Assembly (NCBI GenBank): GCA_023245935.1
Contig: JAHFJM010000001.1
Location: forward strand, 124,001-188,000
Reading direction: 5' to 3'
Length of the DNA stretch: 64,000 bases
Source of the DNA: Candidatus Peribacteria bacterium
GTDB lineage: Bacteria; Patescibacteriota; Gracilibacteria; Peribacterales; Peribacteraceae
The notes below the pieces were generated by a model. The model was not told the DNA's origin. It worked only from the letters and a program-made list of their open reading frames with translations, and ran no database searches. Positions 1 to 64,000 of the stretch are shown here, one piece after another (the stretch's first letter is position 1; every line of letters begins with the position of its first letter). Position numbers and translations under genes: made by a program.

Positions 1-340
1 ACCAGTCGCCGATGCGAACATCGGGGAAACAGTATGGATCGCCTGCAGCACCGATCGACGGCGCATCGAGTTCCGGATGACGGCTCTCGTCAGGATGATG
101 CCCGAGCGCAACGATCGCCATTTTCAGAAACTCGGCACGATTGATCTGCCGGCTGCTGCCGAAGAAACCGTTCCCGTACCCCTGCACGACTCCCTCATGT
201 GTGAGCAGATTAATGCCTGCTGACACCGGACTTCCCGGATGCACGTCCGTATAGAAATCCCCCGGCTCGATCGTGAGAGCGAAGGCGAGGATGGGAGCGA
301 TGACGAGTGGAACGAACAGGAAAAGAGAAGTGCGACGCAT
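1..340 (-). CDS. SLH-domain surface protein, N-terminal part (runs off left edge)
   Basis: The first 113 residues are visible and the rest lies left of the window. Residues 1-21 form a signal peptide (MRR, then a hydrophobic stretch ending near AFA). Residues 28-78 match an S-layer homology repeat: FYTDV, then a helix, then GVVQGYGNGFFG, then the typical INRAEFLKM ending. A second repeat seems to begin at YCFPDV (103-108). SLH domains bind secondary cell-wall polymers and hold proteins at the cell surface, so the product is probably exported and wall-bound. The ATG lies 7 nt after a TACACT hexamer, which suggests a leaderless start. What follows the SLH part is unknown. Confidence 0.85.
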   Translation of the reverse strand, partial: MRRTSLFLFVPLVIAPILAFALTIEPGDFYTDVHPGSPVSAGINLLTHEGVVQGYGNGFFGSSRQINRAEFLKMAIVALGHHPDESRHPELDAPSIGAAGDPYCFPDVRIGDW

Positions 341-355
341 GGGACGCAGTGTACA

Positions 356-1075
356 TCACGCCGCCTCCCGCGCAGTAATGATCTCGTGTTCTTTTTGATC
401 GAACCATTCTTCGATCTCGTCACCAGACAAGCCGAAGACATCGCGCCTTGCATGCGCCGCCTGCCTCGCAACCGCCAGATTGTTCTTGAGCAAGAGATCC
501 GGATCCAACTGCCCCTCCACAATGTGCTTGTAGTCACCAATCGTCACTCGAATATTTCTCGTTTTCTTTTCGACGATGAAGTAAAACGCATCTGCAAGCA
601 TGAGTTCGGCATTGATGCTCGCACACTGCACCGCGATCGATGCAAGCGCATCGAGTGCCTGACGGGCATTCGGAGCCGATTCTTTCTCTTCTCCGATCAA
701 CTGTTTCCACTCGGCATCCTGCGATGTGTGATTGGTATCGGAGAGCACAAAGTTCTTGCCGCCTTGCGTGAGGTCGGTGCAATACACGGCATGTTCAGTG
801 GGATCCAGTCGATAGGTCGTGTGTGCAACAGGAATACCTGCAGCTTGCAGACGTTCATGCATCTGCGCTTCCCCGAACAGTTTCGTCGCACCAAAAGCAT
901 TATTGGGAGCACGGAATGCAAGTGAGATCCTGCGCCTCGCTTCCTCTGAGATATTCTCTCTCGTTCTCCGATGTAAAACCGACACCCCTCTCTCGGAGAC
1001 AATATTCCGTCGACCATGACCGACGTAGTCGCCGATCGATTCGTCCGGAAGATGTGTGTCTTTGAGGAATTTCAT
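356..1075 (-). CDS. hypothetical protein, possible degenerate kinase-like fold
   Basis: This 239-residue protein has no signal peptide or membrane segment. I do not recognise a family. Residues 60-90 (FGATKLFGEAQMHERLQAAG, then IPVAHTTYRL) resemble the lysine strand, helix C and following strand of a protein-kinase-like lobe. The later ADAFYFIVEKK and IRVTIGDYKHI could be the catalytic-loop and DFG regions, but the usual HxD motif is absent, so this is only a suggestion. The start is well supported by a promoter with TTGATT, a 17-nt spacer and TATAAT ending 8 nt before the ATG. The gene points toward the SLH gene and ends 15 nt before its start. Confidence 0.7.
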   Translation of the reverse strand: MKFLKDTHLPDESIGDYVGHGRRNIVSERGVSVLHRRTRENISEEARRRISLAFRAPNNAFGATKLFGEAQMHERLQAAGIPVAHTTYRLDPTEHAVYCTDLTQGGKNFVLSDTNHTSQDAEWKQLIGEEKESAPNARQALDALASIAVQCASINAELMLADAFYFIVEKKTRNIRVTIGDYKHIVEGQLDPDLLLKNNLAVARQAAHARRDVFGLSGDEIEEWFDQKEHEIITAREAA

Positions 1076-1083
1076 TATAGTTC

Positions 1084-1112
1084 ATTATACAATTATTGCT
1101 CAAAACAATCAA
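1084..1112 (-). promoter_or_regulatory. promoter for the 356-1075 gene (leaderless)
   Basis: On the minus strand, TTGATT (1107-1112) and a consensus TATAAT (1084-1089) are separated by 17 nt. Only 8 nt separate the -10 from the ATG at 1075, so transcription should begin at or within a base or two of the start codon. Confidence 0.7.
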
Positions 1113-1130
1113 TAATCTGCATGTGCCTAT

Positions 1131-1216
1131 TGGTGCCCAGGAGAGGACTTGAACCTCCATACCCTTGCGGGTACCAGCTCCTAAGGCTGGCGCGTCTGCC
1201 ATTTCGCCACCTGGGC
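1131..1216 (-). tRNA. tRNA-Leu (anticodon TAG)
   Basis: A full cloverleaf can be folded on the minus strand. The acceptor stem is GCCCAGG with CCTGGGC, the anticodon stem is CCAGC/GCTGG, and the loop CTTAGGA gives anticodon TAG. The long variable arm (TACCCGCAAGGGTA) is typical of class II leucine tRNAs, and the T loop is TTCAAGT. The CCA tail is encoded (1131-1133). It reads CUA and, by wobble, other CUN codons. Confidence 0.96.
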
Positions 1217-1235
1217 ATACCTCTATCATACTGTG

Positions 1236-2177
1236 CTATTTCCCCCGACCGAAGTGATGTTTGCTGTATCGCAACGCAATATCGTTCAGTCGGTCTCCAA
1301 GCACTTGGTTCGCCTTCTGATTTTCATGCGATAGTTCCCTCCGCGCCTCCCCCAGCAGTGCGAATGTTTCCGTCTCAAGTTGCGTGCGCTTCCGCTGATC
1401 TTCCGTTCTGATCGTCTGTTTCTTCTCCGCCATATCGCTGTCGAGTGCGTGACGCTTCGAACGAAAGAGGATATCGAGCGCCGCCTGTTTCCGCTCACGC
1501 AGAAAAGGATCTTGTTCCTCCTTCAGACGTTCGACCTCACGACTTCTCTCGCTCTCCAGCGCATGGATCTTCATCCGCTCCTCAGGCTCAAGTCGGAAGA
1601 GTGCTTCATGCGTTTCTCTGTCAATCAGCGATAAGCGAGCACGCTTATCACGTTCGATCTCGGTCTCACGTTCCCGGTTCGCCAGGAGAGCGGCATTCAC
1701 CGCTGCCGTATGTTCCAGTGTTGCGCTCTTCGTCGCTGCTTCCGCCTCCCGCTTCCTGTCGTTGACGGCGTGGTCGTGCAGGATTTTGATCCTCGCGGCT
1801 TCGCGAAGATCCGTGAAATACTGATCCTTCTTTTTCAGTTCCTCCGCCTGTTTTTCCTGCCGTTCTTCCTCCAGCTTCCGCTGTTTTTCCTGCCTCTGTT
1901 TTTCCTCGGCAATTTCTTTCTCGCGAAGAATTCTCGTCAAACGGAATTTCTTCGCGTGAGTGTGGCTCTCGGTTTTGACTGCCTGCACTTCCTCCATCAT
2001 TTCTTTTCCTTTCTCTTCTTCCTCCAGATGCTTCTGTCGCAACTCTGTCTGCAACGCCTTCTCTTCCTCGATGCGCTTCAGCCCGAACTGCACGACTTTC
2101 TCGATTTCTTCATTGCGTCGAGCCTCCGGAATACTCTCCGGATTCTCGGGGATTGGAGGGGGAAGAGGATCGACCAT
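1236..2177 (-). CDS. hypothetical coiled-coil protein
   Basis: This is a 313-residue, very highly charged protein rich in Glu, Lys, Arg and Gln. After a short proline-rich start (MVDPLPPPIPENPES) almost the whole sequence has coiled-coil character, with long runs such as EEEKALQTELRQKHLEEEE. There is no signal peptide or membrane segment, so it is probably a cytoplasmic structural or scaffold protein. No enzymatic motif is visible. The start lies 9 nt after an extended -10 (TGC TAGAAT). The gene follows the 2201-2866 gene by 23 nt on the same strand. Family and role are unknown. Confidence 0.75.
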   Translation of the reverse strand: MVDPLPPPIPENPESIPEARRNEEIEKVVQFGLKRIEEEKALQTELRQKHLEEEEKGKEMMEEVQAVKTESHTHAKKFRLTRILREKEIAEEKQRQEKQRKLEEERQEKQAEELKKKDQYFTDLREAARIKILHDHAVNDRKREAEAATKSATLEHTAAVNAALLANRERETEIERDKRARLSLIDRETHEALFRLEPEERMKIHALESERSREVERLKEEQDPFLRERKQAALDILFRSKRHALDSDMAEKKQTIRTEDQRKRTQLETETFALLGEARRELSHENQKANQVLGDRLNDIALRYSKHHFGRGK

Positions 2178-2200
2178 AATCCTCTTATTCTAGCACAGAA

Positions 2201-2866
2201 TCAGGAACGAATGAAGTGCTGACCATCGTTCGAAAGCGGATCTGTTTCACTGATGTCCATCATGTTCCTCGAAGGAACCGAGAGCACCGTCGTGTCTCCA
2301 TACGGATAGCGAACGGCAGACTCGACGATACTCACATTCTTCTCGTGGCGATCAGCCAACTCCGAATCGTTGAGGGGAAGATGAAGCACGAACATGCGAT
2401 TGATGCACTCCTCCCGACCCCGATCCACCTGCAAGAGAAGAAGCCGCTGCGTCGCAGTGAGTGAAGCGGTATCGAGAACGGTGTCCGGATTCGTATATCC
2501 CACAACGGACCTCCTGAGGAGGTGATCGCAAGACAGCCCTGCCATGAATTGGTATTCATGCGGCGTGGGATCCACCGTCACCAGAATGGAATTCTCCCGA
2601 ATGGACCTGGCTCTCTTTCCTTGCGGCAAAGACATTCCTTTCTCATTGAGATGGAGTTGGTACTCCGTGAGTTTAAGAAAAATTCCGAGACGTTCGGTTG
2701 CCTCCTCGAAGAGACTCCGCAGTTCATCGATGCGATCGTTCGCAAGTTCACGATCTCTTGCGGCATCAGGATCGCGATTATCCTCAAAAGCGTCGCGGAA
2801 GATTTCCGAAAGAGCCGTCGATGGCGGTCGAAGCAGACCGACAGTGACACCTTCAACCGATTGCAT
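2201..2866 (-). CDS. hypothetical protein
   Basis: This 221-residue, acidic, apparently soluble protein belongs to no family I recognise. The middle (RDRELANDRIDELRSLFEEA, then TERLGIFLKLTEYQLHL) is predicted helical. There are no signal peptide, membrane segment or cysteine motifs. It lies upstream of the coiled-coil gene on the same strand, 85 nt after aspS. The start is uncertain: a GATACT hexamer ends only 2 nt before the chosen ATG, so the real start could be slightly downstream. The consistent reading frame and the absence of better competing frames support a real gene. Confidence 0.65.
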   Translation of the reverse strand: MQSVEGVTVGLLRPPSTALSEIFRDAFEDNRDPDAARDRELANDRIDELRSLFEEATERLGIFLKLTEYQLHLNEKGMSLPQGKRARSIRENSILVTVDPTPHEYQFMAGLSCDHLLRRSVVGYTNPDTVLDTASLTATQRLLLLQVDRGREECINRMFVLHLPLNDSELADRHEKNVSIVESAVRYPYGDTTVLSVPSRNMMDISETDPLSNDGQHFIRS

Positions 2867-2951
2867 GCAGTATCAATATCCTCAGAGACTGGATTCGTCA
2901 ATGAGTGAAACGTCTCAGTGGCCTTGAGCCCTTCACATTGCGGAAAACTCC

Positions 2952-4745
2952 CTACTCCGCCTCGACGGTCAGCCCAAGCTCTTTCAGTTGCCCGAGTTCG
3001 ACCGGAGCCGGTGCACCGAGCATCAGATCCTTCGCTTTCTGATCTTTCGGGAACGGTGTCACTTCGCGAATATTCGGCTCGCCTGCGAGGATCATCACCA
3101 CGCGATCGATGCCGTACGCGAATCCTCCGTGCGGAGGAGCGCCGTACTCGAACGCGTGCAGAATGTGTCCGAACCGCTTCTGCTGATCCTCTTTGCTGAT
3201 GCCGAGCATCTCGAACACTTCCGCCTGCAGCACGGGGTCATGAATGCGGATCGATCCGGAGCCGAGCTCGTACCCGTCGAGCACGAGGTCGTAACAGACG
3301 GAATGCACATTCAAAGGCTCTTCTTTTCTCTTCTTCCATTGCTCAATGTTCGGACTCGTAAACGGGTGATGGCTGAAGGTGAGCGAGCCGTCGTCATTCT
3401 CCTCAAACATCGGGAAATCGGTCACCCAGAAGAGCGCATGTGTTTCGGTATCGATCAGATTGAACCGCTTCGCCGCTTCATTCCTGATTCGACCGAGACT
3501 CGCACAGACAATTTTGAACGTATCGGCGCCGAAGAACAGCGCATCGCCGGTTTTTGCTCCTGTTTTTTCGGTGAGTTTCTCGAGAAATCCGTCCTTGAAA
3601 AACTTCAGGAGAGGAGACTGCGGACCTTCGGGTTTGAACAGAATGTATGCGAGCCCTTTCGCTTTCAACTCTTTCGCAAGTTCCGTCCATGTGTCGATTT
3701 CGCTGCGTGATAATTCCGCACCACCGGGGACGCGAAGCGCACGCACCGTTCCGCGCTTCAGTTTCAGAGCTTCTTCGAAAACTTTAAACCCGCAACCGGG
3801 GACAAGCTCCGAGACATCGGCAATCGGCAGATCGAAACGAAGATCGGGCTTATCGGAGCCGTAGGTATCCATCACGTGCTGCCATGGAAACGACCCGACT
3901 TTCCCCCACTTGAGTTTCTTCTTGCTGCACTCTGCAATGATCTGCTCAATCGATCCTTGGATGATTTCCTGCACGTCTTTCTGCTCGCAGAAACTCATCT
4001 CGAAGTCGAGCTGCAGAAATTCCGGCTGTCTGTCACCGCGCAAGTCTTCATCACGGAAACACCGTGCGATCTGAAAGTATCGATCGAGTCCTCCTACCAT
4101 GCAGAGCTGCTTCAGTTGCTGCGGGCTTTGAGGAAGCACGAAGAAATTCCCGGGGTAGACGCGGGACGGAACGATGTACTCGCGCGCGCCTTCCGGCGTG
4201 CCTTTGATCAGACAAGGCGTATCGATCTCGAGACAGTTCTGCTCCGTAAAATATTTCCGGATGATCTGAAACACTTTCGATCGCAGAGCCAGATTTCGCT
4301 GCATCTGAGCTCTGCGCAGATCAAGGTACCTGTACTCCAAGCGAAGTTCTTCATTCACGGGTTTGTCGGAGTCAATTTCGAATGGCGGCGTCTTCGCGCG
4401 ACTCAAAACCTCGAGACCGGTCGCGACGATTTCAATCTGCCCCGTGGGCATCGTATTGTTCTCGGTACCACTCAGACGCTTGCTGACCTTTCCCGTTACT
4501 TTCAGCACCCACTCGGGGCGTACGCTCTCGGCAATCTTGAAGACCGCCTTGTCGCTTTCGGGATGCCCTTCGACTCGCTGCGCTTGCTCAGGGTGACACA
4601 CGATCTGCGTCAGACCGTACCGATCGCGAAGATCGAAGAAGATCAGTCCGCCGTGATCTCTGCGCGTATTCACCCAACCGCAGAGCGTGACGGTCGTATC
4701 GGCATTCTTTGCCGTAAGTTCGCCGCAGGTGTGGGTTCTGTGCAT
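2952..4745 (-). CDS. aspS: aspartyl-tRNA synthetase
   Basis: This 597-residue class II synthetase charges tRNA-Asp in the cytoplasm. The N-terminal OB-fold anticodon-binding domain (CGWVNTRRDHGGLIFFDLRD) is followed by the catalytic core. Motif 2 is CFRDEDLRGDRQPEF, motif 3 is GIDRVVMILAG, and the bacterial GAD insertion lies between them. Residues about 54-63 (QAQRVEGHP region) are extra compared with the family. They are encoded by a CCCTTCGAC...GCTCAGGG palindromic-type repeat, and removing ten residues restores a normal sequence (CHPESDK). The ATG lies 8 nt after TACACT. Whether the enzyme is discriminating, or also charges tRNA-Asn, cannot be decided here. Confidence 0.97.
   Translation of the reverse strand: MHRTHTCGELTAKNADTTVTLCGWVNTRRDHGGLIFFDLRDRYGLTQIVCHPEQAQRVEGHPESDKAVFKIAESVRPEWVLKVTGKVSKRLSGTENNTMPTGQIEIVATGLEVLSRAKTPPFEIDSDKPVNEELRLEYRYLDLRRAQMQRNLALRSKVFQIIRKYFTEQNCLEIDTPCLIKGTPEGAREYIVPSRVYPGNFFVLPQSPQQLKQLCMVGGLDRYFQIARCFRDEDLRGDRQPEFLQLDFEMSFCEQKDVQEIIQGSIEQIIAECSKKKLKWGKVGSFPWQHVMDTYGSDKPDLRFDLPIADVSELVPGCGFKVFEEALKLKRGTVRALRVPGGAELSRSEIDTWTELAKELKAKGLAYILFKPEGPQSPLLKFFKDGFLEKLTEKTGAKTGDALFFGADTFKIVCASLGRIRNEAAKRFNLIDTETHALFWVTDFPMFEENDDGSLTFSHHPFTSPNIEQWKKRKEEPLNVHSVCYDLVLDGYELGSGSIRIHDPVLQAEVFEMLGISKEDQQKRFGHILHAFEYGAPPHGGFAYGIDRVVMILAGEPNIREVTPFPKDQKAKDLMLGAPAPVELGQLKELGLTVEAE
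4557..4595 (-). repeat. in-frame palindromic-type repeat inserted in aspS
   Basis: The plus strand here reads CCCTTCGAC, then a short centre, then GCTCAGGGTGACA. This matches a dispersed repeat type known from many bacterial genomes, usually translated as peptides like PExxEG. It encodes HPEQAQRVEGHPE in aspS. The HPE at both ends suggests an insertion of about 30 nt flanked by a short direct repeat, which keeps the frame. Confidence 0.6.
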
Positions 4746-4752
4746 GTGCGGG

Positions 4753-4860
4753 AAGTGTAAAGTGGAAAGCTCAAAGTGGAAAGTAACTCTTGGGCATTCC
4801 TAAGATAAAGAATTTTGATGTCGTCAGACTTTAAACTTTTAACTTTCTACTTCTTCACTT
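4753..4860. repeat. heptamer arrays in the aspS-nrdR intergenic region
   Basis: Two facing arrays with a 7-nt period occupy most of the gap. The left one (4753-4787) is built from words like AAGTGGA / AAGCTCA / AAGTGGA / AAGTAAC. The right one (4827-4860) read on the minus strand gives AAAGTTA / AAAGTTT / AAAGTCT. They are roughly inverted relative to each other. The right array reaches the last codons and stop of nrdR, and the left one covers the region where the aspS promoter should lie. Confidence 0.6.
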
Positions 4861-5301
4861 AAAGAGTCGTCCAAGCTCCTCCTTAAACTCCTGCACATCC
4901 TTGAATTCACGGTGCACCGAGGCGAAGCGTATGTAAGCGACCTTGTCGAGTTTCGCGAGCGCATTCATGACATCGCTGCCGATCGTCGTGCTCTCGACTT
5001 CCTCTTTGTTCTTCCCCCACTTCTCCTCCAGGTCGCTGAGCATCTTGTCGATATTTTTCTGCGTGACGGGACGTTTCGTGCAGGCGATCCAAATGCCGCG
5101 CTCGAGCTTCGTGCGACTGTACGGTTCGCGTGTGCCGTCGCGTTTCACGACGATGAGCGATGCGAGTTCCTGCCGCTCGAACGTGGTGAACCGATGTTCG
5201 CACTTGCCGCACTCTCGCCGACGCCTGATCGCGCGCCCGTCCTCGGCGAGGCGGGAATCGATCACAGCCGTATCATCGTGTTTGCAGCGTGGGCAGCGCA
5301 T
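4855..5301 (-). CDS. nrdR: NrdR transcriptional repressor of ribonucleotide reductase genes
   Basis: The 148-residue length is normal for NrdR. The N-terminal zinc ribbon has CPRC (Cys3, Cys6) and a second pair in ECGKCEHRFTTFE. It is followed by an ATP-cone domain (about 50-140) with VVKRDGTREPYSRTKLERGI. The family binds ATP/dATP and represses nrd operons through NrdR boxes; no nrd genes lie in this window. The ATG is 6 nt after TAGAAT, consistent with a leaderless transcript. It is upstream of aspS on the same strand, separated by a heptamer-repeat region. Confidence 0.95.
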   Translation of the reverse strand: MRCPRCKHDDTAVIDSRLAEDGRAIRRRRECGKCEHRFTTFERQELASLIVVKRDGTREPYSRTKLERGIWIACTKRPVTQKNIDKMLSDLEEKWGKNKEEVESTTIGSDVMNALAKLDKVAYIRFASVHREFKDVQEFKEELGRLFK

Positions 5302-5414
5302 GACTCTATTCTACATCAAAATATGAAATATATTCTTTTGTCTATTCAAAGCCATGAATCGATGGCATTCCTTCAATTTTTTGACGAAAAAGGAACAGAT
5401 TATACTGTGATCGC

Positions 5415-5810
5415 ATGTCCGATCCCGATGCTCCAAAACAGGATGCTGAGCAACCGGTGAAAGGTTGTGCAACATTGCCTCCGAAACTCCAAGAGGAATT
5501 GGTCAACGTGCAAAAGGAGAACAGCCAATTGCGCGTGGCACTTTTCGCACTGCTCTCCGGAGCGGTGATCGCCACATTTGCAACGGCATGGAAAAATGAT
5601 GATGAAATCGACTCCGACCGACACCCCGAGAGAAACGCCGTAGAAATTCATCAGCGTCTGCAGATCCGGAAATTAAAGGAGGGTATTGAACGACTTCTGG
5701 AAGAAAGAAAAATGCGAATGCTTGAACAGGGTGAAGGGGAGGAAAGTATGATCGAGAAACTCCCGAATACCGTACCGTTTCGAGGTCGCAGACAACCGCC
5801 GAAAGCGTGA
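5415..5810 (+). CDS. small membrane-anchored hypothetical protein
   Basis: This 131-residue protein has one likely transmembrane helix at about residues 39-59 (LRVALFALLSGAVIATFATA). Hydrophilic, helical segments lie on both sides and could form a coiled coil after the membrane (EIHQRLQIRKLKEGIERLLE). The ATG lies 8 nt after TATACT, matching the leaderless pattern seen elsewhere. It is convergent with tsaC, ending one base before its stop. No family recognised. Confidence 0.7.
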   Translation: MSDPDAPKQDAEQPVKGCATLPPKLQEELVNVQKENSQLRVALFALLSGAVIATFATAWKNDDEIDSDRHPERNAVEIHQRLQIRKLKEGIERLLEERKMRMLEQGEGEESMIEKLPNTVPFRGRRQPPKA

Positions 5811-5811
5811 G

Positions 5812-6453
5812 TCACCGAAGACGAACGTCACCCTGCCGAAGCACTTTCACGCGATCACCGACGATTTCAGCGACGGTGGATGGCGGTGCGAGAGACAGGA
5901 CTCCGCTGTCGAGCACGAGATCCGGCACCGTTTCCATGCCAAGAAACTGCGACTCGATGTCGGAGACACTGTACGTATTCGGTTTTCCGTGGAGGTTTGC
6001 GGAAGTTGTTGCAATGGGAGAGCCGAAGGAGAAGACAAGGCTTTGGGCAAATGGGGAGGAGGATATCCGTATCCCAATCGTAGGGTTGGGGATGGGGGTT
6101 GGGGATGGGGGGCACACATGAATCGGAAACGGTGCATCGCTTCGCATCGGAAGAACAATCGTCAGTGGCCCCGGCAGAAATTTTTTTGCAGTTTCCAGCG
6201 CTTGTTTTGAGAACACGACAAACTTCTGCGCTTCTTCAATCGAAGAAAACATTGCGCTCACCGGCTGATCGAACGATCGCTTCTTGATGAGAAAAAGTCG
6301 TTCAACGGCTTTCGGATCCCGCAAGTCGCATGCAAGTCCGTAACAGGTCTCGGTTGCGTGCGCGATCACGCCGCCATGATGCAATACGTCGATTGCACGA
6401 GTGATTGAATTTTCTGATGCGAGAGCAATTTCCATACGCAAAGAAGAATGCAT
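5812..6453 (-). CDS. tsaC: threonylcarbamoyl-AMP synthase (Sua5/YrdC/TsaC family)
   Basis: This 213-residue protein makes threonylcarbamoyl-AMP from threonine, bicarbonate and ATP for the t6A37 modification of ANN-reading tRNAs. The family features are GGVIAHATETCYGLACDL near the N-terminus, LIKKRSFDQP, KFLPGPLTIVLP and the SANLHGKPN motif. Residues about 115-124 (PPSPTPIPNP) are an unusual proline-rich insertion encoded by a C-rich repeat, placed just before the conserved TIGIRI strand. The gene starts 8 nt after the dnaE stop, so it is probably co-transcribed with dnaE. An alternative start is the Met at codon 7. Confidence 0.92.
   Translation of the reverse strand: MHSSLRMEIALASENSITRAIDVLHHGGVIAHATETCYGLACDLRDPKAVERLFLIKKRSFDQPVSAMFSSIEEAQKFVVFSKQALETAKKFLPGPLTIVLPMRSDAPFPIHVCPPSPTPIPNPTIGIRISSSPFAQSLVFSFGSPIATTSANLHGKPNTYSVSDIESQFLGMETVPDLVLDSGVLSLAPPSTVAEIVGDRVKVLRQGDVRLR
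6083..6113. repeat. G-rich repeat inside tsaC, quadruplex-prone
   Basis: The plus strand (template for tsaC) holds five runs of 3-6 G separated by TT or AT, with a 13-nt period (GGGTTGGGGATGG, repeated). Spacing fits a G-quadruplex motif. It encodes the extra PPSPTPIPNP stretch. Similar G-rich arrays lie in dnaE and secA. Confidence 0.7.
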
Positions 6454-6455
6454 GC

Positions 6456-6483
6456 GAATTTTCAGTTTTCAATTTTCAATTCG
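6456..6483. repeat. heptamer array at the dnaE 3' end
   Basis: On the minus strand the words ATTGAAA / ATTGAAA / ACTGAAA / ATTC repeat with a 7-nt period. The array encodes the last residues of DnaE (ELKIEN), supplies its stop codon and fills the gap to the tsaC start. Confidence 0.65.
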
Positions 6484-9400
6484 TATTTTTTTATCGCCTC
6501 CTCCACACGCTTCTCGAGCAGCGGTGACATTGTGATCGTGAGTCCGACTGGCAGAGTCTTGTCACCGATCCGGAGCTGCACTTTTTCATTGCCGGCGAAA
6601 GCTTCGAAAATATTTTTGATATCGAGCAGAAGCTGCTTCGGGGCGCGGGCGGGGAGTGTGATGGTGTGAATGGAAATCGAGGGATTGGGACGGGGGTTGG
6701 GGTTTGGAGTTCGATCAAGTGAATACTTTTCCAGACCCACTTTCTTCAGTGCCTCTTCCGTCTGCATCCCACCTTGAATCCATGCAGCGAGAGGACCGAC
6801 GAGATCTTCTCCCGAAATTTTCATCTCACTTTTTTTCGCAAATTTCGGAACTGAACTTTCTTCATCCGGCAGATGTTCCTCCTCTTCCCGCTCTTTCCTC
6901 CGGCCTCCGGCACTCCAATGGAGCGCCTCTTCATCATTGAACATTCCCTCCTGTTTCGCCTTCGCGACCATCGTTTCGAGTGACACGCGCTTCAACGCTT
7001 CCGCCTTCAGTTGCGGCTGCCCCATGCGCATGTCGAGTGTTCCTGCAATCACGAGAATCGAGTCCGGCTTCTCGAGAATATCTTTGCACTCCGCGTACGT
7101 TTTCGGAAACAAGGTGACCTCCATCCGACCGGTCGGGTCTTCGATCGTGAGAATCGCCATCGTGTCGCCCTTCTTGGTATGGAGTACTTTCGTCGCCTCC
7201 ACGATCCCGGCGACGGTGATTTTCCGGTTCATGTCATCCCCGGACAAACTGTCGATGAGCCGCGCTTTCTTGCTGATGTACTTGCGGAGCCCCGCAAGAG
7301 GATGGCTGGAAACGTAGAGCCCGAGCGTCTCTTTCTCCCAGATCAGCTTCCGGTATGCACTCGCCGGATCGATGCGATCGAATTCAATGCCGGCACCGGT
7401 ACTTGCGGCTCCAAGCGACTCGAACATATCGCTCTGCGACGCACCCTTGTCGCCGACCGACTTGCTGAACTCCACGACTTTATCGTACTGCGAGACGAGA
7501 ACCGCACGCTCCATCAGCGAATCGAATGCTCCCGATTTCGCGAGAGATTCGAGGAGTTTCTTATTGAGGAGTTTGCTCGGAATGCGGAGGGCGAAGTCCT
7601 CAATCGTCTTGAACGGTCTCCGGTCCTTCCCGTCCGCACCGTCCCGAATCGCGATGATCTGACGGATGGAACTCTCGCCGACTCCTTTGATGCCAAGGAG
7701 TCCGAAACGGATTTTCCCATTCGGGAGCGACGTGAAGTGCGCGAGCGACTCATTGATGTCCGGCGGCAACACGTCGATACCCATCGCGCGCGATTCTTCG
7801 ATTTCGATCGCGATGCGGTCGGTGTCGCCGTCCTCGCTGCTGAGGAGCGCCGCCATGAAGTCGGTCGGGTAATGCGCTTTCAAATACGCGGTCTCGTACG
7901 CGATGCGTCCGTAGCAGGCGGAGTGTGATTTATTGAATCCGTACCCCGAGAACGGCTCGATGAGTGCGAATATTTTCTCGACGGTCTCACGCTTGCGACC
8001 TTTTGCGAGCGCGCCTTGAATGAACTTTTCCCGCTGCTCTTTCAGCAGTGCGGGAATTTTTTTCGCGACCGCCTTGATGAGCAGGTAACCCGCACCGAGA
8101 CTGAAACCGGCGAACTCCTGCACGACGCGCTGCACCTGCTCCTGATACACGATGATGCCGTACGTCTCCTCGAGGAACGGCTGCAGTTCTGGCACATCGT
8201 AGGTGATGAGTTCGGGATGATGTTTCCGTTTGATGTATTCGGGAATCGACTCCATCGGACCCGGACGGTAGAGGGCACACATGGCGACGATGTCTTCGAA
8301 CCGCGTGGGCTTGAGCTGCTTCAGGTACCGGCGCATCCCGCCGGACTCGAGCTGGAAGACGCCGGTGGTCTCGCCGCGGGACAGAAGCTCGAATGTTTTT
8401 TTGTCGTCAGTAGGAATCAATGCGATGTCGATTTTCTTCCCGTGCATGCGCTCGATGATGAGGAGCGCCGTCTGGATGATCGTCAGGTTCTTGAGCCCGA
8501 GGAAGTCCATTTTGAGAAGTCCGAGGGACTCCAGCGGCTTCGCATCGTACTGCGTGATGATAATGTTCTCGTCCTTCGGAGCGCGCTGCAGCGCCGTGTA
8601 CCGCACCGCGGGCTCGGGCGTGATGACGACACCGCACGCGTGTACGGAGACGTGCCTCGCTTTGCCTTCGAGCTTGAGAGCGATTTCCAGAATTTTTTTG
8701 TACGTGTCGTTTCCCTGAATACCAGTAAGGAGTTCGTCGGTGAGGAGCGCATCTTTGAGCTCCGTTCCGGGACGATCTGAAATCAGTTTCGCGAGCGCGT
8801 TCATCTCCGCAAACGACACGCCGAACGCACGTCCGACGTCTTTGACCGCCGCACGTGCGGCAAGCGTTCCGAATGTGCAGATTTGAATCACGCGGTCACT
8901 GCCATACTTCCCGCGCACGTACTCGAGCACTTCGTCTCTCCGAGTATCTGCGAAGTCGATGTCGATATCCGGCATGCTGATGCGTTCGGGGTTGAGGAAA
9001 CGCTCGAAGAGGAGCCCGTGCTCCAGCGGATCGAGCGTTGTGATGTCGAGCACGTAACTGACGATCGATCCTGCGGCGGATCCGCGTCCCGGACCGACGG
9101 TGATCCCTCGACGCTTCGCCTCGGCGATGAAATCCGCGACGATCAGAAAGTACCCCGAGAACCCCATCTTCTTGATCGTCTCGATCTCATAGGTGAGACG
9201 CGATCGTATCTCTTTCTCCCGCTCGGGATCCTTCTCGATGATGTGCGTGTACCGCTTCTGCAATCCCTGCTCACACTGCGCATTCAGGAGCGACTCTTCC
9301 GTTTCACCTTTCTGCACGGGAAAACTCGGAATCTTGTACTGACCGAACGGAATGCTTACGGTGCAACGATCCGCGATGACCTTCGTGTTCTCGAGCGCTT

Positions 9401-10187
9401 CCGGCACGTGCGAGAATGCCGCTTCCATCTGATCGAACGGTCGTATGGAGAAATCGCTGTCACGCATCGAGAAACGACCGGTGTCACTGACATTGGAGTT
9501 TTTCTGGATGCAGAGGAGAACATCATGCGCTTCGGCATCCTCGATTCTGCAGTAGTGACTGCTGCAACTTGCGACGAGCGGCACGCCGAATTCTTTCGCG
9601 GCACGAATGAGCTGCTGATTGACCTCGGATTGTCCCGGAACATTCGGCAGATCCATCAGTTCGAAGTAGAGGTTGTCTTTGCCGAAGAACGAACGGTACT
9701 GCTCAACGAGGAGCTTCAAACGTTCACTGTCCTCCGCCATCGCAGCCTGCGGAATCGCTCCGCTGATCGGCCCGGAGAGTGCAATGAGCCCTTTTCCGTA
9801 CTGTTTCAAGAGTTCGGCATCGACTCTCGGCTTGTAATACATGCCTTCGAGTGCCGCTTTCGTCGCAAGCTCAAGAAGATTTTGGTAGCCTTCTTCGTTC
9901 GCAGCCAGAAGGACGAGCGGGTAGCGACGCGTATCGACTCCGCTCTCTTTGTCGAAGCGCGTCCTCGCGGCGACGTACGTTTCAAGCCCAAGAATCGGCT
10001 TGAGCTTGTGCTCTTTGCATGCTTTGTAGAACTCGATCAAACCGTACGTGTAGCCCTTATCCGCAAGCCCGACCGCGGACTGCCCGAGCTCTTTCGCACG
10101 CAGCACGATTTCCTCCGGTGTTGGCACCGCCTCAAGAAGGGAGAAGGTTGAGTGACAATGAAGGTGGACAAAATCAGTAGGTTTCAT
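6462..10187 (-). CDS. dnaE: DNA polymerase III alpha subunit
   Basis: This 1241-residue protein is the replicative polymerase. The N-terminal PHP domain (1-280) begins FVHLHCHSTFSLLEA. The polymerase core carries the catalytic PDIDIDF aspartates near residue 400 and GPGRGSAAGS upstream. Tandem HhH elements, a C-terminal OB fold (KITVAGIVEATKVLHTKKGD) and a tail follow. PHP metal ligands look partly changed: GLADKG where TDHG is usual, and CSSHYC where a D/N-x-H motif is expected. Built-in proofreading may therefore be weak. Residues 1160-1169 (TPNPNPRPNP) are a repeat-encoded insertion. A near copy of the first eight codons (MKPSDFVH) lies upstream at 10237-10260. Confidence 0.97.
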   Translation of the reverse strand: MKPTDFVHLHCHSTFSLLEAVPTPEEIVLRAKELGQSAVGLADKGYTYGLIEFYKACKEHKLKPILGLETYVAARTRFDKESGVDTRRYPLVLLAANEEGYQNLLELATKAALEGMYYKPRVDAELLKQYGKGLIALSGPISGAIPQAAMAEDSERLKLLVEQYRSFFGKDNLYFELMDLPNVPGQSEVNQQLIRAAKEFGVPLVASCSSHYCRIEDAEAHDVLLCIQKNSNVSDTGRFSMRDSDFSIRPFDQMEAAFSHVPEALENTKVIADRCTVSIPFGQYKIPSFPVQKGETEESLLNAQCEQGLQKRYTHIIEKDPEREKEIRSRLTYEIETIKKMGFSGYFLIVADFIAEAKRRGITVGPGRGSAAGSIVSYVLDITTLDPLEHGLLFERFLNPERISMPDIDIDFADTRRDEVLEYVRGKYGSDRVIQICTFGTLAARAAVKDVGRAFGVSFAEMNALAKLISDRPGTELKDALLTDELLTGIQGNDTYKKILEIALKLEGKARHVSVHACGVVITPEPAVRYTALQRAPKDENIIITQYDAKPLESLGLLKMDFLGLKNLTIIQTALLIIERMHGKKIDIALIPTDDKKTFELLSRGETTGVFQLESGGMRRYLKQLKPTRFEDIVAMCALYRPGPMESIPEYIKRKHHPELITYDVPELQPFLEETYGIIVYQEQVQRVVQEFAGFSLGAGYLLIKAVAKKIPALLKEQREKFIQGALAKGRKRETVEKIFALIEPFSGYGFNKSHSACYGRIAYETAYLKAHYPTDFMAALLSSEDGDTDRIAIEIEESRAMGIDVLPPDINESLAHFTSLPNGKIRFGLLGIKGVGESSIRQIIAIRDGADGKDRRPFKTIEDFALRIPSKLLNKKLLESLAKSGAFDSLMERAVLVSQYDKVVEFSKSVGDKGASQSDMFESLGAASTGAGIEFDRIDPASAYRKLIWEKETLGLYVSSHPLAGLRKYISKKARLIDSLSGDDMNRKITVAGIVEATKVLHTKKGDTMAILTIEDPTGRMEVTLFPKTYAECKDILEKPDSILVIAGTLDMRMGQPQLKAEALKRVSLETMVAKAKQEGMFNDEEALHWSAGGRRKEREEEEHLPDEESSVPKFAKKSEMKISGEDLVGPLAAWIQGGMQTEEALKKVGLEKYSLDRTPNPNPRPNPSISIHTITLPARAPKQLLLDIKNIFEAFAGNEKVQLRIGDKTLPVGLTITMSPLLEKRVEEAIKKYELKIEN
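6680..6706. repeat. G-rich repeat inside dnaE
   Basis: The plus strand carries GGGATTGGGACGGGGG followed by TTGGGG and TTTGG, a degenerate 6-7 nt period. It encodes TPNPNPRPNP in the DnaE C-terminal region, the same kind of peptide as in tsaC and secA. Confidence 0.65.
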
Positions 10188-10260
10188 AATAAAGATGAAG
10201 GCTTGCCCTGCACCGGAGCGAAGCGACTGGTGCGGGGTGAACGAAATCGGAGGGCTTCAT
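10171..10260 (-). CDS. 29-codon upstream ORF resembling the dnaE start
   Basis: Read on the minus strand from ATG 10260, this small frame begins MKPSDFVH, against MKPTDFVH for DnaE itself. It then runs through the palindromic element and stops at TGA inside dnaE codons 4-5, in a different frame. The ATG lies 6 nt after a TAAACT hexamer, so it could be the first translated ORF of a leaderless dnaE mRNA, with dnaE translated by re-initiation. It may equally be a non-functional remnant of the original dnaE start. I favour a remnant or coupling ORF over a functional peptide. Confidence 0.35.
10206..10237. repeat. palindromic element upstream of dnaE
   Basis: Arms CCCTGCACC (10206-10214) and GGTGCGGGG (10229-10237) pair with one wobble around the loop GGAGCGAAGCGACT. 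It lies between the dnaE start codon and an upstream copy of the first dnaE codons. Confidence 0.6.
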
Positions 10261-10375
10261 GGGGGAAGTTTACACTAAAAAACTTGTTAACCGCGGGAAG
10301 CATCCCGCTCCCATTCAAGAAAATGGAAGCATGAAAAGGGAGAGCAATACTTTGCGCGTCATCTTCAGAGGTTCC

Positions 10376-12007
10376 TCAGAACGTAAACAACCGGAGTAGC
10401 CCGCCGGGAGTTGACGATGCCGAAGACGATGCCAGCGGTTCCCCGCACTGCAACTGTGCAGGAGGCTGATCGCTCAGATGCAAATCTCCACCGGAGCAGT
10501 AGTCTTCTCCGTCAAACTCCGAGGTGCAGAAGCATTTGTCACTCGCTTTCTCGTCCGTGTACAGCCCCGAGACGTACGGGTGGCAGTATTTGTTGAATGA
10601 GCGTTTGGCAACGGCATCAAGAAGAGAATTGCAGTGACCGTCCACGCACGAACGCCGCAGGAAGTAGACAAGTCTCGGAATGTACTCCTTCGGGAGGAAG
10701 TTTTCCGTGATGGAAGACAATGTCCTGATGGCGGAGTCGAGTGATACGACGGATTCCAAATTGCGTTCGTACGAGTCGCGAAGAATGGCATCGCTCATGC
10801 TCATGAAACGCTCCGTATCCTCGGAAGTATCCGAAAATTCTTTGGATGTATCGAGTTTATACATGAAATAGTACTGCTGCTCATCACCTTGGATCTGGAG
10901 ATCATCAGGCAGCGGTCTGTTCGCTCCGATTTGGCTCTTCCGATCCGCATGTGCTCGGCTGAGAATCAGCGCATTTGGCAGCGTGAAGAAGGAATCGTAG
11001 GAAGGACGAAACAACGTGCCAAATGGCAGCATCTGAGCAAGAGGAGGATCGAACGTTGCCGAGGAGCTGCCGGGATTCTGGAGGAAAGAAGGATCAAAGA
11101 AATCAGGAAACGCCGCAAGCACCGTATCGAAAGCCGCTGCACTCCCCGACTCCGGTGATTTCGGTCGGAGACATCCTTCCTGCTCCGCGTGCGGAGGGGG
11201 AGTGGCGGGGCTGCCGGGAGGATCCGGCGGGACAGCTCCTGTCAGGAGAGCAATCGTACTGTCGATGTTGAAAATCGCGTCCCTGACGAGCGTGAAAATA
11301 TCCGATGCGAGCGAGCCGGATTGATCCATAAAGTAAATCAAATCGCCTGCCTCCATCTGCAATTTGGGAGGAAGCGGGGGCAGACCGTCCCGAACGAAAG
11401 CAAGCATGTCCGCATCGCAACCGTAGCTCTTGATGTCGTATGAATTTCCGGAACTGTTTGGCAACGCGCCGATGAAGTGCGGAGCGTAATCCGTCGTGTA
11501 GGGGCAGAGGGGAGCGGTCGAATCGGGATCGACCTCGGTTCCTCCGAAAGGATCTTTGAGTCTCAGACGATTGTCCTGAAACGAAGGATCAATCGAACCC
11601 TTGAGGAACGCTCTGTACGCGGTGACGGCGTACTCGTAGATCGAACGGAGCCGGGTGGAAGCATCGATATTGCACGCGGTCGTTGCAGTATTGAACGCAG
11701 CGTAGACATCGTTCAGTTTCGACTGCAGCAGAAGACGATCACTCTCGAAACAGAGCGTGCGCTCGCGGAGAAATTGCGATTCGATCCCAAGCTCGAGGAG
11801 GAGTGTGCGTTCGTCACGAACAACGGAGAGATTCTTCCTGATCTCTCCCATCAGTGCATTATTATCGCAACTCCCGCCCCCTGATGGAACTGCGGCGATC
11901 CCCGCATCGATTTGCTTCAGAACTCCATCCACCCACGGAGACAGCGGAGTGGCTCCGGCAATCTGCGGGAAGAGAACCAAGCCGATAAGGAGAAGAATGC
12001 GACGCAT
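10376..12007 (-). CDS. secreted cysteine-rich protein, fifth gene of secreted operon
   Basis: This 543-residue protein has a signal peptide (MRRILLLIGLVLFPQIAGA, cut near residue 19). About 14 cysteines are spread over the mature part, including CFCTSEFDGEDYC near the end, suggesting disulfides or metal binding outside the membrane. I see no recognised domain. The segment GDLIYFMDQSGSLASDIFTL superficially resembles a von Willebrand MIDAS loop (DxSxS), but order and context are not convincing. The chosen ATG is 4 nt after the preceding stop; an in-frame start 41 codons upstream would overlap that gene and hide the signal peptide. It is last in the five-gene operon, 188 nt before dnaE. Confidence 0.85.
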   Translation of the reverse strand: MRRILLLIGLVLFPQIAGATPLSPWVDGVLKQIDAGIAAVPSGGGSCDNNALMGEIRKNLSVVRDERTLLLELGIESQFLRERTLCFESDRLLLQSKLNDVYAAFNTATTACNIDASTRLRSIYEYAVTAYRAFLKGSIDPSFQDNRLRLKDPFGGTEVDPDSTAPLCPYTTDYAPHFIGALPNSSGNSYDIKSYGCDADMLAFVRDGLPPLPPKLQMEAGDLIYFMDQSGSLASDIFTLVRDAIFNIDSTIALLTGAVPPDPPGSPATPPPHAEQEGCLRPKSPESGSAAAFDTVLAAFPDFFDPSFLQNPGSSSATFDPPLAQMLPFGTLFRPSYDSFFTLPNALILSRAHADRKSQIGANRPLPDDLQIQGDEQQYYFMYKLDTSKEFSDTSEDTERFMSMSDAILRDSYERNLESVVSLDSAIRTLSSITENFLPKEYIPRLVYFLRRSCVDGHCNSLLDAVAKRSFNKYCHPYVSGLYTDEKASDKCFCTSEFDGEDYCSGGDLHLSDQPPAQLQCGEPLASSSASSTPGGLLRLFTF

Positions 12008-12011
12008 GAGC

Positions 12012-13874
12012 TTACGGTCCGAATTCTTTGAAGGGTCCCGTCCACGGGCAAGGGGTGATGGTGACGGGAGCACGCTTGAGATCCTGCAACAGGTCACCCA
12101 TCTGCCGGACAAACTGTGCCATCGCGGCAAACAGTTTCTGGTTCACGGGAATCGCCTGGTCGAGTGCGACGCGCTGACCAAGGGGAAGCGCAATCGACAG
12201 GAAGTCATCCTGACTCTTCGCGATCTCCGCTGCATTCCTGACAATGGTGTTCACAGCGGTCATCTGCTCGTCGCTCGGCGACTGTGCAATTGTGTCATCA
12301 TGGAACGCACAGTCACTCAGAACGCCGCGTGCAGCATCACCGTTCTTGATGCAGTACTCCCGCTCAAAATCCTGCACGAGCAGGTGTCCCACGTACCGCG
12401 GCAGAACGAACGGGGACTTGTGCGCCGTCTCGGCGTACAGCCCGAGTCTCGGATCCGCACGCACGCAGGAGAGGTACGGCGAGGTGTTCTCATCGATCAG
12501 CGTCGTATTGCGATTCGGCACCAAGGTGTGCCCATGCATCGACTGTGCGAGACAGTGACCGATATAACATGCGTGTGCACTGATGTCGTCGGGGTAGAGA
12601 ATTTTGGTTTCCGGTGAGCAGAGAGTATCCGTATCCGCGGGCTTCAGACTCGAATTGATTTGCCCCGGATTTCCGGGAGGGGTGAGCGGTGTGCCGTCAT
12701 CTGCGTACAGATTGTTCAGATCTTTGCAGACGTCCGGTCCGGCATCGGTCTCGGTTGTGTCGACCGAACATTCGACAAGCGAGATGACTCGGGATCCGCT
12801 GCCGCTTGAAGAACTGCTACTGCTGCTCGAACTTCCGTTTGCACACTGCGCAGCACTCACGGATGCCTTGCGACACAGGTAGCCTTGCTTCCCGACCGTG
12901 CGACTGCAGAGAGGAGACCGAACTCCCTTACTCGCACTCGATGCACTCCCTTGGTACGAGAAAGGATACGCGAGCACTTTCGCAATCGATCCCTTCGCAA
13001 GAGTCGGATAGTCGTCCGCCTGCTCGATTTCGAGACGTGTGAAGTGAGAAGGATAGATCCACATCAGACCGAGATCATCTTTCCTCGCCCAGAGCGCGAC
13101 ATTGCCGACTTGTTTGAAGGAAGGCGTGACGAATTCTCCGGTCGCCTGAGGATCTCCCAGAATTTTGAGCGTCGCTGCGATATCAGCGAGTGACGAGCCG
13201 ATATCATCGCCGACCCCCGAGAATCGCGGATCAAGTTCTCTGCCGTCCCTGAAGTATCCGTGATGGAATCGCAGAATTACTTTATCCAAATCCTCCGAGC
13301 TGAGCGCTTTGAGCTTCCCGTCAAGCGCATCGAACTGAGTGTCAGCTGCTTTGTCCCAGGGAAGAAGCCCGGCTCCGGTTCCCGACCAGACATGCTTGAG
13401 GATCAAGCTTAAGGTTCCCATGCGGATCGGTCGATGCGGTTCATCGGCAATCGCAAGTTCGGAACCGTTCGTTGCCATGAGAAGATCATCCCCAAGACGA
13501 TCCGCCTGCTCCTCCGCATCCACAAGCGACAGAATGCCATCTCTCACTCCGGTGCATCCCGCATCCGATGCTCCCATCACGAAGAGTATTTTCTCTCCTG
13601 AGGCATCCACTTTGTTCTGGCAGAGCCCGTCTCCTCCGGCTGTCCACAGCTTTCCGTCTACTGCTGATTTCACGTCGTCTCTCGTCAGCTTGATGCCGGA
13701 GTCCTCCCACCGCAGCATTTCGTCGATCACGAAATCCGAAATTTGATTGCTCGGGTACCCCATCGGACCGCGGGTCTTCGCATCGTCCATGAACGTATCG
13801 AACATGGAGGCTTCCGCTCCGCTTGCGGGGAGGAGGATCAGGAGCGCCAGGAGTGATGAAAAGATTTTTTTCAT
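12012..13874 (-). CDS. secreted cysteine-rich protein with polyserine linker, fourth gene of secreted operon
   Basis: This protein of about 620 residues begins with a clear signal peptide (MKKIFSSLLALLILLPASGAEA). A GTG four codons upstream (13886) is an alternative start. The N-terminal half contains MFDTFMDDAKTRG and helical segments. The middle has a Ser/Gly linker (NGSSSSSSSSSSGSGS), and the C-terminal half carries most of the roughly 14 cysteines (for example HACYIGHCLAQ) and several short helices. No family is recognised. It is separated by 18 nt from the preceding gene and by 4 nt from the next, so these are almost certainly co-transcribed. Function is unknown. Confidence 0.85.
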   Translation of the reverse strand: MKKIFSSLLALLILLPASGAEASMFDTFMDDAKTRGPMGYPSNQISDFVIDEMLRWEDSGIKLTRDDVKSAVDGKLWTAGGDGLCQNKVDASGEKILFVMGASDAGCTGVRDGILSLVDAEEQADRLGDDLLMATNGSELAIADEPHRPIRMGTLSLILKHVWSGTGAGLLPWDKAADTQFDALDGKLKALSSEDLDKVILRFHHGYFRDGRELDPRFSGVGDDIGSSLADIAATLKILGDPQATGEFVTPSFKQVGNVALWARKDDLGLMWIYPSHFTRLEIEQADDYPTLAKGSIAKVLAYPFSYQGSASSASKGVRSPLCSRTVGKQGYLCRKASVSAAQCANGSSSSSSSSSSGSGSRVISLVECSVDTTETDAGPDVCKDLNNLYADDGTPLTPPGNPGQINSSLKPADTDTLCSPETKILYPDDISAHACYIGHCLAQSMHGHTLVPNRNTTLIDENTSPYLSCVRADPRLGLYAETAHKSPFVLPRYVGHLLVQDFEREYCIKNGDAARGVLSDCAFHDDTIAQSPSDEQMTAVNTIVRNAAEIAKSQDDFLSIALPLGQRVALDQAIPVNQKLFAAMAQFVRQMGDLLQDLKRAPVTITPCPWTGPFKEFGP

Positions 13875-13892
13875 GGAGAGTTTCACTGAGGA

Positions 13893-14843
13893 TTACGGGA
13901 GTGAATGATCGCGATCGTGTACCGAGGTGAGTGCGTCCCAGATTTTCGGCATGCAACTCGTCGCATCGGCGAGGAGACTCAATTCGTTCTTGAGGTCGAG
14001 TGACGCTCTCTGGAAACAGGTGAGCTGCAACGCGTACGCGTAGTTGAGTTCGAGAGACCGAAGCACATGAACCGTCCTGAGCATCGCGGTGCGCGCACGC
14101 TGCTTCTCGTTCTCAAGACGCGTGAGGAAGAAGCCGAGACGCACGGCGAAGACTTCGTGCGTATTTCCGGTTTTACAAGACCCCCCGCACGTTTCGTCAT
14201 CGGATTGAGTTGTTGAACAGTGAGTGTCCGAGTCGACGTGAACGCAGAGATTAAGATCGCTGCAGCAGTAGAGTTTCGGATTGTCGAGATCCAAATTTCT
14301 GCCAACAAGAGAGTCCGATGACCGCGCAAGTTCATCCAATTTGCACTCGTACTCACGCTGGAACTCTCCGAGAATCGATGTGAACGATTCGAATGTCACC
14401 GGTCGAAGTTTGGTTCCTCCGAGAGCCGACGTGTAATGCCATCCGGGCAGAAGCTCGGCGAGCGCTTTCAATTTGTCGATTGCCGGACCGCTGCCACCCT
14501 GCGACTCGTCGAGGCAACTCCACTGCGACGGTTGTTTGAAGTACTCTTCCCGTTCACCGACCACCGTCGACACGTTCTCCGTAAATTTGTCCGTTGATTC
14601 CTTCAGTGTTTCAAGATCTTCGAAGACGGTTCCGACCGTGGTGCACGCACGCGGGTTGGTGCTTGAACTGCTGGAGGAGTTGCCGCCGGATACCAAACCG
14701 CCGAGAAGACTCGCACCGAGGAAATATCGCGACGATGCGGCGACCACGCTCAGGAAAAAAAGCACGACCAGAAGCGCCTGATGGCGACGTGCTTTCTTGA
14801 GCCACTTCTTCTGCACTTTGGAGAGAGTCTGCGAATAGTTCAT
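13893..14843 (-). CDS. membrane-anchored cysteine-rich protein, third gene of secreted operon
   Basis: This 316-residue protein has a short basic cytoplasmic head (KVQKKWLKKARRHQ), one transmembrane helix at about 23-45 (ALLVVLFFLSVVAASSRYFL), a short Ser linker (GGNSSSSSST) and an external domain. That domain has about 13 cysteines, clustered in LYCCSDLNLCVHVDSDTHC and ETCGGSCKTG. The topology is type II (N-in). Its start codon overlaps the previous stop in ATGA (14840-14843), a sign of translational coupling. No recognised family. Confidence 0.85.
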   Translation of the reverse strand: MNYSQTLSKVQKKWLKKARRHQALLVVLFFLSVVAASSRYFLGASLLGGLVSGGNSSSSSSTNPRACTTVGTVFEDLETLKESTDKFTENVSTVVGEREEYFKQPSQWSCLDESQGGSGPAIDKLKALAELLPGWHYTSALGGTKLRPVTFESFTSILGEFQREYECKLDELARSSDSLVGRNLDLDNPKLYCCSDLNLCVHVDSDTHCSTTQSDDETCGGSCKTGNTHEVFAVRLGFFLTRLENEKQRARTAMLRTVHVLRSLELNYAYALQLTCFQRASLDLKNELSLLADATSCMPKIWDALTSVHDRDHSLP

Positions 14844-15655
14844 AGCCCTGGAGTAGAGAATGACGAAGAAGATGAGAAAGAGTACGACGATGAAGAGAAT
14901 GAGTTGGAAGAAGAGGAATTGGCGCTTCCGGAAATATCCGGGTTATCGCACTGACCGACGAAGCAGGGAACCTCATGCATTTTCCCGAGAAGGTTCACCA
15001 TGTCCCGGATCGGCTGCAAGACTTCGCTCGGGAACTCTCCCTGGAACCAGTCGATCATCCCGGACAACTGCAGCAAACCCCGGTAGCCGCTGTCATACGA
15101 GAACGCCAGTTGGAGCACGGAACGTTCGGTCTTCATCGACTGCGATGTGAGCCGGTCGCACTCGTGCTCCAAGCTGACCCGATCGAGCTGCGTGAGTGCA
15201 TCTTCCGTGAAACTGCAGCTTCCAAAAGTCTTCCCGGATTGATCCTTGCACCCAAGCTGTTTCACCGTGATCGTTGTTCCGGCATTCAAATCAAACGACC
15301 GTTTCATCGCAAGGCAGATGGCATTCATCCGGCAACCGAGGACGCGGTAACTTTCGACGACGGGTTCGATCAGTTCGGAGGAGAGCCGCTCCTTCGTTTC
15401 GAGAATTCCGGTCTGTGCGGATGATGCAAAGCCGCCGGTCAAGACGGAAAATTTTCCGTCTGCGTCTTCCCGCGCGCCGAACACTCGGGCACGGTACTCG
15501 TCATGGGTGTCGCTCATCGCTTCGATGATCTGCTGTCTGCACGCCGCAGGAGATGCGGATGGAGCACCGGAAACGGAGTGTGATCTCAGGAGACTGACAA
15601 CGCTCAGAAGCGTGAGCGCACCGACGCCGATGACGAGAGATTTGACGATTTTCAT
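14840..15655 (-). CDS. secreted or anchored protein with serine-rich tail, second gene of secreted operon
   Basis: This 271-residue protein has an N-terminal hydrophobic segment at about 5-23 (KSLVIGVGALTLLSVVSLL) that is either a signal peptide or an anchor. The body is largely helical with 9 cysteines (for example LGCRMNAICLAM and VPCFVGQC). The last about 35 residues are almost all serine, with asparagine and phenylalanine, ending STPGL. Such a tail is unusual and could be a flexible or glycosylated spacer. The start overlaps the preceding stop in ATGA (15652-15655). No family is recognised. Confidence 0.85.
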   Translation of the reverse strand: MKIVKSLVIGVGALTLLSVVSLLRSHSVSGAPSASPAACRQQIIEAMSDTHDEYRARVFGAREDADGKFSVLTGGFASSAQTGILETKERLSSELIEPVVESYRVLGCRMNAICLAMKRSFDLNAGTTITVKQLGCKDQSGKTFGSCSFTEDALTQLDRVSLEHECDRLTSQSMKTERSVLQLAFSYDSGYRGLLQLSGMIDWFQGEFPSEVLQPIRDMVNLLGKMHEVPCFVGQCDNPDISGSANSSSSNSFSSSSYSFSSSSSFSTPGL

Positions 15656-18600
15656 GGGGTGGACGCGGGACGCAGTTCGACCTCGACGGGAAGATCGAGG
15701 TGCGGAAATAATCGCTTGAGGATGGGGATCGGCGCATGGAGGTACGGATTTGTTTTCTCCGCATCGTCTGCGGAAAGCGTTGTGTCCCCGTACGGCGGCA
15801 GTGTTGCTTTTTCCAGCGTACTCGCAACCGAACTGAAGTCACTTGTCGCATTCGGGAAGAACATCTGCCACTTCACCGTCGTCGACTGCTGCGCCGGAAG
15901 GAGCGCGCAGATAACATCTTCGTTGCACTTGAGCGGAGTGACGGAAGGCTCTTGCTGCACTCGCTGCGTTCTTCCCGCGAAGTCCGGAATCCTGTTCGGC
16001 ATCCACCGTGAGAATAGGCGTGCGACGCGTTCTTTGAGGTCATTCTCGATGTGGATGATCCGATCGGGATTCCCCGCTTCCGTCGGCGGAATCAGAACGC
16101 TCCGGATGAATCTGCAATACATCCCGCGCATGTTGTGGCGATCGAACGAAAAGTTCGTATCGGATTCTTTCTCCGCGATACCGCCGTTCGCACTCTCCCG
16201 CGCTTCCTGCGCGAGTTGATCTTCGACCGTCGTCCCGTCGATCTTCACGCGGAATTTCCGGAGAACGTCTTTCGCGGCGGCAAGGCTGGTCACCGTCGGT
16301 ATCTCGAGAATACGCGGAGTCGGAAGCTGTACCGTCGGGCTGGTGAACGAATCGAAAATCGACGCATCGGGGAGTGTCGGCAGATCGGGAAAATTCGAGA
16401 CATCCTCGGGTGGAGAATTCAGAAGCGGCGGATGCGGCAATTTGATTTTCACCTGAATCGGCCAGAGCACAGGAACTTTGAGGTCTCCTTTCGGAAGCGA
16501 GAGGAAGGAGAAATCGTAGAGCTGATCCTTCGGTCTAGGGACGGGGAAATTGCGAAGATCATCCGGAGGAACGTACTCTTTGTTCCTGCCCGTATGCGGC
16601 GGTCGGTCTCCCCACCAACGATCGAGAAGTGAATAGACGTCCAACGAATAGCGTTGATTGGAACACCACTGGAGCTGACACCGATCCGCCATCAACATCG
16701 AATTCTGGATATGCCGCCAGATGTTCTTCAGTCTTCTGATCTCTTCTGATCTCTGCGCCGCTTCCTTCAGTTTCCCCGTATTGTCTTTGTACCAATTCGC
16801 CATGAACGTATCGATCTCACGCAGAGGATTCAGGAGCGTGACCAGTTCCTTGCTGAGCGCACCTCGCAGCACACGTTCTTGATCAAGTGCAGTGCGATAA
16901 CCCTGCAATTTTGTGATGAGCGGATCCGCAAGATTCGCGTACGACGTGCGACCGGTGCGACTTGCATCCAGCGTTTCAAGTTGTTTCCACTGATTCCACT
17001 CGAGAATCAGCGTATCGATCTCCGCCTTCGATGCGAGGGGGATGAGGATAGGAATCCGTACTTCGCTCACAGGCAAGACATAACTCTGCTTGAAGGACGC
17101 GAGAACGTTTCCGATGTCTTCGGGCCCCGCACGCAATGTCAGTTCGACGGTGCCGTTCGGTTTCGAGACGGTTCCCTTCACGTACTGAAACAGCGGGTTC
17201 TTGTCATCAAGACCGACCAAAAATCTTGCGGGCATGATGAGCCGCACCGTCGGATCGCGCACGAGTTCGAGAAGAATGTTCTCCTGCGCTTCCCAGTATT
17301 TGCTCATCGCGCGGTGATCGGAATCGTCGAACATGTCCGTTCGCGCATTCTTCGGCACGGATTTGCTTGCGAGCTGTTTCGTCTCGACGATCGCACCGAG
17401 GACGCCGGTGACATCGGACGGATCATCGAATCCCTTTTGAATTTCTTTCAGTGCTTTGACATCGAGAATCGTCAGATTCGTCTGCGTGTCGGCGATCCAC
17501 GGGCTCGGCACGGAGCGGGAGGGTCTGACGGGATCGGTTATCTTCGGAGGGCTCGGAGGGAAGGGGCTATCCACATTCTCCTTCTGCTTCCCGCCTTCCG
17601 TATCCTTCCACTCCGGCGTCGGATCCGTCAGTACGATCTCACACTGCTCGTCATTGTCCTTCCCTATGCCGTCTCCGTATCCGCTTGTCACCGTATCCCT
17701 CGGATCAAAAGGGTTGCCATCAGCGTTCGTCTCTTTGTAGTACTCGTAACACTCGGCACGCAGCGTTCCGCCGGGCGGTGTCACCTTCACTCCGGGAACC
17801 ATGTAGTCCGTTGCATAGTGGCGGTAGAACGAACTGGGGAGCCCCACATGCTCGCCTTTAACTTTTTCTATGATATGCCAATAGATGCAACCGGGACCGC
17901 AGGAGCGAAGCTCATACTCGCACTCCGTCATTTTATTCTTAAACGATGGCAACCAGTCCGTCCTGCACGTCGTATTCTTCGGAACATCGGTGGAAGGAGG
18001 CAGCTCTACCGCACCCTGAGGAACGAGAATCGGCGGCATGATCGCGCTACTCTTCTCCGGACGAACGCCGCTGGTTCCCTCGCACTCAAAAGTCGTACCC
18101 GGGTCAAAGCAGTAGCGCTTCGCGGGTCTCTTTGAGCAAATAGCGAAACCATCGTTGGGTGTGTGTCCTTCACAATCGCACGTACTCGTCACTGGAGGAT
18201 GAATGACGACGAGCATCGACATGGCATGCCATGCATCGTAGAGTTTCTTGCAGTATTTGGGGGTTGCCTTCTCATACCGTGTACACCAACCGGATGGATT
18301 GATGTCGATATACCCTGCCCCTCCTTCCACCACTGCGACCGAACCTCCGTCAAAATTTTTACATTCGATCTCCGTACCCGAACAGGGACTTTCGCGCAAT
18401 TTGACGTCCAGCTCCAGTCTTTTCAGATCCTCATCGTACATTACCGATGTATACAAATCGCACGCGGATTCATAGCCGAATGCACTGTCGGGATACTGAA
18501 AGGCACCCCGTACCCCGACTCCGGTTTTCATATTCCCGAGCGGGCTGAGGTTATCCCTCCCGGGCAGTGCGATCGGATCCGGTCCTCCGTTTCTGCGGTA

Positions 18601-18825
18601 TGCGGAGAACGTCGGTATCGGGATGGATCCCGCAGCACCCGGTCCTTCCACCCATCCTCCGCACTCGAGCGAGTTGATATTCGTCTTTACCTCGTTCACT
18701 CCGTACTGAAAGTCTTTATAGTTTGTTGGAGCATTCATGACAGGAACAAAAGGCGCTGCATTCGCTGTTCCCGTCACAGCCAGAATCCCGAATGTCAGCG
18801 CAATGAGAGAGTGATGTTTCAGCAT
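15652..18825 (-). CDS. large secreted cysteine-rich protein, first gene of secreted operon
   Basis: This 1057-residue protein has a signal peptide (MLKHHSLIALTFGILAVTG, cut near TANA-APF). About 17 of its 22 cysteines lie in the first 430 residues, in pairs such as TCDCEGH and ELRSCGPGCIYWH. A proline-rich hinge follows (PPSPPKITDPVRPSRS). Then come a long mixed domain of about 350 residues with helical stretches, a second proline-rich part (PHPPLLNSPPEDVSNFP) and a C-terminal domain with two more cysteines. The modular layout suggests an extended surface structure. No known domain is recognised. An in-frame ATG 13 codons upstream (18864) would mask the signal peptide. Confidence 0.87.
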   Translation of the reverse strand: MLKHHSLIALTFGILAVTGTANAAPFVPVMNAPTNYKDFQYGVNEVKTNINSLECGGWVEGPGAAGSIPIPTFSAYRRNGGPDPIALPGRDNLSPLGNMKTGVGVRGAFQYPDSAFGYESACDLYTSVMYDEDLKRLELDVKLRESPCSGTEIECKNFDGGSVAVVEGGAGYIDINPSGWCTRYEKATPKYCKKLYDAWHAMSMLVVIHPPVTSTCDCEGHTPNDGFAICSKRPAKRYCFDPGTTFECEGTSGVRPEKSSAIMPPILVPQGAVELPPSTDVPKNTTCRTDWLPSFKNKMTECEYELRSCGPGCIYWHIIEKVKGEHVGLPSSFYRHYATDYMVPGVKVTPPGGTLRAECYEYYKETNADGNPFDPRDTVTSGYGDGIGKDNDEQCEIVLTDPTPEWKDTEGGKQKENVDSPFPPSPPKITDPVRPSRSVPSPWIADTQTNLTILDVKALKEIQKGFDDPSDVTGVLGAIVETKQLASKSVPKNARTDMFDDSDHRAMSKYWEAQENILLELVRDPTVRLIMPARFLVGLDDKNPLFQYVKGTVSKPNGTVELTLRAGPEDIGNVLASFKQSYVLPVSEVRIPILIPLASKAEIDTLILEWNQWKQLETLDASRTGRTSYANLADPLITKLQGYRTALDQERVLRGALSKELVTLLNPLREIDTFMANWYKDNTGKLKEAAQRSEEIRRLKNIWRHIQNSMLMADRCQLQWCSNQRYSLDVYSLLDRWWGDRPPHTGRNKEYVPPDDLRNFPVPRPKDQLYDFSFLSLPKGDLKVPVLWPIQVKIKLPHPPLLNSPPEDVSNFPDLPTLPDASIFDSFTSPTVQLPTPRILEIPTVTSLAAAKDVLRKFRVKIDGTTVEDQLAQEARESANGGIAEKESDTNFSFDRHNMRGMYCRFIRSVLIPPTEAGNPDRIIHIENDLKERVARLFSRWMPNRIPDFAGRTQRVQQEPSVTPLKCNEDVICALLPAQQSTTVKWQMFFPNATSDFSSVASTLEKATLPPYGDTTLSADDAEKTNPYLHAPIPILKRLFPHLDLPVEVELRPASTP

Positions 18826-19029
18826 CGGGGCAGAGTTGGAGAGAAGTGTACTGCAAGCTCCCATTCCGTGCGCGACGAACTGTTGTTGAAAGTACTACGA
18901 AAAAACAAAAATATTTTTCATCAATTGTTTTCACTTGCAGGAGAAAATCGATGGGTGTACGTTCGTTCACATCCGCACGTACTGCGGATTTGGCCAGAGG
19001 CCTCCTCTACTTCCATTCCCCCCTCAGAG
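18826..19029. promoter_or_regulatory. divergent intergenic region between secreted operon and ssb
   Basis: About 200 bp separate the divergent starts. On the plus strand TTGAAA, 17 nt and AAATAT fit a weak promoter for ssb. On the minus strand TTGCAA, 17 nt and AAATAT fit one for the operon. Both use the same AT-rich core (ACAAAAATATTTTTC region), so the two directions may compete. No ribosome-binding site precedes either start. Confidence 0.35.
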
Positions 19030-19902
19030 ATGTTCTCTCTCAACAGAGTCGAAATCATCGGCTACCAGACACAACCCGTCTCCGTCCGCAAGACACCGGG
19101 CGGCATCAGCGTGACGGACTTGAACGTCGTCGTCCCGTACGCGTTCGAATCGAGCAAAGGCGAAAAGATTCAGGGAAAGAGTTTCCACACCGTGACGGTG
19201 TGGGGCAGCATGGCGGACATCGCAGGACAGTACGTCCGTGCGGGCAGCCAGCTCTACCTCTCCGGTCGTCTGCAAACGGACAGCTGGGATGACGAGAAAA
19301 CAAAAGAGAAGCGATCGAAGACGAAAATCGTCGCGATGGATTTGATCATGCTCGACCCGAAAGACGGCCAGAGCGAAGCTCCTGCAACCGCCGACGCACT
19401 CCTCAGTTACCTCAACCGCGCAGAAGTGATCGGCAATGTCACGCGTGAACCCGAAATGCGCACGACGACGAATGGACAGAATGTCCTGACGATCGGCATC
19501 GCAACGAATGAGCGCTGGAAGGACAAAGCAACCGGCGAGATGAAAGAGCGTGCCGAGTTCCATAACGTCGTGATCTGGGGTGAACTTGCGAAAGCCGTCC
19601 AGTCGTCGGTCAAAAAAGGTCAGCGCCTCTTCGCTTCCGGTCGCGTGCAGACTAGGACGTGGGAAACCAAAGAAGGACAGAAACGCGCGACGACCGAGAT
19701 TATCGCCGATGCGGTGACACTCCTCGGCATGCGCAGTGCCGATGCAATGAACGCAGTGTCGAATGATGCAGCCCGGGCAGGAATGCCCGCTCCCGTACGC
19801 TCTGAGCGGAACGAGCAGACAGAGCCCGTGGGCGTCGCTGCGAATGGAGTGCCTGACATAAAATACGAGTCCGAAATTAAAGCGGAAGATCTGCCGTTTT
19901 AA
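19030..19902 (+). CDS. ssb: single-stranded DNA-binding protein with two OB folds
   Basis: This 290-residue protein is about twice the usual subunit core. OB fold 1 is residues 1-113 (MFSLNRVEIIGYQTQPVSVR, VTVWGSMADIAGQYVRAGSQ, LYLSGRLQTDSW). OB fold 2 is about 130-238 (LNRAEVIGNVTREPEMR, FHNVVIWGELAKAVQSSVKK, RLFASGRVQTRTWE). A disordered linker ends in the canonical tip EDLPF, which in this family recruits replication and repair partners. Two OB folds per chain are typical of Deinococcus-Thermus SSB, which dimerises rather than forming a tetramer. I infer the same here. The gene is divergent from the secreted operon and has its own terminator. Confidence 0.93.
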   Translation: MFSLNRVEIIGYQTQPVSVRKTPGGISVTDLNVVVPYAFESSKGEKIQGKSFHTVTVWGSMADIAGQYVRAGSQLYLSGRLQTDSWDDEKTKEKRSKTKIVAMDLIMLDPKDGQSEAPATADALLSYLNRAEVIGNVTREPEMRTTTNGQNVLTIGIATNERWKDKATGEMKERAEFHNVVIWGELAKAVQSSVKKGQRLFASGRVQTRTWETKEGQKRATTEIIADAVTLLGMRSADAMNAVSNDAARAGMPAPVRSERNEQTEPVGVAANGVPDIKYESEIKAEDLPF

Positions 19903-19922
19903 TCCACGCAAAAAAAGATCAG

Positions 19923-19950
19923 AAACCCCGCCATTGGTGCGGGGTTTTTT
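19923..19950 (+). terminator. rho-independent terminator after ssb
   Basis: Stem AAACCCCGC / GCGGGGTTT with loop CATTGGT is followed by a run of six T (19945-19950). It lies 20 nt after the ssb stop. Confidence 0.9.
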
Positions 19951-20014
19951 CAATCACGAAAGGAAAACAACGTTTTCCTCTCGTGCGCTCTCCTTTCCTT
20001 CAGCGGAGCGCTCC

Positions 20015-20042
20015 AGCGATGGGACCCGCGAGACCCATCGCT
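20015..20042. repeat. inverted repeat after ssb
   Basis: Arms AGCGATGGG (20015-20023) and CCCATCGCT (20034-20042) are a perfect 9-bp match around the loop ACCCGCGAGA. A T-rich stretch follows 9 nt later (20052-20057). It may be a small mobile palindromic element or a second terminator. Confidence 0.5.
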
Positions 20043-20083
20043 TCGCGCGGCTTTTTTATTAGTAGAATTTTGTTGAAATAATA

Positions 20084-20112
20084 AAAGAAAGGGGTCGGCA
20101 CACGCCGACCCC
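20084..20112 (-). terminator. rho-independent terminator for the 20121-20351 gene
   Basis: On the minus strand a perfect stem GGGGTCGGC / GCCGACCCC with loop GTGT is followed by TTTCTTTTATT. It begins 9 nt after the gene's stop codon. Confidence 0.85.
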
Positions 20113-20120
20113 AAGCTCGC

Positions 20121-20351
20121 TCACGGTTTCCACCGGTCACCACGCCAGAACGCTCTGGCAGTGAGACCGGCAAGAATGGCAAGGAGGAAAAAATCTGAGA
20201 AGCGCGAGATCAGTTCTTTCTCGTACTCCTCAGAGCAACATGCGACCACCATCAGGGTGACGCCGGTTACAATCGCGACGAGCGATGTAACGAATGAGAG
20301 ACTAAGCATCAACCAGAAAACAAGGTATTCCAAATTTCGAAGTGACTGCAT
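20121..20351 (-). CDS. small membrane protein, hypothetical
   Basis: This 76-residue protein has two predicted membrane helices, at about 9-38 (YLVFWLMLSLSFVTSLVAIV and the adjoining VTGVTLMVVACC) and 50-65 (FFLLAILAGLTARAFW), then a basic end. An AAAGGA ribosome-binding site lies 6 nt before the chosen ATG; an in-frame ATG five codons earlier is possible. The gene has a strong promoter, a leader of about 57 nt and a terminator. It is one of few genes here with a normal leader. Role unknown. Confidence 0.7.
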   Translation of the reverse strand: MQSLRNLEYLVFWLMLSLSFVTSLVAIVTGVTLMVVACCSEEYEKELISRFSDFFLLAILAGLTARAFWRGDRWKP

Positions 20352-20387
20352 GCGAATTCCTTTCATGCATGTGAGAGAGCAATGTCG

Positions 20388-20403
20388 CCAAGTACGCACT
20401 TGG
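20388..20403 (-). promoter_or_regulatory. leader hairpin of the 20121-20351 gene
   Basis: CCAAGT and ACTTGG form a perfect 6-bp stem with a GCGT loop in the 5' leader, between the predicted transcription start (about 20408) and the AAAGGA site. Confidence 0.4.
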
Positions 20404-20414
20404 TAACAAGTATT

Positions 20415-20443
20415 ATTATAAAATAAAATTGATATAATAGCAA
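20415..20443 (-). promoter_or_regulatory. promoter of the 20121-20351 gene
   Basis: TTGCTA (20438-20443) and TATAAT (20415-20420) are spaced by 17 nt on the minus strand. The element starts 6 nt after the 3' end of tRNA-Arg. Confidence 0.65.
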
Positions 20444-20449
20444 GTTTCA

Positions 20450-20524
20450 TGGTGGTCCCGGCGGGAGTCGAACCTGCATTTACCCCTTAGGAGAGGGTCG
20501 TTCTATCCATTGAACTACGGAACC
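20450..20524 (-). tRNA. tRNA-Arg (anticodon CCT)
   Basis: The cloverleaf folds with acceptor GGTTCCG/CGGGACC (one T-G wobble), D stem GTTC/GAAC with GG in the loop, and anticodon stem ACCCT/GGGGT. The loop CTCCTAA gives anticodon CCT (reads AGG). The T stem GCAGG/CCCGC has one A-C mismatch, which is unusual but isolated. CCA is encoded. Confidence 0.93.
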
Positions 20525-20542
20525 ACGCAGACGCAGGATACA

Positions 20543-21073
20543 TCATCCGAGCACCACCACCTGCCTGCTGTCTTGCGGAAGGCTGCCCGGTTTTACTTTG
20601 AATTCCGGAACGGTTTGGACTGAAGCGACGCCGCACACTTTCGCCGTGCCTGCGAGGTCGCCGTCTTTCACATCGAAGAGGATGATGACACGAGGGTCGA
20701 CGGCTTCGACGAGGGCAAGGACTTTCTTCGGATTATCCGCGGCGACGACGAGCACATCGATGTCGCCGATCTTCTCGATGTCGCTGTCCGTCCAGTCCAG
20801 GATCGGTCCATCGATGAATGCGATGCGGATGTTCTCCGTGTTGCACACGTACGACACCTGGCGACCGGCTTCTTGCCCGACACCGCGCACGGAGATCCCG
20901 GCAAAGTCGTACTCCCCCGGCCAGCTGATGATCTTCTTGTTCGCACGCTCCTCCTCCGGATGACTGAGGAATGTCCACGTGTCTTTGGCTACTTTGTCAG
21001 GGAACACGTCGAACGTGACCGATCCGGTACTCACCGAACATGCCGAGCCTTTCGCTGCTGAGAAAGTAATCAT
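20543..21073 (-). CDS. metallo-beta-lactamase-fold-like protein lacking the metal motif
   Basis: This 176-residue protein has the strand pattern of the small lactamase-B-like family: SWPGEYDFAGISVRGV, NIRIAFIDG, DIDVLVVAADNPKKVLALVE, DPRVIILFD. The HxHxDH metal-binding motif of active metallo-hydrolases is absent; where it should be, only TFLSHPEEERANKKI is seen. It may be a non-catalytic relative. It is cytoplasmic, with no signal peptide, and lies 17 nt after the murA stop on the same strand, so it is probably co-transcribed with murA. I am fairly sure of the fold class and not of any activity. Confidence 0.7.
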   Translation of the reverse strand: MITFSAAKGSACSVSTGSVTFDVFPDKVAKDTWTFLSHPEEERANKKIISWPGEYDFAGISVRGVGQEAGRQVSYVCNTENIRIAFIDGPILDWTDSDIEKIGDIDVLVVAADNPKKVLALVEAVDPRVIILFDVKDGDLAGTAKVCGVASVQTVPEFKVKPGSLPQDSRQVVVLG

Positions 21074-21090
21074 ACGCGCAGAGGATAGCG

Positions 21091-22356
21091 TTATTCCTCC
21101 TCTCTCACAATCTCCGCTCCAAGCTTCTTCAGCTTCTCTTCCAATCGATCGTATCCCCGTTCGATGTACTGCACGTCGGTCACAATCGTTTCGCCCTCCG
21201 CGCAGAGCCCGGCGAGAACCATGGCAGCTCCGGCGCGGATGTCGTTGCTCGCAACCTGTCTGCCCTGCAGTTTCGTCGGACCGATGATGAGTGCCTGATG
21301 GGAATTGAGGATCTCGATGCTTGCACCCATTTTCTCAAGCTCGTAGAGGTATGCCATCCGACCTTCAAACAACACCTCGAAGATCCTGCTGACTCCCGTT
21401 GCCTGCGTCTGGAGGACGCCGAACGGTGCCTGCAAATCAGTCGGGAAACCGGGGAAGATATTCGTCTGGACGCGAGTGGCTTTGAGAACCGATGCCTCCC
21501 CATCGACCGTGATGTCGCCGGAAGCATCAACCTTGCAGAGGACTCCCGCACGTCGAAGCGATCCGATGAACGACGTGAGGTGTTTCGCATTCGCCCCCTT
21601 CAGCGTCACCCGTCCTTTCGTGACGATGCCTGCGAGCAGGAAGACTCCCGCTTCCAGATAATCCGGCGTCACGGTGTGTGTCTTCCCTTCGAGCAGCCCC
21701 TTTCGTCCATGCACTCTGAGAGTATGCGAACCGATCCCCTCAATGCGTACTCCGCGCTCGCTCAGGAATGTGCAAACATCCTGCACGTGCGGTTCTGCAG
21801 CCGCGAGCTCAATCTCGGTCGTTCCCTCCGCGAATGCCGCAGCAAGGAGAGCATTCTCCGTTGCCGTAACGGAGAACTCCGACAGGACGATGTGCGATGC
21901 CTTCGGTGTTCCTTTGAGGTGAATTTTATCGTTGGTGCTGAGGTTCTCGACTCCCATCTGCGAAAACGCATCCGTGTGGGCATCGATGGATCTCTTTCCG
22001 AGCACACATCCTCCCGGGTACGCCATCTGCACTTCTCCGAACCGAGCGAGCATCGAGCCAAGCAACACGATGGAACCGCGGAGTTTGCTCACGAGATCGT
22101 GCGGAATCGTTTTTGATTCAACCTCGTCCGTATTGATCGTCACCGTCGTGCCATTCACTGCAACTGTCGCTCCGAGGAATTGAAGAATCGAAAGCATCGT
22201 CTCCGTATCGCGAAGATGCGGAACGTTCCGGAGAATGCAATCGCCTGTCGTAAGAATCGTTGCTGCGATCAGCGGAAGAGCAGCGTTCTTGGAACCGCTG
22301 ATCTGCACTATGCCGGACAGGCGCTTCCCGCCTTGGATACGGTAACGGACATTCAT
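21091..22356 (-). CDS. murA: UDP-N-acetylglucosamine 1-carboxyvinyltransferase
   Basis: This enzyme of about 421 residues transfers enolpyruvate from PEP to UDP-GlcNAc, the first committed step of peptidoglycan synthesis. The N-terminal GSKNAALPLIAATILT binds substrate, and the loop YPGGCVLGKRSID keeps the catalytic cysteine. Enzymes with that cysteine are normally fosfomycin-sensitive; an Asp would mean resistance. The C-terminal ASNDIRAGAAMVLAGL is also typical. The start MNVRYRIQGG matches family length. In-frame starts upstream at 22482 or 22560 would add a non-conserved extension. lspA ends 143 nt upstream on the same strand. Confidence 0.95.
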   Translation of the reverse strand: MNVRYRIQGGKRLSGIVQISGSKNAALPLIAATILTTGDCILRNVPHLRDTETMLSILQFLGATVAVNGTTVTINTDEVESKTIPHDLVSKLRGSIVLLGSMLARFGEVQMAYPGGCVLGKRSIDAHTDAFSQMGVENLSTNDKIHLKGTPKASHIVLSEFSVTATENALLAAAFAEGTTEIELAAAEPHVQDVCTFLSERGVRIEGIGSHTLRVHGRKGLLEGKTHTVTPDYLEAGVFLLAGIVTKGRVTLKGANAKHLTSFIGSLRRAGVLCKVDASGDITVDGEASVLKATRVQTNIFPGFPTDLQAPFGVLQTQATGVSRIFEVLFEGRMAYLYELEKMGASIEILNSHQALIIGPTKLQGRQVASNDIRAGAAMVLAGLCAEGETIVTDVQYIERGYDRLEEKLKKLGAEIVREEE

Positions 22357-22499
22357 ACTTGCAACGTCGGAAGAGAGGAGTGAAACCGCATCTTTTGCCC
22401 GCTCGCTTGCTCTCGCGAGAGGGGTGAGTATAGCAGGTTCTGCCGCCAAAGACGCGCGGGAGAGACGCACAGGTTTCCTCATGCAAGAAGGATACTCCT

Positions 22500-22922
22500 T
22501 CACTCCTTTTTGTGCACGAGACTCTCCATCAATAACATTCCAGCCCCAACTGTTATGCACGCATCGGCAATATTGAAGACAGGAAAGGTGCCGACGGCGA
22601 TGAAGTCTGTCACGACACCGTCTGGAACTCGGTCGATCAGATTCGCGATCGCTCCGCCGATGATCAGTCCGAATGCAAGAGAAGAGAGTGCCGAATGTTT
22701 CGAACGAAAAGCGAGAACCAGAACGGCGAGAAGTGCGCAGGCGATCAGAATTTCTTTGAAGGGGTAGGGGAGTCCGATACTGAAGGCGATGTCGGGATTA
22801 TGGGAAAGTGTGAGCCGCAAGAACCCCCCGAGAACAGAAGCATGCACCAAAAACTTCTCCGCCAGAAAAGAGCTCAGGACGGACAAGATCGCGGCAACGC
22901 CGGAAACCATCGAAATCTGCAT
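22500..22922 (-). CDS. lspA: lipoprotein signal peptidase (signal peptidase II)
   Basis: This 140-residue membrane aspartyl protease cleaves lipoprotein signal peptides before the lipid-modified cysteine. Four membrane helices are visible. The two catalytic aspartates lie in VVTDFIAVGTFPVF and NIADACITVG, and the preceding conserved GGAIANLIDR is intact. Length is slightly short of typical (about 160). The start lies 6 nt after an extended -10 (TGC TAGAAT). The lipoprotein at 25584-26234 is a likely substrate, and murA follows on the same strand. Confidence 0.93.
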   Translation of the reverse strand: MQISMVSGVAAILSVLSSFLAEKFLVHASVLGGFLRLTLSHNPDIAFSIGLPYPFKEILIACALLAVLVLAFRSKHSALSSLAFGLIIGGAIANLIDRVPDGVVTDFIAVGTFPVFNIADACITVGAGMLLMESLVHKKE

Positions 22923-22945
22923 GGAACCATTCTAGCAAAAAATTC

Positions 22946-23173
22946 TCATGCCTGACCCCTGTCAATCGGAATGATTGCTCCCCGCATCGCATTTCTGGAG
23001 TCGGTGAGGATATACGGCGTCATTCCGACAAACAAGTTTTTCCCCAGATCCGTTTCACTTCGCATCTCTTCAGCAATAATAGGCACGGTAAATGCTCTAC
23101 CGCCCTCATGGAAAAGCGGCTGATCCGGAGAAGAGCATCCTTCCTCCCAGCGATTAATATCGTCGATATTCAT
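22946..23173 (-). CDS. hypothetical protein
   Basis: This 75-residue soluble protein (MNIDDINRWEEGCSSPDQPL) belongs to no family I recognise. The start is supported by a promoter (TTGATT, 16 nt, TACATT) whose -10 ends 8 nt before the ATG. A TTG 12 codons upstream is an alternative. It lies between lspA and the divergent ftsW gene. Confidence 0.5.
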   Translation of the reverse strand: MNIDDINRWEEGCSSPDQPLFHEGGRAFTVPIIAEEMRSETDLGKNLFVGMTPYILTDSRNAMRGAIIPIDRGQA

Positions 23174-23181
23174 TGCGCGCC

Positions 23182-23209
23182 AATGTACATATCTCAAGAA
23201 AAAAATCAA
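23182..23209 (-). promoter_or_regulatory. promoter for the 22946-23173 gene (leaderless)
   Basis: TTGATT (23204-23209), a 16-nt spacer and TACATT (23182-23187) lie on the minus strand, 8 nt before the ATG. Confidence 0.55.
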
Positions 23210-23255
23210 GGGTCTACGACCCTGCTCCGCCTATTCCTGCTATCATCACTGCCTC

Positions 23256-24467
23256 ATGTTCAAACGTGCGGATTTCCTGCTCCTCGGCATCGCTCTCGGA
23301 CTCTCCCTGTTCGGTCTCGCCATGATCGCGAGCGTGAGCGTGTACCAGAGTTATCAGTTGACGCAGAAGTTCGTCGATGCCGGCACGTGGCTGGCTCCGT
23401 CGAACGCTTTCTACCTGTGGCGCAGCTTCCTGCACATGCTGTTTGCCCTCTCCGCGCTCGGCATCACTATGATCGTTCCGTACCACTTCTGGGAAAAGTA
23501 CGCGAAGACACTGTTCCTCGGGAACATGATCCTCCTCATCACGCTCTTCATCCCGGGAATCGGCAACGAGTACGGGTCCGCCAAAAGCTGGCTGCAGTTT
23601 TCGATTTTTTCGATCCAGCCTTCCGAGTTCTTAAAGCTCACGCTGATCTTCTACCTCGCCGTATGGTTGCAGAAGAAAGAGTCGCTCATCAGTACATTCC
23701 ACGACGGATTCGTGCCGTTTGTGATCCTGCTCTGTCTCTCGACATTCCTCGTGGCAATCCAACCCGATCTGGGCTCCTTCCTCGTGTTCTCGGCAATCGC
23801 CTCGACGATGTTCTTCGTGGGCGGAGGCAATATCGCACACATCTTCCTCGGAGCGGCGACTGCCTGCCTCCTCGGTCTTCCCGTTATTCTCAATAAGGAA
23901 TACATCCGCAATCGTTTCACGGTCTTTCTGCATATTCTGGTTCACCCCGACGATCAGACCTACCGCGAGGGGATCGGCTTCCAGGTCTACCAGGCGCTCA
24001 TCGCCATCGGCAGCGGAGGACTTTTCGGTGTCGGATACGGAAAATCAATTCAGAAATTCGGCTACCTGCCGGAAGTGCAGTCGGACACGATTTTCGCCGC
24101 AATGGCGGAAGAGCTCGGCTTCTTTCGGCTCCTGATCGTTCTCAGTCTCTACGGGATCTTGGTGTATCGAGGTCTGCGCATCGCAAGACATGCTCCCGAT
24201 CGCTTCGGGCTGCTCGTCGCAACCGGCATCACGACTGCCATCGCATTTCAGACGCTCCTCAATATCTGCGTGAACCTCTCCCTCTTCCCGATCACGGGAC
24301 TGACGTTGCCGTTCATCAGCTACGGAGGATCGTCATTGCTCACGACCCTCGCCGGAGTCGGCGTGCTCCTCAATATCTCCATGCACTCCGTGCAGGAAGA
24401 CATCAGCCACCGACGCAGAAATCGCCAATCGGAACTTGGATCGCTTCGTCGCTTCATTCAATTCTGA
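23256..24467 (+). CDS. ftsW: FtsW/RodA-type peptidoglycan glycosyltransferase
   Basis: This 403-residue SEDS-family membrane protein polymerises glycan strands from lipid II, usually with a partner class B PBP. About ten membrane helices are visible. Family motifs include KSWLQFSIFSIQPSEFLKL, AIQPDLGSFLV, the long loop with GIGFQVYQALIAIGSGGLFG and GLTLPFISYGGSSLL. The neighbour murG makes lipid II, so FtsW is more likely than RodA. ATG follows a TATCAT hexamer by 9 nt. The stop is one base from murG, indicating an operon. Confidence 0.92.
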   Translation: MFKRADFLLLGIALGLSLFGLAMIASVSVYQSYQLTQKFVDAGTWLAPSNAFYLWRSFLHMLFALSALGITMIVPYHFWEKYAKTLFLGNMILLITLFIPGIGNEYGSAKSWLQFSIFSIQPSEFLKLTLIFYLAVWLQKKESLISTFHDGFVPFVILLCLSTFLVAIQPDLGSFLVFSAIASTMFFVGGGNIAHIFLGAATACLLGLPVILNKEYIRNRFTVFLHILVHPDDQTYREGIGFQVYQALIAIGSGGLFGVGYGKSIQKFGYLPEVQSDTIFAAMAEELGFFRLLIVLSLYGILVYRGLRIARHAPDRFGLLVATGITTAIAFQTLLNICVNLSLFPITGLTLPFISYGGSSLLTTLAGVGVLLNISMHSVQEDISHRRRNRQSELGSLRRFIQF

Positions 24468-24468
24468 C

Positions 24469-25563
24469 ATGCCGCGTTCGCCCACTATTCTCTTCGCAGG
24501 CGGCGGAAGCCTCGGTCATCTCGTGCCGTCTCTTGCGGTACTCGGTGAGCTCAAGAAAATGCGCCACGATACTCGTGCTGTTTTCGTCTGTGCCGATCGC
24601 CGTGAGGAGACAGAGAGGCTACTGCAAGCCGGATATTCTTTTCACGTTCTCCGCGCACCGAAATCACCGCGTGGCTTCTCGCTCTCGCTTCTTGCATTCC
24701 CGACTTCCTTCATCGCTTCGTGCAGGCAAGCAAAAAAAATTCTTCGAGAGGTGCGTCCCGATGTCGTCTTCTCGAAAGGAGGCTCGGTCAGCGTTCCCGT
24801 CTGTCTGATGGCAAAGTTTTTACGCATTCCGATCGTGCTGCATGAATCCGACAGCGTGATGAGTGTGAGTACGAAGTTCATTGCAAAATTTGCAACGGTC
24901 ATTTGCACCGGATTCCCCGTCACGATCCTGCCGTCACGCTACAAAACAATCGCACGTCACACGGGAAATCCCGTCCGTGCAGAGCTGCGAACCGCCTCGG
25001 TATCGGCGGGGAAACGCATCACGGGCTTCTCCGGTCGGAGACCGGTCGTGATGATCATCGGCGGAAGCCAAGGATCCGTTGCCCTGAATAATGCCGTCTC
25101 GACAGCTCTCACGGAGCTTCTGAATCTCGCGGACATCATCCACCTCACCGGTGTCGGGAAGATGAAAACGGCAAGTCATGCGCGGTACTTCGTTCGCCCT
25201 TCGGTCACTGATGATCTGCCCCACCTCTACGCAATTTCAGACGTGGTTGTCTCTCGTGCCGGAGCCGGTGTTCTGTCTGAACTGTCGGCACTCGGAAAAC
25301 CTGCAATCATCATCCCGCTCACGGGAGTCGCTCATGATCACCAGTTGAGGAATGCAGAATATCTCCGGAAAGAAGACGCTGTTCTTCTTCTCCCGCAGGA
25401 ACACATTGCAACACTGGGGACGGTCATCGAAACATTGCTTGATGACGAATCTCGTCGCAAGAAACTGGGCTCAGCACTGCAAAGAGCGTTCCCCTCCGAT
25501 GCGGCAAAAACCATCGCTTCGATCGTGCTTGCGGAGGCGTCTTCCTCGCAGATACAATCCTGA
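24469..25563 (+). CDS. murG: UDP-GlcNAc:lipid I N-acetylglucosaminyltransferase
   Basis: This 364-residue GT-B enzyme converts lipid I to lipid II on the inner face of the membrane. The N-terminal loop is GGGSLGHLVPSLAV (the family GGTGGH motif). The second domain has MIIGGSQGSVALNN and VSRAGAGVLSELSALGKPAIIIP, and the HDHQLRNAEYL segment contacts the nucleotide-sugar. The start is one base after the ftsW stop; a GTG/ATG slightly upstream lies inside ftsW and is less likely. Together with ftsW and murB it forms the cell-wall cluster. Confidence 0.95.
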   Translation: MPRSPTILFAGGGSLGHLVPSLAVLGELKKMRHDTRAVFVCADRREETERLLQAGYSFHVLRAPKSPRGFSLSLLAFPTSFIASCRQAKKILREVRPDVVFSKGGSVSVPVCLMAKFLRIPIVLHESDSVMSVSTKFIAKFATVICTGFPVTILPSRYKTIARHTGNPVRAELRTASVSAGKRITGFSGRRPVVMIIGGSQGSVALNNAVSTALTELLNLADIIHLTGVGKMKTASHARYFVRPSVTDDLPHLYAISDVVVSRAGAGVLSELSALGKPAIIIPLTGVAHDHQLRNAEYLRKEDAVLLLPQEHIATLGTVIETLLDDESRRKKLGSALQRAFPSDAAKTIASIVLAEASSSQIQS

Positions 25564-25583
25564 CCCATTTCCCAATTTCACCC

Positions 25584-26234
25584 ATGCGTTCCGCTCTCAA
25601 CCTCACGATCCTCGCCTGCGCGCTTTCCATGCTCTCCGCATGCGGACCGACTGCAACTCCTCCCGCTTCAGATTCTTCCTCTTCCTCCTCTTCCGCTATG
25701 GCTCTCTCTTCTTCCTCAGGCGCAATGGCTTGGGATGGCACACTCCTTTCCGGAAAGCACGTCGTGACTCTCGCAACGAGCAAAGGCGATATCACACTCG
25801 AACTCGATGCCGACATGGCACCGAAAACCGTCACGAACTTCATCGTTCTCGCGAATTCGAAATTCTACGACAATCTTACCTTCCACCGCGTGATTCCGGG
25901 TTTCATGATTCAGGGAGGCGACCCGAGCGGCAATGGCACGGGTGGCAAGAGCATCTTCGGTGATACGTTCGAAGACGAGATACAGGCAAGCAACGCCGTC
26001 TACGCCGGAGGCTACAAAGCAGGAACGATCGCGATGGCGAACCGCGGTCCGAATACGAACGGCAGCCAATTCTTCATCATGGAGAAAGACTATCCGCTCC
26101 CCGCGAACTACACGATCTTCGGTCACGTCACGCAGGGGCAGGACATCGTGAGCGCGATCGCGAACGTCGACCGCGACCCAAGCAACGATATGCCGAAGCA
26201 GAAAGTGACGTTCTCGGTGAAGGTGGTACAGTAG
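25584..26234 (+). CDS. cyclophilin-type peptidyl-prolyl isomerase, lipoprotein
   Basis: This 216-residue protein has a lipoprotein signal peptide with lipobox LSAC (Cys20), a Ser-rich spacer (30-46) and a cyclophilin domain (about 56-216). Conserved signatures are FHRVIPGFMIQGGDPSGNGT (active-site Arg and Gln), AMANRGPNTNGSQFFI and YTIFGHVTQGQDIV. It probably helps fold exported proteins on the outer membrane face of the cell. lspA is the likely processing enzyme. It follows murG by 20 nt. Confidence 0.93.
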   Translation: MRSALNLTILACALSMLSACGPTATPPASDSSSSSSSAMALSSSSGAMAWDGTLLSGKHVVTLATSKGDITLELDADMAPKTVTNFIVLANSKFYDNLTFHRVIPGFMIQGGDPSGNGTGGKSIFGDTFEDEIQASNAVYAGGYKAGTIAMANRGPNTNGSQFFIMEKDYPLPANYTIFGHVTQGQDIVSAIANVDRDPSNDMPKQKVTFSVKVVQ

Positions 26235-26239
26235 GAAGC

Positions 26240-27700
26240 GTGCGTACCCGCTTCCCTCCCTCTCCGACCGGTTTCCTGCATCTCGGGGGGCTTCGCACCG
26301 CGCTGTTTGCATGGCTCCTTGCGAAGAAAACCGGAGGAACGTTCACGCTCAGGATTGAAGATACGGATCAGAGCCGCGAAGTGCCGGGGGCTGCCGAAAA
26401 TATCGTTCGAACGCTTTCCTGGGCGGGGCTGATGCCCGATGAAGGCGTGATGCTGGACACAAAAGGCGTACTCACCGAGCGCGGAGCGTACGGTCCATAT
26501 CACCAATCGAAGCGTCTGGATCTGTACAGAACGTATGCGGATCAACTGGTGAAAGGTGGGCATGCGTATCCGTGCTTCTGCACTGCCGAGCGGCTTGATG
26601 CCATGCGTAAAGATCAGGAAAAGCGCAAGCAAGCGCCGATGTACGACAGAACTTGTTTGGAACTCACGAAGGAAGAGGTGAAGAAGCGCTTGGAATCCGG
26701 AGAGAAACATGTGATCCGCATGAAAGTCCCGCGCGAAGAAGAAGTTTCGTACACGGATGAAATCTACGGTCCACTGACGTTTAAAGGACACACGATTGAC
26801 GATCAGGTTCTGATGAAATCCGACGGCTTCCCCACATACCACTTGGCACACGTCGTGGATGATCACCTGATGAAGATGGATATGGTGAACCGCGGTGAGG
26901 AGTGGCTGAGCTCCCTCCCGAAGCACCTCATTCTCTTCAAAGCTCTCGGCTGGAAACCGCCAAGGTACGCGCACGTTCCGCTGCTCCTGAATAAAGACCG
27001 CAGCAAGCTCAGCAAACGCCAGAATGACGTTGCCGCAGAGGATTACATCAAGAAAGGCTATCTAAGCGAAGCGCTCCTCAACTTCCTCGCACTCCTCGGG
27101 TGGAACCCGGGAACGACGCAGGAACTCTTCACGCTTCCCGAGCTTATCGAATCTTTTTCTCTGGATCGCGTGCACAAATCCGGAGCGGTCTTCGACCTCG
27201 AGAAACTCGACTGGTTGCAGGGGCAATGGATGCGGAAAATTCCCCCGAATGAATTCGCTTCGCGCATCAAGCCGCTCGTCACTGAAAAGTTTCCCGCAGC
27301 GGCGACCGATCCGAAATTCTTGGAGCGTGCGGCATTGATTCAGGAGCGCATCACGTTCTTCCCGGAAGCACCGGACATGCTGTCGTACTTCTACGAAACA
27401 CCGACTGTCTCGGTCGATTTGATTGCGAATCCAAAGCAGAAAATTACCAAAGATGACGTGCCGAAAATTCTGAAGATCATTCATGAAGCGCTCTCCGCGG
27501 TTGCCGATGTCGATTGGTCGCAGACGACAATCACAGCAGCTCTCGAATCGGCAATCGCAACGTCAGGCTTGAAGAAGGGGCAAATACTGTGGCCGCTGCG
27601 CGCCGCTCTCACCGGTCGCGAGTACTCACCGGGTGCGTACGAAGTCGCAGCGTTGCTTGGGAAGGAGGAAACGATGAAGAGGCTCTCTGCAGTTGCATAG
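26240..27700 (+). CDS. gltX: glutamyl-tRNA synthetase
   Basis: This 486-residue class I synthetase starts with GTG (MRTRFPPSPTGFLHLGGLRT), 5 nt after the previous stop, with AGGA just before it. The HIGH-type motif is FLHLGG and the KMSKS-type motif is SKLSKRQ near residue 255. The zinc-binding cysteines of some bacterial GluRS are not obvious. The C-terminal helical anticodon-binding part is present (GRE-YSPGAYEVAALLGKEE). Whether it also charges tRNA-Gln, which would require GatCAB, cannot be decided here. Confidence 0.96.
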   Translation: MRTRFPPSPTGFLHLGGLRTALFAWLLAKKTGGTFTLRIEDTDQSREVPGAAENIVRTLSWAGLMPDEGVMLDTKGVLTERGAYGPYHQSKRLDLYRTYADQLVKGGHAYPCFCTAERLDAMRKDQEKRKQAPMYDRTCLELTKEEVKKRLESGEKHVIRMKVPREEEVSYTDEIYGPLTFKGHTIDDQVLMKSDGFPTYHLAHVVDDHLMKMDMVNRGEEWLSSLPKHLILFKALGWKPPRYAHVPLLLNKDRSKLSKRQNDVAAEDYIKKGYLSEALLNFLALLGWNPGTTQELFTLPELIESFSLDRVHKSGAVFDLEKLDWLQGQWMRKIPPNEFASRIKPLVTEKFPAAATDPKFLERAALIQERITFFPEAPDMLSYFYETPTVSVDLIANPKQKITKDDVPKILKIIHEALSAVADVDWSQTTITAALESAIATSGLKKGQILWPLRAALTGREYSPGAYEVAALLGKEETMKRLSAVA

Positions 27701-27726
27701 AGAGAATTCTGCTACACTATCCGCGT

Positions 27727-28182
27727 ATGTCAGACGTCGAAGTGGATATCGACAACACCGGCGGCAGAGCGGTCATCGAGGACAAAACGTCCGTGCCGTT
27801 TCGCACGTTCGTGAGTCTCATTCTTCAGCGCAAGGTGCAGACGATCTTCAAGAAGTGTCAAGATGAACCGGTGATCGTCAGCAGCGATCTCCTCACCGCA
27901 CTCGCGAGCGCTCCGGATGACCGTCAGGAAGACAGGGCGAAACTGGTTCTCGTGACCATGGGAGTCGGTGTCGTGGTCGGCGTCTTCCTCACCGTTGCGG
28001 TCTTCGTCGCACTGATGCTCTTCGATGTCTATCCGCAAATGAAAGACCTCCTCATCACGCTCGGTGCACTCGCGTTCGTGGCAATCGTCGTGGTGATTCT
28101 CCAGGGTTCTCAGAAGAAGAAAGGTTTTAAGGAGAAACTCTACGAATCGATGGAGAAGGTAACTGATTTGGTCACGAAGTAG
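27727..28182 (+). CDS. hypothetical membrane protein
   Basis: This 151-residue protein has an acidic N-terminal cytoplasmic part (1-75) and two membrane helices at about 78-99 (LVTMGVGVVVGVFLTVAVFV) and 110-127 (LLITLGALAFVAIVVVIL). A basic helical tail follows (GSQKKKGFKEKLYESMEKVT). The ATG lies 8 nt after TACACT. It sits between gltX and murB on the same strand. No family recognised. Confidence 0.72.
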   Translation: MSDVEVDIDNTGGRAVIEDKTSVPFRTFVSLILQRKVQTIFKKCQDEPVIVSSDLLTALASAPDDRQEDRAKLVLVTMGVGVVVGVFLTVAVFVALMLFDVYPQMKDLLITLGALAFVAIVVVILQGSQKKKGFKEKLYESMEKVTDLVTK

Positions 28183-28207
28183 ATGATATCGGCATTCCTG
28201 TAACCCT

Positions 28208-29074
28208 ATGGAGCTTCGTCAGAATGTTCTTCTGCGGCCAAAGACCACGATGCGTATCGGCGGAACGGCAAGGTACTTTGCAGAACTGAAATCGAAAGCG
28301 GATACAGAAGAAATATTGCGGTTTTCCGTTGATCAGAAGCTCCGAATCATTCCTCTTGGCAGCGGATCGAATACGATTTTTGCTGATGGAGAAATAGAAG
28401 CAATCGTCATACAAGTGAAGTATGACGCAGTGACGATCGATGAAAACCGCGTCACGGTCGGTGCGGGGAAAAATCTGCCGATGCTCATCAATGAACTTGC
28501 CGGTGTCGGGCTCGACCTTTCGCCGCTCACCGGTATTCCGGGCACCGTCGGGGGTGCGATTTTCGGGAATGCGGGGCAGGGACCGAAGGGAATATGGATG
28601 GATACTTTTGTTGAATCGGTAACGGCGTACGGCGACGGGGAATGGAAAGTTTTTCCGAAAAATGATTGCCACTTTCGTTACCGTGAAAGCGTATTCAAAG
28701 ATTCTCTGTCGCCACTGATTATTTGGGATACAACGCTCACTGTCCCCTCCGGTGATCCGGAAACGATCAAAACGAATATCGAATCACTGCTCAAGAAGCG
28801 TATCGAGACGCAGCCACACATGAAAACGGCGGGATCGTGCTTCAAGGCAGTCGGCGATACGCCTGCATGGCAACTGATCGATGCTGCGGAACTGCGGGGA
28901 CTCCGAATCGGAGGCATCGAGATTTCTCCGAAGCATGCGAACTTTCTGATCAATGTCGGGGAAGCGGCGTTTCGGGATGCGCTGGAACTCGTTGAGAACG
29001 TTCGAAAAGAAGTTCCCCAGGGGCTGGAGGTGGAAATGAGATTCGTCGGGAATGACGGATCTCTGAAGGTGTAG
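28208..29074 (+). CDS. murB: UDP-N-acetylenolpyruvoylglucosamine reductase
   Basis: This 288-residue flavoprotein reduces the MurA product to UDP-MurNAc using NADPH. The FAD-binding part has IPLGSGSNTIFAD and LTGIPGTVGGAIFGNAGQG. The substrate domain has CHFRYRESVFK and AGSCFKAVGD (proton-donor Ser) with a GGIEISPKHANFLIN ending. The order fits short type II MurB enzymes. It follows the 27727 gene by 25 nt. With murA, murG and ftsW it supports a peptidoglycan wall. Confidence 0.95.
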   Translation: MELRQNVLLRPKTTMRIGGTARYFAELKSKADTEEILRFSVDQKLRIIPLGSGSNTIFADGEIEAIVIQVKYDAVTIDENRVTVGAGKNLPMLINELAGVGLDLSPLTGIPGTVGGAIFGNAGQGPKGIWMDTFVESVTAYGDGEWKVFPKNDCHFRYRESVFKDSLSPLIIWDTTLTVPSGDPETIKTNIESLLKKRIETQPHMKTAGSCFKAVGDTPAWQLIDAAELRGLRIGGIEISPKHANFLINVGEAAFRDALELVENVRKEVPQGLEVEMRFVGNDGSLKV

Positions 29075-29089
29075 AGTTTTCTTCTCTGC

Positions 29090-30016
29090 TCACGGCAAAG
29101 CATCGAATGGGATCTTCGGCATCTCGTTCTTTGATTTTAAATAAAAGTACCCGATCACGAAAAATGTCACGACCGGGGAAACCCACTGCGGAACGGGATG
29201 ACCGAATCCATCGGCAAGCATGATGACGCCGAGGAAGAAGATCGAGTACATTGCCCCGTTCTTCAGATACAAGTAGTGCTTGATGCGATCAATCGATCCG
29301 AGTGTCAGTTGCCGCACGACGATGGACCCAAGCCCGTTCCCAAGAAGAATGAGCGGCACGGAGAGTGTGAAAGCGAACGCACCCAGAACCGAGTCAATCG
29401 AGAATGTCGCATCGATGACCTCGAGGTAGAGAATCTTACTGAGATCGGACATTCCCTGCCTCATGAGCGACCGTTCCGCATGTTCTGCGTTCTCTTTAAA
29501 GCCGTGTGTGATGAAGAACACGGTCGAACCGATCACGGCGGCGAAAGAAAGAAGTGGATCGATCTTCTGTGCGTTCCAAACGATCGCTGCGAGGAGAACC
29601 GATGAAACGGCGAAGAACCAGACACCTTGCGTCGCAAAAAACTTCTCTCCGGGAAGCCCGAAGTTTTTCGGCTCCAGAAAGAGCCAGTGGAAGAACAGGA
29701 AGAGAAGAAATGTGCCGCCGCCGAGGAGCAGCATCGGTGCAGAATGCTCAATCGCAGTGACGACTGCTGGGTCACTCGAGAACGTTGCGAGGAGTGCACC
29801 GTACGGGCTGACGCCGGGGGTCGCAAGCCACACAATCAGCCACGGCAGCCCTCCACGGACGAGGAACACGGCGATGATGATCCCCCAAAACATGAACCAC
29901 TGTCGGGATTTCTTCCCCATCGTTGCAAGCACCTCGGCATTGATCACCGCATTGTCGACGCTGCTGATTGTTTCAAACAGACAGAGACCGAGGATGGTGA
30001 GGAGGGCGGAGAACAT
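29090..30016 (-). CDS. DUF475 / TerC-like integral membrane protein
   Basis: This 308-residue membrane protein has eight to nine helices. The opening LFETISSVDNAVINAEVLATM and the later YLEVIDATFSIDSVLGAFA are the paired acidic signatures of the DUF475 branch of the TerC/LysE-like superfamily, which is linked to metal-ion export or homeostasis. The acidic residues in the two helices could bind a cation. Convergent with murB (15 nt). Specific substrate unknown. Confidence 0.85.
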   Translation of the reverse strand: MFSALLTILGLCLFETISSVDNAVINAEVLATMGKKSRQWFMFWGIIIAVFLVRGGLPWLIVWLATPGVSPYGALLATFSSDPAVVTAIEHSAPMLLLGGGTFLLFLFFHWLFLEPKNFGLPGEKFFATQGVWFFAVSSVLLAAIVWNAQKIDPLLSFAAVIGSTVFFITHGFKENAEHAERSLMRQGMSDLSKILYLEVIDATFSIDSVLGAFAFTLSVPLILLGNGLGSIVVRQLTLGSIDRIKHYLYLKNGAMYSIFFLGVIMLADGFGHPVPQWVSPVVTFFVIGYFYLKSKNEMPKIPFDALP

Positions 30017-30054
30017 GAATTGAGATTGTTCTCATTGTAAAGGTAGAACTGAGA

Positions 30055-30120
30055 AGTGGTTAGTAGGTAGTGGTGAGTGGTTAGTACAAAACTAACTTCT
30101 AACCACTAATCACTAACCAC
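30055..30120. repeat. facing heptamer arrays between mfd and the DUF475 gene
   Basis: The left half repeats AGTGGTT / AGTAGGT / AGTGGTG / AGTGGTT. The right half is the inverse, AGTGGTT / AGTGATT / AGTGGTT / AGAAGTT on the minus strand. The two halves can pair into a long stem with loop near ACAAAACT. The array encodes the last residues of Mfd (VVSD) and its stop codon, so mfd translation ends inside the repeat. Confidence 0.7.
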
Positions 30121-33100
30121 TTTTTTTGTCGCCTTCTTCCTAACGAGCGCACTCACGTGTTTTGCCATCTCCGGAAGCCAGTCACCGCCACCCGCTTCCT
30201 TCTGCATCACGTCTTCGCTGAGCCTCAGCGTTGCCCCGACGATGCGCCACTGAGGACAGAGTTGGATCAGCTGCATGATCTCGGTCGCCGTCACGCGTGA
30301 CCCCAGACTGACGACGATATCGCGTTTCTCTTTCGAAACCGTATCCATCTTGATGCGGAGCACTCCGGCTCTGCGGCATGCCATTTTCAGGCGAATGATC
30401 GAGAGGAGGTTCTCGGCTTGCTTCGGGAGCGGACCGAATTCCTCCCGGAGATCCGCTTCAAACTCTTTGAGAACGGTTTCGTCCTCGCTGCTCGCAAGTT
30501 TCTGGTACGCACCGATCTTCTCCTGTTCATCGGGGATATAGAACGACGGTAGGAGCGCCTCGAATGGCAGAATGATTTCGATGGCACCGCCGATGTCTTC
30601 ATCGGGTGATTTGCCGCCCGCCTTCAGTTCTTCCACGGCATTCTTAAGCAGACGAAGGTAGTGGCTCACGCCGACGGTCTGCATATTCCCAGACTGACTT
30701 GCCCCGAGAATTTCTCCGGCGCCGCGTATCTCAAGGTCGCGCATGGCGATCTGGAAACCGGAACCAAGCTCGCTCGCCTCGACGATCGCACGAAGGCGTT
30801 TCTTGGCATCATCTTTGAGCCTCTGGGAGTGGTAGAGGAAGTACGAGTATGCCTGCACTGTTCCGCGTCCTACACGACCGCGCAGCTGGTAGAGCTGCGA
30901 GAGCCCGAACTTCTCGGCTTCATTGACGATCAGCGTATTCGCTCTCGGCAGGTCGATACCGTTCTCGATGATCGTGGAGCTGACGAGAACCTGGTACTTC
31001 CCTTCTTTGAATCCAAGAATTCTCTCTTCGAGAACATCCGGCTTCAGTTGTCCATGCGTCACGACGAATGTCGCCTGCGGCACGAGTGCCCGCAGTTTCA
31101 TGGCGAAGGCATCGATCGTCTCGACACGGTTATGAAGAACGTACACCTGCCCTCCACGACTGATCTCCTTCAGGATGCCGTCACGCAGGAGTGCGTCCGA
31201 GTACTTGCGAACCTCGGTGATGATCGGAAGTCTTCCCGGTGGCGGGGTGGTGATCGTCGTGATGTCTCGAAGCTTATGAAGCCCGAGGTTCAATGTTCTC
31301 GGAATCGGAGTCGCAGTCATCGTCAGAATGTCGACGGATGCACGCAGCGACTTCAGTTTCTCCTTCTGCTTCACACCGAAACGCTGTTCTTCATCGATGA
31401 TCACGAGCCCGAGGTTATGGAATTCGATATCGTCCTGGAGAAGGCGATGCGTACCGACCACGATGTCGATGGTTCCTTCCCTCAGCTTCCGTAGTGTCTC
31501 CGTCTGCTCCCGTTGATCACGGAAACGGGAGAGCATGTCGATGCGAACACCGAAGCCTTCCGTTCGCTTGAGGAGACTTTGGTAATGCTGGTCGGTGAGG
31601 ATGGTGATCGGTGAGAGGAAGGCGACCTGCTTCCCGCCCTGCACCGCCTTGAATGCCGCACGCATCGCGACTTCGGTCTTCCCGAATCCCACGTCTCCGC
31701 ACACGAGGCGATCCATCGGGTGTCCGCTCTCCATGTCGTGCTTGATGTCTTCAATGGCTTTGATCTGCCCCGGAGTTTCGGTGTAGGGGAAGGCATCATC
31801 GAATTTCCGCTGCACCTCGCTGTCCTCCGGATACTGGAAGCCTTTGGCTTTCGCGCGCTTGGCATAGATCTCAAGCAGTTCTTTCGCGATTTTTTCGGTC
31901 TCTTCACTCACTTTCTTTGTGATTTTCTTCCACTCGACGGATCCGAGTCTTGTGAGTGTCGGTTCATCGCCCTCTTCGTACACGAACTTGCTGAGCTTGT
32001 CCGCCTGATCGACCGGCACGAAGAGTTTGTCGTTCTCGGCGTACGTGATCTCCAGGTACTCACGCTCGATGTCGTCGACCACCTTGGCAGTCATTCCCTC
32101 AAATCGACCGATGCCGTGTTCCATGTGCACGACGAAGTCACCCATCTGAAGAGATGTGATGAAGTCGAGTGACAATCTCTGGACGGACCTCTGTTTTGCC
32201 TCACGCCGAAGCGAGAAGATCTCGCGATCGGTGATGATGGCGCATTTCAGATCGGGGTTTTGAAGTGAGTGAGGGAGAAGAGCATCCTCTCCTGCGGGAA
32301 CAATGGTGATTTTCCCCGCTCCGCGATCGGGCGCATCGGTATACGAAATGTTCTCTTCTTTCAATGCACCTTTCAGATCATCCACCCGCTTGCTCACGAT
32401 GCAGAGAGCCCAACCTTGGTTCAATTTGTCGCGAACGTCGTTGATGAAATCCTGCAATGTGTAGAACTTCAGAACGGAGAGGTAGCGAAGGTGAACGTGA
32501 CCCGCTTCCGACTCGGGGAAACTGGTGATGTTGATCCTCTCCCTTGGGGCAACGACGGTGAAATCGTCCTGCTCATCGGCGATGACAACCACTCCCTCCG
32601 GCACCTGACTCGAGAGAAGCTCCGTGCTGTCCCATGCGAGGGGATAGAAACTCACCTCCGTGCGTTCCTCCACCTCTCCCGATTCAAGTTGCGTGCTCCG
32701 TATCTCCTCGACCTTTTCAAAAGCGAAGAGGATGCGCACCTGCTCCGGTTGCCCGATCGGGAAAATATCGAGTGTGTCGCCGGTTCGTCGGTACTCCCCG
32801 GGTGCGAGGTGGGGGTCGGGGGAGTGCTGGTATCCGTTACCGATGAGTTTCGAGAAGAAGTCGGTGAAATCGATCGATTGTCCGACGCGAAGGTGAATTG
32901 CGTTCTCCCGGAGTGAATGGAAGGAGGGGAGCGGCGTGTCCCACACCGAACGAGTGAGAACCGCGACTCCTTGTCCCTGCATCATCCGTACGATGGAAGC
33001 AACGTCACCGGAGAGCGGTTCCTCCGGGGAGAAACTGACACGGAAAACGTTTTGTTCGAAAAAGGAGAGCCAGTGGAGGAGCCCTTCCGCTCGCTCTTCG

Positions 33101-33270
33101 TTTTCCGTCACAAGAATCGCAGGTTTCGCGTGAAGTTTCAGGAGATGACTGATGATCAGTGCCTTCGCCGTCTCGTTGCTGAGCCCTGAGATTGTCAGGG
33201 CACGCGAATGTCTCAGAAGCTCCATGAGCTCCTGATGCGTTCTTTCACCAATACACAAAGAAGGAAGCAT
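30106..33270 (-). CDS. mfd: transcription-repair coupling factor
   Basis: This SF2 translocase of about 1054 residues removes RNA polymerase stalled at DNA lesions and recruits UvrA. In order it has an N-terminal UvrB-like part, the CarD-like RNA polymerase interaction domain (LQMGDFVVHMEHGIGRFEGM), Walker A CGDVGFGKTEVAMRAAF, motif II IIDEEQRFGV, the TATPIPRTL motif, and the TRG/D7 C-terminal region. The last four residues (VVSD) come from a heptamer repeat. The start is uncertain: ATG at 33270, or GTG at 33333, which lies 5 nt after TATAGT. Confidence 0.96.
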   Translation of the reverse strand: MLPSLCIGERTHQELMELLRHSRALTISGLSNETAKALIISHLLKLHAKPAILVTENEERAEGLLHWLSFFEQNVFRVSFSPEEPLSGDVASIVRMMQGQGVAVLTRSVWDTPLPSFHSLRENAIHLRVGQSIDFTDFFSKLIGNGYQHSPDPHLAPGEYRRTGDTLDIFPIGQPEQVRILFAFEKVEEIRSTQLESGEVEERTEVSFYPLAWDSTELLSSQVPEGVVVIADEQDDFTVVAPRERINITSFPESEAGHVHLRYLSVLKFYTLQDFINDVRDKLNQGWALCIVSKRVDDLKGALKEENISYTDAPDRGAGKITIVPAGEDALLPHSLQNPDLKCAIITDREIFSLRREAKQRSVQRLSLDFITSLQMGDFVVHMEHGIGRFEGMTAKVVDDIEREYLEITYAENDKLFVPVDQADKLSKFVYEEGDEPTLTRLGSVEWKKITKKVSEETEKIAKELLEIYAKRAKAKGFQYPEDSEVQRKFDDAFPYTETPGQIKAIEDIKHDMESGHPMDRLVCGDVGFGKTEVAMRAAFKAVQGGKQVAFLSPITILTDQHYQSLLKRTEGFGVRIDMLSRFRDQREQTETLRKLREGTIDIVVGTHRLLQDDIEFHNLGLVIIDEEQRFGVKQKEKLKSLRASVDILTMTATPIPRTLNLGLHKLRDITTITTPPPGRLPIITEVRKYSDALLRDGILKEISRGGQVYVLHNRVETIDAFAMKLRALVPQATFVVTHGQLKPDVLEERILGFKEGKYQVLVSSTIIENGIDLPRANTLIVNEAEKFGLSQLYQLRGRVGRGTVQAYSYFLYHSQRLKDDAKKRLRAIVEASELGSGFQIAMRDLEIRGAGEILGASQSGNMQTVGVSHYLRLLKNAVEELKAGGKSPDEDIGGAIEIILPFEALLPSFYIPDEQEKIGAYQKLASSEDETVLKEFEADLREEFGPLPKQAENLLSIIRLKMACRRAGVLRIKMDTVSKEKRDIVVSLGSRVTATEIMQLIQLCPQWRIVGATLRLSEDVMQKEAGGGDWLPEMAKHVSALVRKKATKKVVSD

Positions 33271-33346
33271 TGATCGTAAAAAAAATGAGGACCGCTCGTG
33301 CGACACAAGAACGCAGGACACCCTGCACAACACTTTCTACTATAGA

Positions 33347-34579
33347 CTATTCCTCACTCATTCGCAACGGCATGATGAGATGGAGGAAGTTCTCTTCGCC
33401 GCCCGACTTGAAAACAGCGGGATGCATTTTATCGAGGAGCTCGATGCTCACACTCTCATGATCGAAACGCCCGAGGAAGTCGATGAGGTACGTCGAACTG
33501 ATCGCGATCTTGTTCTCTTGGCCGGTCATCTGCACCGGGATCGTCGATTCATCCTGCCCTAGCTGCGTCTGCTTCGTTTTCAGGTGAACGCCGTCCTTCG
33601 TGAAGTGAAAGGTGATGGTATTGTTCAGCTCTTTGGCGAAGTAGTGCATGCGCTTCACCGCACCGAGGAGGTCCTTCGTCGAAACGACGGCAGATGAGTG
33701 CTTCTCCTTCGGAATCACCTGCATGTAGTCCGGGAACTTCCCGTCGATGAGTCTGCTGACGAGGCGTGTCGAACCCACATTCACTTCGATCTGTTGGCTC
33801 CCAAGTGCTATTTCCAGCTTCTCCGGCTGGTCTTCTTTCTTCTTCTTGTCTTTGGATTCTTTTTTCTCCTGTTCTTCACTGCTTGTTTTATGGAGCGTAA
33901 TCACCGCCCGAAGTTCATCCATGAATTTTTTCGGGATAATGCAGGAAATATCGCTGCTGACGCCCGTCACGGGCACTCTGTACTCCGACAACCGATAGCT
34001 GTCGGTGCCGACAAGGATGAGTGATCCTTTCTCAAGACGAACGAAGACACCGGAAATCACCGGCCTTGATGTTGTGTTGGCGCACGCGAATGTCACAAGG
34101 TTTAAGGCATGAAGGAGCGGCGCAATCGGGAGGGAAAGAGTTGTCTCTTTTTGGATATTGGCAATCGTCGGAAACCCGTGTGCCACCTCTCCGGCAATCG
34201 ACGCTTTCGCTCTCTTTGAGTGAAGTTTGAGTTGCGTTCCCTCACTTGTTTCAAGCACCACTTCTGAATCTTGATTGTACTGCACGAAATTAAGAATTGC
34301 TTTCGCCGGAACCGTAATCGTCCCCTCGTTTTCAATACTCACTTCAAAACTGGTCACAATGGAAATTTCCAGATTCGTGGCACTGAGAGTGCACCGCTTC
34401 CCCTCGACGGTGATGAGGATGTTTTGCAGAATCGGCAACACGTGGTCCGACCCGATTGCCCGACTGACGAGCTGCAGCCCTGAGAGAAGATCCTGTGTTT
34501 TGCATGAAAATTTCATACTCAAATTGAAGAGGAACTTCCTGTATTTATCAAGCACAATTCCTTCCTTTCCATATTTCAT
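33347..34579 (-). CDS. dnaN: DNA polymerase III beta subunit (sliding clamp)
   Basis: The clamp encircles DNA and tethers the polymerase. Three clamp domains are recognisable, ending in the conserved MPLRM. From ATG 34579 (8 nt after a consensus TATAAT) the protein has 410 residues, with 21 extra at the N-terminus. The usual family start (MKFSCKTQDLLSGLQ) is the Met at 34516, which has no ribosome-binding site. An insertion of about 25 very charged residues (SSEEQEKKESKDKKKKEDQP) interrupts the region around residue 230 and is absent from typical clamps. No dnaA lies next to it. Confidence 0.95.
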   Translation of the reverse strand: MKYGKEGIVLDKYRKFLFNLSMKFSCKTQDLLSGLQLVSRAIGSDHVLPILQNILITVEGKRCTLSATNLEISIVTSFEVSIENEGTITVPAKAILNFVQYNQDSEVVLETSEGTQLKLHSKRAKASIAGEVAHGFPTIANIQKETTLSLPIAPLLHALNLVTFACANTTSRPVISGVFVRLEKGSLILVGTDSYRLSEYRVPVTGVSSDISCIIPKKFMDELRAVITLHKTSSEEQEKKESKDKKKKEDQPEKLEIALGSQQIEVNVGSTRLVSRLIDGKFPDYMQVIPKEKHSSAVVSTKDLLGAVKRMHYFAKELNNTITFHFTKDGVHLKTKQTQLGQDESTIPVQMTGQENKIAISSTYLIDFLGRFDHESVSIELLDKMHPAVFKSGGEENFLHLIMPLRMSEE

Positions 34580-34587
34580 TTTTTCTT

Positions 34588-34593
34588 ATTATA
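34588..34593 (-). promoter_or_regulatory. -10 element of the dnaN promoter
   Basis: A consensus TATAAT on the minus strand lies 8 nt before the in-frame ATG at 34579. No good -35 is seen at 16-18 nt. It favours a leaderless start at 34579 over the downstream ATG. Confidence 0.55.
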
Positions 34594-34987
34594 GAGTGTT
34601 TTTGTTTTAAAATTTTTTACACAAGATTCGTCATCATCATAGGCTCTTGTCAGGAAGAGTTTTTCTGTAGTCTCTTCTTGTGGGTAATGGCGCGTGAGTA
34701 GTGAAAGTACTCACGCGGTTTTTCCCTCCGGGAAAACAAAAGAAGAACATTCCTGAGTAAGTACTGTATGTGTATTCAATGTGCAAAACTTGTGCAAAAC
34801 AAAATTTTCTTGACGAAGAGAGCCATATTCTTCTTTCCTCACGCCCAAAGCCAACAGGAATTTTTTCTGTGGAAGATCGCTGCGCAAAAATGGTACTTCA
34901 TTCTTTTCTTTCCCACATTCCACGAAGAAGTATGGAAGAACAACGCAGATGATTGGCACTCGTTCGTGCGGAGCGCACAAGCCAGTC
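34594..34987. other. AT-rich intergenic region with no convincing gene
   Basis: Nearly 400 bp separate the dnaN promoter from the end of the GlmU-like gene. I see no protein-coding frame with support. It contains a plus-strand terminator-like hairpin (34691-34722), a second small hairpin TTTTCCC/GGGAAAA directly after, and a near repeat TGTGCAAAACT / TGTGCAAAACA (34780-34801). No clear DnaA boxes are seen. A small plus-strand RNA ending at the hairpin is possible. Confidence 0.4.
34691..34722 (+). terminator. plus-strand terminator with no obvious upstream gene
   Basis: Perfect 10-bp stem CGCGTGAGTA / TACTCACGCG with loop GTGAAAG, followed by GTTTTT. The nearest coding genes are on the minus strand, so it may end an unannotated small RNA. 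Confidence 0.7.
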
Positions 34988-36271
34988 CTACAGTTTTTTG
35001 CGGAGAACACTCCGATTTTTCTCCTGCACCATTCGATTCTCCCGCAGCACACCGCCCTTGAGAAACGATGCGTCCGGGACATCATTCGATACAATTTCCC
35101 CCGAGCTGATGAATGAATGCGATCCGATTTTCACGCCCGGAAGCAGACAGGCATGAATGCCCGTGCGGCAGTATTGCCCGATAACGCTTCCAAACTTCTG
35201 TCTGTACGTCGGGACTTTCTCCCCCTTCACCGTGGAGGAAATCGGTTCCTCGTCGAGACGGAGGTTTCCGGTCACTGTTCCGGCTGCGAGGGAAACGTTT
35301 GATGCGAGAACCGAGTCTCCGACGTAACTGCTGTGCGTCCATACGTCATCCGCGAGAACCGAGCGTGCGATTTCCGTATTGTATCCGATCACGCAACGTT
35401 CGCCGATCGAGCTGCCGCGTACAAGGGCATTATTTGCAATAAGAGTGTCTCGACCAACAAAACACGGACCGACGATCGTCGCATGTGCCATGACTTTCAC
35501 GTTCTCACCAAGGATGACCGGTCCTTCGATCACGGCAGTTCTGTGGATCCTGCAGCTTTTTGGGATCAGAGGTTTTTTTATCGGAGGAACCATTGTTTCG
35601 AGAAGGTCGAGAAGATGCCACGGGTACTTCACCGGTTGCCAGTGACCGGTGAAAGGCACGGTCTCGAACGGAAGTTTTTGAAAGAGACGATCGAGCGCCT
35701 GTTCGTAACCGTCGTCACGGGTATTGGTGACAGCTTTCAGTTCTTTCAGGAGGACGGATGCATCGGCGTGAGTGTGAGCGACGATGTTGATAAGGTTACT
35801 CGGTTCTTTCCCCGCACCCGGCTTCTCGACGATGGAGAGAATCCGCTTTCCTTTCGTTTTCAAGTAACCTCCGGGGAAGTACGTTGCCACTTTTTTGGCA
35901 AGAATAAGCCCTCCTTCCATCTTTCTCTCTCCGCTCTTTCGGAGAAGTGTCAACGCACTCTCGTCGATCACGTCATTCGCACTCACGACGAGAACCGGTT
36001 CTTTCTTGCAACGAGGAAGTGCTGCGAGAAGTGCTCCACGCATACCCGATTCATTCTCAGACTGTGCGATAAACACCTCGGACGGAAATAACAGTTTCAC
36101 TTCTTTCCGGTGCTGCCGTCCTCCGACAAGAATGACTTTTTTGAATCCGGCACTCTTCAACTTTTTTACCTGCCGTTCCAGAAGGGTCACCCCGAAGATC
36201 GGGAAAAAATTCTTATCGGGCAGCGGCCAGAAGCGCGTGGATTTGCCTGCGAAGATGAGAATGGCGATCAT
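34988..36271 (-). CDS. GlmU-like sugar nucleotidyltransferase with left-handed beta-helix
   Basis: This 427-residue protein has an N-terminal nucleotidyltransferase domain (1-225) with the motif FAGKSTRFWPLPDKNFFPIF and VVSANDVIDESAL. A hexapeptide left-handed beta-helix follows (about 245-400: PVILGENVKVMAHATIVGPC, ALVRGSSIGERCVIGYNTEI), as in GlmU and mannose-1-phosphate guanylyltransferases. It probably activates a sugar-1-phosphate for cell-wall or surface polysaccharide. The exact sugar and nucleotide cannot be read from sequence, and acetyltransfer activity is unproven. ATG lies 7 nt after TACATT. Confidence 0.85.
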   Translation of the reverse strand: MIAILIFAGKSTRFWPLPDKNFFPIFGVTLLERQVKKLKSAGFKKVILVGGRQHRKEVKLLFPSEVFIAQSENESGMRGALLAALPRCKKEPVLVVSANDVIDESALTLLRKSGERKMEGGLILAKKVATYFPGGYLKTKGKRILSIVEKPGAGKEPSNLINIVAHTHADASVLLKELKAVTNTRDDGYEQALDRLFQKLPFETVPFTGHWQPVKYPWHLLDLLETMVPPIKKPLIPKSCRIHRTAVIEGPVILGENVKVMAHATIVGPCFVGRDTLIANNALVRGSSIGERCVIGYNTEIARSVLADDVWTHSSYVGDSVLASNVSLAAGTVTGNLRLDEEPISSTVKGEKVPTYRQKFGSVIGQYCRTGIHACLLPGVKIGSHSFISSGEIVSNDVPDASFLKGGVLRENRMVQEKNRSVLRKKL

Positions 36272-36327
36272 TTCGTGGAATGTAGTCTACCAGATTTATA
36301 AAATATAATAAATAAATTTTATGTCAA

Positions 36328-37167
36328 TTACTTCCAAACCACTTCCACTGTTCCATCTTCATCAGTTCTGCGTACTTCAGCTCCCATTGCTTCCAGTCGC
36401 TTCACGATCTCCGGTCTCGGATGCCCGTACGTATTCTCCCCGACTGAGATCACGGCGAGGGACGGGTGAACCGCGAGGAGGAAGCCGGTGGAGCTTGAGG
36501 TGCGGCTTCCGTGGTGCGCGACTTTCAGGATATTCGCTTGCAGATCGGTGTGACTTCGGACGAGCGTTTCTTCCACTTGGTGCTCTTCGTCTCCGGTGAA
36601 GAGCGCACGGTGACCATTGTAAGTGAGCATCAGGACAACCGATTGATCGTTATCGTTCTTTGGGAAACCCTTCGGCATGGGTTTCGGCGGCCAGAGGATA
36701 TTCATGTTCACACCCTTCTCGATGTTCACTGTTTGCCCTGCCGATACGGTGATGATTGGAACCGCATTCTTTGCGGCAAGCGCAAAAATTTCCCGGTAGC
36801 GTGGCAATGAATTTTCAGCACCACTCAGGGCAATACCGCCGACCGAGTACCGCTTCAGGATTTCAGGAAAGCTGAGGAGGTGATCGAGATTCGGATGGGA
36901 GAGGACGAGCAGATCGATGTGGCGGTTCAGGAATGGACGGTACTTGCCAAGCCCTTCGAGCGTCGACCAATCCGGACCACCGTCGATCACAATCGATTTC
37001 CCTTCCGGTGTCACAATGAGTGCACTGTCTCCCTGTCCCACTGCGAGGAAGTGAAGGTGGAGGTGACCGTCGGGGTACAAACTCCATTCACGCATCGAAA
37101 GTCCTGCAGCAATGAGCAGAATCGTAAGGACAATCCACCTCGAAGGAGACAGAGGCATAGGAGACAC
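36328..37167 (-). CDS. ComEC/Rec2-type metallo-hydrolase, stand-alone domain
   Basis: This 279-residue protein corresponds to the C-terminal metallo-beta-lactamase domain of the DNA-uptake protein ComEC. One N-terminal membrane segment (RWIVLTILLIAAGLSM) places it outside. Signatures are FLAVGQGDSALIVTPEG, VIDGGPDWS, LSHPNLDHLLSF, LFTGDEE and KVAHHGSRTSSS. The first metal motif reads HPNLDH, with Asn in a position usually His or Asp. The ComEC channel part is not next to it. A role in extracellular DNA or phospho-substrate processing is inferred. ATG lies 9 nt after TGC TAGACT. Confidence 0.85.
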   Translation of the reverse strand: MSPMPLSPSRWIVLTILLIAAGLSMREWSLYPDGHLHLHFLAVGQGDSALIVTPEGKSIVIDGGPDWSTLEGLGKYRPFLNRHIDLLVLSHPNLDHLLSFPEILKRYSVGGIALSGAENSLPRYREIFALAAKNAVPIITVSAGQTVNIEKGVNMNILWPPKPMPKGFPKNDNDQSVVLMLTYNGHRALFTGDEEHQVEETLVRSHTDLQANILKVAHHGSRTSSSTGFLLAVHPSLAVISVGENTYGHPRPEIVKRLEAMGAEVRRTDEDGTVEVVWK

Positions 37168-37185
37168 AGTCTAGCACTTCTTCTG

Positions 37186-38376
37186 TTATTTTCTGCGACG
37201 AAGTTTTTTTCTTCCCGTGATCAACCCCGAGACCGTGGCAATTCCGAGCAGTCCGACTCCGGAGTTCGGGAGCGTGATCACTTTCTGGATGCCGACAGAT
37301 TCGTTTCCCTTCTCGTCTTTCGAGGAAACCTTCACTCCGAAGACTCCTGCGGGGACAGAGTCGTACTTCACGGATGTACGGTTGCTCGCAACGACGAGGT
37401 TCGGATTGAGCATCGCTCCATCCTTGGTTGTCGCCAGCGAGTAGGAGGTCAGCGTGTGTCTCGAGTCCGCACTTGCACCCCACTCGGCGACGACCGTGTA
37501 CGTTCCGTCGGCTCTGCGCATTGCTTTCAGCGCGAGGTTCACAGGATCCTCCGGCGGTCCGAGATTCTCTTCGGGAGCGGGAGGAAGATCCGGGTTGCTG
37601 ACATAAGGAACATCCGCAGGAGCGGAGGAAGACACACTCGATGCTTGCGGGGCACCCATCAGGTTATGGAATCCCGTAAACGGGAACTTGTCCGACTGCA
37701 CAGCGAAACTTGTACCGTCATTTGCGGAAATCGGTTCGAGAATCGCCAGAGAGTAATTTTTATCAGGTTCGTGCATCGCGGTATGGAGCAGGATCGTTTG
37801 GTCAATGACTTCAATGGCAGTGATCGCAAGCCCCGAGCCGCTCGCATCGACAATCGCAAAGAACCTCGCCTCCAGAGGCGTGGGCTCTGTGATCGACTTG
37901 CTGAAGGTGATGAGGACACCCGTCCCCGAGACGGCTTTCACTTCTACCACAGCCATCGGAGCGGGAGCGGCGCTAAGCGAGGAAGATGATGCACTGCTTG
38001 GCGCAACACCTGAATCTATGGATGTTTCCGACTCGAATCCTTCGCTCTCCTCTCCTTCCTTACTCACCGCGAGGATCGCAACGTAAATTTTTTGCGACTG
38101 GAGCGGCAGAGTATTGAAAACATACACGGTCTTGTTGTCAGGAGTTTGCACACTGTCATCGTAGTTTCCGTCGTGATCGAGAATGGACTCGTGACTGACG
38201 TAGACTCGGTACGAACCGATATCCGTTCCTCCTTGCGGGCTGGTCCATGATACGGTCATTCCATTGCCCGTGCGATGAGCTTCAACCTGCGTCACGTTCT
38301 GCGGAACGGCAGCACTCACGGAGAGCGGAATAAGCGCCGAAACCATCGCCGTCAAAAGTTTTTGTTTGAATGTCAT
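37186..38376 (-). CDS. FnIII-like surface protein with LPNSG sorting signal
   Basis: This 396-residue exported protein has a signal peptide (about 1-22), one fibronectin type III domain (about 23-115: VTQVEAHRTGNGMTVSWTSP), a Ser-rich linker, a second beta domain and another FnIII-like domain (about 275-365). It ends LPNSG (369-373), a hydrophobic helix (VGLLGIATVSGLITG) and a basic tail RKKLRRRK. That is the layout of a sortase substrate with LPxTG replaced by LPNSG. No sortase gene lies in the window. ATG is 6 nt after TATAAT. Confidence 0.85.
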   Translation of the reverse strand: MTFKQKLLTAMVSALIPLSVSAAVPQNVTQVEAHRTGNGMTVSWTSPQGGTDIGSYRVYVSHESILDHDGNYDDSVQTPDNKTVYVFNTLPLQSQKIYVAILAVSKEGEESEGFESETSIDSGVAPSSASSSSLSAAPAPMAVVEVKAVSGTGVLITFSKSITEPTPLEARFFAIVDASGSGLAITAIEVIDQTILLHTAMHEPDKNYSLAILEPISANDGTSFAVQSDKFPFTGFHNLMGAPQASSVSSSAPADVPYVSNPDLPPAPEENLGPPEDPVNLALKAMRRADGTYTVVAEWGASADSRHTLTSYSLATTKDGAMLNPNLVVASNRTSVKYDSVPAGVFGVKVSSKDEKGNESVGIQKVITLPNSGVGLLGIATVSGLITGRKKLRRRK

Positions 38377-38399
38377 CGGAACATTATACCTCTTTTCCC

Positions 38400-38780
38400 T
38401 TACGAGAGCAAACTGCTTTTGTACCGTTCGGGGTGGAACGGCGCCAACCGTTCAATCTTGCAGCCCAAATCATCCTCTTTCACTCCCGGTGGCAGATTCT
38501 GGTCGTACCCAAGCAGGATCAGATCCGGTTGCAGTCTTCGGATCGGTGCAAGGAAGTCCTTTGGGTCTCCGAGGAGAAATGTGGCGGACGGGAAACGCGC
38601 TTTCAGATCCTGCAGGCGTTTTTCTTCGGAAAGAACAGGCAGCCTTCCCTTGATCTTCAGTACATTCTCATCCCTTGCGACGATCGCTGTGACCGCTCCC
38701 TGTTTCTGTGCATTGTTCAAGACAAACTCGTGCCCCGGGTGGACGCGATCGAACGTGCCGAAGATCATGATCTTTTTCAT
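38400..38780 (-). CDS. cytidylyltransferase-like (TagD/RibL-type) nucleotidyltransferase
   Basis: This 126-residue protein has the HxGH nucleotidyltransferase signature in IFGTFDRVHPGHEFVL and the later IILLGYDQNLPPG, which pairs with it. Size fits glycerol-3-phosphate cytidylyltransferase, archaeal-type FAD synthetase, or the RfaE C-terminal domain. The substrate cannot be decided from sequence. The ATG lies 5 nt after CATAAT. It follows an inverted-repeat element and precedes the FnIII gene by 23 nt. Confidence 0.85.
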   Translation of the reverse strand: MKKIMIFGTFDRVHPGHEFVLNNAQKQGAVTAIVARDENVLKIKGRLPVLSEEKRLQDLKARFPSATFLLGDPKDFLAPIRRLQPDLILLGYDQNLPPGVKEDDLGCKIERLAPFHPERYKSSLLS

Positions 38781-38818
38781 AGAAAATTATGCAGAGTAGC
38801 AGCAGCTGAGTAATACGA

Positions 38819-38905
38819 GACGAAGTATGGAGGAAGAATTATGAATTACGAAATATCACTCTACCTGTGAAGCGCCCCCCCATAATTCTTCCTCCATACT
38901 TCGTC
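38819..38905. repeat. long inverted repeat between two minus-strand genes
   Basis: Perfect 25-bp arms at 38819-38843 and 38881-38905 (core GAAGTATGGAGGAAGAATTA) flank a 37-bp loop. The left arm and loop contain heptamer words AATTATG / AATTACG / AAATATC. It lies 13 nt after the stop of the PP2C-like gene and 38 nt before the next start. No T run follows, so it is not an ordinary terminator. Confidence 0.75.
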
Positions 38906-38918
38906 ACTCACTTTCAGC

Positions 38919-40931
38919 CTACTTCGCCTGCAAATCGATCGCGTACAATTTTTTCTCATCCAAGACGTACAGTCTGGAGTCGTCGCTATCCACATAGAGG
39001 TCTTTCAGTTTTCCGACCTGGTCGGAGTCGAGAATGTACTGCTTCAAGTAGAGCGAATCTCCAAGATCACCGTCCCCCGTCGTGACAACGATTCGTTTGT
39101 TGTCAGGATCCAGGAAGTAGAAATTTCCGCTTGCCGACGACTTAAAGATCTTTGTTACGCCGTTCAATGCGCCCGGCGGGAGATTGCGAATATTGAAGCT
39201 CTGCTTCTCACCGCGGAGCAGTTTCTGGACATCACGCTCTCCCGGTTTCTCCGGCGTGGAAACGTCACGGAGGACGTACACCGGTCCGACGATTGCCATG
39301 TCGATCGCCCCCGTCAGATCACCGTTGACGTTGTATTCGGCGGGAGGTCCGTACTTATCGGAGAGACGTTCGTACTTGTAAATCTGTTTCCTCTCGGGCG
39401 ATAAGACGTACAGGTAGCGGAGGTACGTCGAGATGCTGGATCCCGTGACCCATCCGGCAGGATCTTCCGTTTTCATTGTCTGAGCTTGCCCATTGATAAT
39501 CTCGATGACACTGTTGCCCGTCGTCATGAATACCTTGCTCTGGAAGCGGGGGAACCATGTGCCCTTCAGGATCAGCTCTTCAGTACCGAGCTTGTCTCCA
39601 TCCTCAACCGTATTCAAGGAAATGCGGTACAGGTTCTGTCTGTCGTAGACGAGGAATTCTCCGCTCGGCAGACCGATGAAGCCTTGCGCGACAATATCGG
39701 GTTTCTTCGCGCTCAAATTTGCCATCACGCGCGGAGGAACGATACGAATGACCCGGTTCATCTCTTCGCGTTTCGATTTAATGCGTTCCAGCAAGTCCAA
39801 TGCTTCGCTTCTGAAGAGCCCGCTCTCGTTTGCCATCACCTGCTTTCCGCGCTCCTCGGCGCGTTGCAAGACCGCGTTTGCACTCTCCGTATCGCCCGCG
39901 AGCTGCCTGTTCTCCGCAGTCACCAGGTCTGCGCTGATTTGCTTCATGAGCAACGTGAGCTCACCTCTCGTTTGGCTCTTCTGGCTGACGACACTCAGTT
40001 GGATGACCATCCAAACCACAAGGAAGAGCGCGGCGCTGCCGGCAAGAAGGAGAAGATGCGCCCTGCGTTTTCGATCGGGATCGTAGAGATCACGTACGAA
40101 GGAGCGCGTCGATTCTCCCATTGCATGGGAAAGATCTTTCGCTCTCTTGGTTACTCCTTTGATGCGCATTTTCTCAAGTGCAGGTGACCACTCCATTTTT
40201 CCGAAGAGTGCCCCAACCGATGAGAGCATCGGAGAGAGTGACATTTTCTTCCTTGACCGCAGACGCTCCGGCGCTCTGCGTTTGTTGTCCTGCGCTGCTT
40301 TCGGATCACCTTCCTCCTCCGTTGCGATGATATGGGCGACGCACGCGATTTCTTTTTCCGCCGCAAGAGCGGACACGATGCTCTGCACGACCGTTTCACT
40401 TTCGTGCTGTGTCATCTTCACGAGTTGTGCCGGCGTGATTGTTCGCAACAAGCGTTGCGACGCAAAAATAAACTGATCACGTCCGCGTACGGGACCGCTC
40501 AGAATCTGCATGAAGGCGACCGGGGCTTTCCCTCGGGGAGAGAACTCGGTCACTTGCGTCGCTGTTCCGTCACGGATGATGTACGCCTCGGCACGACCGA
40601 TGTTGGAGAGGTGCAGCGTTCCTTCCGATTCGACCAGACCGACCAACGCATGCACATCGGAGACCGCCTCGGAGAGCGTGAACCCTTTCAGGAGACCGTT
40701 CAGTTCCTTCAGCGCACTCTCCAGTCGTTCGTACCCGTTTCCTTCGCCTTCGAGGATCACATGTTTGAGGACGGTGAGGAACTCTTCTTTCAAATTATCG
40801 GCACCCTCGGCTTTCCCCTCACACTGGATCAGAAAAAAAGCCCGGTCACTTTTTTCCGTTCCAAGAACAACAGGCACCAACATCGTTCCGTGAGGTGACT
40901 TCGTTTGCCCCGTCGTGACCGTAAGCTTCAT
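38919..40931 (-). CDS. PP2C-like membrane protein with C-terminal beta-propeller
   Basis: This protein of about 670 residues has an N-terminal PP2C/SpoIIE-like phosphatase-type domain (1-215). Some expected features are seen (VHALVGLVESEGTLHLSNIGRAEAYIIRDG), but the canonical acidic metal motif (DGD/DG) is not, so activity is doubtful. One membrane helix follows at about 295-315 (HLLLLAGSAALFLVVWMVIQ), then a coiled coil, then a repetitive beta domain (about 400-670) like a TolB/NHL propeller. Similar proteins are common in candidate phyla radiation genomes. A sensory or envelope role is inference. An upstream TTG at 40988 is less likely. Confidence 0.75.
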   Translation of the reverse strand: MKLTVTTGQTKSPHGTMLVPVVLGTEKSDRAFFLIQCEGKAEGADNLKEEFLTVLKHVILEGEGNGYERLESALKELNGLLKGFTLSEAVSDVHALVGLVESEGTLHLSNIGRAEAYIIRDGTATQVTEFSPRGKAPVAFMQILSGPVRGRDQFIFASQRLLRTITPAQLVKMTQHESETVVQSIVSALAAEKEIACVAHIIATEEEGDPKAAQDNKRRAPERLRSRKKMSLSPMLSSVGALFGKMEWSPALEKMRIKGVTKRAKDLSHAMGESTRSFVRDLYDPDRKRRAHLLLLAGSAALFLVVWMVIQLSVVSQKSQTRGELTLLMKQISADLVTAENRQLAGDTESANAVLQRAEERGKQVMANESGLFRSEALDLLERIKSKREEMNRVIRIVPPRVMANLSAKKPDIVAQGFIGLPSGEFLVYDRQNLYRISLNTVEDGDKLGTEELILKGTWFPRFQSKVFMTTGNSVIEIINGQAQTMKTEDPAGWVTGSSISTYLRYLYVLSPERKQIYKYERLSDKYGPPAEYNVNGDLTGAIDMAIVGPVYVLRDVSTPEKPGERDVQKLLRGEKQSFNIRNLPPGALNGVTKIFKSSASGNFYFLDPDNKRIVVTTGDGDLGDSLYLKQYILDSDQVGKLKDLYVDSDDSRLYVLDEKKLYAIDLQAK

Positions 40932-41234
40932 ACGGGAAAGGAGGCTACTCTGATACGGGATGGGCTGCAAGATTTTAGGACGATTCAAAAAGTGTGGAAG
41001 GTTGGGTAGGTTGAGTAGCTGTGGTGCAGAAAGAATCCCACCATGTATCGATTTGCGTCACCTGCCGAACCTACCGCACTTATCCTACTTTCAAAACCTT
41101 TTTTCCAACTAATAATTCATTGATTCTAAGCCAAAAAAACGTTCTCTTCACAAAAATAGACTTGCGTTCGTTCCTCAGGGAGAGTACCATGAAGGTCGAA
41201 GTTTACTCTTCGTTTCTATTCTTACACATCGTTC
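40932..41234. other. intergenic region upstream of RNase J
   Basis: About 300 bp between divergent genes. It holds imperfect repeats of GGTTGGGTA and GGTTGAGTA words (about 41000-41021) and a roughly inverse copy (41065-41097). The RNase J start lies 6 nt after TACACA. I see no credible gene in it. Confidence 0.35.
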
Positions 41235-43148
41235 ATGAAATCAGTTCACGAGTGGGTGAAAAAGGTGATGACAGGATCGCCAGTTTCAGAGACCCCGCAG
41301 AAACCTGCCCCCACATCACCATCACCATCAGCACAAGCTTCCAATCCGCATCCACCTTCCCGTCCGGGCGCAAAACAGGCACAACAGAAATTTCAACAGC
41401 GACCCGTTCGACAGAACCAACATCCACGCGGTGGATTTACGAAAACCGCTCCGCGGGAGCAGGTCATTGCTCTTCCGCAGGGGAAGTTCCTTCGCATCTA
41501 CCCCCTCGGGGGATTTGAGGAAGTTGGTCGCAACTGCCTCGTCGTCGACGTCGACAGCGATCTCTACATCATCGACTTGGGGCTTCAGTTCCCCGAGGAA
41601 GACATGCCGGGTATCGACTACCTGATTCCCGACTTGTCCGCTCTCCGCGGACGCGAGAACAAGATCAAAGCCGTTCTCTTCACGCACGGTCACCTCGACC
41701 ACATCGGAGCCGTGCAGCACGTCATCTCGCAGCTTCACTTTCCTCCCTGCTACGGAACGCGTCTCACGATGGCGTTTGTCAGGAAGCGTCTTGATGAAGA
41801 GAAGCTGACATCACGTTGCACACTGAATACCGTCGAGTTCAAGAAGCCGGTCAAAATCGGAAGTGTGGAGGTCGAATTCCTCCGCGTGACGCACAGTATC
41901 CCCGATTCCGCAGCCATCGCGCTGCACACGCCCTACGGTACGCTCATCCATACCGGTGATTTCAAATTTGATCTCACCCCGATGAACGAACCGCCTGCGG
42001 ATTTCCAGCGCCTCGCGGAACTCGGCGACAAAGGAGTGCTTGCGATCATCGCGGATTCCACCAATGCGACGAAACCCGGCAATGCGCTCTCCGAGAAGGC
42101 GATTTCCGCAACGCTCTTCGGTCTGATGCGCGAAGCGAAAGGCAGACTGATCGTTTCAACCTTTAGCTCGCTCCTCAACCGTCTCGCACAAGTGATTGAA
42201 CATGCAAAGACGCTCAACCGAAAAGTCTATGTCTCCGGCAGGTCCATGGAGCAGAACATCGAGATCGCCGTGGAGCTCGGTTACATCCAGGTACCGCGCG
42301 GCATGATCCGCAAAGTCGGTCCCGGTATGGAGAAAATCCCGGATTCCGAAATCCTGATTCTCACGACCGGTTCCCAAGGCGAAGAGCGAGCAAGTCTCGC
42401 TCGCATGGGGCTTGGGACGCACCAACATGTGCGCGTGAAGAAAGGAGACACGGTGATCCTCAGCAGCAATCCGATCCTCGGCAACGAGCGAGCGGTTGCG
42501 AAAGTCGTGAATAACCTGAACCTGCTCGGAGCAAAAGTGCTCACGAATCAGGAGCTCGCATTGCATACGACCGGGCACGGGTACCAGAACGATATTCTTC
42601 TCATGCATCGCCTTGTCAGGGCAAAGCACGTGATCCCCGAACACGGCGAGCCGTACATGCGTGCCGCACACGGAGACCTTGCTCGAGCCATCGGCTATGC
42701 CGAGAACCAGATTCACCTACTGACAAACGGCGAGATTCTCGAGTTCGATCTGCAGGGAAACGCGAGGAGGTCGAAGCAGAAGTTCGCAGCGAACGACATC
42801 ATCATCGACGGTCGCACGACCGGTGCCGAAGGGCAGACGATCATGGATGACCGCAAGATTATGAACAATGCCGGCATCTTCGTCGCAGTGCTGAAGGTCT
42901 ACGCAGAATCGATGCGTCTCGTCAGCGACCCGCTCATTCTCTCCCGCGGGTTCACGTACGGAACCGAGCAGAGTCTCATCAACAAAGAAGCGACCGCTGC
43001 GATCCGCAAAGCGTACGAAGACGGGCTCACGCGCGGAGACAAGAGCATCGCCGCCCTCAAGCGTGAAGTCACCTCGGCACTCTTCCGCTTCTTCCGTCAC
43101 AAGCTTGATCGCGAACCGATGGTGATGCCGATTATTATTGAGGTCTAG
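41235..43148 (+). CDS. rnj: ribonuclease J
   Basis: This 637-residue beta-CASP metallo-RNase degrades or matures RNA. After an N-terminal disordered extension of about 80 residues rich in Pro, Gln and Ser, the catalytic domain begins with IYPLGGFEEVGRNCLVVD. The metal motif is THGHLDHIG (HxHxDH at 151-156). Further signatures are RVTHSIPDSAAIAL, HTGDFKFD, TGSQGEERASLARM and the later VIPEHGEP. The long extension is unusual. ATG follows TACACA by 6 nt. It ends by overlapping the small secreted gene on the other strand. Confidence 0.95.
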   Translation: MKSVHEWVKKVMTGSPVSETPQKPAPTSPSPSAQASNPHPPSRPGAKQAQQKFQQRPVRQNQHPRGGFTKTAPREQVIALPQGKFLRIYPLGGFEEVGRNCLVVDVDSDLYIIDLGLQFPEEDMPGIDYLIPDLSALRGRENKIKAVLFTHGHLDHIGAVQHVISQLHFPPCYGTRLTMAFVRKRLDEEKLTSRCTLNTVEFKKPVKIGSVEVEFLRVTHSIPDSAAIALHTPYGTLIHTGDFKFDLTPMNEPPADFQRLAELGDKGVLAIIADSTNATKPGNALSEKAISATLFGLMREAKGRLIVSTFSSLLNRLAQVIEHAKTLNRKVYVSGRSMEQNIEIAVELGYIQVPRGMIRKVGPGMEKIPDSEILILTTGSQGEERASLARMGLGTHQHVRVKKGDTVILSSNPILGNERAVAKVVNNLNLLGAKVLTNQELALHTTGHGYQNDILLMHRLVRAKHVIPEHGEPYMRAAHGDLARAIGYAENQIHLLTNGEILEFDLQGNARRSKQKFAANDIIIDGRTTGAEGQTIMDDRKIMNNAGIFVAVLKVYAESMRLVSDPLILSRGFTYGTEQSLINKEATAAIRKAYEDGLTRGDKSIAALKREVTSALFRFFRHKLDREPMVMPIIIEV

Positions 43149-43383
43149 AGATTGCTTGCCGTCTCCTAAGCCCCTGGTATCCACGAAACGGTACCTTCTC
43201 CCATCCATCACGTGACACCTGTTCCCGAAGTGTTCTCCTACTTGGATGACTCATAACAACTGAACCAGTCACATTCGTCACTTCAACTTTCTCAATCGTT
43301 CTCCTGTGGCTTTTTGCGGAAGCAGAAGAAGGAATGCAGTTGATGCATACAACAAGCCCGACGATCAGAAAAATTTTCTTCAT
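43135..43383 (-). CDS. small secreted protein, hypothetical
   Basis: This 82-residue protein has a signal peptide (MKKIFLIVGLVVCINCIPSS, then ASA-KSHRR). The mature part of about 57 residues is basic and has no recognised motif. The gene overlaps the 3' end of rnj on the other strand by 14 nt. It follows the 43403-43708 gene by 20 nt. Confidence 0.6.
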   Translation of the reverse strand: MKKIFLIVGLVVCINCIPSSASAKSHRRTIEKVEVTNVTGSVVMSHPSRRTLREQVSRDGWEKVPFRGYQGLRRRQAISRPQ

Positions 43384-43402
43384 ACGACTGCAGTCATCAT
43401 AC

Positions 43403-43708
43403 CTACTCTTTCCCTCCCAGTGTGGCACGGATCAGCTTGCTAATTCTCTCTGACGTATGTCCATTCAATTGCTCGAACAGCCGAGCTGTCGCATTTATTC
43501 TTGTCTGCGCATCCCATCCGAGCATTGTTTCCAGGTTTCCATGGAACAGAATGAGAGATTCTAACAGTTCATTACTGAAAGAAGCCGAGTGTAAACTTGC
43601 GAATGCAGCGATACAGGGAGGTACAAGTAATTCTTTCCCGCGCACGATAACGCCAAAATTTCCGTCGGTTACGCTCTGTGCGTCTGACTGTACAATTTTT
43701 AGTCCCAT
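43403..43708 (-). CDS. hypothetical protein
   Basis: This 101-residue protein has no signal peptide or membrane segment. The middle is helical (FASLHSASFSNELLESLILF). The ATG lies 6 nt after TAAAAT. It starts 12 nt after the pyrC stop on the same strand. No family is recognised. Confidence 0.6.
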   Translation of the reverse strand: MGLKIVQSDAQSVTDGNFGVIVRGKELLVPPCIAAFASLHSASFSNELLESLILFHGNLETMLGWDAQTRINATARLFEQLNGHTSERISKLIRATLGGKE

Positions 43709-43720
43709 TGTCCAATTTTA

Positions 43721-45052
43721 TTACTTCGCAATCACCTGTCCAATTTTTCCCGTCACTCTCCATCCTTCGTACGGCGTCCATCCGCATTTGCTATGCAAGT
43801 TTTTGGCTTCAATCAGCCATTCTTTTGTTGGATCAACGATGACGATTTTCGCAGGATTTTTCTCAGCAATCCCTGAGGCACCGAGTGAGAAAATCCGGTT
43901 CGGATTGATGAAACAGAGTCTCAGAATATCCGTGTAGGTGAACTTCCCGCTACCCGTTACCCGTTTCCCGCTTACGCTTGGCCATTTCCCTGCGGCAACC
44001 GACAGCAGAAGCGGCAGCATCGTCTCCACCCCGGGTACTCCGCTCGGTGCTTTCAGCGGTTCACCGGATAACTTCTCATCTTTCGTATGCGGTGCATGGT
44101 CCGTTGCGATGCAATCCACCGTTCCATCTTCGATGCCTTTCCACAGCGCATCGCGGTGTTCGCCTGATCGCAGCGGTGGGTTCATCTTTGCGAACGTTCC
44201 GAGTGATGCATAGTCGTCCGCCGTCAGAAACAGATGATGCGGTGCGACTTCGCATGTGACCGGCAGACCCTCTTTCTTCGCTGCACGCACAAGATCGATG
44301 CCTTGTTTCGTCGACAGGTGCGCGATGTGGAACGCCGCTCCGGTCTTCCGAACCATGCCGATGGCGTATTCGATCGAGGCTGCTTCAGACTCGGGTGGAC
44401 GCATCGAAGAATGCGCAGAAACATCCGTACTGGAATTTGATTTCTGGAATTTGGAATTTATTTCAGGGTCTTCACAGTGCGCAACGAGCGGTATCTTCAG
44501 TTCCGCGCATGCCCGAAAAATTTCTTCCACAATGCCTCCATCCACTTTCTGGTCTCCCGTGGAGTGATCGAGGTAGAGTTTCACGCCGCAGCAGTGCTGC
44601 TTCAATCTCCTGAGCTCCATGGATGTTCCCGTCCAGAGTTCTTTTAAAGTGAGAAGGTGCGCTGCTTCCGTCACGCCGAAGAAAAACAACATCCGGCACC
44701 CGGCGATCTTTTCCGCACGACGCACTTTATCTGCAAGTGCCGCGATTGTGACAGTCGGCGGAATGGTGTTCGGCATTTCGCAGACCGTGCCGACGCCACC
44801 GGCGAGTGCTGCGGCAGCTTCGGTTTGCATCGTTGCCTTATGTTCCATCCCCGGCTCGCGGAAGTGAACGTGGCAGTCGATGAGGAGCGGAAACAGGAGC
44901 TTTCCTGAAACGTCGCTCACTTCCGCATCTTTATGATCTTGTATCGTTTTTTTTATCATTTCGATTTTGCCATCGAGTCCAATCAAAACATCGGAAACCT
45001 GAACACCAGATTCGGAGACGATCGATCCGCCGCGGAGGAGAATTTTTTTCAT
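43721..45052 (-). CDS. pyrC: dihydroorotase
   Basis: This 443-residue enzyme cyclises carbamoyl-aspartate to dihydroorotate in UMP synthesis. Metal-binding signatures are LIDCHVHFREPGMEHKATMQ (HxH), VAHCEDPE, FHIAHLSTKQG and ATDHAPHTKDEK. Two extra segments are encoded by repeats: WPSVSGKRVTGSGK (14 residues, 42 nt) between AAGK and FTYTD, and about 7 residues in EINSKFQKSNSSTD. Without them the length is normal. It follows pyrB by 9 nt, so pyrBC form an operon. Confidence 0.95.
   Translation of the reverse strand: MKKILLRGGSIVSESGVQVSDVLIGLDGKIEMIKKTIQDHKDAEVSDVSGKLLFPLLIDCHVHFREPGMEHKATMQTEAAAALAGGVGTVCEMPNTIPPTVTIAALADKVRRAEKIAGCRMLFFFGVTEAAHLLTLKELWTGTSMELRRLKQHCCGVKLYLDHSTGDQKVDGGIVEEIFRACAELKIPLVAHCEDPEINSKFQKSNSSTDVSAHSSMRPPESEAASIEYAIGMVRKTGAAFHIAHLSTKQGIDLVRAAKKEGLPVTCEVAPHHLFLTADDYASLGTFAKMNPPLRSGEHRDALWKGIEDGTVDCIATDHAPHTKDEKLSGEPLKAPSGVPGVETMLPLLLSVAAGKWPSVSGKRVTGSGKFTYTDILRLCFINPNRIFSLGASGIAEKNPAKIVIVDPTKEWLIEAKNLHSKCGWTPYEGWRVTGKIGQVIAK
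43943..43984. repeat. 42-nt heptamer insertion in pyrC
   Basis: On the minus strand the words AGCGGGA / AACGGGT / AACGGGT / AGCGGGA repeat with a 7-nt period. The total is 42 nt, six units and fourteen codons, so the frame is kept. The segment encodes WPSVSGKRVTGSGK, flanked by GK on both sides. Confidence 0.75.
44430..44459. repeat. second heptamer array in pyrC
   Basis: On the minus strand AAATTCC / AAATTCC / AGAAATC / AAATTCC repeat with a 7-nt period. Three extra units (21 nt, 7 codons) would account for the insertion NSKFQKS. Confidence 0.7.
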
Positions 45053-45061
45053 GGAGAGTGG

Positions 45062-45979
45062 TTATGCTTTCCCAAGCAGCATCGCAAGCAGCGCCATGCG
45101 TACGGGGACGCCGTTTCCCGCCTGCCTGAAGTATGCGGCATTCGGGAGTGCATCGACCTCGGTTTCGATCTCTCCAACTCTCGGGAGCGGATGCAGAACG
45201 ACGACTTTCTTTCCTTCCACCATGGGTTTGGTGAGGATGTACTGGAGCTTCAGTCGCTCGTACTCCGCTTTGTCCGCGAATCGTTCCTGCTGCACGCGCG
45301 TCATGTACATGACGTCTGCACCGAGCCCCGCTGCAATATCGGTTGTCTCCGCGAACGGAATATTTCTCTCTTTGAGAAAGCTTGTCACTTTTTCCGGCAT
45401 CGTGAGCTCCGTCGGAGAGACGAGCGTGAAGCGGAGATTTTTGTAGAGACCGAGCAAATATGAGAGCGAATGGACGGTGCGTCCGTACCGAAGATCGCCG
45501 ACCATTGCGACGTGCAGTCCGTCGATCGTGCCGCACTCTTTCTTGATGGTGAACAGATCGAGCAGTGCCTGTGTCGGATGTTGCCCCGGACCGTCGCCCG
45601 CATTGATGAACGGCACTCTCGATGCGCTCGCCGCGATATCCGCACTGCCCTGATCCGGGTGACGCATCGCGATGATGTCCGCGTACTCCGAAGCCATGAC
45701 CATGGTGTCTTCGATCGATTCGCCTTTATAGAGCGAGCTGAATTGAATTCCTTCCGCCGTGAGTACGTCTCCTCCAAGTCTCAGCATCGCGGTCTCGAAA
45801 CTGAGACGCGTTCTCGTACTCGGTTCGTAGAAGAGTGCTGCCAGAACTTTGCCTTTCAGGAGATCGCTCTTTCCTTTCTTTCGTACCTTCTCCATCTCGA
45901 GCGCAACGCGAATAATCTCCTCGGTATCGGCTCTCGTGAGCTGCTTGGTCGAGGTGAGATGTTTGAAGGGGAGAGGCAT
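45062..45979 (-). CDS. pyrB: aspartate carbamoyltransferase catalytic subunit
   Basis: This 305-residue enzyme joins carbamoyl phosphate and aspartate. The carbamoyl-phosphate motif is YEPSTRTRLSFETAML, and the phosphate/His motif is GDGPGQHPTQALLDLFTIKK. The C-terminal LHPLPRVGEIETEVDALPNA is also conserved. No pyrI regulatory subunit is adjacent. The promoter overlaps a divergent one, with a leader of only about 5 nt. Carbamoyl-phosphate synthase is not in the window. Confidence 0.97.
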   Translation of the reverse strand: MPLPFKHLTSTKQLTRADTEEIIRVALEMEKVRKKGKSDLLKGKVLAALFYEPSTRTRLSFETAMLRLGGDVLTAEGIQFSSLYKGESIEDTMVMASEYADIIAMRHPDQGSADIAASASRVPFINAGDGPGQHPTQALLDLFTIKKECGTIDGLHVAMVGDLRYGRTVHSLSYLLGLYKNLRFTLVSPTELTMPEKVTSFLKERNIPFAETTDIAAGLGADVMYMTRVQQERFADKAEYERLKLQYILTKPMVEGKKVVVLHPLPRVGEIETEVDALPNAAYFRQAGNGVPVRMALLAMLLGKA

Positions 45980-45990
45980 ACTTCAGTCGA

Positions 45991-46019
45991 AGTATACGAT
46001 AGACGGTGATACTTGACAA
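45991..46019 (-). promoter_or_regulatory. pyrBC promoter
   Basis: TTGTCA (46014-46019) and TATACT (45991-45996) with a 17-nt spacer. The -10 ends 11 nt before the pyrB ATG. The -35 shares five bases with the divergent TTGACA. Confidence 0.75.
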
Positions 46020-46040
46020 GTATATAATAAATTATATAAT
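46013..46040 (+). promoter_or_regulatory. strong promoter toward the flippase operon
   Basis: Consensus TTGACA (46013-46018), 16-nt spacer, consensus TATAAT (46035-46040). It overlaps the pyrBC -35 on the other strand, so simultaneous use is unlikely. Confidence 0.75.
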
Positions 46041-46105
46041 TTCATTCGTGAGTTCTAGGAAAGTGACCTCTTAGACCATTGACTTTTTTACTCACTATCC
46101 GAATC

Positions 46106-46351
46106 ATGCTTGGCACTATGAAAGAAGAATTTCCACCACATCACAAGTTGTATGCCGTCACTGCGAGTTCGTTACTTGCACTTATTGCTGCTGAAGGGGT
46201 TCGCATGGAGGTTGAATCACAGAGTAAGGCACGGGCTATAAAGGAAAATATTCAGCATGAAGTGCGTGAGCTCGGAATCGCTCAGGAGCGTCCGCAGAAG
46301 GAAGAGATTTCCTCGATAGATTCCCTGGAACGGACTAAGACGTTGGATTAG
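46106..46351 (+). CDS. small hypothetical protein with a single membrane helix
   Basis: About 81 residues (MLGTMKEEFPPHHKLYAVTA). A likely membrane helix at about 15-33 (YAVTASSLLALIAAEGVRM) is followed by a helical, charged tail with many Glu and Lys. Met 4 codons later (46118) is an alternative start. Transcribed from the consensus promoter at 46013-46040 with a leader of about 60 nt. The flippase follows by 40 nt. No family. Confidence 0.5.
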   Translation: MLGTMKEEFPPHHKLYAVTASSLLALIAAEGVRMEVESQSKARAIKENIQHEVRELGIAQERPQKEEISSIDSLERTKTLD

Positions 46352-46391
46352 GCTCCGACCCTTTGCGATCTACGCTATGCTCTTTTTTGCC

Positions 46392-47891
46392 ATGTCTCTC
46401 CGTCAAATCGCAACCTCCACACTCTGGCAAATCGCGAGCCAACTCACGATGGCGGTGCTCAGTGTGATTTCGGTGAAGTTCGTTGCGCTCGGTTTGAGCA
46501 AAGAACTCGCCGGTGCTTATAATTCTTCTTACGGGTACCTCCAGCTCTTCGCGATTCTCGCCGACTTCGGACTCTACGCCGTCTCGGTTCGGGAAGTGAG
46601 CAGTGCGAAGAATCCGGAGCGCATTCTCGGAGCGCTGATTGTTCTTCGATCGGTGATTGCGACTCTATCTCTCGGCGCAGCACTCGTCATCGCATGGGTC
46701 ATTCCGGTCTGGGCGGGGAGCCAGCTTCGGATCGGCATCAGCATTGCCGCACTCGTGCCGTTCTTCACACTGCTTGCGGGAGTGCTCCGAACGGTTTTTC
46801 AGGTTCAGTACAAGATGCATTTGGTCTTCATCGCCGAGGTCACACAGCGCATTGTCACCGCGAGCCTCATGGCTCTGGTGATTCTGATGGGCATTCGCCT
46901 CACGAGTGACGTGCGTGTTCTCAATTACTTCATCGGAGTCGGTGCCGTGGGTGCCGTCGTCCTCTTCGTCCTCTCGTTCTTTTTTGCGATCCGGCTCACG
47001 ACGATTCGACCCTGTTTCGATCGCGTTCTTCTCCTCCATTTGTTGAAGAAGGCGATGCCGTACGGAGTCGCGTTCCTGTGCATCGCACTGTATCGGCAGT
47101 TCGACCTCACGATGATCGCGCTGCTTCGTGATGACTACGCGATTCAGAATGCGGAGTACGGTTTCGCATCGCGCATCGCCGAGATGACGTACCTGATCCC
47201 GACATTTCTCCTCAACTCGACACTTCCGCTTCTCGCGGAAAGGCATGATCGCGGGCTTCGAACCGAAACGTTGCTTGGGAAAACATTATTCATCATCCTC
47301 GTTCTCGGTTCGCTCTCGGCGCTGTTCTCCATCTTCTGGGCGAGACCGATCATGCGACTTCTCACCACTCCCGCCTACCTCTCGCTCCCCGGTATCCCCG
47401 GTGCGGATACGGCACTCGCGCTTCTCGGAGCACCGATGTTCCTCAACGGTATCGTTCTCTTCAGCTTCTACACACTCCTCACGAAGCACGAGTGGAAGGC
47501 GCTGGTCTCACGCATGGTGATCGCCGTTATAGTCTCCCTCGGGCTCAATCTCTGGCTGATTCCAAGATTCGGGTTTGTCGGTGCCACGACGACATCGACC
47601 GTTGTGCATCTCTTCCTCGCGCTCACATTACTGCCTGCTGCCATCAAGGTGTTGCCGATTTCTTTCCCCTTCCACTACGTCTCCAAGTGGCTGAGTTTCA
47701 GCGCACTCGTTGCGCTCATTCTTTTCGTGACGGCACCGATCCTCGAATCGGTTCCCTCGATCGTGGTTGGCATGGGGCTCGTTGCCGTTTGCCTCCCTGT
47801 TCTTGCATTTTTTCTACGATTTCACCGGATATTTTTTATCAAAGGGTCTCGAGGAGCGATGATAGAGGGGTTTGGCAACGTAGTTGAATAA
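46392..47891 (+). CDS. polysaccharide flippase-like membrane protein (Wzx/MATE superfamily)
   Basis: This protein of about 499 residues has roughly 14 membrane helices. The N-terminal LRQIATSTLWQIASQLTMAV and the later LLHLLKKAMPYGVAFLCIAL, RQFDLTMIALL and GFVGATTTSTVVHLFLA fit Wzx-type flippases that move undecaprenyl-linked oligosaccharides across the membrane. With the sugar-phosphate transferase at 56313 it suggests a surface polysaccharide pathway. An in-frame ATG at 46377 sits inside a TATGCT hexamer, so 46392 is preferred. Confidence 0.87.
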   Translation: MSLRQIATSTLWQIASQLTMAVLSVISVKFVALGLSKELAGAYNSSYGYLQLFAILADFGLYAVSVREVSSAKNPERILGALIVLRSVIATLSLGAALVIAWVIPVWAGSQLRIGISIAALVPFFTLLAGVLRTVFQVQYKMHLVFIAEVTQRIVTASLMALVILMGIRLTSDVRVLNYFIGVGAVGAVVLFVLSFFFAIRLTTIRPCFDRVLLLHLLKKAMPYGVAFLCIALYRQFDLTMIALLRDDYAIQNAEYGFASRIAEMTYLIPTFLLNSTLPLLAERHDRGLRTETLLGKTLFIILVLGSLSALFSIFWARPIMRLLTTPAYLSLPGIPGADTALALLGAPMFLNGIVLFSFYTLLTKHEWKALVSRMVIAVIVSLGLNLWLIPRFGFVGATTTSTVVHLFLALTLLPAAIKVLPISFPFHYVSKWLSFSALVALILFVTAPILESVPSIVVGMGLVAVCLPVLAFFLRFHRIFFIKGSRGAMIEGFGNVVE

Positions 47892-47912
47892 AAGTATAAA
47901 AAGTGGTATAAT
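47884..47912 (+). promoter_or_regulatory. promoter of the LPNSG protein gene (leaderless)
   Basis: TTGAAT (47884-47889), 17-nt spacer, TATAAT (47907-47912). Only 6 nt separate the -10 from the ATG at 47919. Confidence 0.8.
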
Positions 47913-47918
47913 ATACAT

Positions 47919-48446
47919 ATGCAGACAATACACAATTTACTCAAGAAGCGTTTTGTACAGGAGGTTCTTGGCGGAGTACTGGGGATGATTGTTGCAGTGA
48001 TCCTCTACAACGTCAGTGCGGGACTTCCTTCTGCGCAAATTACGAAAGGGCTTTTGGTCGATACGTCGACGAGTGTCGCAGACGTGTCGAGTGCGACGGA
48101 CAGTGCATCACCTCAGACCGCAGCTCCTGATTCGGTTTCGCAGGCAGTCACCGACCACAGTGATCCCGCAGGATGGACGACGATGCGCGAAAATCAGCGT
48201 GACCTTGCATCCGTCTTCGATGTTTCCGTGCAGAAAGTGGGAGCACAGGAGACGCAGCCGACGGTTGCAGAGGTCACGCCGCCGACTCCTGCAGTACAGG
48301 AGACCGCACCGGCGGAAGTGCCGGCGACTGATACGCATCTTCCGAATTCCGGTCCGATGCTGAATCTTACGATCTTCGCTGCATTTCTTCTCGCCTGTTT
48401 CTGCAGGAAGGATGCATTGATTGCGGTGTTGCAGAGAGCTCATTAG
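47919..48446 (+). CDS. surface protein with LPNSG sorting signal
   Basis: This 175-residue protein has an N-terminal membrane segment at about 14-35 (EVLGGVLGMIVAVILYNVSA) and a Thr/Ser/Pro/Ala-rich stalk (VAEVTPPTPAVQETAPAEVP). The end is a sortase-type signal: LPNSG at 141-145, a helix (NLTIFAAFLLACFC), then RKDALIAVLQRAH. The same LPNSG motif ends the FnIII protein at 37186. It ends one base before the prepilin peptidase gene. Role unknown. Confidence 0.75.
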   Translation: MQTIHNLLKKRFVQEVLGGVLGMIVAVILYNVSAGLPSAQITKGLLVDTSTSVADVSSATDSASPQTAAPDSVSQAVTDHSDPAGWTTMRENQRDLASVFDVSVQKVGAQETQPTVAEVTPPTPAVQETAPAEVPATDTHLPNSGPMLNLTIFAAFLLACFCRKDALIAVLQRAH

Positions 48447-48447
48447 G

Positions 48448-49203
48448 ATGGGGATCGTGACTCTCACGATTTTTCTCTTCGCACTCTTCGGTCTGGTCTT
48501 CGGGAGTTTCGGGAACGTTCTCATTCTTCGTCTCGAGAAAAGAGAGTCTCTTCTCGGACGTTCGCGTTGCATGTCGTGCAAACGATCTCTCGGATTTCTC
48601 GATCTCGTTCCCGTTCTGAGTTACGCATTTCTCGGAGGGCGTTGCAGGAGATGCGGTGCTCAAATTTCCGTTCAGTATCCGATTGTTGAAATTCTGTCAG
48701 GTACCGTTTTTGTTTTGGCAGCCGCACTGTATCCCTCGAATGTTTTTCTTGCCGTTCTCACGGCGTTTCTTCTGTACTGCCTCCTCCTCTCGAGTGTCGA
48801 GGATGTTCTGTACCAAAAACTTCCGGACATGTTTGTAGCAGGTATTGCGATTGCCGCTCTGGTGATGACGTTGCTATCGGGAAATATTCTTTCTTCTCTT
48901 TCCGCCCTTTGCGTCACACTCGTTTGGTTCGGCGGTCAGTGGATCCTGAGTAATGGCAGAGCGACCGGTACGGGTGACATTTTTCTCTCCTCAGCTCTCG
49001 CCCTGTGGCTTGGACTTCGCGGAACGATTGCCATGCTGTTTCTGAGTTATATGGTCGGAGCAGTCATCACACTTCTTCTGCTGGGGCTCGGCGTGATTTC
49101 GATGAAGCAGAAGCGCATCGCCTTCGGTCCGTTTCTGGCAATCGGTGCGTTGCTTGCGTTTCTCGGAGTTGGACAGGAGTTTTTTGAGATATTTCTCTCA
49201 TAA
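48448..49203 (+). CDS. pilD: prepilin peptidase (A24 family)
   Basis: This membrane protein of about 251 residues cleaves type IV prepilin-like signal peptides and may methylate them. The N-terminal cytoplasmic domain has the zinc cysteines CMSCKRSLGFLD and GRCRRCGAQ. Catalytic aspartates are in LLSSVEDVLYQKLPDM and the GTGDIFLSSALALWLG (GxGD) motif. At least seven helices follow. No pilin or pilus ATPase genes lie in the window. It starts one base after the LPNSG protein stop. Confidence 0.92.
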   Translation: MGIVTLTIFLFALFGLVFGSFGNVLILRLEKRESLLGRSRCMSCKRSLGFLDLVPVLSYAFLGGRCRRCGAQISVQYPIVEILSGTVFVLAAALYPSNVFLAVLTAFLLYCLLLSSVEDVLYQKLPDMFVAGIAIAALVMTLLSGNILSSLSALCVTLVWFGGQWILSNGRATGTGDIFLSSALALWLGLRGTIAMLFLSYMVGAVITLLLLGLGVISMKQKRIAFGPFLAIGALLAFLGVGQEFFEIFLS

Positions 49204-49213
49204 CTTCAAAAGT

Positions 49214-49266
49214 GGACGCTTCCGTGCCGTACAGGCAATGCGTGCCCGCATGGCACGAAAGCGTCC
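49214..49266. repeat. palindromic element
   Basis: Arms GGACGCTTCCGTGCC (49214-49228) and GGCACGAAAGCGTCC (49252-49266) pair over 15 positions with one wobble. The 23-nt loop has its own short GCGTGCCCGC pairing. It lies 11 nt after the pilD stop. Confidence 0.6.
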
Positions 49267-49375
49267 AAAGACCAACGAGGATTGCTGCAGACCTCACGGG
49301 GAGGATGCCCCCCTTACGGGGAAATCCTTTGTGTTGGCAAAAGTATGATACATTCAATAGCTGTTATTGTCAAAC

Positions 49376-49510
49376 GCACGGTCCTCACTCCGCCCCGCCG
49401 AGCGGGGCACCTCTCTCCATTGGCTGGAGAGAGGAAGGTGTGTATTGAGAAAAGCTTGGGCTCCCCCTTCTCCGGCATACGGAGAAGGGGCTAGGGGATG
49501 AGGACCGTGC
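49376..49510. repeat. cloverleaf-like element with 12-bp terminal inverted repeats (copy 1)
   Basis: Ends are GCACGGTCCTCA (49376-49387) and TGAGGACCGTGC (49499-49510). Inside are three hairpins: CCCCGC/GCGGGG, CCTCTCTCC/GGAGAGAGG and the 11-bp CCCCTTCTCCG/CGGAGAAGGGG. The right end supplies the TG of the extended -10 (TGC TATCCT) before smpB. A related element is at 56165-56272. Confidence 0.75.
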
Positions 49511-49522
49511 TATCCTTCCATC

Positions 49523-49963
49523 ATGAAAACAGCCGCAACAAACCGCCGTGCGCGTTTCGATTACGAGATCCTCGACCGGATCGAAGCCGGCATCGTGCTC
49601 ACGGGGCAGGAAGTGAAGTCGTGCAGGCTCGGGCAGGTGAGCCTTCTTGGGTCGTACGTGTCGTTCGTTTCCGGTGCTCCGGTCCTCAAGGCGATGAAGA
49701 TCAGTAAGTACGCGTACGCTTCGGGGCTCGACGGATACGACCCCGGGCATGACCGGAAACTTCTCCTCTCGAAAACTCAGAGTGCGAAAATCCAGTCGGC
49801 ATCAAGCGAGAGAGGCATGACGGTGGTGCCGCTTGAGGTGCTTGCCGGGAAATTCGTGAAAGTCGTGATCGGCATTGGTCGCGGCCGAAAGACGCTCGAC
49901 AAGAGAGCGCGCATCAAAGAGCGTGAGGTGAGCAGGAGAGTGCGCGAGAGAGGAGAGTACTAG
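49523..49963 (+). CDS. smpB: SsrA-binding protein
   Basis: This 146-residue protein binds tmRNA and helps rescue stalled ribosomes. Family signatures are ARFDYEILDRIEAGIVLTGQ, EVKSCRLGQVSLLGSYV and the basic tail GRGRKTLDKRARIKEREVSR. Length is typical. ATG lies 6 nt after extended -10 TGC TATCCT. The tmRNA gene itself is not seen in this window. It converges with the 49960 gene, overlapping by 4 nt. Confidence 0.96.
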   Translation: MKTAATNRRARFDYEILDRIEAGIVLTGQEVKSCRLGQVSLLGSYVSFVSGAPVLKAMKISKYAYASGLDGYDPGHDRKLLLSKTQSAKIQSASSERGMTVVPLEVLAGKFVKVVIGIGRGRKTLDKRARIKEREVSRRVRERGEY

Positions 49964-51063
49964 TGCAGCATCTCACGCAGTTTCTCGAGTGAGTCTGTGC
50001 CAAGCAGTGCCGCAGAGAGATCGAGATATGCCATATCCCCAAACCGCAGCCCCAGAGCTTGATGGTAGATCTGGTACTGGCGTGCGATGGTCGTTACTCC
50101 CTCATCGTTCTCGGCGATGGCTTCACGCATCATCAAAAACTCGAGGAGCAGACGTCGTTTCATTGTTTTCGCTCTGCGCTCATCGTCGAGTGGCGGCGCA
50201 CCCGGGCCGATCAGTTTTCCGAATGAGAGACTGAGAATTCGGTCGAGTGAATCATGATCGAGATCCATGGGATCCTCATCTCCTTCCTGCTCATAGAAAA
50301 TCTCCTCAACCATTGTATCAAATTCTTCCATAGAGTTATTCCCCGGACCATCGACCCATTCATTTGCAAGAACGGCGAGTGCCTCCATTCGGAGGAATGG
50401 GGTGATGCCGACTCTCTTCTCGAACAGTGCGAGGATTTTCTTTCGCACATCGAGGAGGCGGCGTTCTATATTCGTCTCGTCGACCTCTACCAGGAACGGC
50501 ATCGCTTGCTTCAGTTTTTCCCGTGTCGTTTGCAGATACAGTTTTGGCGCAGCGTAGTCTCCAAGGAAGTGCCATGCAATCTCCGCGTCGGCTGCATTCG
50601 CTTGCAGGTACTGGCGGTGAGGAGGCTCCAATTCGGACTTTTTTTTGTACGGTGCCCCATACAGAACAACAGGATCTTGCTCATCGAATGCCAGCATCTT
50701 TTTCTCCTCTGCTACAAACCCGAGTGATGCTCGTATCTGTTCGAGCCAAAGATTTTCCGGGTAGGCGTTTGCATGATGCAGAATTCCCGACATCATCGTC
50801 GCACGGTGAGCAATATGATGAAGCACCATTCGCTGATCGGACAGATCCTGATTTTTGACCCCGTCGATCGTTTTGAGGTATTCCACGAGCTTCAGTCTCG
50901 AAAATTCCCGCGCATGAGCAAGTGTAATCCCGGGATCCGCTTCGAGGACGGATCGTCCCCAGTTGGACTCTTTCTCCATAAGCAGAACGAGGTCAGCATC
51001 GAAGGTTTTATGATCCCATCCTGCGATGAGCTGATCCATATGATTTGGAATTGCGATTGCCAT
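49960..51063 (-). CDS. hypothetical protein
   Basis: This 367-residue protein is acidic, soluble and largely helical. There are no signal peptide, membrane segments or metal motifs that I recognise. The N-terminal third contains HHIAHRATMMSGILHHANAYPE, rich in His, which could bind metal but is not a known motif. The promoter (TTGATT, 17 nt, TACCAT) lies 9 nt before the ATG. It diverges from recR, with 53 nt between starts. Function unknown. Confidence 0.72.
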   Translation of the reverse strand: MAIAIPNHMDQLIAGWDHKTFDADLVLLMEKESNWGRSVLEADPGITLAHAREFSRLKLVEYLKTIDGVKNQDLSDQRMVLHHIAHRATMMSGILHHANAYPENLWLEQIRASLGFVAEEKKMLAFDEQDPVVLYGAPYKKKSELEPPHRQYLQANAADAEIAWHFLGDYAAPKLYLQTTREKLKQAMPFLVEVDETNIERRLLDVRKKILALFEKRVGITPFLRMEALAVLANEWVDGPGNNSMEEFDTMVEEIFYEQEGDEDPMDLDHDSLDRILSLSFGKLIGPGAPPLDDERRAKTMKRRLLLEFLMMREAIAENDEGVTTIARQYQIYHQALGLRFGDMAYLDLSAALLGTDSLEKLREMLH

Positions 51064-51116
51064 GGGTCAGGCATGGTAGGGAAACTTGACATGGAAATCA
51101 ATGCTATCCTCTCCCT

Positions 51117-51713
51117 ATGTCTCTCCTCCCCCCGCAAATTCAGAAGGCAGTCGAGGAGTTCAGCAAACTGCCCGGTATCGGACCAAAGTCCGCGGAGAGG
51201 CTGACATTTCATTTACTGCGGAGTAGTAAAGCATCTGCTGAGGGCTTGGGTTCGTCGCTCCTCGCACTGAAGCATGATCTGAAGTATTGCAGCATCTGTC
51301 AGATGATCACACTTCAGTCTCCGTGTGCAATCTGTTCCGACCGCACACGAGACGTATCAACCGTTCTCGTTGTCGAAGAACCGCTCGAAGTCGTTGCCTT
51401 CGAGAAGGCGGGATACAAGGGGTTATATCATGTTCTTCATGGCGTACTCTCGCCGATCGACGGTATGGGTCCGGAGCAGCTGAAATTGAAGGAACTTGTA
51501 GATCGTTGTGGTAAAGGAACTGTGAAAGAGCTCATTATCGCAACGAACCTCGACGTCGAAGGGCAGGCGACGGCGGCGTACATCAAGCAGAAATTATCAT
51601 CGGTCGTTCCGAGTATTACGCGACTAGCTCATGGACTTCCGATGGGTGCGGATATCGAATTTGCGGATCAGGTCACGCTGAAAGAAGCGATTGCGGGGAG
51701 AAGAAACGCCTAA
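51117..51713 (+). CDS. recR: recombination protein RecR
   Basis: This 198-residue DNA-repair protein acts with RecF/RecO to load RecA. It has an HhH region (FSKLPGIGPKSAERLTFHLL), the C4 zinc finger CSICQMITLQSPCAIC, and a Toprim domain (VLVVEEPLEVVAFEKAG and GQATAAYIKQKL). ATG lies 6 nt after the extended -10 TGC TATCCT. Length is typical. Confidence 0.96.
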   Translation: MSLLPPQIQKAVEEFSKLPGIGPKSAERLTFHLLRSSKASAEGLGSSLLALKHDLKYCSICQMITLQSPCAICSDRTRDVSTVLVVEEPLEVVAFEKAGYKGLYHVLHGVLSPIDGMGPEQLKLKELVDRCGKGTVKELIIATNLDVEGQATAAYIKQKLSSVVPSITRLAHGLPMGADIEFADQVTLKEAIAGRRNA

Positions 51714-52624
51714 TTCTTCCGGTTCTCTTCATCGAGAATTTTCCTCAATCCTCGGATGTATTCGGGTGTCGTGCCGCAGCAGCCGCCGACAATGAGTGCG
51801 CCTGCATCCAGCCACTCTCGAGCATAGTTTGCGTATGCTTCCGGAAAGTGTTCGTCGTGGAAGATCCATCCTTGGTCCGGATGAGGTTCTCCGTCCCCGT
51901 TCGCATACACTCCGCACGGAAGTGTGGTGCAGGAGAGCATTCGTTGCAGTGACAGGCCGATGCTCTTGGCATCCGAACAGTTGGTGAGAACCGCGAGCGG
52001 GGCATACGGGAGGATAGTGGCAATGACATCTTCGATTGGGTCACCGTCGAAGAGGTTGCCATCCTCTCGGCAGAGAAAACTGACAACCGTTTCCATGCCG
52101 ACTTTTTTCGCCGCTTCGAGCACGGCAACCGTCTCGCGAACCGAGTTCATTGTTTCGATCCAGAGCACATCCGCACCGCCGTCTTTCAGGTTTTGCACCA
52201 TGTCCGCATGTTCTTCGATCAGCGTGCTCATTTTCGCCGGGACAAGCCCCGGTGTGTAGCAGTCTTCAACCGGTGCGATGGATCCGCCGATGAGAACGGT
52301 GTTTTGTCCGGATTCTTCCGCAGCCTCCCGTGCCAATTTACACGCACGCATCGTGTACTCCCGCGCACGGTTTGGAATGTTCGCATGATCGAATGTCCGT
52401 CGGTTCGTTCGGAACGTATTCGTCGTGATGATGTCCGCGCCGGCATCGATGTACTCTCGATGAATGTTTTTCACCTCCTCGGGATGTTTCATCAATGCCT
52501 CTGCAGACCAGAGGGGCAATGTCGTCTTGATGCCGCGGCGCTGCAGTTCGGTTCCGAAAGCGCCGGAGAGGAGAATCCGTTCGCGTTTCTTCAGCCTGTT
52601 TTTCAGATGATTGAGCGCGGACAT
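51710..52624 (-). CDS. homocysteine S-methyltransferase (MmuM-like)
   Basis: This 304-residue zinc enzyme of the MmuM / MetH N-terminal family transfers a methyl group to homocysteine. The fold begins ILLSGAFGTELQRRG. Zinc ligands are the Cys of LTNCSDA and the adjacent pair in GGCCGTTPEYI. Such enzymes usually use S-methylmethionine or S-adenosylmethionine. It follows an MMT-like methyltransferase by 3 nt, and the two could form a short S-methylmethionine cycle. It overlaps the recR end by 4 nt. Confidence 0.92.
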   Translation of the reverse strand: MSALNHLKNRLKKRERILLSGAFGTELQRRGIKTTLPLWSAEALMKHPEEVKNIHREYIDAGADIITTNTFRTNRRTFDHANIPNRAREYTMRACKLAREAAEESGQNTVLIGGSIAPVEDCYTPGLVPAKMSTLIEEHADMVQNLKDGGADVLWIETMNSVRETVAVLEAAKKVGMETVVSFLCREDGNLFDGDPIEDVIATILPYAPLAVLTNCSDAKSIGLSLQRMLSCTTLPCGVYANGDGEPHPDQGWIFHDEHFPEAYANYAREWLDAGALIVGGCCGTTPEYIRGLRKILDEENRKN

Positions 52625-52627
52625 TGT

Positions 52628-53596
52628 TTAGACCATGGTAGCCTGAACCACGTAGATGGAGTGGTAGACATGCAGTCCGGCATTGCGTCGCTTCAACGCC
52701 TCCGTTGCATTGATCGGTTCATTGCCCTCGGGATCACAGAAGAATTCGAATTCATGTCCCGTGACGTCTTTCATGACATGTTCGCGTTTGGCGAGCGGTT
52801 CGAGCTTCGTTCCCTCATGCTGTTGTACGATTTCCGCATGCAGCACTTCAGGGAGGAATCCGTTTTTTTCGAACATGTTCATGAGCAGATCCCGCCCCGG
52901 TCGACCGCCGAGATTCAGGACCACACTGCCGTTCTTCGCAAGAAGCTCTTTTGCTTCCAGTAGCAGCAGACGTTGTAATCCCAAACCGAAATCGTCGATT
53001 TCCGCTTCATGGTGATCGACTTCATAGTAGTGCGAGTAACTGTCTCCGTCTCCGAGGTGCACGCTCTTCGGGCAGGGGACTTGCGGCAGACAACCGTATA
53101 CGATATCAGGTCGCACATTGTGTCTTTCTGCCCATGCAATCAGGCTCAGTTCTCCTTCGCACAAATGAATGGTAGAACGCTCATCGGGTGTGAGCAGGCG
53201 GTCTGCATTCCGTGCCGCAACCGGAGCCATCCTTCTGTCGTAGTCTCCGGCCCAGAGTGCCTTCGGGCGATCGTGCTTCGGACGATTCGCAAGGTATGCC
53301 GCATTGATGCCGCTGCCGACACCGGGCTCCAGGATGGTCTTTCCGGCAACATCCAGTTTTTCCAGTCCTCGGAGAAGCGCTCGGGACCAGTTGTCGGGAA
53401 CGAATCCATAGGGAGGGACTTCGATCAGTGTCGATTTCCCCGTGAAATTTTTTGGGAAAATATCTTGCACGTCATGCGCATGAAGGGGGTCAAACTCTTT
53501 CGGATGTTCCGGACGAATAATGCGCGGGGCTATGCGTCCCTGTTCCGGTGATGCTTGCCAGTCTTGATGTTCGAATTCTGAGGATTGAAATTCCAT
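52628..53596 (-). CDS. methionine S-methyltransferase-like SAM methyltransferase (MMT/MmtN type)
   Basis: This protein of about 322 residues is a class I SAM methyltransferase. The order of motifs recalls the N-terminal domain of plant methionine S-methyltransferase: GFVPDNWSRALLRGLEKL, KTILEPGVGSGINA (SAM loop), IVYGCLPQV, DFGLGLQRLLLLEAKELL and VVLNLGGRPGRDLLMNMFEK. The CxPQ in place of NPPY and the GGRPG motif are the most specific. I infer formation of S-methylmethionine from methionine and SAM. The next gene, a homocysteine S-methyltransferase, could use that product. An in-frame start 49 codons earlier is unlikely. Confidence 0.72.
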   Translation of the reverse strand: MEFQSSEFEHQDWQASPEQGRIAPRIIRPEHPKEFDPLHAHDVQDIFPKNFTGKSTLIEVPPYGFVPDNWSRALLRGLEKLDVAGKTILEPGVGSGINAAYLANRPKHDRPKALWAGDYDRRMAPVAARNADRLLTPDERSTIHLCEGELSLIAWAERHNVRPDIVYGCLPQVPCPKSVHLGDGDSYSHYYEVDHHEAEIDDFGLGLQRLLLLEAKELLAKNGSVVLNLGGRPGRDLLMNMFEKNGFLPEVLHAEIVQQHEGTKLEPLAKREHVMKDVTGHEFEFFCDPEGNEPINATEALKRRNAGLHVYHSIYVVQATMV

Positions 53597-53751
53597 GAGC
53601 GGGGGGAAGGACCTGAAGAAAAAATCTCGCGTGATTCGCGAGTGCGGACTCACATGTATGGCGCAGTATGCCGACCAAAAATCACCCGTCAATATTTCAC
53701 AGGCATTTTTTTTACTTTCGGCTTCTGGAAGCCGAAAAATCATCGTAAAAA

Positions 53752-53779
53752 GTAGAGACGCAAAATTTTGCGTCTCTAC
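53752..53779. repeat. GTAGAGACG palindrome (copy 1)
   Basis: A perfect 28-bp palindrome without spacer, arm GTAGAGACGCAAAA. It lies 13 nt after the SIMPL stop. The same arm start GTAGAGACG occurs in the palindrome at 60024-60054. A separate 7-bp hairpin (CGGCTTC/GAAGCCG) is at 53719-53734. Confidence 0.75.
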
Positions 53780-53792
53780 AGACTTTGAGATC

Positions 53793-54545
53793 TCAGCGCA
53801 ATTCGTACGTCAGCGTCACATTTGACGTGATGTCTTGCTCCCCAGACGGTACCGGCAGACTGACATCAGCTTCTCCGCCTCCACCCATCCCCATCCCCTT
53901 CGCCATCATCGGAACGGGACCGCCGTAGTTGATGTCCTCGTTGAATGCCGTGAGTCGACCGAGGCTCATGCCGAGAGACCTTGCGAGCACGACTGCCTTC
54001 GCTTTTGCTTTCTGAATCGCCATTGCCCGGGACTGCGCCTTCAGATCGTCCGGATTATCGATGGAGAAACTGACACCGCCTGCCTGGTTGGCGCCGGCAT
54101 TCGTTGCGGCGGTCAAGACGTCACCCACGGTATCGAGATCACGCACTTTCACGACAAGAGACTGATTCGCCTCGAACCCGCGAGGAACTTGCGTGCCGTT
54201 CGTGTAATCGTAGACGGGGTTCAGCCAGAAGCTCTGTGTAGAGATGTCTTTCTCCGCGACTCCCGCTTTCTTCACGGCTGCGATGATTGCCGTCATATTC
54301 TTCGTGACGAGCGCGATCGCCGCTTTCGCACTCGGCTGCCTTCCCGTTGCGACGCCGAAGTTAAGCAGGGCGATATCCGGAGCAGAGGTTACTTTGGCAT
54401 CCGCGTAGACGGAGATCGTTGCGGGATTCTGCTGCGGTGCCCGTACTTCCATGTTCTTTCCAACCAAATAGAAACTGCCGCCGATGATGACTGCTGTGAG
54501 AATTGCCCAGACGGGCGGTCGCAAGGTGAGAGTGGTGTTTTCCAT
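53793..54545 (-). CDS. SIMPL (DUF541) domain protein, membrane-anchored
   Basis: This 250-residue protein has a single N-terminal membrane segment at about 11-30 (VWAILTAVIIGGSFYLVGKN) and one SIMPL domain (about 43-245), with ISVYADAKVTSAPDIALLNF and AIQKAKAKAVVLARSLGMSL typical of the family. A glycine/methionine-rich stretch (MAKGMGMGGGG) interrupts the end. SIMPL proteins are envelope proteins of loosely defined function. A promoter with TTGTCC, 17 nt and TACAAT lies 9 nt before the ATG. Confidence 0.88.
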   Translation of the reverse strand: MENTTLTLRPPVWAILTAVIIGGSFYLVGKNMEVRAPQQNPATISVYADAKVTSAPDIALLNFGVATGRQPSAKAAIALVTKNMTAIIAAVKKAGVAEKDISTQSFWLNPVYDYTNGTQVPRGFEANQSLVVKVRDLDTVGDVLTAATNAGANQAGGVSFSIDNPDDLKAQSRAMAIQKAKAKAVVLARSLGMSLGRLTAFNEDINYGGPVPMMAKGMGMGGGGEADVSLPVPSGEQDITSNVTLTYELR

Positions 54546-54554
54546 AGTGGTAGA

Positions 54555-54583
54555 ATTGTAAGAGGGTGGGAAGGAAAGGACAA
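54555..54583 (-). promoter_or_regulatory. SIMPL gene promoter (leaderless)
   Basis: TTGTCC (54578-54583), 17-nt spacer and TACAAT (54555-54560) on the minus strand, 9 nt before the ATG. Confidence 0.65.
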
Positions 54584-54623
54584 TTGACGGTAGTGAGTGT
54601 GAGACGTACGGAGAGCGATGTTC

Positions 54624-55403
54624 TTACGACGAAACTTTCCACTTTGCATATCCTTCCCTCTCCAGTCTCAAGGCAAGTTCCGGTCCACCGCTCTCGACGA
54701 GTGTTCCTGCAATCATCACGTGCACGTGGTCCGGAACGATGTACTGAAGCAGCCTCGCGTAGTGTGTGACGATGACCGCGGAGAACTCCGGTCCGCGCAT
54801 ACTCTCGACTCCTTCTGCGACGATCTTGAGTGCATCGACATCGAGACCCGAGTCCGTTTCATCGAGGAGTGCGAGACGCGGTTTGAGGAGCCGCATCTGC
54901 AGCACCTCCGCTTTCTTCTTCTCCCCGCCGGAAAACCCTTGGTTCACACTTCGCTCTGCAAAAGCAGGATCCATGTGCAGCGCCTTCATTTCTTCTTCGA
55001 GCTGCACTTTGAATTTCACGGGTGACATTTTTCTGTACGCCGGATCGCGTGCTTTCCTCTGTGCGTCGCATGCGGCGAAGAGAAAACTCCGGAGGCTGAT
55101 TCCCACGAGTTCTTTGGGGTACTGAAATGCCAGAAATAGGCCGAGCCTTGCGCGTTCATCAGCGGGGAGTTTCAGGATATCTTTTTCTGCGAACATCGCT
55201 TTTCCTCCGTCGACTCTGTACTTCGGATGTCCCATGAGAGTGGAGACAAATGTCGATTTTCCCGACCCGTTCGGTCCCATGATCGCATGTACTTCTCCGG
55301 CTTTCACGGAAAGCGACAATCCCTCCACAATCGGTGTTTCGTCGACTGAAACGCGAAGATTGCGAATGTCGAGGAGGGCAGATTTCGAAGAAGGCTTTGG
55401 CAT
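54624..55403 (-). CDS. sufC: SufC-type iron-sulfur assembly ATPase
   Basis: This 259-residue ABC ATPase powers the SufBCD Fe-S scaffold. It has Walker A GPNGSGKST, Q-loop FQYPKELVGI (SufC-specific PxEI-like), signature FSGGEKKKAEVLQM, Walker B ALLDETDSGLDVDAL and switch His THYARLL. No sufB or sufD is adjacent. The ATG is 8 nt after TAGAAT. A [2Fe-2S] ferredoxin gene is divergent, 29 nt away. Confidence 0.93.
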   Translation of the reverse strand: MPKPSSKSALLDIRNLRVSVDETPIVEGLSLSVKAGEVHAIMGPNGSGKSTFVSTLMGHPKYRVDGGKAMFAEKDILKLPADERARLGLFLAFQYPKELVGISLRSFLFAACDAQRKARDPAYRKMSPVKFKVQLEEEMKALHMDPAFAERSVNQGFSGGEKKKAEVLQMRLLKPRLALLDETDSGLDVDALKIVAEGVESMRGPEFSAVIVTHYARLLQYIVPDHVHVMIAGTLVESGGPELALRLEREGYAKWKVSS

Positions 55404-55432
55404 GTGTCCGGATTCTACCCTACTCTTTGCCC
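55404..55432. promoter_or_regulatory. 29-bp divergent promoter region between sufC and ferredoxin
   Basis: Only 29 bp separate the two divergent ATGs. It contains TAGAAT for sufC (minus, 55412-55417) and TACTCT for the ferredoxin (plus, 55421-55426), 8 and 6 nt from their starts. Both -35 regions must therefore lie inside the opposite gene. Confidence 0.5.
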
Positions 55433-55720
55433 ATGCCGCTGATTACATTTATCCACCCCGACGGTACCGTGCAGAAAGTTGAGGGGCAGGCAGGAGACAC
55501 GATTCTGAAGATCGCTCTCGACAGCGGTGTGCCGATGGAGCATGCCTGCGGCGGCAACGGTTTCTGCACGACGTGCATGTGCGATATCGGGAAAGGGATG
55601 GATTCTCTCTCGCCTCGCAACGACCGTGAGGAAAACATGGGTGTCATGGACGATCCGAAGCGATTGTCATGCCAGGCGAAGGTGAGTGGAGATATTGAGG
55701 TGAAGTTGCTGGATGTGTAG
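55433..55720 (+). CDS. fdx: [2Fe-2S] ferredoxin
   Basis: This 95-residue electron carrier has Cys39, Cys45, Cys48 and Cys80, the C-x5-C-x2-C-x(n)-C pattern of adrenodoxin-type ferredoxins (HACGGNGFCTTCMC, LSCQ). An extra Cys50 is present. Such ferredoxins often feed electrons to Fe-S cluster assembly, which fits the divergent sufC. ATG is 6 nt after TACTCT. The end adjoins the rnpB promoter. Confidence 0.92.
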   Translation: MPLITFIHPDGTVQKVEGQAGDTILKIALDSGVPMEHACGGNGFCTTCMCDIGKGMDSLSPRNDREENMGVMDDPKRLSCQAKVSGDIEVKLLDV

Positions 55721-55731
55721 TACGAGGAAGA

Positions 55732-55760
55732 TTGAATCGTTGCGACAAAAATGTCATACT
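55732..55760 (+). promoter_or_regulatory. rnpB promoter
   Basis: TTGAAT (55732-55737), 17-nt spacer, CATACT (55755-55760). The predicted start is 5-7 nt later, at the RNase P RNA 5' end. Confidence 0.75.
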
Positions 55761-55764
55761 GCCC

Positions 55765-56127
55765 GTTCCCGCTCTTTGACGGTCGCCCTGTACCGAGCTT
55801 GCTCTGGTACGGGGAGGAACGTCCGGACAGCAACGGAACGCCCAGTGGGTAACGCCCACCCGTGCAGTGCATATCAGGTAAGACTGCATGCGGACCAGTG
55901 CCACAGTGACGAACCCGCAAGGGAAGTGAAACGTCTCCGGTTACGGAGTTGGTCCCGAGCGACTCGGGATATCACGGCAAACTCTGGGTGCTGCAAGGAG
56001 GAATTGGGCTGGCGGAGTTCACGATGGTTCCGTCGTGCCGCCGACCCCTCCGCTAGAGTCGCCGAGCAATCGGCGTCCAAGATAGATGACCGTCCTCGAC
56101 AAAATCCGGCGTATGGGAGCGGGAAAC
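55765..56127 (+). ncRNA. rnpB: RNase P RNA (type A)
   Basis: The catalytic RNA matures tRNA 5' ends. The hallmark GGGGAGGAACGTCCGGACAG lies near the 5' end (about 55813). The 3' block contains ATAGATGACCGTC and ACAAAATCCGGCGTATGGGA. Long-range pairings fit: GACGGTC near the 5' end with GACCGTC near the 3' end, and the terminal stem GTTCCCGCTC with GAGCGGGAAAC. The internal CCACAGTGACGAACC segment fits the conserved region. Ends are set by the P1 pairing and are accurate to a few bases. Confidence 0.95.
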
Positions 56128-56132
56128 AAAAC

Positions 56133-56157
56133 CCATCGACGAAAGTCGGTGGTTTTT
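56133..56157 (+). terminator. rnpB terminator
   Basis: Stem CCATCGAC / GTCGGTGG with GAAA loop, followed by TTTTT. It starts 5 nt after the RNase P RNA 3' end. Confidence 0.9.
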
Positions 56158-56164
56158 GCTTGCC

Positions 56165-56272
56165 ACAGCCCTCACCTCCCGACCTCCTCTCCAACGATTG
56201 GAGAGGAGGGGGCCTGAGTTCTTCAAAACAGAGCTTCCTTCTCCGGATCGCCGGCAGGAGGATGAGGGCTGT
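56165..56272. repeat. cloverleaf-like element with 10-bp terminal inverted repeats (copy 2)
   Basis: Ends are ACAGCCCTCA (56165-56174) and TGAGGGCTGT (56263-56272). Inside are a 10-bp hairpin CCTCCTCTCC/GGAGAGGAGG with loop AACGATT and an imperfect hairpin starting CCTTCTCCGG. The layout matches copy 1 at 49376-49510, though the terminal repeats differ in sequence. Confidence 0.7.
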
Positions 56273-56312
56273 TCAGGGAAAACAGCTGTTTCATGCGCTA
56301 TACTCCCACTAC

Positions 56313-57707
56313 ATGAAACGCTCCGAAATCCTCTTCGGCATCCTGCGTGTCCCCGTCGATCTGCTTGCGGCACTGGGGGCACTCTTGTTGTCGTACCACC
56401 TTCGTGCGGCGAACATCGATCTGATTCCGAATGTGCAACTCCTGTCTCAGCAGAGCAGTCTCCCGCCGTTTGATTACTACGTTCTCCATTTCGCACTTCC
56501 TGCGGCAGTCGGATACGTGCTTCTCTCGGCAGCACTGCGACTCTACTCACTGAAGACGACGCTCGGTCCGTGGCGCGAACTGCAGCGCGTGCTTTTCACA
56601 TCGATTCTCTGGGTTGCGTTCGTGATGGCATGGTTCTTCCTCGTCCAGAAGCAGCTCTTCTTCTCGAGAGCGCTCCTTCTGCAAGCGACAATTCTCCTCA
56701 CCTTCTTCGCGCTCCTGCTTCGCGCGTTTATTTTCCTGCTGCAGAGACAACTCCTGCGGCGTGGGATCGGGCAGCGCACGGTGCTGTCTTGCGGAGCCTC
56801 GCTCCTTCCTGATGCTGCACTTTCGGAACTCAAGAGCGATGTTCGATATCGGTATCTCGGTCACGAATCGATGAATGCCGGCGTTGCGGTTCGTGTGCTG
56901 AACGGACCGATCGATCTTGTATTACATACGGATCCGAATCCGACGAGCGCCGCCGCAGTCGAGCTCATCGACTACTGTCGCAGTCACCAGATCGGGTACG
57001 CGTTCGTGCCTCCCGTTTTCACCGATGTGCCGCATCAACTGTCCATCGGGCATCTCGGACTTGTCCCCGTCCTTCGGTTCGAGCCCACGCCGCTCGATGG
57101 TTGGGGGAGAGTACTGAAGCGTCTTCTTGATTTTCTTCTCGGCGTGTTACTTTTTTTCTTGCTCAGCCCGCTTCTTCTCGTCATTTCAATTCTCATTCTT
57201 CTCACGTCAGGCTGGCCAATTCTATATGTCAGTACGAGGGTATCACAGTTCGGGAAGACGACGATTCCGCTCTTGAAGTTTCGCACGATGTGCAGGAATG
57301 CGGATCAGCAGAAGAAGGATCTTGTCCACTTAAGCCACAGGAACGACGGTCCGCTCTTCAAGATCAAGCATGATCCGCGGGTGACACCTCTCGGGAGAAT
57401 TCTTCGCCGTTTTTCGATCGACGAATTGCCGCAGCTTCTGAATGTCATCGTCGGTCATCTCTCGCTCATCGGTCCCCGTCCGCATCTGCCGGAGGAAGTG
57501 GCGAAGTATGCACAGGCTCAGCGGCGCGTTTTTACCGTCCGTCCGGGAGTGACTGGGCTTGCACAAATTTCCGGTCGGTCGAATTTGGCTTTCGATGAAG
57601 AGGTAAAGCTGGATATGAGGTACATCGAGGACTGGTCTCTTGGATTGGATTTTTGGATTCTGTGGAGGACATTTTTCGTGGTGCTTTTTGGGAGAGGTGC
57701 GGATTAA
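56313..57707 (+). CDS. undecaprenyl-phosphate sugar phosphotransferase
   Basis: This 464-residue membrane protein starts surface-glycan synthesis by moving a sugar-1-phosphate onto undecaprenyl phosphate. It has four to five N-terminal helices, a soluble domain, a fifth hairpin helix (LDFLLGVLLFFLLSPLLLVI) and the bacterial sugar-transferase domain. That domain includes LLKFRTMCRNADQQKK, GRILRRFSIDELPQLLNVI, LIGPRPHLPEEV and RPGVTGLAQISGRSN. The sugar is unknown. With the flippase at 46392 it points to a capsule or cell-surface polymer. ATG is 8 nt after TATACT. Confidence 0.93.
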   Translation: MKRSEILFGILRVPVDLLAALGALLLSYHLRAANIDLIPNVQLLSQQSSLPPFDYYVLHFALPAAVGYVLLSAALRLYSLKTTLGPWRELQRVLFTSILWVAFVMAWFFLVQKQLFFSRALLLQATILLTFFALLLRAFIFLLQRQLLRRGIGQRTVLSCGASLLPDAALSELKSDVRYRYLGHESMNAGVAVRVLNGPIDLVLHTDPNPTSAAAVELIDYCRSHQIGYAFVPPVFTDVPHQLSIGHLGLVPVLRFEPTPLDGWGRVLKRLLDFLLGVLLFFLLSPLLLVISILILLTSGWPILYVSTRVSQFGKTTIPLLKFRTMCRNADQQKKDLVHLSHRNDGPLFKIKHDPRVTPLGRILRRFSIDELPQLLNVIVGHLSLIGPRPHLPEEVAKYAQAQRRVFTVRPGVTGLAQISGRSNLAFDEEVKLDMRYIEDWSLGLDFWILWRTFFVVLFGRGAD

Positions 57708-59989
57708 AGCAACTTCATCTGTCCTTCCCCGTCTTTCTTCACAGTTTTTGATGCAAGCCCAAGCAAGTACTCCGCAACACGCTTTCCGTAGGGTTTTGTG
57801 CGTAGACGATCATCAAGGATCGTGATTACCCCTCCAGCTTTTGAGTGTCGAACGAATGTGCGGATCAGGCGGAAGAGACGATGCTTGAGGCGAGGCAGTG
57901 AGTATTCCGAGAATGGATCCCGGTACCGGAGTGCGCGGCGACTGAACACCGCGTGTGAGGGATGGTCGAATGGCAGCGTCTGAAGAATCAACTGGTCAAC
58001 CGTACCGTTTCGAAGTTCCATCGTTTCGTACGTCCACGGTGTTGTGATGAGAATCGCCGGTTCGGTTGCCTGCAGAAACTCCGCCTGCATGCGACTCTGC
58101 CCGCCATTGAAGCCCTGACAGAGGAGCACGGTTCCGATCGTTTCCAGTTTCTCCGCGTATTTCAGATACAAATCCTCGATTGCGCGTTTGCTGGAGACGA
58201 GAACGACGGTCTTCCCTTTTGCCGATGCGATCATCTGATCGAGTGTGATGCCAATCGGGAGTGCGATGGAAAAGTCCGGGACAGGGAGCGGCGAGAGCGT
58301 GCCATCAACTGTTTCCATGGACATCGGCAAGACTGCAGAACATTCTTTCCACGCGGCGTTCGGGATGAGCAGTGTTGTCGGTGACTGACTATAGAGAATG
58401 CGCCCGAGCACTTCGTTGATTTTTTCCGGCACAGACTTGATGGATTTATTGCCGTCAAGAAAACACTCGATCCATGTGATGCGCCCCTCCAGATTCTTCT
58501 CATCGAGGATGAGTAGCAGATCTCCGAGTGCTCGAACCGCAGCGTGTGGCAGATCGGTTTTCAGGAGATCTCCGATGATGACCGTGAGATGTTCCACTTC
58601 CGGCGCACCGAGGTCGGAGGGTGCGATATACCGCAGATCCGTTCCATTTCTCACTTTCTCAGTCCAGAGTTCGATGAGATCGACGCACTTCGTGAGTCTG
58701 TCATTTCCTGCCGCTGCCGCTCTGAGTGTCGGCACGAAGCATGTCCATCCGAGTGCGGTGGTCGCAGTGTCTTCGAGCATGGATGCATCATCGATCAGGA
58801 CGCGTGCATCTTGGAGGATCGATGATTCTTCACTGTTCGCAATCGTGACAAGTTCGTGATGCCCGAGGAGCACTGTTTCTTTCTTCAGCGCCTTCCGACG
58901 CTTTTGATACTCGGGGCTTTCACTGCTTGCCGCGATCTTTGCATTCCAGATCGCCGTTTCTTCGCCATGGATCGGCAGGTCGATCTTCAGTTCCGGTCTG
59001 TAGAGCAATAGCTTCATCGCAAGCGTCAGTTCGTCCGCCGTGAATGCTTCTTGCTCAAGGAATTTCTCAGATGCTTCTTTCGAGAGAAGCATCTCAGGTT
59101 GCGGAAGAACGACGACGGAGTCAGGGAGTTCAACTCTCCGCAGCGCTGCATCAAGATTCTTCACGGCGATGATCGCACCTCCTGTCCCTCGTAGCCTTGG
59201 CGAAGTGGGATTCTTTGCACCTGCAATCACTGACTCGAGTGTTGCCGAACAGAGTGATTCCTGCACCAATTCGATGGTGTTTTTGTTGATGCTTTTCAGT
59301 TCCGTGGCAGGGATGGATTTGTCGCTTTCCTCAGGGCTCGAATGCTTGCTGAGTGTCAGCCATTTCGGGCGTGTTTTCTTTCCTGCTGAGCGGAGAGACG
59401 AAAAAAGTCTCCGGTAACTTTCGGGACCTTTCTTCGCGAGAGCTTGCAATGCTTCTAGATCTTTTTCGGAAAGGCTTTCGAGCCTTTCGACGCAAAGCTC
59501 AAGCAGCTGCATCGTCGCACGCACATCGCCGAGTGCTCTGTGCTTCGGTGTGTGCGTAAGTCCGAGCACATCGCTCATGTACCCCAGTGAGTAGCTCTTC
59601 AGTTCCGGATAGACGATCGATGCGAGCATCGCGGTGTCGATCCATGGGTGCTCACTCAAGTCCCATCCCTCACCCCGGAGCATGGCGACATCGAACTTCA
59701 CGTTCTGCCCGACAACGATCGTGTCAGGAGTCAGCATCGCTTTAATCGTCGGCAGAATACTTTCAAATGTCGGCTTCCCGCTGAGATCCGCTTGGCGGAT
59801 TCTCGTCAGCACTTGCACCACGGCGGGAATTTCCTGCCCTTCCGGAAGCGAGAGCAGCTGCTCGTACTCGTTCTCCACTTTTCCATCTTTCAGCGTCACG
59901 CACGCATACTCGATCACTCGATGCGTTTTCGGAACAAACCCCGTCGTTTCGGTGTCGAGGATGAGAAGAGAAAGTTTGGGGAGAGACAT
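57704..59989 (-). CDS. DnaQ-type 3'-5' exonuclease fused to a degenerate DinG-like helicase
   Basis: This protein of about 761 residues starts with a DEDDh exonuclease (1-175): LILDTETTGF, NVKFDVAML, HRALGDVRATMQLL. The rest matches DinG family helicases in order but lacks functional motifs: no Walker A GxGKT, IDDAS where IDEAH is expected, and HRLFRLIR in place of QGxGRLIR. The late LPFDHPSHAV, PRLKHRLFRLIRTF and ILDDRLRTKPYGKR are recognisable. It probably kept nuclease activity and lost ATPase activity. It converges with the sugar transferase, overlapping by 4 nt. Confidence 0.85.
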   Translation of the reverse strand: MSLPKLSLLILDTETTGFVPKTHRVIEYACVTLKDGKVENEYEQLLSLPEGQEIPAVVQVLTRIRQADLSGKPTFESILPTIKAMLTPDTIVVGQNVKFDVAMLRGEGWDLSEHPWIDTAMLASIVYPELKSYSLGYMSDVLGLTHTPKHRALGDVRATMQLLELCVERLESLSEKDLEALQALAKKGPESYRRLFSSLRSAGKKTRPKWLTLSKHSSPEESDKSIPATELKSINKNTIELVQESLCSATLESVIAGAKNPTSPRLRGTGGAIIAVKNLDAALRRVELPDSVVVLPQPEMLLSKEASEKFLEQEAFTADELTLAMKLLLYRPELKIDLPIHGEETAIWNAKIAASSESPEYQKRRKALKKETVLLGHHELVTIANSEESSILQDARVLIDDASMLEDTATTALGWTCFVPTLRAAAAGNDRLTKCVDLIELWTEKVRNGTDLRYIAPSDLGAPEVEHLTVIIGDLLKTDLPHAAVRALGDLLLILDEKNLEGRITWIECFLDGNKSIKSVPEKINEVLGRILYSQSPTTLLIPNAAWKECSAVLPMSMETVDGTLSPLPVPDFSIALPIGITLDQMIASAKGKTVVLVSSKRAIEDLYLKYAEKLETIGTVLLCQGFNGGQSRMQAEFLQATEPAILITTPWTYETMELRNGTVDQLILQTLPFDHPSHAVFSRRALRYRDPFSEYSLPRLKHRLFRLIRTFVRHSKAGGVITILDDRLRTKPYGKRVAEYLLGLASKTVKKDGEGQMKLL

Positions 59990-60023
59990 CGGAGACAAGA
60001 TACAGGAAAAATCGGAACATGAA

Positions 60024-60054
60024 TGTAGAGACGTGCGATTCGCACGTCTCTACA
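60024..60054. repeat. GTAGAGACG palindrome (copy 2)
   Basis: Perfect 15-bp arms TGTAGAGACGTGCGA and TCGCACGTCTCTACA around a single T. It lies between nusA and the exonuclease gene on the minus strand. Compare copy 1 at 53752-53779. Confidence 0.8.
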
Positions 60055-60070
60055 AACAGCAATCAATATT

Positions 60071-61357
60071 TTACTCCTCTTTCTTCTCCTCAGTTGCAGC
60101 TTCAGCTTTCTTTTTCTTCTTCTCAACTTTCTCTTCTTTGACCTCTGCCTTGTCCTCCGCAGTCTTGGCGTCGGAAGAAACTTCAGCAGCCTTCGTTTCC
60201 TCTTTCGCTTCTCCCTCTGCAGCCGCCGCTCCGAGCATAATCACTTCCACTTCCTCGCCCTTGAGCTCGGCGAGCTTCGCCTTGAAGGCAGGGAGCTCTT
60301 CGTAGTTGTACATATCGAGCTCGAAGTTCGTGAGTTGCGTTGCCAGGCGGATGTTTTGGCCTTTCTTCCCGATCGCCATCGGGCGTTGTGCTTCTTCCAC
60401 GAAGACGGCGGCACGCTTCTTCACGACGCGACCTTCCTCATCCATATGCTGTTCTCCGTTTACGATGATCACAGCCGAGATCGATGCGGGCTGGAGTGCT
60501 GTCGAGATCAAGCGAATCGGATCATCCGACCACTCGATCATATCGACGCGCTCACCGTTGATCTCTTCCATCACCGACTGAATGCGCACGCCTTTCTGAC
60601 CGACGCAGGCGCCGATCGGGTCGATCCTCGGATCCGTGCTCTTCACCGCGACTTTGCTTCGCATGCCGGCGTCGCGCGCGATTGCCATGATCTGCACGTC
60701 GCCGTTCCGGATCTCCGGGATCTCAAGTTCAAGAAGTTTCTTCACGAGGTTCGCGTGTGTCCGGGAGATTCGTAGCTGCGGTCCCTTCCCCGTGAGTTCC
60801 ACTTTGTCGAGGTATACGCGAATGCGCTTTCCTGTGTAGTAGTGCTCACCGGGGATCTGCTCTTTCCACGGGAGACTCACTGCCATTCCTTCCACTTCCA
60901 GTGTCACCCAGTTCGGCTCCACTTTACTGACGGTTGCCGTGATTAGTTCATTCTCACGGTCTTTGAACATCTCGAACAAGCTCTGTTTCTCGGATTCCTG
61001 CAGTTTCTGGATGATCACCTGCTTGGCAGCCTGCGCTGCAATGCGACCGTAGCCGACGGGGGTCGCGTCGATCTCGATCTCATCGCCGATCTCGGCATCG
61101 GGCTTCACGCGCCGTGCATCCTTGAGACTGATCTCAAAGTTTTCATTGAGCACGTCATCCACGACTTCCTTGATGAGGAGCACGGACGGCATGTCCTGAT
61201 CCTCCCGAAGCACGACGCGGATCTCCTGCTCTTTATTCCCGAAATCCTTGCGGTACGCGGTGGCGATTGCCTGACGAACCGCTTCAAGTACGTCATCTGC
61301 TTTCACACTGCGTTCGGCACAGAGTTGGTTGATGGCTGCGATAAAACTTGCTCTCAT
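60071..61357 (-). CDS. nusA: transcription elongation factor NusA
   Basis: This 428-residue factor modulates pausing, termination and antitermination. It has an N-terminal RNAP-binding domain (1-125), an S1 domain (about 135-200: ITATVSKVEPNWVTLEVEGM) and two KH domains (VGQKGVRIQSVMEEINGERV, MAIGKKGQNIRLATQLTNFE). The C-terminus of about 75 residues is a Glu/Lys/Ala-rich tail instead of acidic repeats. It has a leader of about 110 nt with three stem-loops, one of few long leaders here. Confidence 0.96.
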   Translation of the reverse strand: MRASFIAAINQLCAERSVKADDVLEAVRQAIATAYRKDFGNKEQEIRVVLREDQDMPSVLLIKEVVDDVLNENFEISLKDARRVKPDAEIGDEIEIDATPVGYGRIAAQAAKQVIIQKLQESEKQSLFEMFKDRENELITATVSKVEPNWVTLEVEGMAVSLPWKEQIPGEHYYTGKRIRVYLDKVELTGKGPQLRISRTHANLVKKLLELEIPEIRNGDVQIMAIARDAGMRSKVAVKSTDPRIDPIGACVGQKGVRIQSVMEEINGERVDMIEWSDDPIRLISTALQPASISAVIIVNGEQHMDEEGRVVKKRAAVFVEEAQRPMAIGKKGQNIRLATQLTNFELDMYNYEELPAFKAKLAELKGEEVEVIMLGAAAAEGEAKEETKAAEVSSDAKTAEDKAEVKEEKVEKKKKKAEAATEEKKEE

Positions 61358-61381
61358 AGTGTGAAGGGGAAGGGAACTGTG

Positions 61382-61456
61382 CCACGTGAGCCATCAGGCT
61401 TTTACGTGGAAGCGACCATCTCTGTATCAGAGATAGTCTCAATCTAGAAGTAGATT
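61382..61456 (-). promoter_or_regulatory. structured 5' leader of nusA
   Basis: Three hairpins lie in the leader: 61382-61409 (CCACGT/ACGTGG with inner GCC/GGC), 61418-61434 (ATCTCTG/CAGAGAT) and 61441-61456 (AATCTA/TAGATT). No known riboswitch class is recognised. Confidence 0.4.
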
Positions 61457-61466
61457 CTGTTACGTC

Positions 61467-61496
61467 ATCATAGCATGGAAGAGGGGTTGGTGACAA
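61467..61496 (-). promoter_or_regulatory. nusA promoter
   Basis: TTGTCA (61491-61496), 18-nt spacer with TG extension, TATGAT (61467-61472). Confidence 0.7.
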
Positions 61497-61525
61497 TTGA
61501 CATAATACGTATTATTATTTATAAT
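61497..61525 (+). promoter_or_regulatory. promoter of the 61534 gene (leaderless)
   Basis: Consensus TTGACA (61497-61502), 17-nt spacer, consensus TATAAT (61520-61525), 8 nt before the ATG. Its -35 directly adjoins the nusA -35. Confidence 0.85.
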
Positions 61526-61533
61526 AATAGTAT

Positions 61534-61794
61534 ATGCCTGTCAACTACCGTGAGTACTACCCGGCATACACGGAAGCGATGATGACAGCGCGGCGTCTTC
61601 TGAAAGAAGAGGCAAGAAGTGCAGAGGAAAAAGATGCGCTCAATACGCTCATCAACATTATGCACAGCACCCATCTTCACATTACTTCGAATCTTGATCA
61701 TGCGAAGCTATCAACCGACTTGGCACAGGAAGCGATGCATGAGCTTGAGGACTCCGCCATGGGATGTTGCGGGGCAGGAGCTCGCCCCTATTGA
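61534..61794 (+). CDS. small hypothetical protein
   Basis: This 86-residue, helical, soluble protein (MPVNYREYYPAYTEAMMTAR) has a short cysteine end (GCCGAGARPY). The strongest leaderless promoter of the window precedes it, so it is probably well expressed. No family recognised. Confidence 0.7.
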   Translation: MPVNYREYYPAYTEAMMTARRLLKEEARSAEEKDALNTLINIMHSTHLHITSNLDHAKLSTDLAQEAMHELEDSAMGCCGAGARPY

Positions 61795-61863
61795 GACAAA
61801 AAGTCGTACGGCGCTCATGGCTCTGCTAGCGACGAGCCAAGTTCCCTCCGATAGTCTTCCCGG

Positions 61864-64000
61864 TCATTCGTCTTTGCCGTGACATTTCTTGTACTTCTTT
61901 CCTGAGCCGCACGGACAGGGGTCGTTACGTCCCGTGCGCGGGACTGAGGGTTGGGGATTTGGATTAGGGTTGGGCGAATTTTTTCTTTTACCAAGCTCAT
62001 TCAAATTAATATTTGCCGATCCCGCCGTCAGCTGCCCTTCGATTTCCGACGCATTCGTCTGCAAATTCTCAGGTTCCGCTTGCATCTGTACTTGCTGCAC
62101 TCCGAACTGTGCAAAGTCGACCTGCAGCAGTGTTCGGATCGTCGTCTGCGCAATCGTCGCGAGCAGTTTCTGGAACATCTGGAAGCCCTGATCTTGGTAC
62201 TCGATCAGAGGATCGCGCTGCGCGTAACCCGAGAATGCAACCTGTTCCCGTAAGTGTGCCATCGCGTCGATGTGATCCATCCAGTGCGTGTCGATCGCCT
62301 GCAGGACAATGATTTGCTCCGCTCTCCTCACGAGATCCGGTCCGAAGTGCGCACATTTTTTCTCGTAGAACGAGAGCACGAGCGACTCCGTGAGTTTCGC
62401 TGCATCGTCGCTGCTTCCTTGTGATGCAAGATCCACCGTTCCGATGCCGCGCTCCAGTTCCGGATGCATCGCCCCGAGTGCCTCACGCAATTTCTCGGTC
62501 GTCCAGTTTTCCGGATCGATCCCGCTCAGGTGCTCTTCCGTCAGTCCGGCAATCTCACGCTTGAGCATCTGGAGGATTTCGTCGTGCAGTGAATCCGACG
62601 CATCACTTTTCACGAGCTCCGGGTTCTGTTCCGCGGCGATTTTCTCGAGCAGTTTCTGGCGACGCTTGTACATGATCTCTCTGTGCTTGTTCATCACGTC
62701 GTCGTACTGCACGACGTGACGACGGATGTCGAAGTTTCTGCCTTCCACTTTCTTCTGCGCGCTCTCGATGCTGCGGCTGACCATGCTGTTCTCCAGCGGC
62801 ACGTCATCGGGGACATTCAGGCGTTTCATCATCGCCTTGAGGCGATCACCGCCGAAGAGTCGCATCAATTCGTCTTCCATCGAGACGAAGAACTGGCTCT
62901 CGCCCGGGTCGCCCTGGCGCCCTGCGCGTCCGCGGAGCTGGTTGTCGATGCGTCGCGCTTCATGCCGTTCGGTGCCGAGGATCGCAAGCCCGCCGTTTTT
63001 CTGCACGCCGTCACCGAGTTTGATATCGGTGCCGCGACCTGCCATGTTCGTCGCGATCGTGACGATGCCCGCCTGTCCCGCTTTCGCGACGATCTCCGCT
63101 TCTTTCTCGTGATGTTTCGCGTTGAGCACGGTGTGAGGAATCTGCATCTCGGTCAGGAGCATGCTCATCGCTTCGGATTTCTCGATGGAGGTCGTGCCGA
63201 TCAGCACCGGCTGACCCTTCTCGTGTTTCTCTTTCGCAATCTTCGCAACTGCTTTGAATTTTGCCGCGACGGTCGCGTACACGGCGTCCGATTTGTCGTT
63301 CCTGACCATCGGTTGATGCGTTGGGATCGTGATGACCGGCAATTTATAGATCGACTGGAATTCCTCTTCCTCCGTCTTCGCCGTTCCGGTCATGCCCGCG
63401 AGTTTCTCGAATAGACGGAAGTAGTTCTGGAAGGTGATCGTCGCGAGCGTCTTGCTCTCGCGCTGCACTTCCACTCCTTCCTTCGCTTCGATTGCCTGGT
63501 GCAAGCCGTGACTATATCTGCGACCGGGCATCAGGCGACCGGTGAACTCGTCCACGATGATCACTTCGTTGTCCTTCACGACGTAGTCGACGTCGCGCTG
63601 GTACATCGCGTACGCGCGGAGCGCTTGTTCGATGTGGTGCACTTCTTCGAATCCTTTCTCGGTGTAAATATTGTCGACGCCCATCAGCTCCTCCATTTTC
63701 TTGATACCTTCTTCCGTGAGTGTCGATGCTTTCTGCTTCTCATCCTTCACGAAGTGCGTGTGTTCGACGAGTTCATGCACGTACTTGCTGTAGAGCTGGT
63801 ATTTCATCGTCGATTTTTCCGCAGGCTGGCTGATGATGAGCGGAGTGCGCGCTTCGTCGATGAGGATCGAGTCCACTTCGTCGACGATTGCGTACTGCAA
63901 ACCGCGCTGCACTTGGCGCTCCACGGTCGGTGCCATATTGTCTCGCAGATAATCGAACCCGAATTCATTGTTCGTGCCATACGTGATGTCGGAAGCGTAC
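61864..64000 (-). CDS. secA: preprotein translocase ATPase SecA (N-terminus beyond right edge)
   Basis: The last 711 residues are visible. They start in nucleotide-binding domain 1 ([20 protein letters not shown]), then [18 protein letters not shown], the preprotein cross-linking domain, nucleotide-binding domain 2 ([22 protein letters not shown]), the helical scaffold/wing and a zinc-binding tail ([14 protein letters not shown]). About 170 residues are missing. Between the scaffold and the zinc tail lies a proline-rich repeat insertion ([13 protein letters not shown]). SecA drives export of the many secreted proteins seen here. Confidence 0.97.
61948..61974. repeat. G-rich repeat inside secA
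   Basis: The plus strand reads GGGTTGGGG, ATTTGGATTA, GGGTTGGG, with a rough 6-7 nt period. It encodes PNPNPNPQP in the linker before the SecA zinc tail. Confidence 0.65.

Follow-up and report, generated by a model that had tools for sequence, protein, structure and literature searches.

Among CPR bacteria with an episymbiont-like lifestyle, Peribacteria included, the means of attaching to partners or feeding on them are an open question, and to our knowledge most genes of such bacteria belong to no known family. Peribacter genomes encode large, cysteine-rich exported proteins, for which a role in attachment was proposed in 2016 (PMC4736985). The averages published in that report for a cysteine-rich cluster of 14 genes in Candidatus Peribacter riflensis are 7.2% cysteine and 1655 aa (PMC4736985). 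Partial likeness to the locus analyzed here is also found in peptidase M76 (ATP23; PF09768) and other HExxH zincins, in DUF4215 or Myxococcus cysteine-rich repeat proteins, and in tip adhesins and minor pilins of type IV pili. We focused on a window of DNA, that is, the whole stretch of 64,000 nucleotides that was analyzed, from a Candidatus Peribacteria bacterium whose genome (G000) is 1.22 Mb in size and 99% complete. Five genes, here referred to as A to E, lie head to tail on its minus strand at positions 10376-18825 (Table 1). Like the P. riflensis cluster, they come from the same bacterial group and encode large exported proteins that contain cysteines and lack a functional annotation (PMC4736985). 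Compared with the published averages of that cluster, however, they contain 2.1–3.5% cysteine, and they are distinguished by a fixed five-gene order and by invariant cysteines in single-copy genes.

Table 1. Positions of the five-gene block, its flanks and related features in other Peribacterales genomes.
Feature	Position	Strand	Description
gene A	15652-18825	(-)	1057 aa, predicted to be exported, 22 Cys
gene B	14840-15655	(-)	271 aa, predicted to be exported, 8 Cys
gene C	13893-14843	(-)	316 aa, 11 Cys, N-terminal membrane anchor at residues 22-44
gene D	12012-13886	(-)	624 aa, predicted to be exported, 14 Cys
gene E	10376-12007	(-)	543 aa, predicted to be exported, 13 Cys
intergenic region between A and divergent ssb	18826-19029	.	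promoter location of A-E if the unit has its own
ssb	19030-19902	(+)	290 aa, divergent flank outside the module
dnaE	6462-10187	(-)	downstream flank outside the module
divergent D homologue of G074	L090:7504-15375		2623 aa, 259 Cys, ten DUF4215 stretches
loci with the zincin-like domain in A	L039, L109, L110, L111		
stand-alone domain protein of G006	L108:9229-12459		DUF4215-like repeats, hydrophobic C-terminal tail

A five-gene unit with exported products of these sizes had been proposed in an earlier, sequence-only reading of the window, and all five frames were confirmed, each with an N-terminal signal or anchor. The junctions, described there as ATGA overlaps or short gaps, are ATGA overlaps at A/B and B/C, followed by gaps of 6 nt between C and D and 4 nt between D and E. 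Gene D starts with GTG, and an alternative ATG four codons in would widen the C/D gap to 18 nt. Polyserine had been reported for three of the proteins, and we found runs of at least four residues in B, C and D, that of B forming its tail. The cysteine counts made by eye were right for A (22) and D (14) and slightly high for B (9 instead of 8), C (13 instead of 11) and E (14 instead of 13). If the unit has a promoter of its own, it must lie in the intergenic region between A and ssb, in which no consensus promoter above chance was found. The ssb product itself is about twice the usual length, and by eye it appears to consist of two OB-type repeats.

At its N-terminus, each of the five proteins has a single hydrophobic segment or a signal-like start, beyond which membrane segments are essentially absent. 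The start of A in the window is of the AxA type, yet it falls under the hydropathy threshold that we used. In the relatives G031 and G030 a lipobox replaces the membrane anchor of C. From the membrane segment in the window and the lipobox in these two relatives, C is probably the anchor of the complex.

We then analyzed the conservation of the block. The sequence-only reading had named a lack of conserved gene order among relatives beforehand as evidence against it; profile searches found A-B-C-D-E collinear on one strand in 29 of 30 Peribacterales genomes. In the remaining one (G074), A, B, C and E keep their places and the position of D is occupied by a protein of 2623 aa with 259 cysteines. 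Gene A was detected in 64 of the 74 genomes of the order Peribacterales. The conserved surroundings consist of ftsW, murG, a cyclophilin, gltX, a membrane protein, murB, the divergent ssb, the block and dnaE, in which ftsW, murG, the cyclophilin-type isomerase, gltX and murB were identified by a Pfam match or by reading of the sequence. In most relatives it is ssb and dnaE that flank the block. Among the ten genomes without a hit to gene A, eight were inspected (all except G016 and G034) and four proved to be true losses. In these four (G006, G058, G009 and G025) the whole block is absent, and murB and ssb are followed directly by dnaE. As for the other four inspected, gene E lies at a contig edge in G091, dnaE is located near a contig start in G070 and G072, and in G092 dnaE begins at one. 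At the site of the lost block in G025, a reading frame of 172 aa (L149:965-1483) is present between dnaE and ssb. The five genes are gained and lost as a unit, because the whole block is gone where ssb adjoins dnaE.

Between the sister genomes G001 and G002, dN/dS is 0.058 for A, 0.101 for B, 0.141 for C, 0.123 for D and 0.081 for E, values for which synonymous sites are near saturation. Across relatives that are only 20–25% identical, nine cysteines of A, all eight of B (20 relatives) and thirteen of D are invariant, and the cysteine columns rank with the least variable of these family alignments. Moreover, the cysteine content of A–E exceeds that of most housekeeping proteins of the window, which is mostly 0–1.4%. 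Strong purifying selection and the many cysteines invariant in distant relatives show that A–E are more than a product of chance. VKOR, a disulfide enzyme, was detected in 14 of the 74 Peribacterales genomes and scored over the cut-off in only 8 of them, although conserved cysteines are common in the exported proteins of the order. We rejected it as a partner of the block on account of this patchy occurrence; disulfide formation would thus rely on another route, or the disulfides are only putative. Sortase is universal in the order and is therefore uninformative on the role of the block.

The D protein of most relatives carries an additional domain, about 200 residues long, which is inserted after a conserved GPDxC motif and is absent from D of the window. 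Its signature is HELVHAxQxC, then CCxxE, together with many invariant cysteines. The domain profile matches 47 of the 74 Peribacterales genomes, and none was detected in the other 27. A zinc motif of the HELVHAxxxC type likens the domain to peptidase M76 and the HExxH zincins. The similarity to M76 is weak, being found in 5 of 10 copies with a best E-value of 9.7e-5, which is under the Pfam cut-off; one copy scored 15.6 bits against the curated cut-off of 25.2. In contrast to M76, the domain of the relatives is predicted to be exported and has many invariant cysteines and the CCxxE motif, the similarity is mostly around the zinc motif, and the domain is missing from the window's own proteins. 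Neither A nor D of the window contains HExxH, and the domain profile finds nothing in G000. Among 45 distinct full-length copies, a set that leaves out a fragment in G015 and a weak match in G003, HExxH is intact in 39 and lost in 6, and the Glu of CCxxE is present in all 45. Proteolysis cannot be the core function, because HExxH is lost in these 6 copies and no domain was detected in 27 genomes. The scaffold, not the peptidase-like domain, is the conserved part of the system.

In four relatives (G027, G066, G078 and G081) the domain is found inside A instead of D, and it is never present in both. These copies sit in the N-terminal part of A, after the same CGGW motif in G027, G066 and G078 and further along in G081. 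In the tree of A, the clade of the window comprises 11 rows; in three of its members the domain lies in A, and each of these stands beside domain-less relatives. This suggests that the domain was lost repeatedly in the clade, the window's genus being among the apparent losers, and the placements in A may stem from a single event or from more than one. In G006, from which the block has been lost, the domain is kept in an unrelated stand-alone protein of 1076 aa with 66 cysteines (Table 1). The simplest reading of the domain movement would be that A and D are neighbours in one assembly and that both insertion sites lie on its exposed side. The movement suggests contact of the two subunits, short of proof.

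Other inserted repeats were also observed. DUF4215 occurs as ten stretches in D of G074 and as a repeat in E of one relative, and a TSP3_bac repeat is present in D of one relative; all of these insertions are of extracellular type. This likens the block to the DUF4215 and Myxococcus cysteine-rich repeat proteins, but only a few members have the repeats, which are absent from the core of all five families. The sequence-only reading had seen no recognizable family in the block. This holds for all five proteins of the window and has to be amended for the relatives, whose D contains the zincin-like domain and repeats of the DUF4215 or TSP3 type.

We searched the five window proteins against Pfam, NCBIfam, PHROGs and PADLOC and obtained no meaningful match for any of them, and no convincing match to PDB sequences was found by profile. 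Block proteins had no match in the defence-system search and no relatives in the viral collection. A clear match to a known secretion or pilus system, another outcome that had been set against the earlier proposal, did not appear in the Pfam, NCBIfam and PDB-sequence profile searches. Profile comparisons of B with C, C with E, B with E, D with E and A with D show nothing beyond the signal peptide, and paralogy among the five was rejected. The D profile found no match outside the family in 192 genomes drawn from the class, 29 of which matched and all belong to the family; the E profile likewise found no match outside the family among 380 genomes of the phylum. A species-wide contig scan with gene A, which detects close relatives only, returned Peribacteria alone. 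As far as tested, the module is confined to the Peribacterales group. The literature that we searched, supplementary tables aside, contains no account of such a five-gene module or of a domain moving between subunits. At the level of sequence the block matches no known system, its newness being provisional, and the domain movement between A and D is new here.

Structure models of A were built with AlphaFold2 from an input of only the window and five relatives, for the whole protein and for its core. The model of the whole protein has a mean pLDDT of 38. The core (residues about 500–830), which is the best-conserved part of A, was modelled with a pLDDT of 64 and moderate confidence; in this model a small alpha/beta unit carries long helices. 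Fold searches with these two weak models yielded nothing significant, with best Z scores of 5.0 and 5.3 and no Foldseek E-value below 0.001. The middling matches are ferredoxin-like or KH-like units and long-helix proteins, and we gave them no functional reading.

On balance, we lean towards A–E forming a surface complex that is anchored in the membrane, stabilised by disulfides and equipped with exchangeable outward domains; its most likely use would be contact with other cells. That the five proteins belong to one extracellular assembly, as the sequence-only reading had supposed, appears well supported by the conserved order, the loss as a block, the domain moving between A and D and the export signals. 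The same reading had thought of an appendage or a secretion-like complex, for which no match speaks. A lineage-specific tip or adhesin complex, with the five proteins riding on a type IV pilus, would find a precedent in the large cysteine-containing pilus-tip adhesins that exist elsewhere, which are likewise large exported proteins, and A–E may share their adhesive role. It is also in accordance with the PilC-type T2SSF encoded in 53 of the 74 genomes of the order, the window's own included. However, gene A is present with no T2SSF hit in 16 genomes. Among these are G001 and G002, the sister species of the window, as well as the near-complete G030, G032 and G081. In five genomes T2SSF is found without the block. 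The association of gene A with T2SSF is not significant (48/16/5/5, Fisher p = 0.13). Unlike pilus adhesins and minor pilins, A–E have ordinary signals or anchors instead of prepilin-like N-termini, and no pilus genes adjoin the block, the conserved upstream genes being ftsW, murG, a cyclophilin-type isomerase, gltX and murB and not pilus genes. The block-positive genomes without detectable PilC contradict a type IV pilus link, and after the T2SSF survey of 74 genomes we rejected the pilus as the main explanation; a pilus-borne complex is highly improbable. As a separate observation, a prepilin peptidase (Peptidase_A24) is encoded at positions 48421-49203 of the window, so that type IV pilus-type genes are found about 30 kb from the block. 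PilC/T2SSF was undetected in 21 of the 74 Peribacterales genomes, near-complete ones and the sister species of the window included, and type IV pili are patchily lost within the order.

Several periplasmic proteins of F-type T4SS are cysteine-rich, and ssb adjoins the block, as might be expected if A–E were the outer parts of a secretion or DNA-uptake apparatus of the F-type T4SS-like or competence-like kind. We regard this as very unlikely, for the block encodes neither an ATPase nor a channel nor a multi-pass membrane protein, the Pfam and NCBIfam searches matched it to no component of this kind, and ssb stands in the same place in genomes without the block. A complex that assembles or trims the organism's own cell wall or S-layer, and does not serve host contact, would agree with ftsW, murG and murB in the conserved neighbourhood and with the near-universal retention of the block in the order, and the zincin-like domain could process the organism's own surface proteins. 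But the divergent ssb separates the mur genes from A, an arrangement that gives no sign of joint transcription, the neighbouring genes are generally of the housekeeping kind (gltX, dnaE), and several lineages that retain their mur genes do without the block. A role in building the envelope is thus unlikely in our judgement.

In the favoured surface complex, A–E would encode one extracytoplasmic assembly of Peribacterales, presumably held together by disulfides. C, through its membrane segment or, in some relatives, its lipobox, would be the likely anchor, and A, B and E would form the scaffold. A and D would present exposed, exchangeable domains outward: a zincin-like metallopeptidase in most species, repeats of the DUF4215 or TSP3 type in some, and none in the window's genus. 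The complex may be used for contact with proteins on the surface of another cell or on Peribacterium's own wall, and where the peptidase is intact it might process these proteins. The role in contact with partner cells is extrapolated from the lifestyle. More tentatively, and with some doubt, we propose an order-specific machine of five subunits, in which the scaffold is fixed, metallopeptidase-like and other modules are swapped between two subunits, and the surface of a partner cell is engaged or processed.

As a target, the block is compact and conserved, occurs as a single copy, is sometimes lost cleanly and has a clear genetic signature. From the domain alternating between A and D one can predict the two subunits in contact and the side that faces outward, and the lineages without the block are natural controls. 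If the surface complex described above is the true explanation, five unnamed families would become one testable surface machine.

Follow-up and report, generated by a model that had tools for sequence, protein, structure and literature searches.

In plants, the S-methylmethionine (SMM) cycle consists of the reactions of methionine S-methyltransferase (MMT) and homocysteine S-methyltransferase (HMT), with MetK, AhcY and a methionine synthase of the cobalamin-independent type alongside. Plant MMT carries a C-terminal aminotransferase domain (PMC9135737). In 2022, Peng et al. (PMC9135737) described functional MmtN enzymes of Group II; the sources were five CPR bacteria, a woesearchaeon and Adineta. 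The same authors found HMT linked to MmtN in several prokaryotes, hypothesised an SMM cycle and stated that most CPR/DPANN organisms are unable to make methionine. The main text of that paper does not mention Peribacter, Wirthbacteri or Gracilibacteri, and no other paper treating an mmtN-HMT pair in CPR was found in the CC-licensed PMC literature.

The gene pair examined here lies in a 64,000 nucleotide stretch of a Candidatus Peribacteria genome (the window). A preliminary description of the locus had regarded a linked pair in a reduced genome as unexpected. The genome is indeed reduced (1.22 Mb in 8 contigs, 99.06% complete) but, since such pairs were already published for CPR bacteria, the pair is to be expected rather than surprising. 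The genome size and a phylum in common with the Wirthbacteria genome G113 point to a CPR bacterium. The idea of an SMM cycle in CPR is not new, having been proposed in 2022 (PMC9135737), and the pair in the window is a further member. The features of the locus are as follows.

51117-51713, convergent to the pair: recR (TIGR00615 above cut-off)
51710..52624, minus strand: gene for an HMT of 304 aa, predicted to act as S-methylmethionine:homocysteine methyltransferase
52628..53596, minus strand: mmtN-like gene, 322 aa from the ATG at 53596, predicted methionine S-methyltransferase of Group II type
53626..53642, minus strand: terminator-like hairpin between promoter and mmtN ATG (scan; the leader fold gives a 6-bp stem there)
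53665..53692, minus strand: sigma-70-like promoter, TTGACG-N16-CATACT (scan and alignment with congeners G001 and G002)
53752..53779, minus strand: terminator-like hairpin that follows the SIMPL gene and sets it off from the pair (scan)
53793-54545: SIMPL-domain gene

As first described, the methyltransferase gene is followed after 3 nt (52625-52627) by the HMT gene; both lie on the minus strand. The open frame of the mmtN-like gene extends beyond the ATG at 53596 to another at 53743. It is likely that the two genes form an operon for an SMM cycle, with activities as predicted from their homologues.

The methyltransferase

The motifs C169-L-P-Q, FGLGL (203-207) and NLGGRPG (228-234) were present in the order given in the preliminary description. 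When the protein was compared with PDB sequences using phmmer, residues 60-318 matched R. indicus MmtN (7vvv) with E 2.3e-35; two more R. indicus MmtN entries also matched, and the sole remaining hit, at E 0.76, was noise. No family was matched among NCBIfam and Pfam models at 1e-3. A PrmC or rRNA methyltransferase identity was ruled out, as no such family model matched at 1e-3 and the only significant PDB match was MmtN. A phylogeny had been called for in the preliminary description; in a tree of 12 proteins, comprising nine MmtN-like rows (R. indicus and Rhizobium Group I included) and three divergent relatives but no PrmC row, the protein joined the R. indicus MmtN clade at 100/100. The nine rows were split at 100/100 from the divergent proteins of G056, G025 and G319, while the branching order among the nine was mostly unresolved.

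The highest identity, 42%, was to the protein of G618. Identity to two Group I proteins was 31–37%, the value for R. indicus MmtN being 37% over the aligned part. An identity to Group I of around 30%, a phylum shared with the Wirthbacteria genome G113 and an adjacent HMT gene agree with Group II, to which the protein is putatively assigned on comparison with Group I proteins. A small genome and the lack of DMSP genes seen nearby are further features in common with the Group II MmtN and HMT of CPR and Woesearchaeota (PMC9135737). The C-terminal aminotransferase domain of plant-type MMT (Group III) is absent, the protein ending at 322 aa with no Pfam domain. An AlphaFold model, predicted from two sequences, had a mean pLDDT of 48 and was too poor to use.

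In the comparison with Group I MmtN, the SAM-binding residues D69, S101, L102 and C121 of the R. indicus enzyme are kept as D118, S151, L152 and C169, and its gate tyrosine is retained as Y191. In contrast, the methionine contacts are not conserved: E127 is replaced by C175 and R132 by H180, and E250 lies opposite a gap. The residues that bind the trimer phosphate differ too, with E199 for P169 and L213 for R183; both were reported as strictly conserved when MmtN sequences from marine bacteria were aligned, which may not hold for Group II (PMC9135737). The loss of the methionine contacts, together with the absence of a curated family match, could mean that the enzyme methylates a substrate other than methionine. 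This appears very improbable. The positions of E127 and R132 also differ from R. indicus in six other MmtN-clade proteins of the same phylum, CPR Group II enzymes were active on methionine (PMC9135737), and the gene is linked to an HMT gene. The methionine-contact residues were described for Group I, with 'most' but not all of them kept in Group II, and the R. indicus variants E127A and R132A retain >50% activity (PMC9135737). The changed contacts count against a simple MmtN reading. Given these published results, the protein was classed as MmtN-like, with a reservation over the methionine-contact residues.

Recurrence of the pair and the methyl donor of the HMT

The preliminary description had suggested a search for the same gene pair in relatives. 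An adjacent mmtN-HMT pair recurs in three other families, in genomes G618, G601 and Wirthbacteria G113, with identities by multiple alignment of 31–42% for MmtN and 40–51% for HMT. In G113 the two genes overlap, and serine hydroxymethyltransferase and formate-THF ligase genes lie nearby. A search with the methyltransferase at E 1e-3 matched 3 of 96 genomes including its own, the other two being of the divergent type; a draw from the phylum searched at 1e-5 gave 4 of 379 genomes, and an alignment-based search of the class at 1e-6 gave 12 of 353. By score, six of these 12 were assigned to the MmtN clade (G000, which is the present genome, G618, G601, G563, G524 and G527) and two, G056 and G025, to the divergent type; four weak matches (G581, G682, G667 and G634) were left out of the count. 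HMT was found at 1e-5 in 4 of 96 genomes, and the other three had no methyltransferase match in the 1e-3 search. A peptide-pattern scan of genome contigs returned one locus only, on the contig of G113, probably because the patterns were narrow. No pair was found in the viral contigs scanned.

The divergent methyltransferases form a clade related to MmtN (L003:922-2061, L004:1360-2376 and L008:1312-1932), in which N replaces the SAM-contact cysteine and GGRVP replaces GGRPG. No HMT was found in the genomes of this clade (G056, G025 and G319).

With G113 added to the six genomes of the class search, HMT adjoins mmtN in four of seven MmtN-clade genomes (G000, G618, G601 and G113). The remaining three are TGA-recoded, and a whole-genome search of them gave no HMT. 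Such genomes would fit a role for SMM as an end product, whether as solute, storage compound, export product or DMSP precursor, with HMT only recovering the surplus, and Group I MmtN does serve DMSP synthesis (PMC9135737). Against this, no recognisable downstream DMSP enzyme gene was seen among the immediate neighbours scanned, so that the window gene, unlike Group I mmtN, is not linked to DMSP genes there, and no strong DMSP candidates are reported for CPR genomes in the published study (PMC9135737). An end-product role is considered improbable, and a cycle is preferred. In two of the recoded genomes (L033:2444-4923 and L034:934-3560) the mmtN-like gene has a threonine-synthase-like gene as its convergent neighbour, at most 50 nt away, whose match to TIGR00260 is above cut-off in L033 and below it in L034.

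The HMT of the window matched PF02574 (E 2.8e-65) and, among PDB sequences, E. coli MmuM 5dml (E 1.3e-36). Its cysteines C216, C282 and C283 aligned with those of E. coli MmuM and correspond to the zinc ligands of the family; the triad is intact, as had been noted before. The NCBIfam scores were 177.5 bits for MmuM (PRK09485), 164.4 for PRK08645 and 159.0 for BHMT, all below their cut-offs, that of MmuM being 215 bits. The protein shares with E. coli MmuM its Pfam family, its cysteine triad and its best NCBIfam model, but is only 32% identical to it, compared with 37% to a bacterial BHMT, and has MmtN in place of the MmuP transporter as its partner.

The closeness of these scores, which do not fix the donor, and the annotation of the best plasmid hit as a betaine enzyme would be compatible with an HMT mainly using SAM, an aged SAM stereoisomer or betaine, and so removing homocysteine or damaged SAM while MmtN makes SMM. 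This is judged unlikely, because the two genes are neighbours in each of the four genomes found to carry both and because the betaine and folate types form a separate clade. In a 12-row tree, from which L011 (G088) was left out for its long branch, the MetH and BHMT types grouped with G029 at 99/96. The four linked HMTs lay outside this group, and the tree did not settle whether they belong with MmuM. The four linked HMTs clustered at 92/91 in a 9-row tree and share the motifs LPLWSA and EDCY-x-P-x-LVP. All four fall below the MmuM cut-off; of the three outside the window, two scored highest with the MmuM model, whereas that of Wirthbacteria scored 2 bits higher with another model. For the window protein the model scores lie nearest to MmuM, and the methyl donor is probably SMM, a conclusion that comes from context more than from sequence, which does not fix the donor by itself.

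The recR-SIMPL interval

The pair lies between the convergent recR and the SIMPL-domain gene, beyond which are sufC and then a ferredoxin-like ORF. The two congeners searched, G001 and G002, keep the order recR, SIMPL, sufC and ferredoxin-like ORF at ~80–91% identity and lack both the mmtN and the HMT gene. Approximately 91 nt around 53660-53751 are common to the window and both congeners at 79–81% identity and include the promoter-like TTGACG-N16-CATACT. The promoter scan found 1 site where 1.2 were expected in shuffled sequence, so the promoter is not significant on its own. The conserved promoter-like block of the three genomes lies in window 53626-53752, L045:3712-4073 and L046:3908-4294. 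In the two congeners it is followed by unrelated ORFs, 81 and 91 aa long, the latter having no Pfam match. Remnants of the pair were sought in the congener slots and none was convincing, the best protein match having E 0.16.

Since both congeners searched lack the pair and the interval holds unrelated small ORFs there, the pair behaves as variable cargo, and the recR-SIMPL interval is a possible gene-exchange slot. An accessory trait is suggested, as the pair is missing from both congeners and the slot holds different genes in them. The pair may have been gained here or lost in the congeners. Composition gave no sign of a recent transfer, the GC3 and codon fit of both genes being within the range of 16 other window ORFs. 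Elsewhere in the window, the ORFs at 49960-51063 (minus strand, 367 aa) and 38919-40988 (minus strand, 689 aa) had no Pfam match at the thresholds used, and the former had no NCBIfam match either.

The leader of the pair was compared with Rfam for a riboswitch and gave sub-threshold matches only. The hairpin at 53626..53642 may possibly act as an attenuator.

Methionine metabolism and the proposed cycle

The genome encodes a MetK N-domain, AhcY (TIGR00936, 596 bits against a cut-off of 497.6) and MetE (TIGR01371, 1013 bits against a cut-off of 930). AhcY was present in 21 of 39 genomes searched, its own included. Removal of SAH by an MTAN-type nucleosidase was rejected, as PF01048 was not found in the genome and AhcY is present. 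The presence of MetE also means that HMT is not needed for methionine synthesis, and the idea that HMT is the cell's only methionine synthase was rejected. At G000:C4:47879-51032 (L036:3880-7033), the end of the metE gene is overlapped by a 266-aa ORF with a weak match to a model that contains MTHFR (E 8e-6), perhaps a divergent or short MTHFR. Compared with the published Group II pairs (PMC9135737), no MetRS was seen beside the pair, MetE is present and the slot differs between congeners.

As MetK, AhcY and MetE are encoded in the same genome, an SMM cycle could close. MmtN would methylate methionine with SAM as donor, which yields SMM and SAH; AhcY would split SAH to homocysteine; and HMT would pass the methyl group of SMM to homocysteine, giving two methionines. 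The net flux would be from SAM to methionine without folate, by which excess SAM and methionine might be buffered. The synthesis of SMM followed by methyl transfer to homocysteine, as put forward in the preliminary description, is thus a prediction favoured by the homology to MmtN, the HMT partner and the presence of MetK and AhcY. Very probably the two genes make SMM and return it to methionine in a plant-like loop, with the same two reactions as in plants and, as there, MetK, AhcY and a methionine synthase that does not use cobalamin. The KM values of R. indicus MmtN lie in the mM range (PMC9135737), which suits an overflow valve.

A wider proposal, which we put forward tentatively and regard as rather doubtful, is that the SMM cycle belongs to an accessory gene cargo that can be exchanged. 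A promoter fixed across the genus in the recR-SIMPL interval would feed different genes in each species and here would drive a leader-controlled mmtN-HMT operon, venting surplus SAM beside a complete folate-type methionine cycle and so mirroring plants.

As the methionine contacts published for MmtN are changed in the CPR-phylum enzymes of this clade, their substrate site needs a structure of its own. What is new in the present work is the set of other cycle enzymes in the genome, the motif of the mmtN-linked HMTs, the possibly exchangeable slot and the occurrence of MmtN without HMT in TGA-recoded genomes. The comparison with the empty slots shows that the pair varies between congeners. A well-supported member is added to the proposal of an SMM cycle in CPR, together with a genome context, for one lineage, in which MetK, AhcY and MetE occur together.
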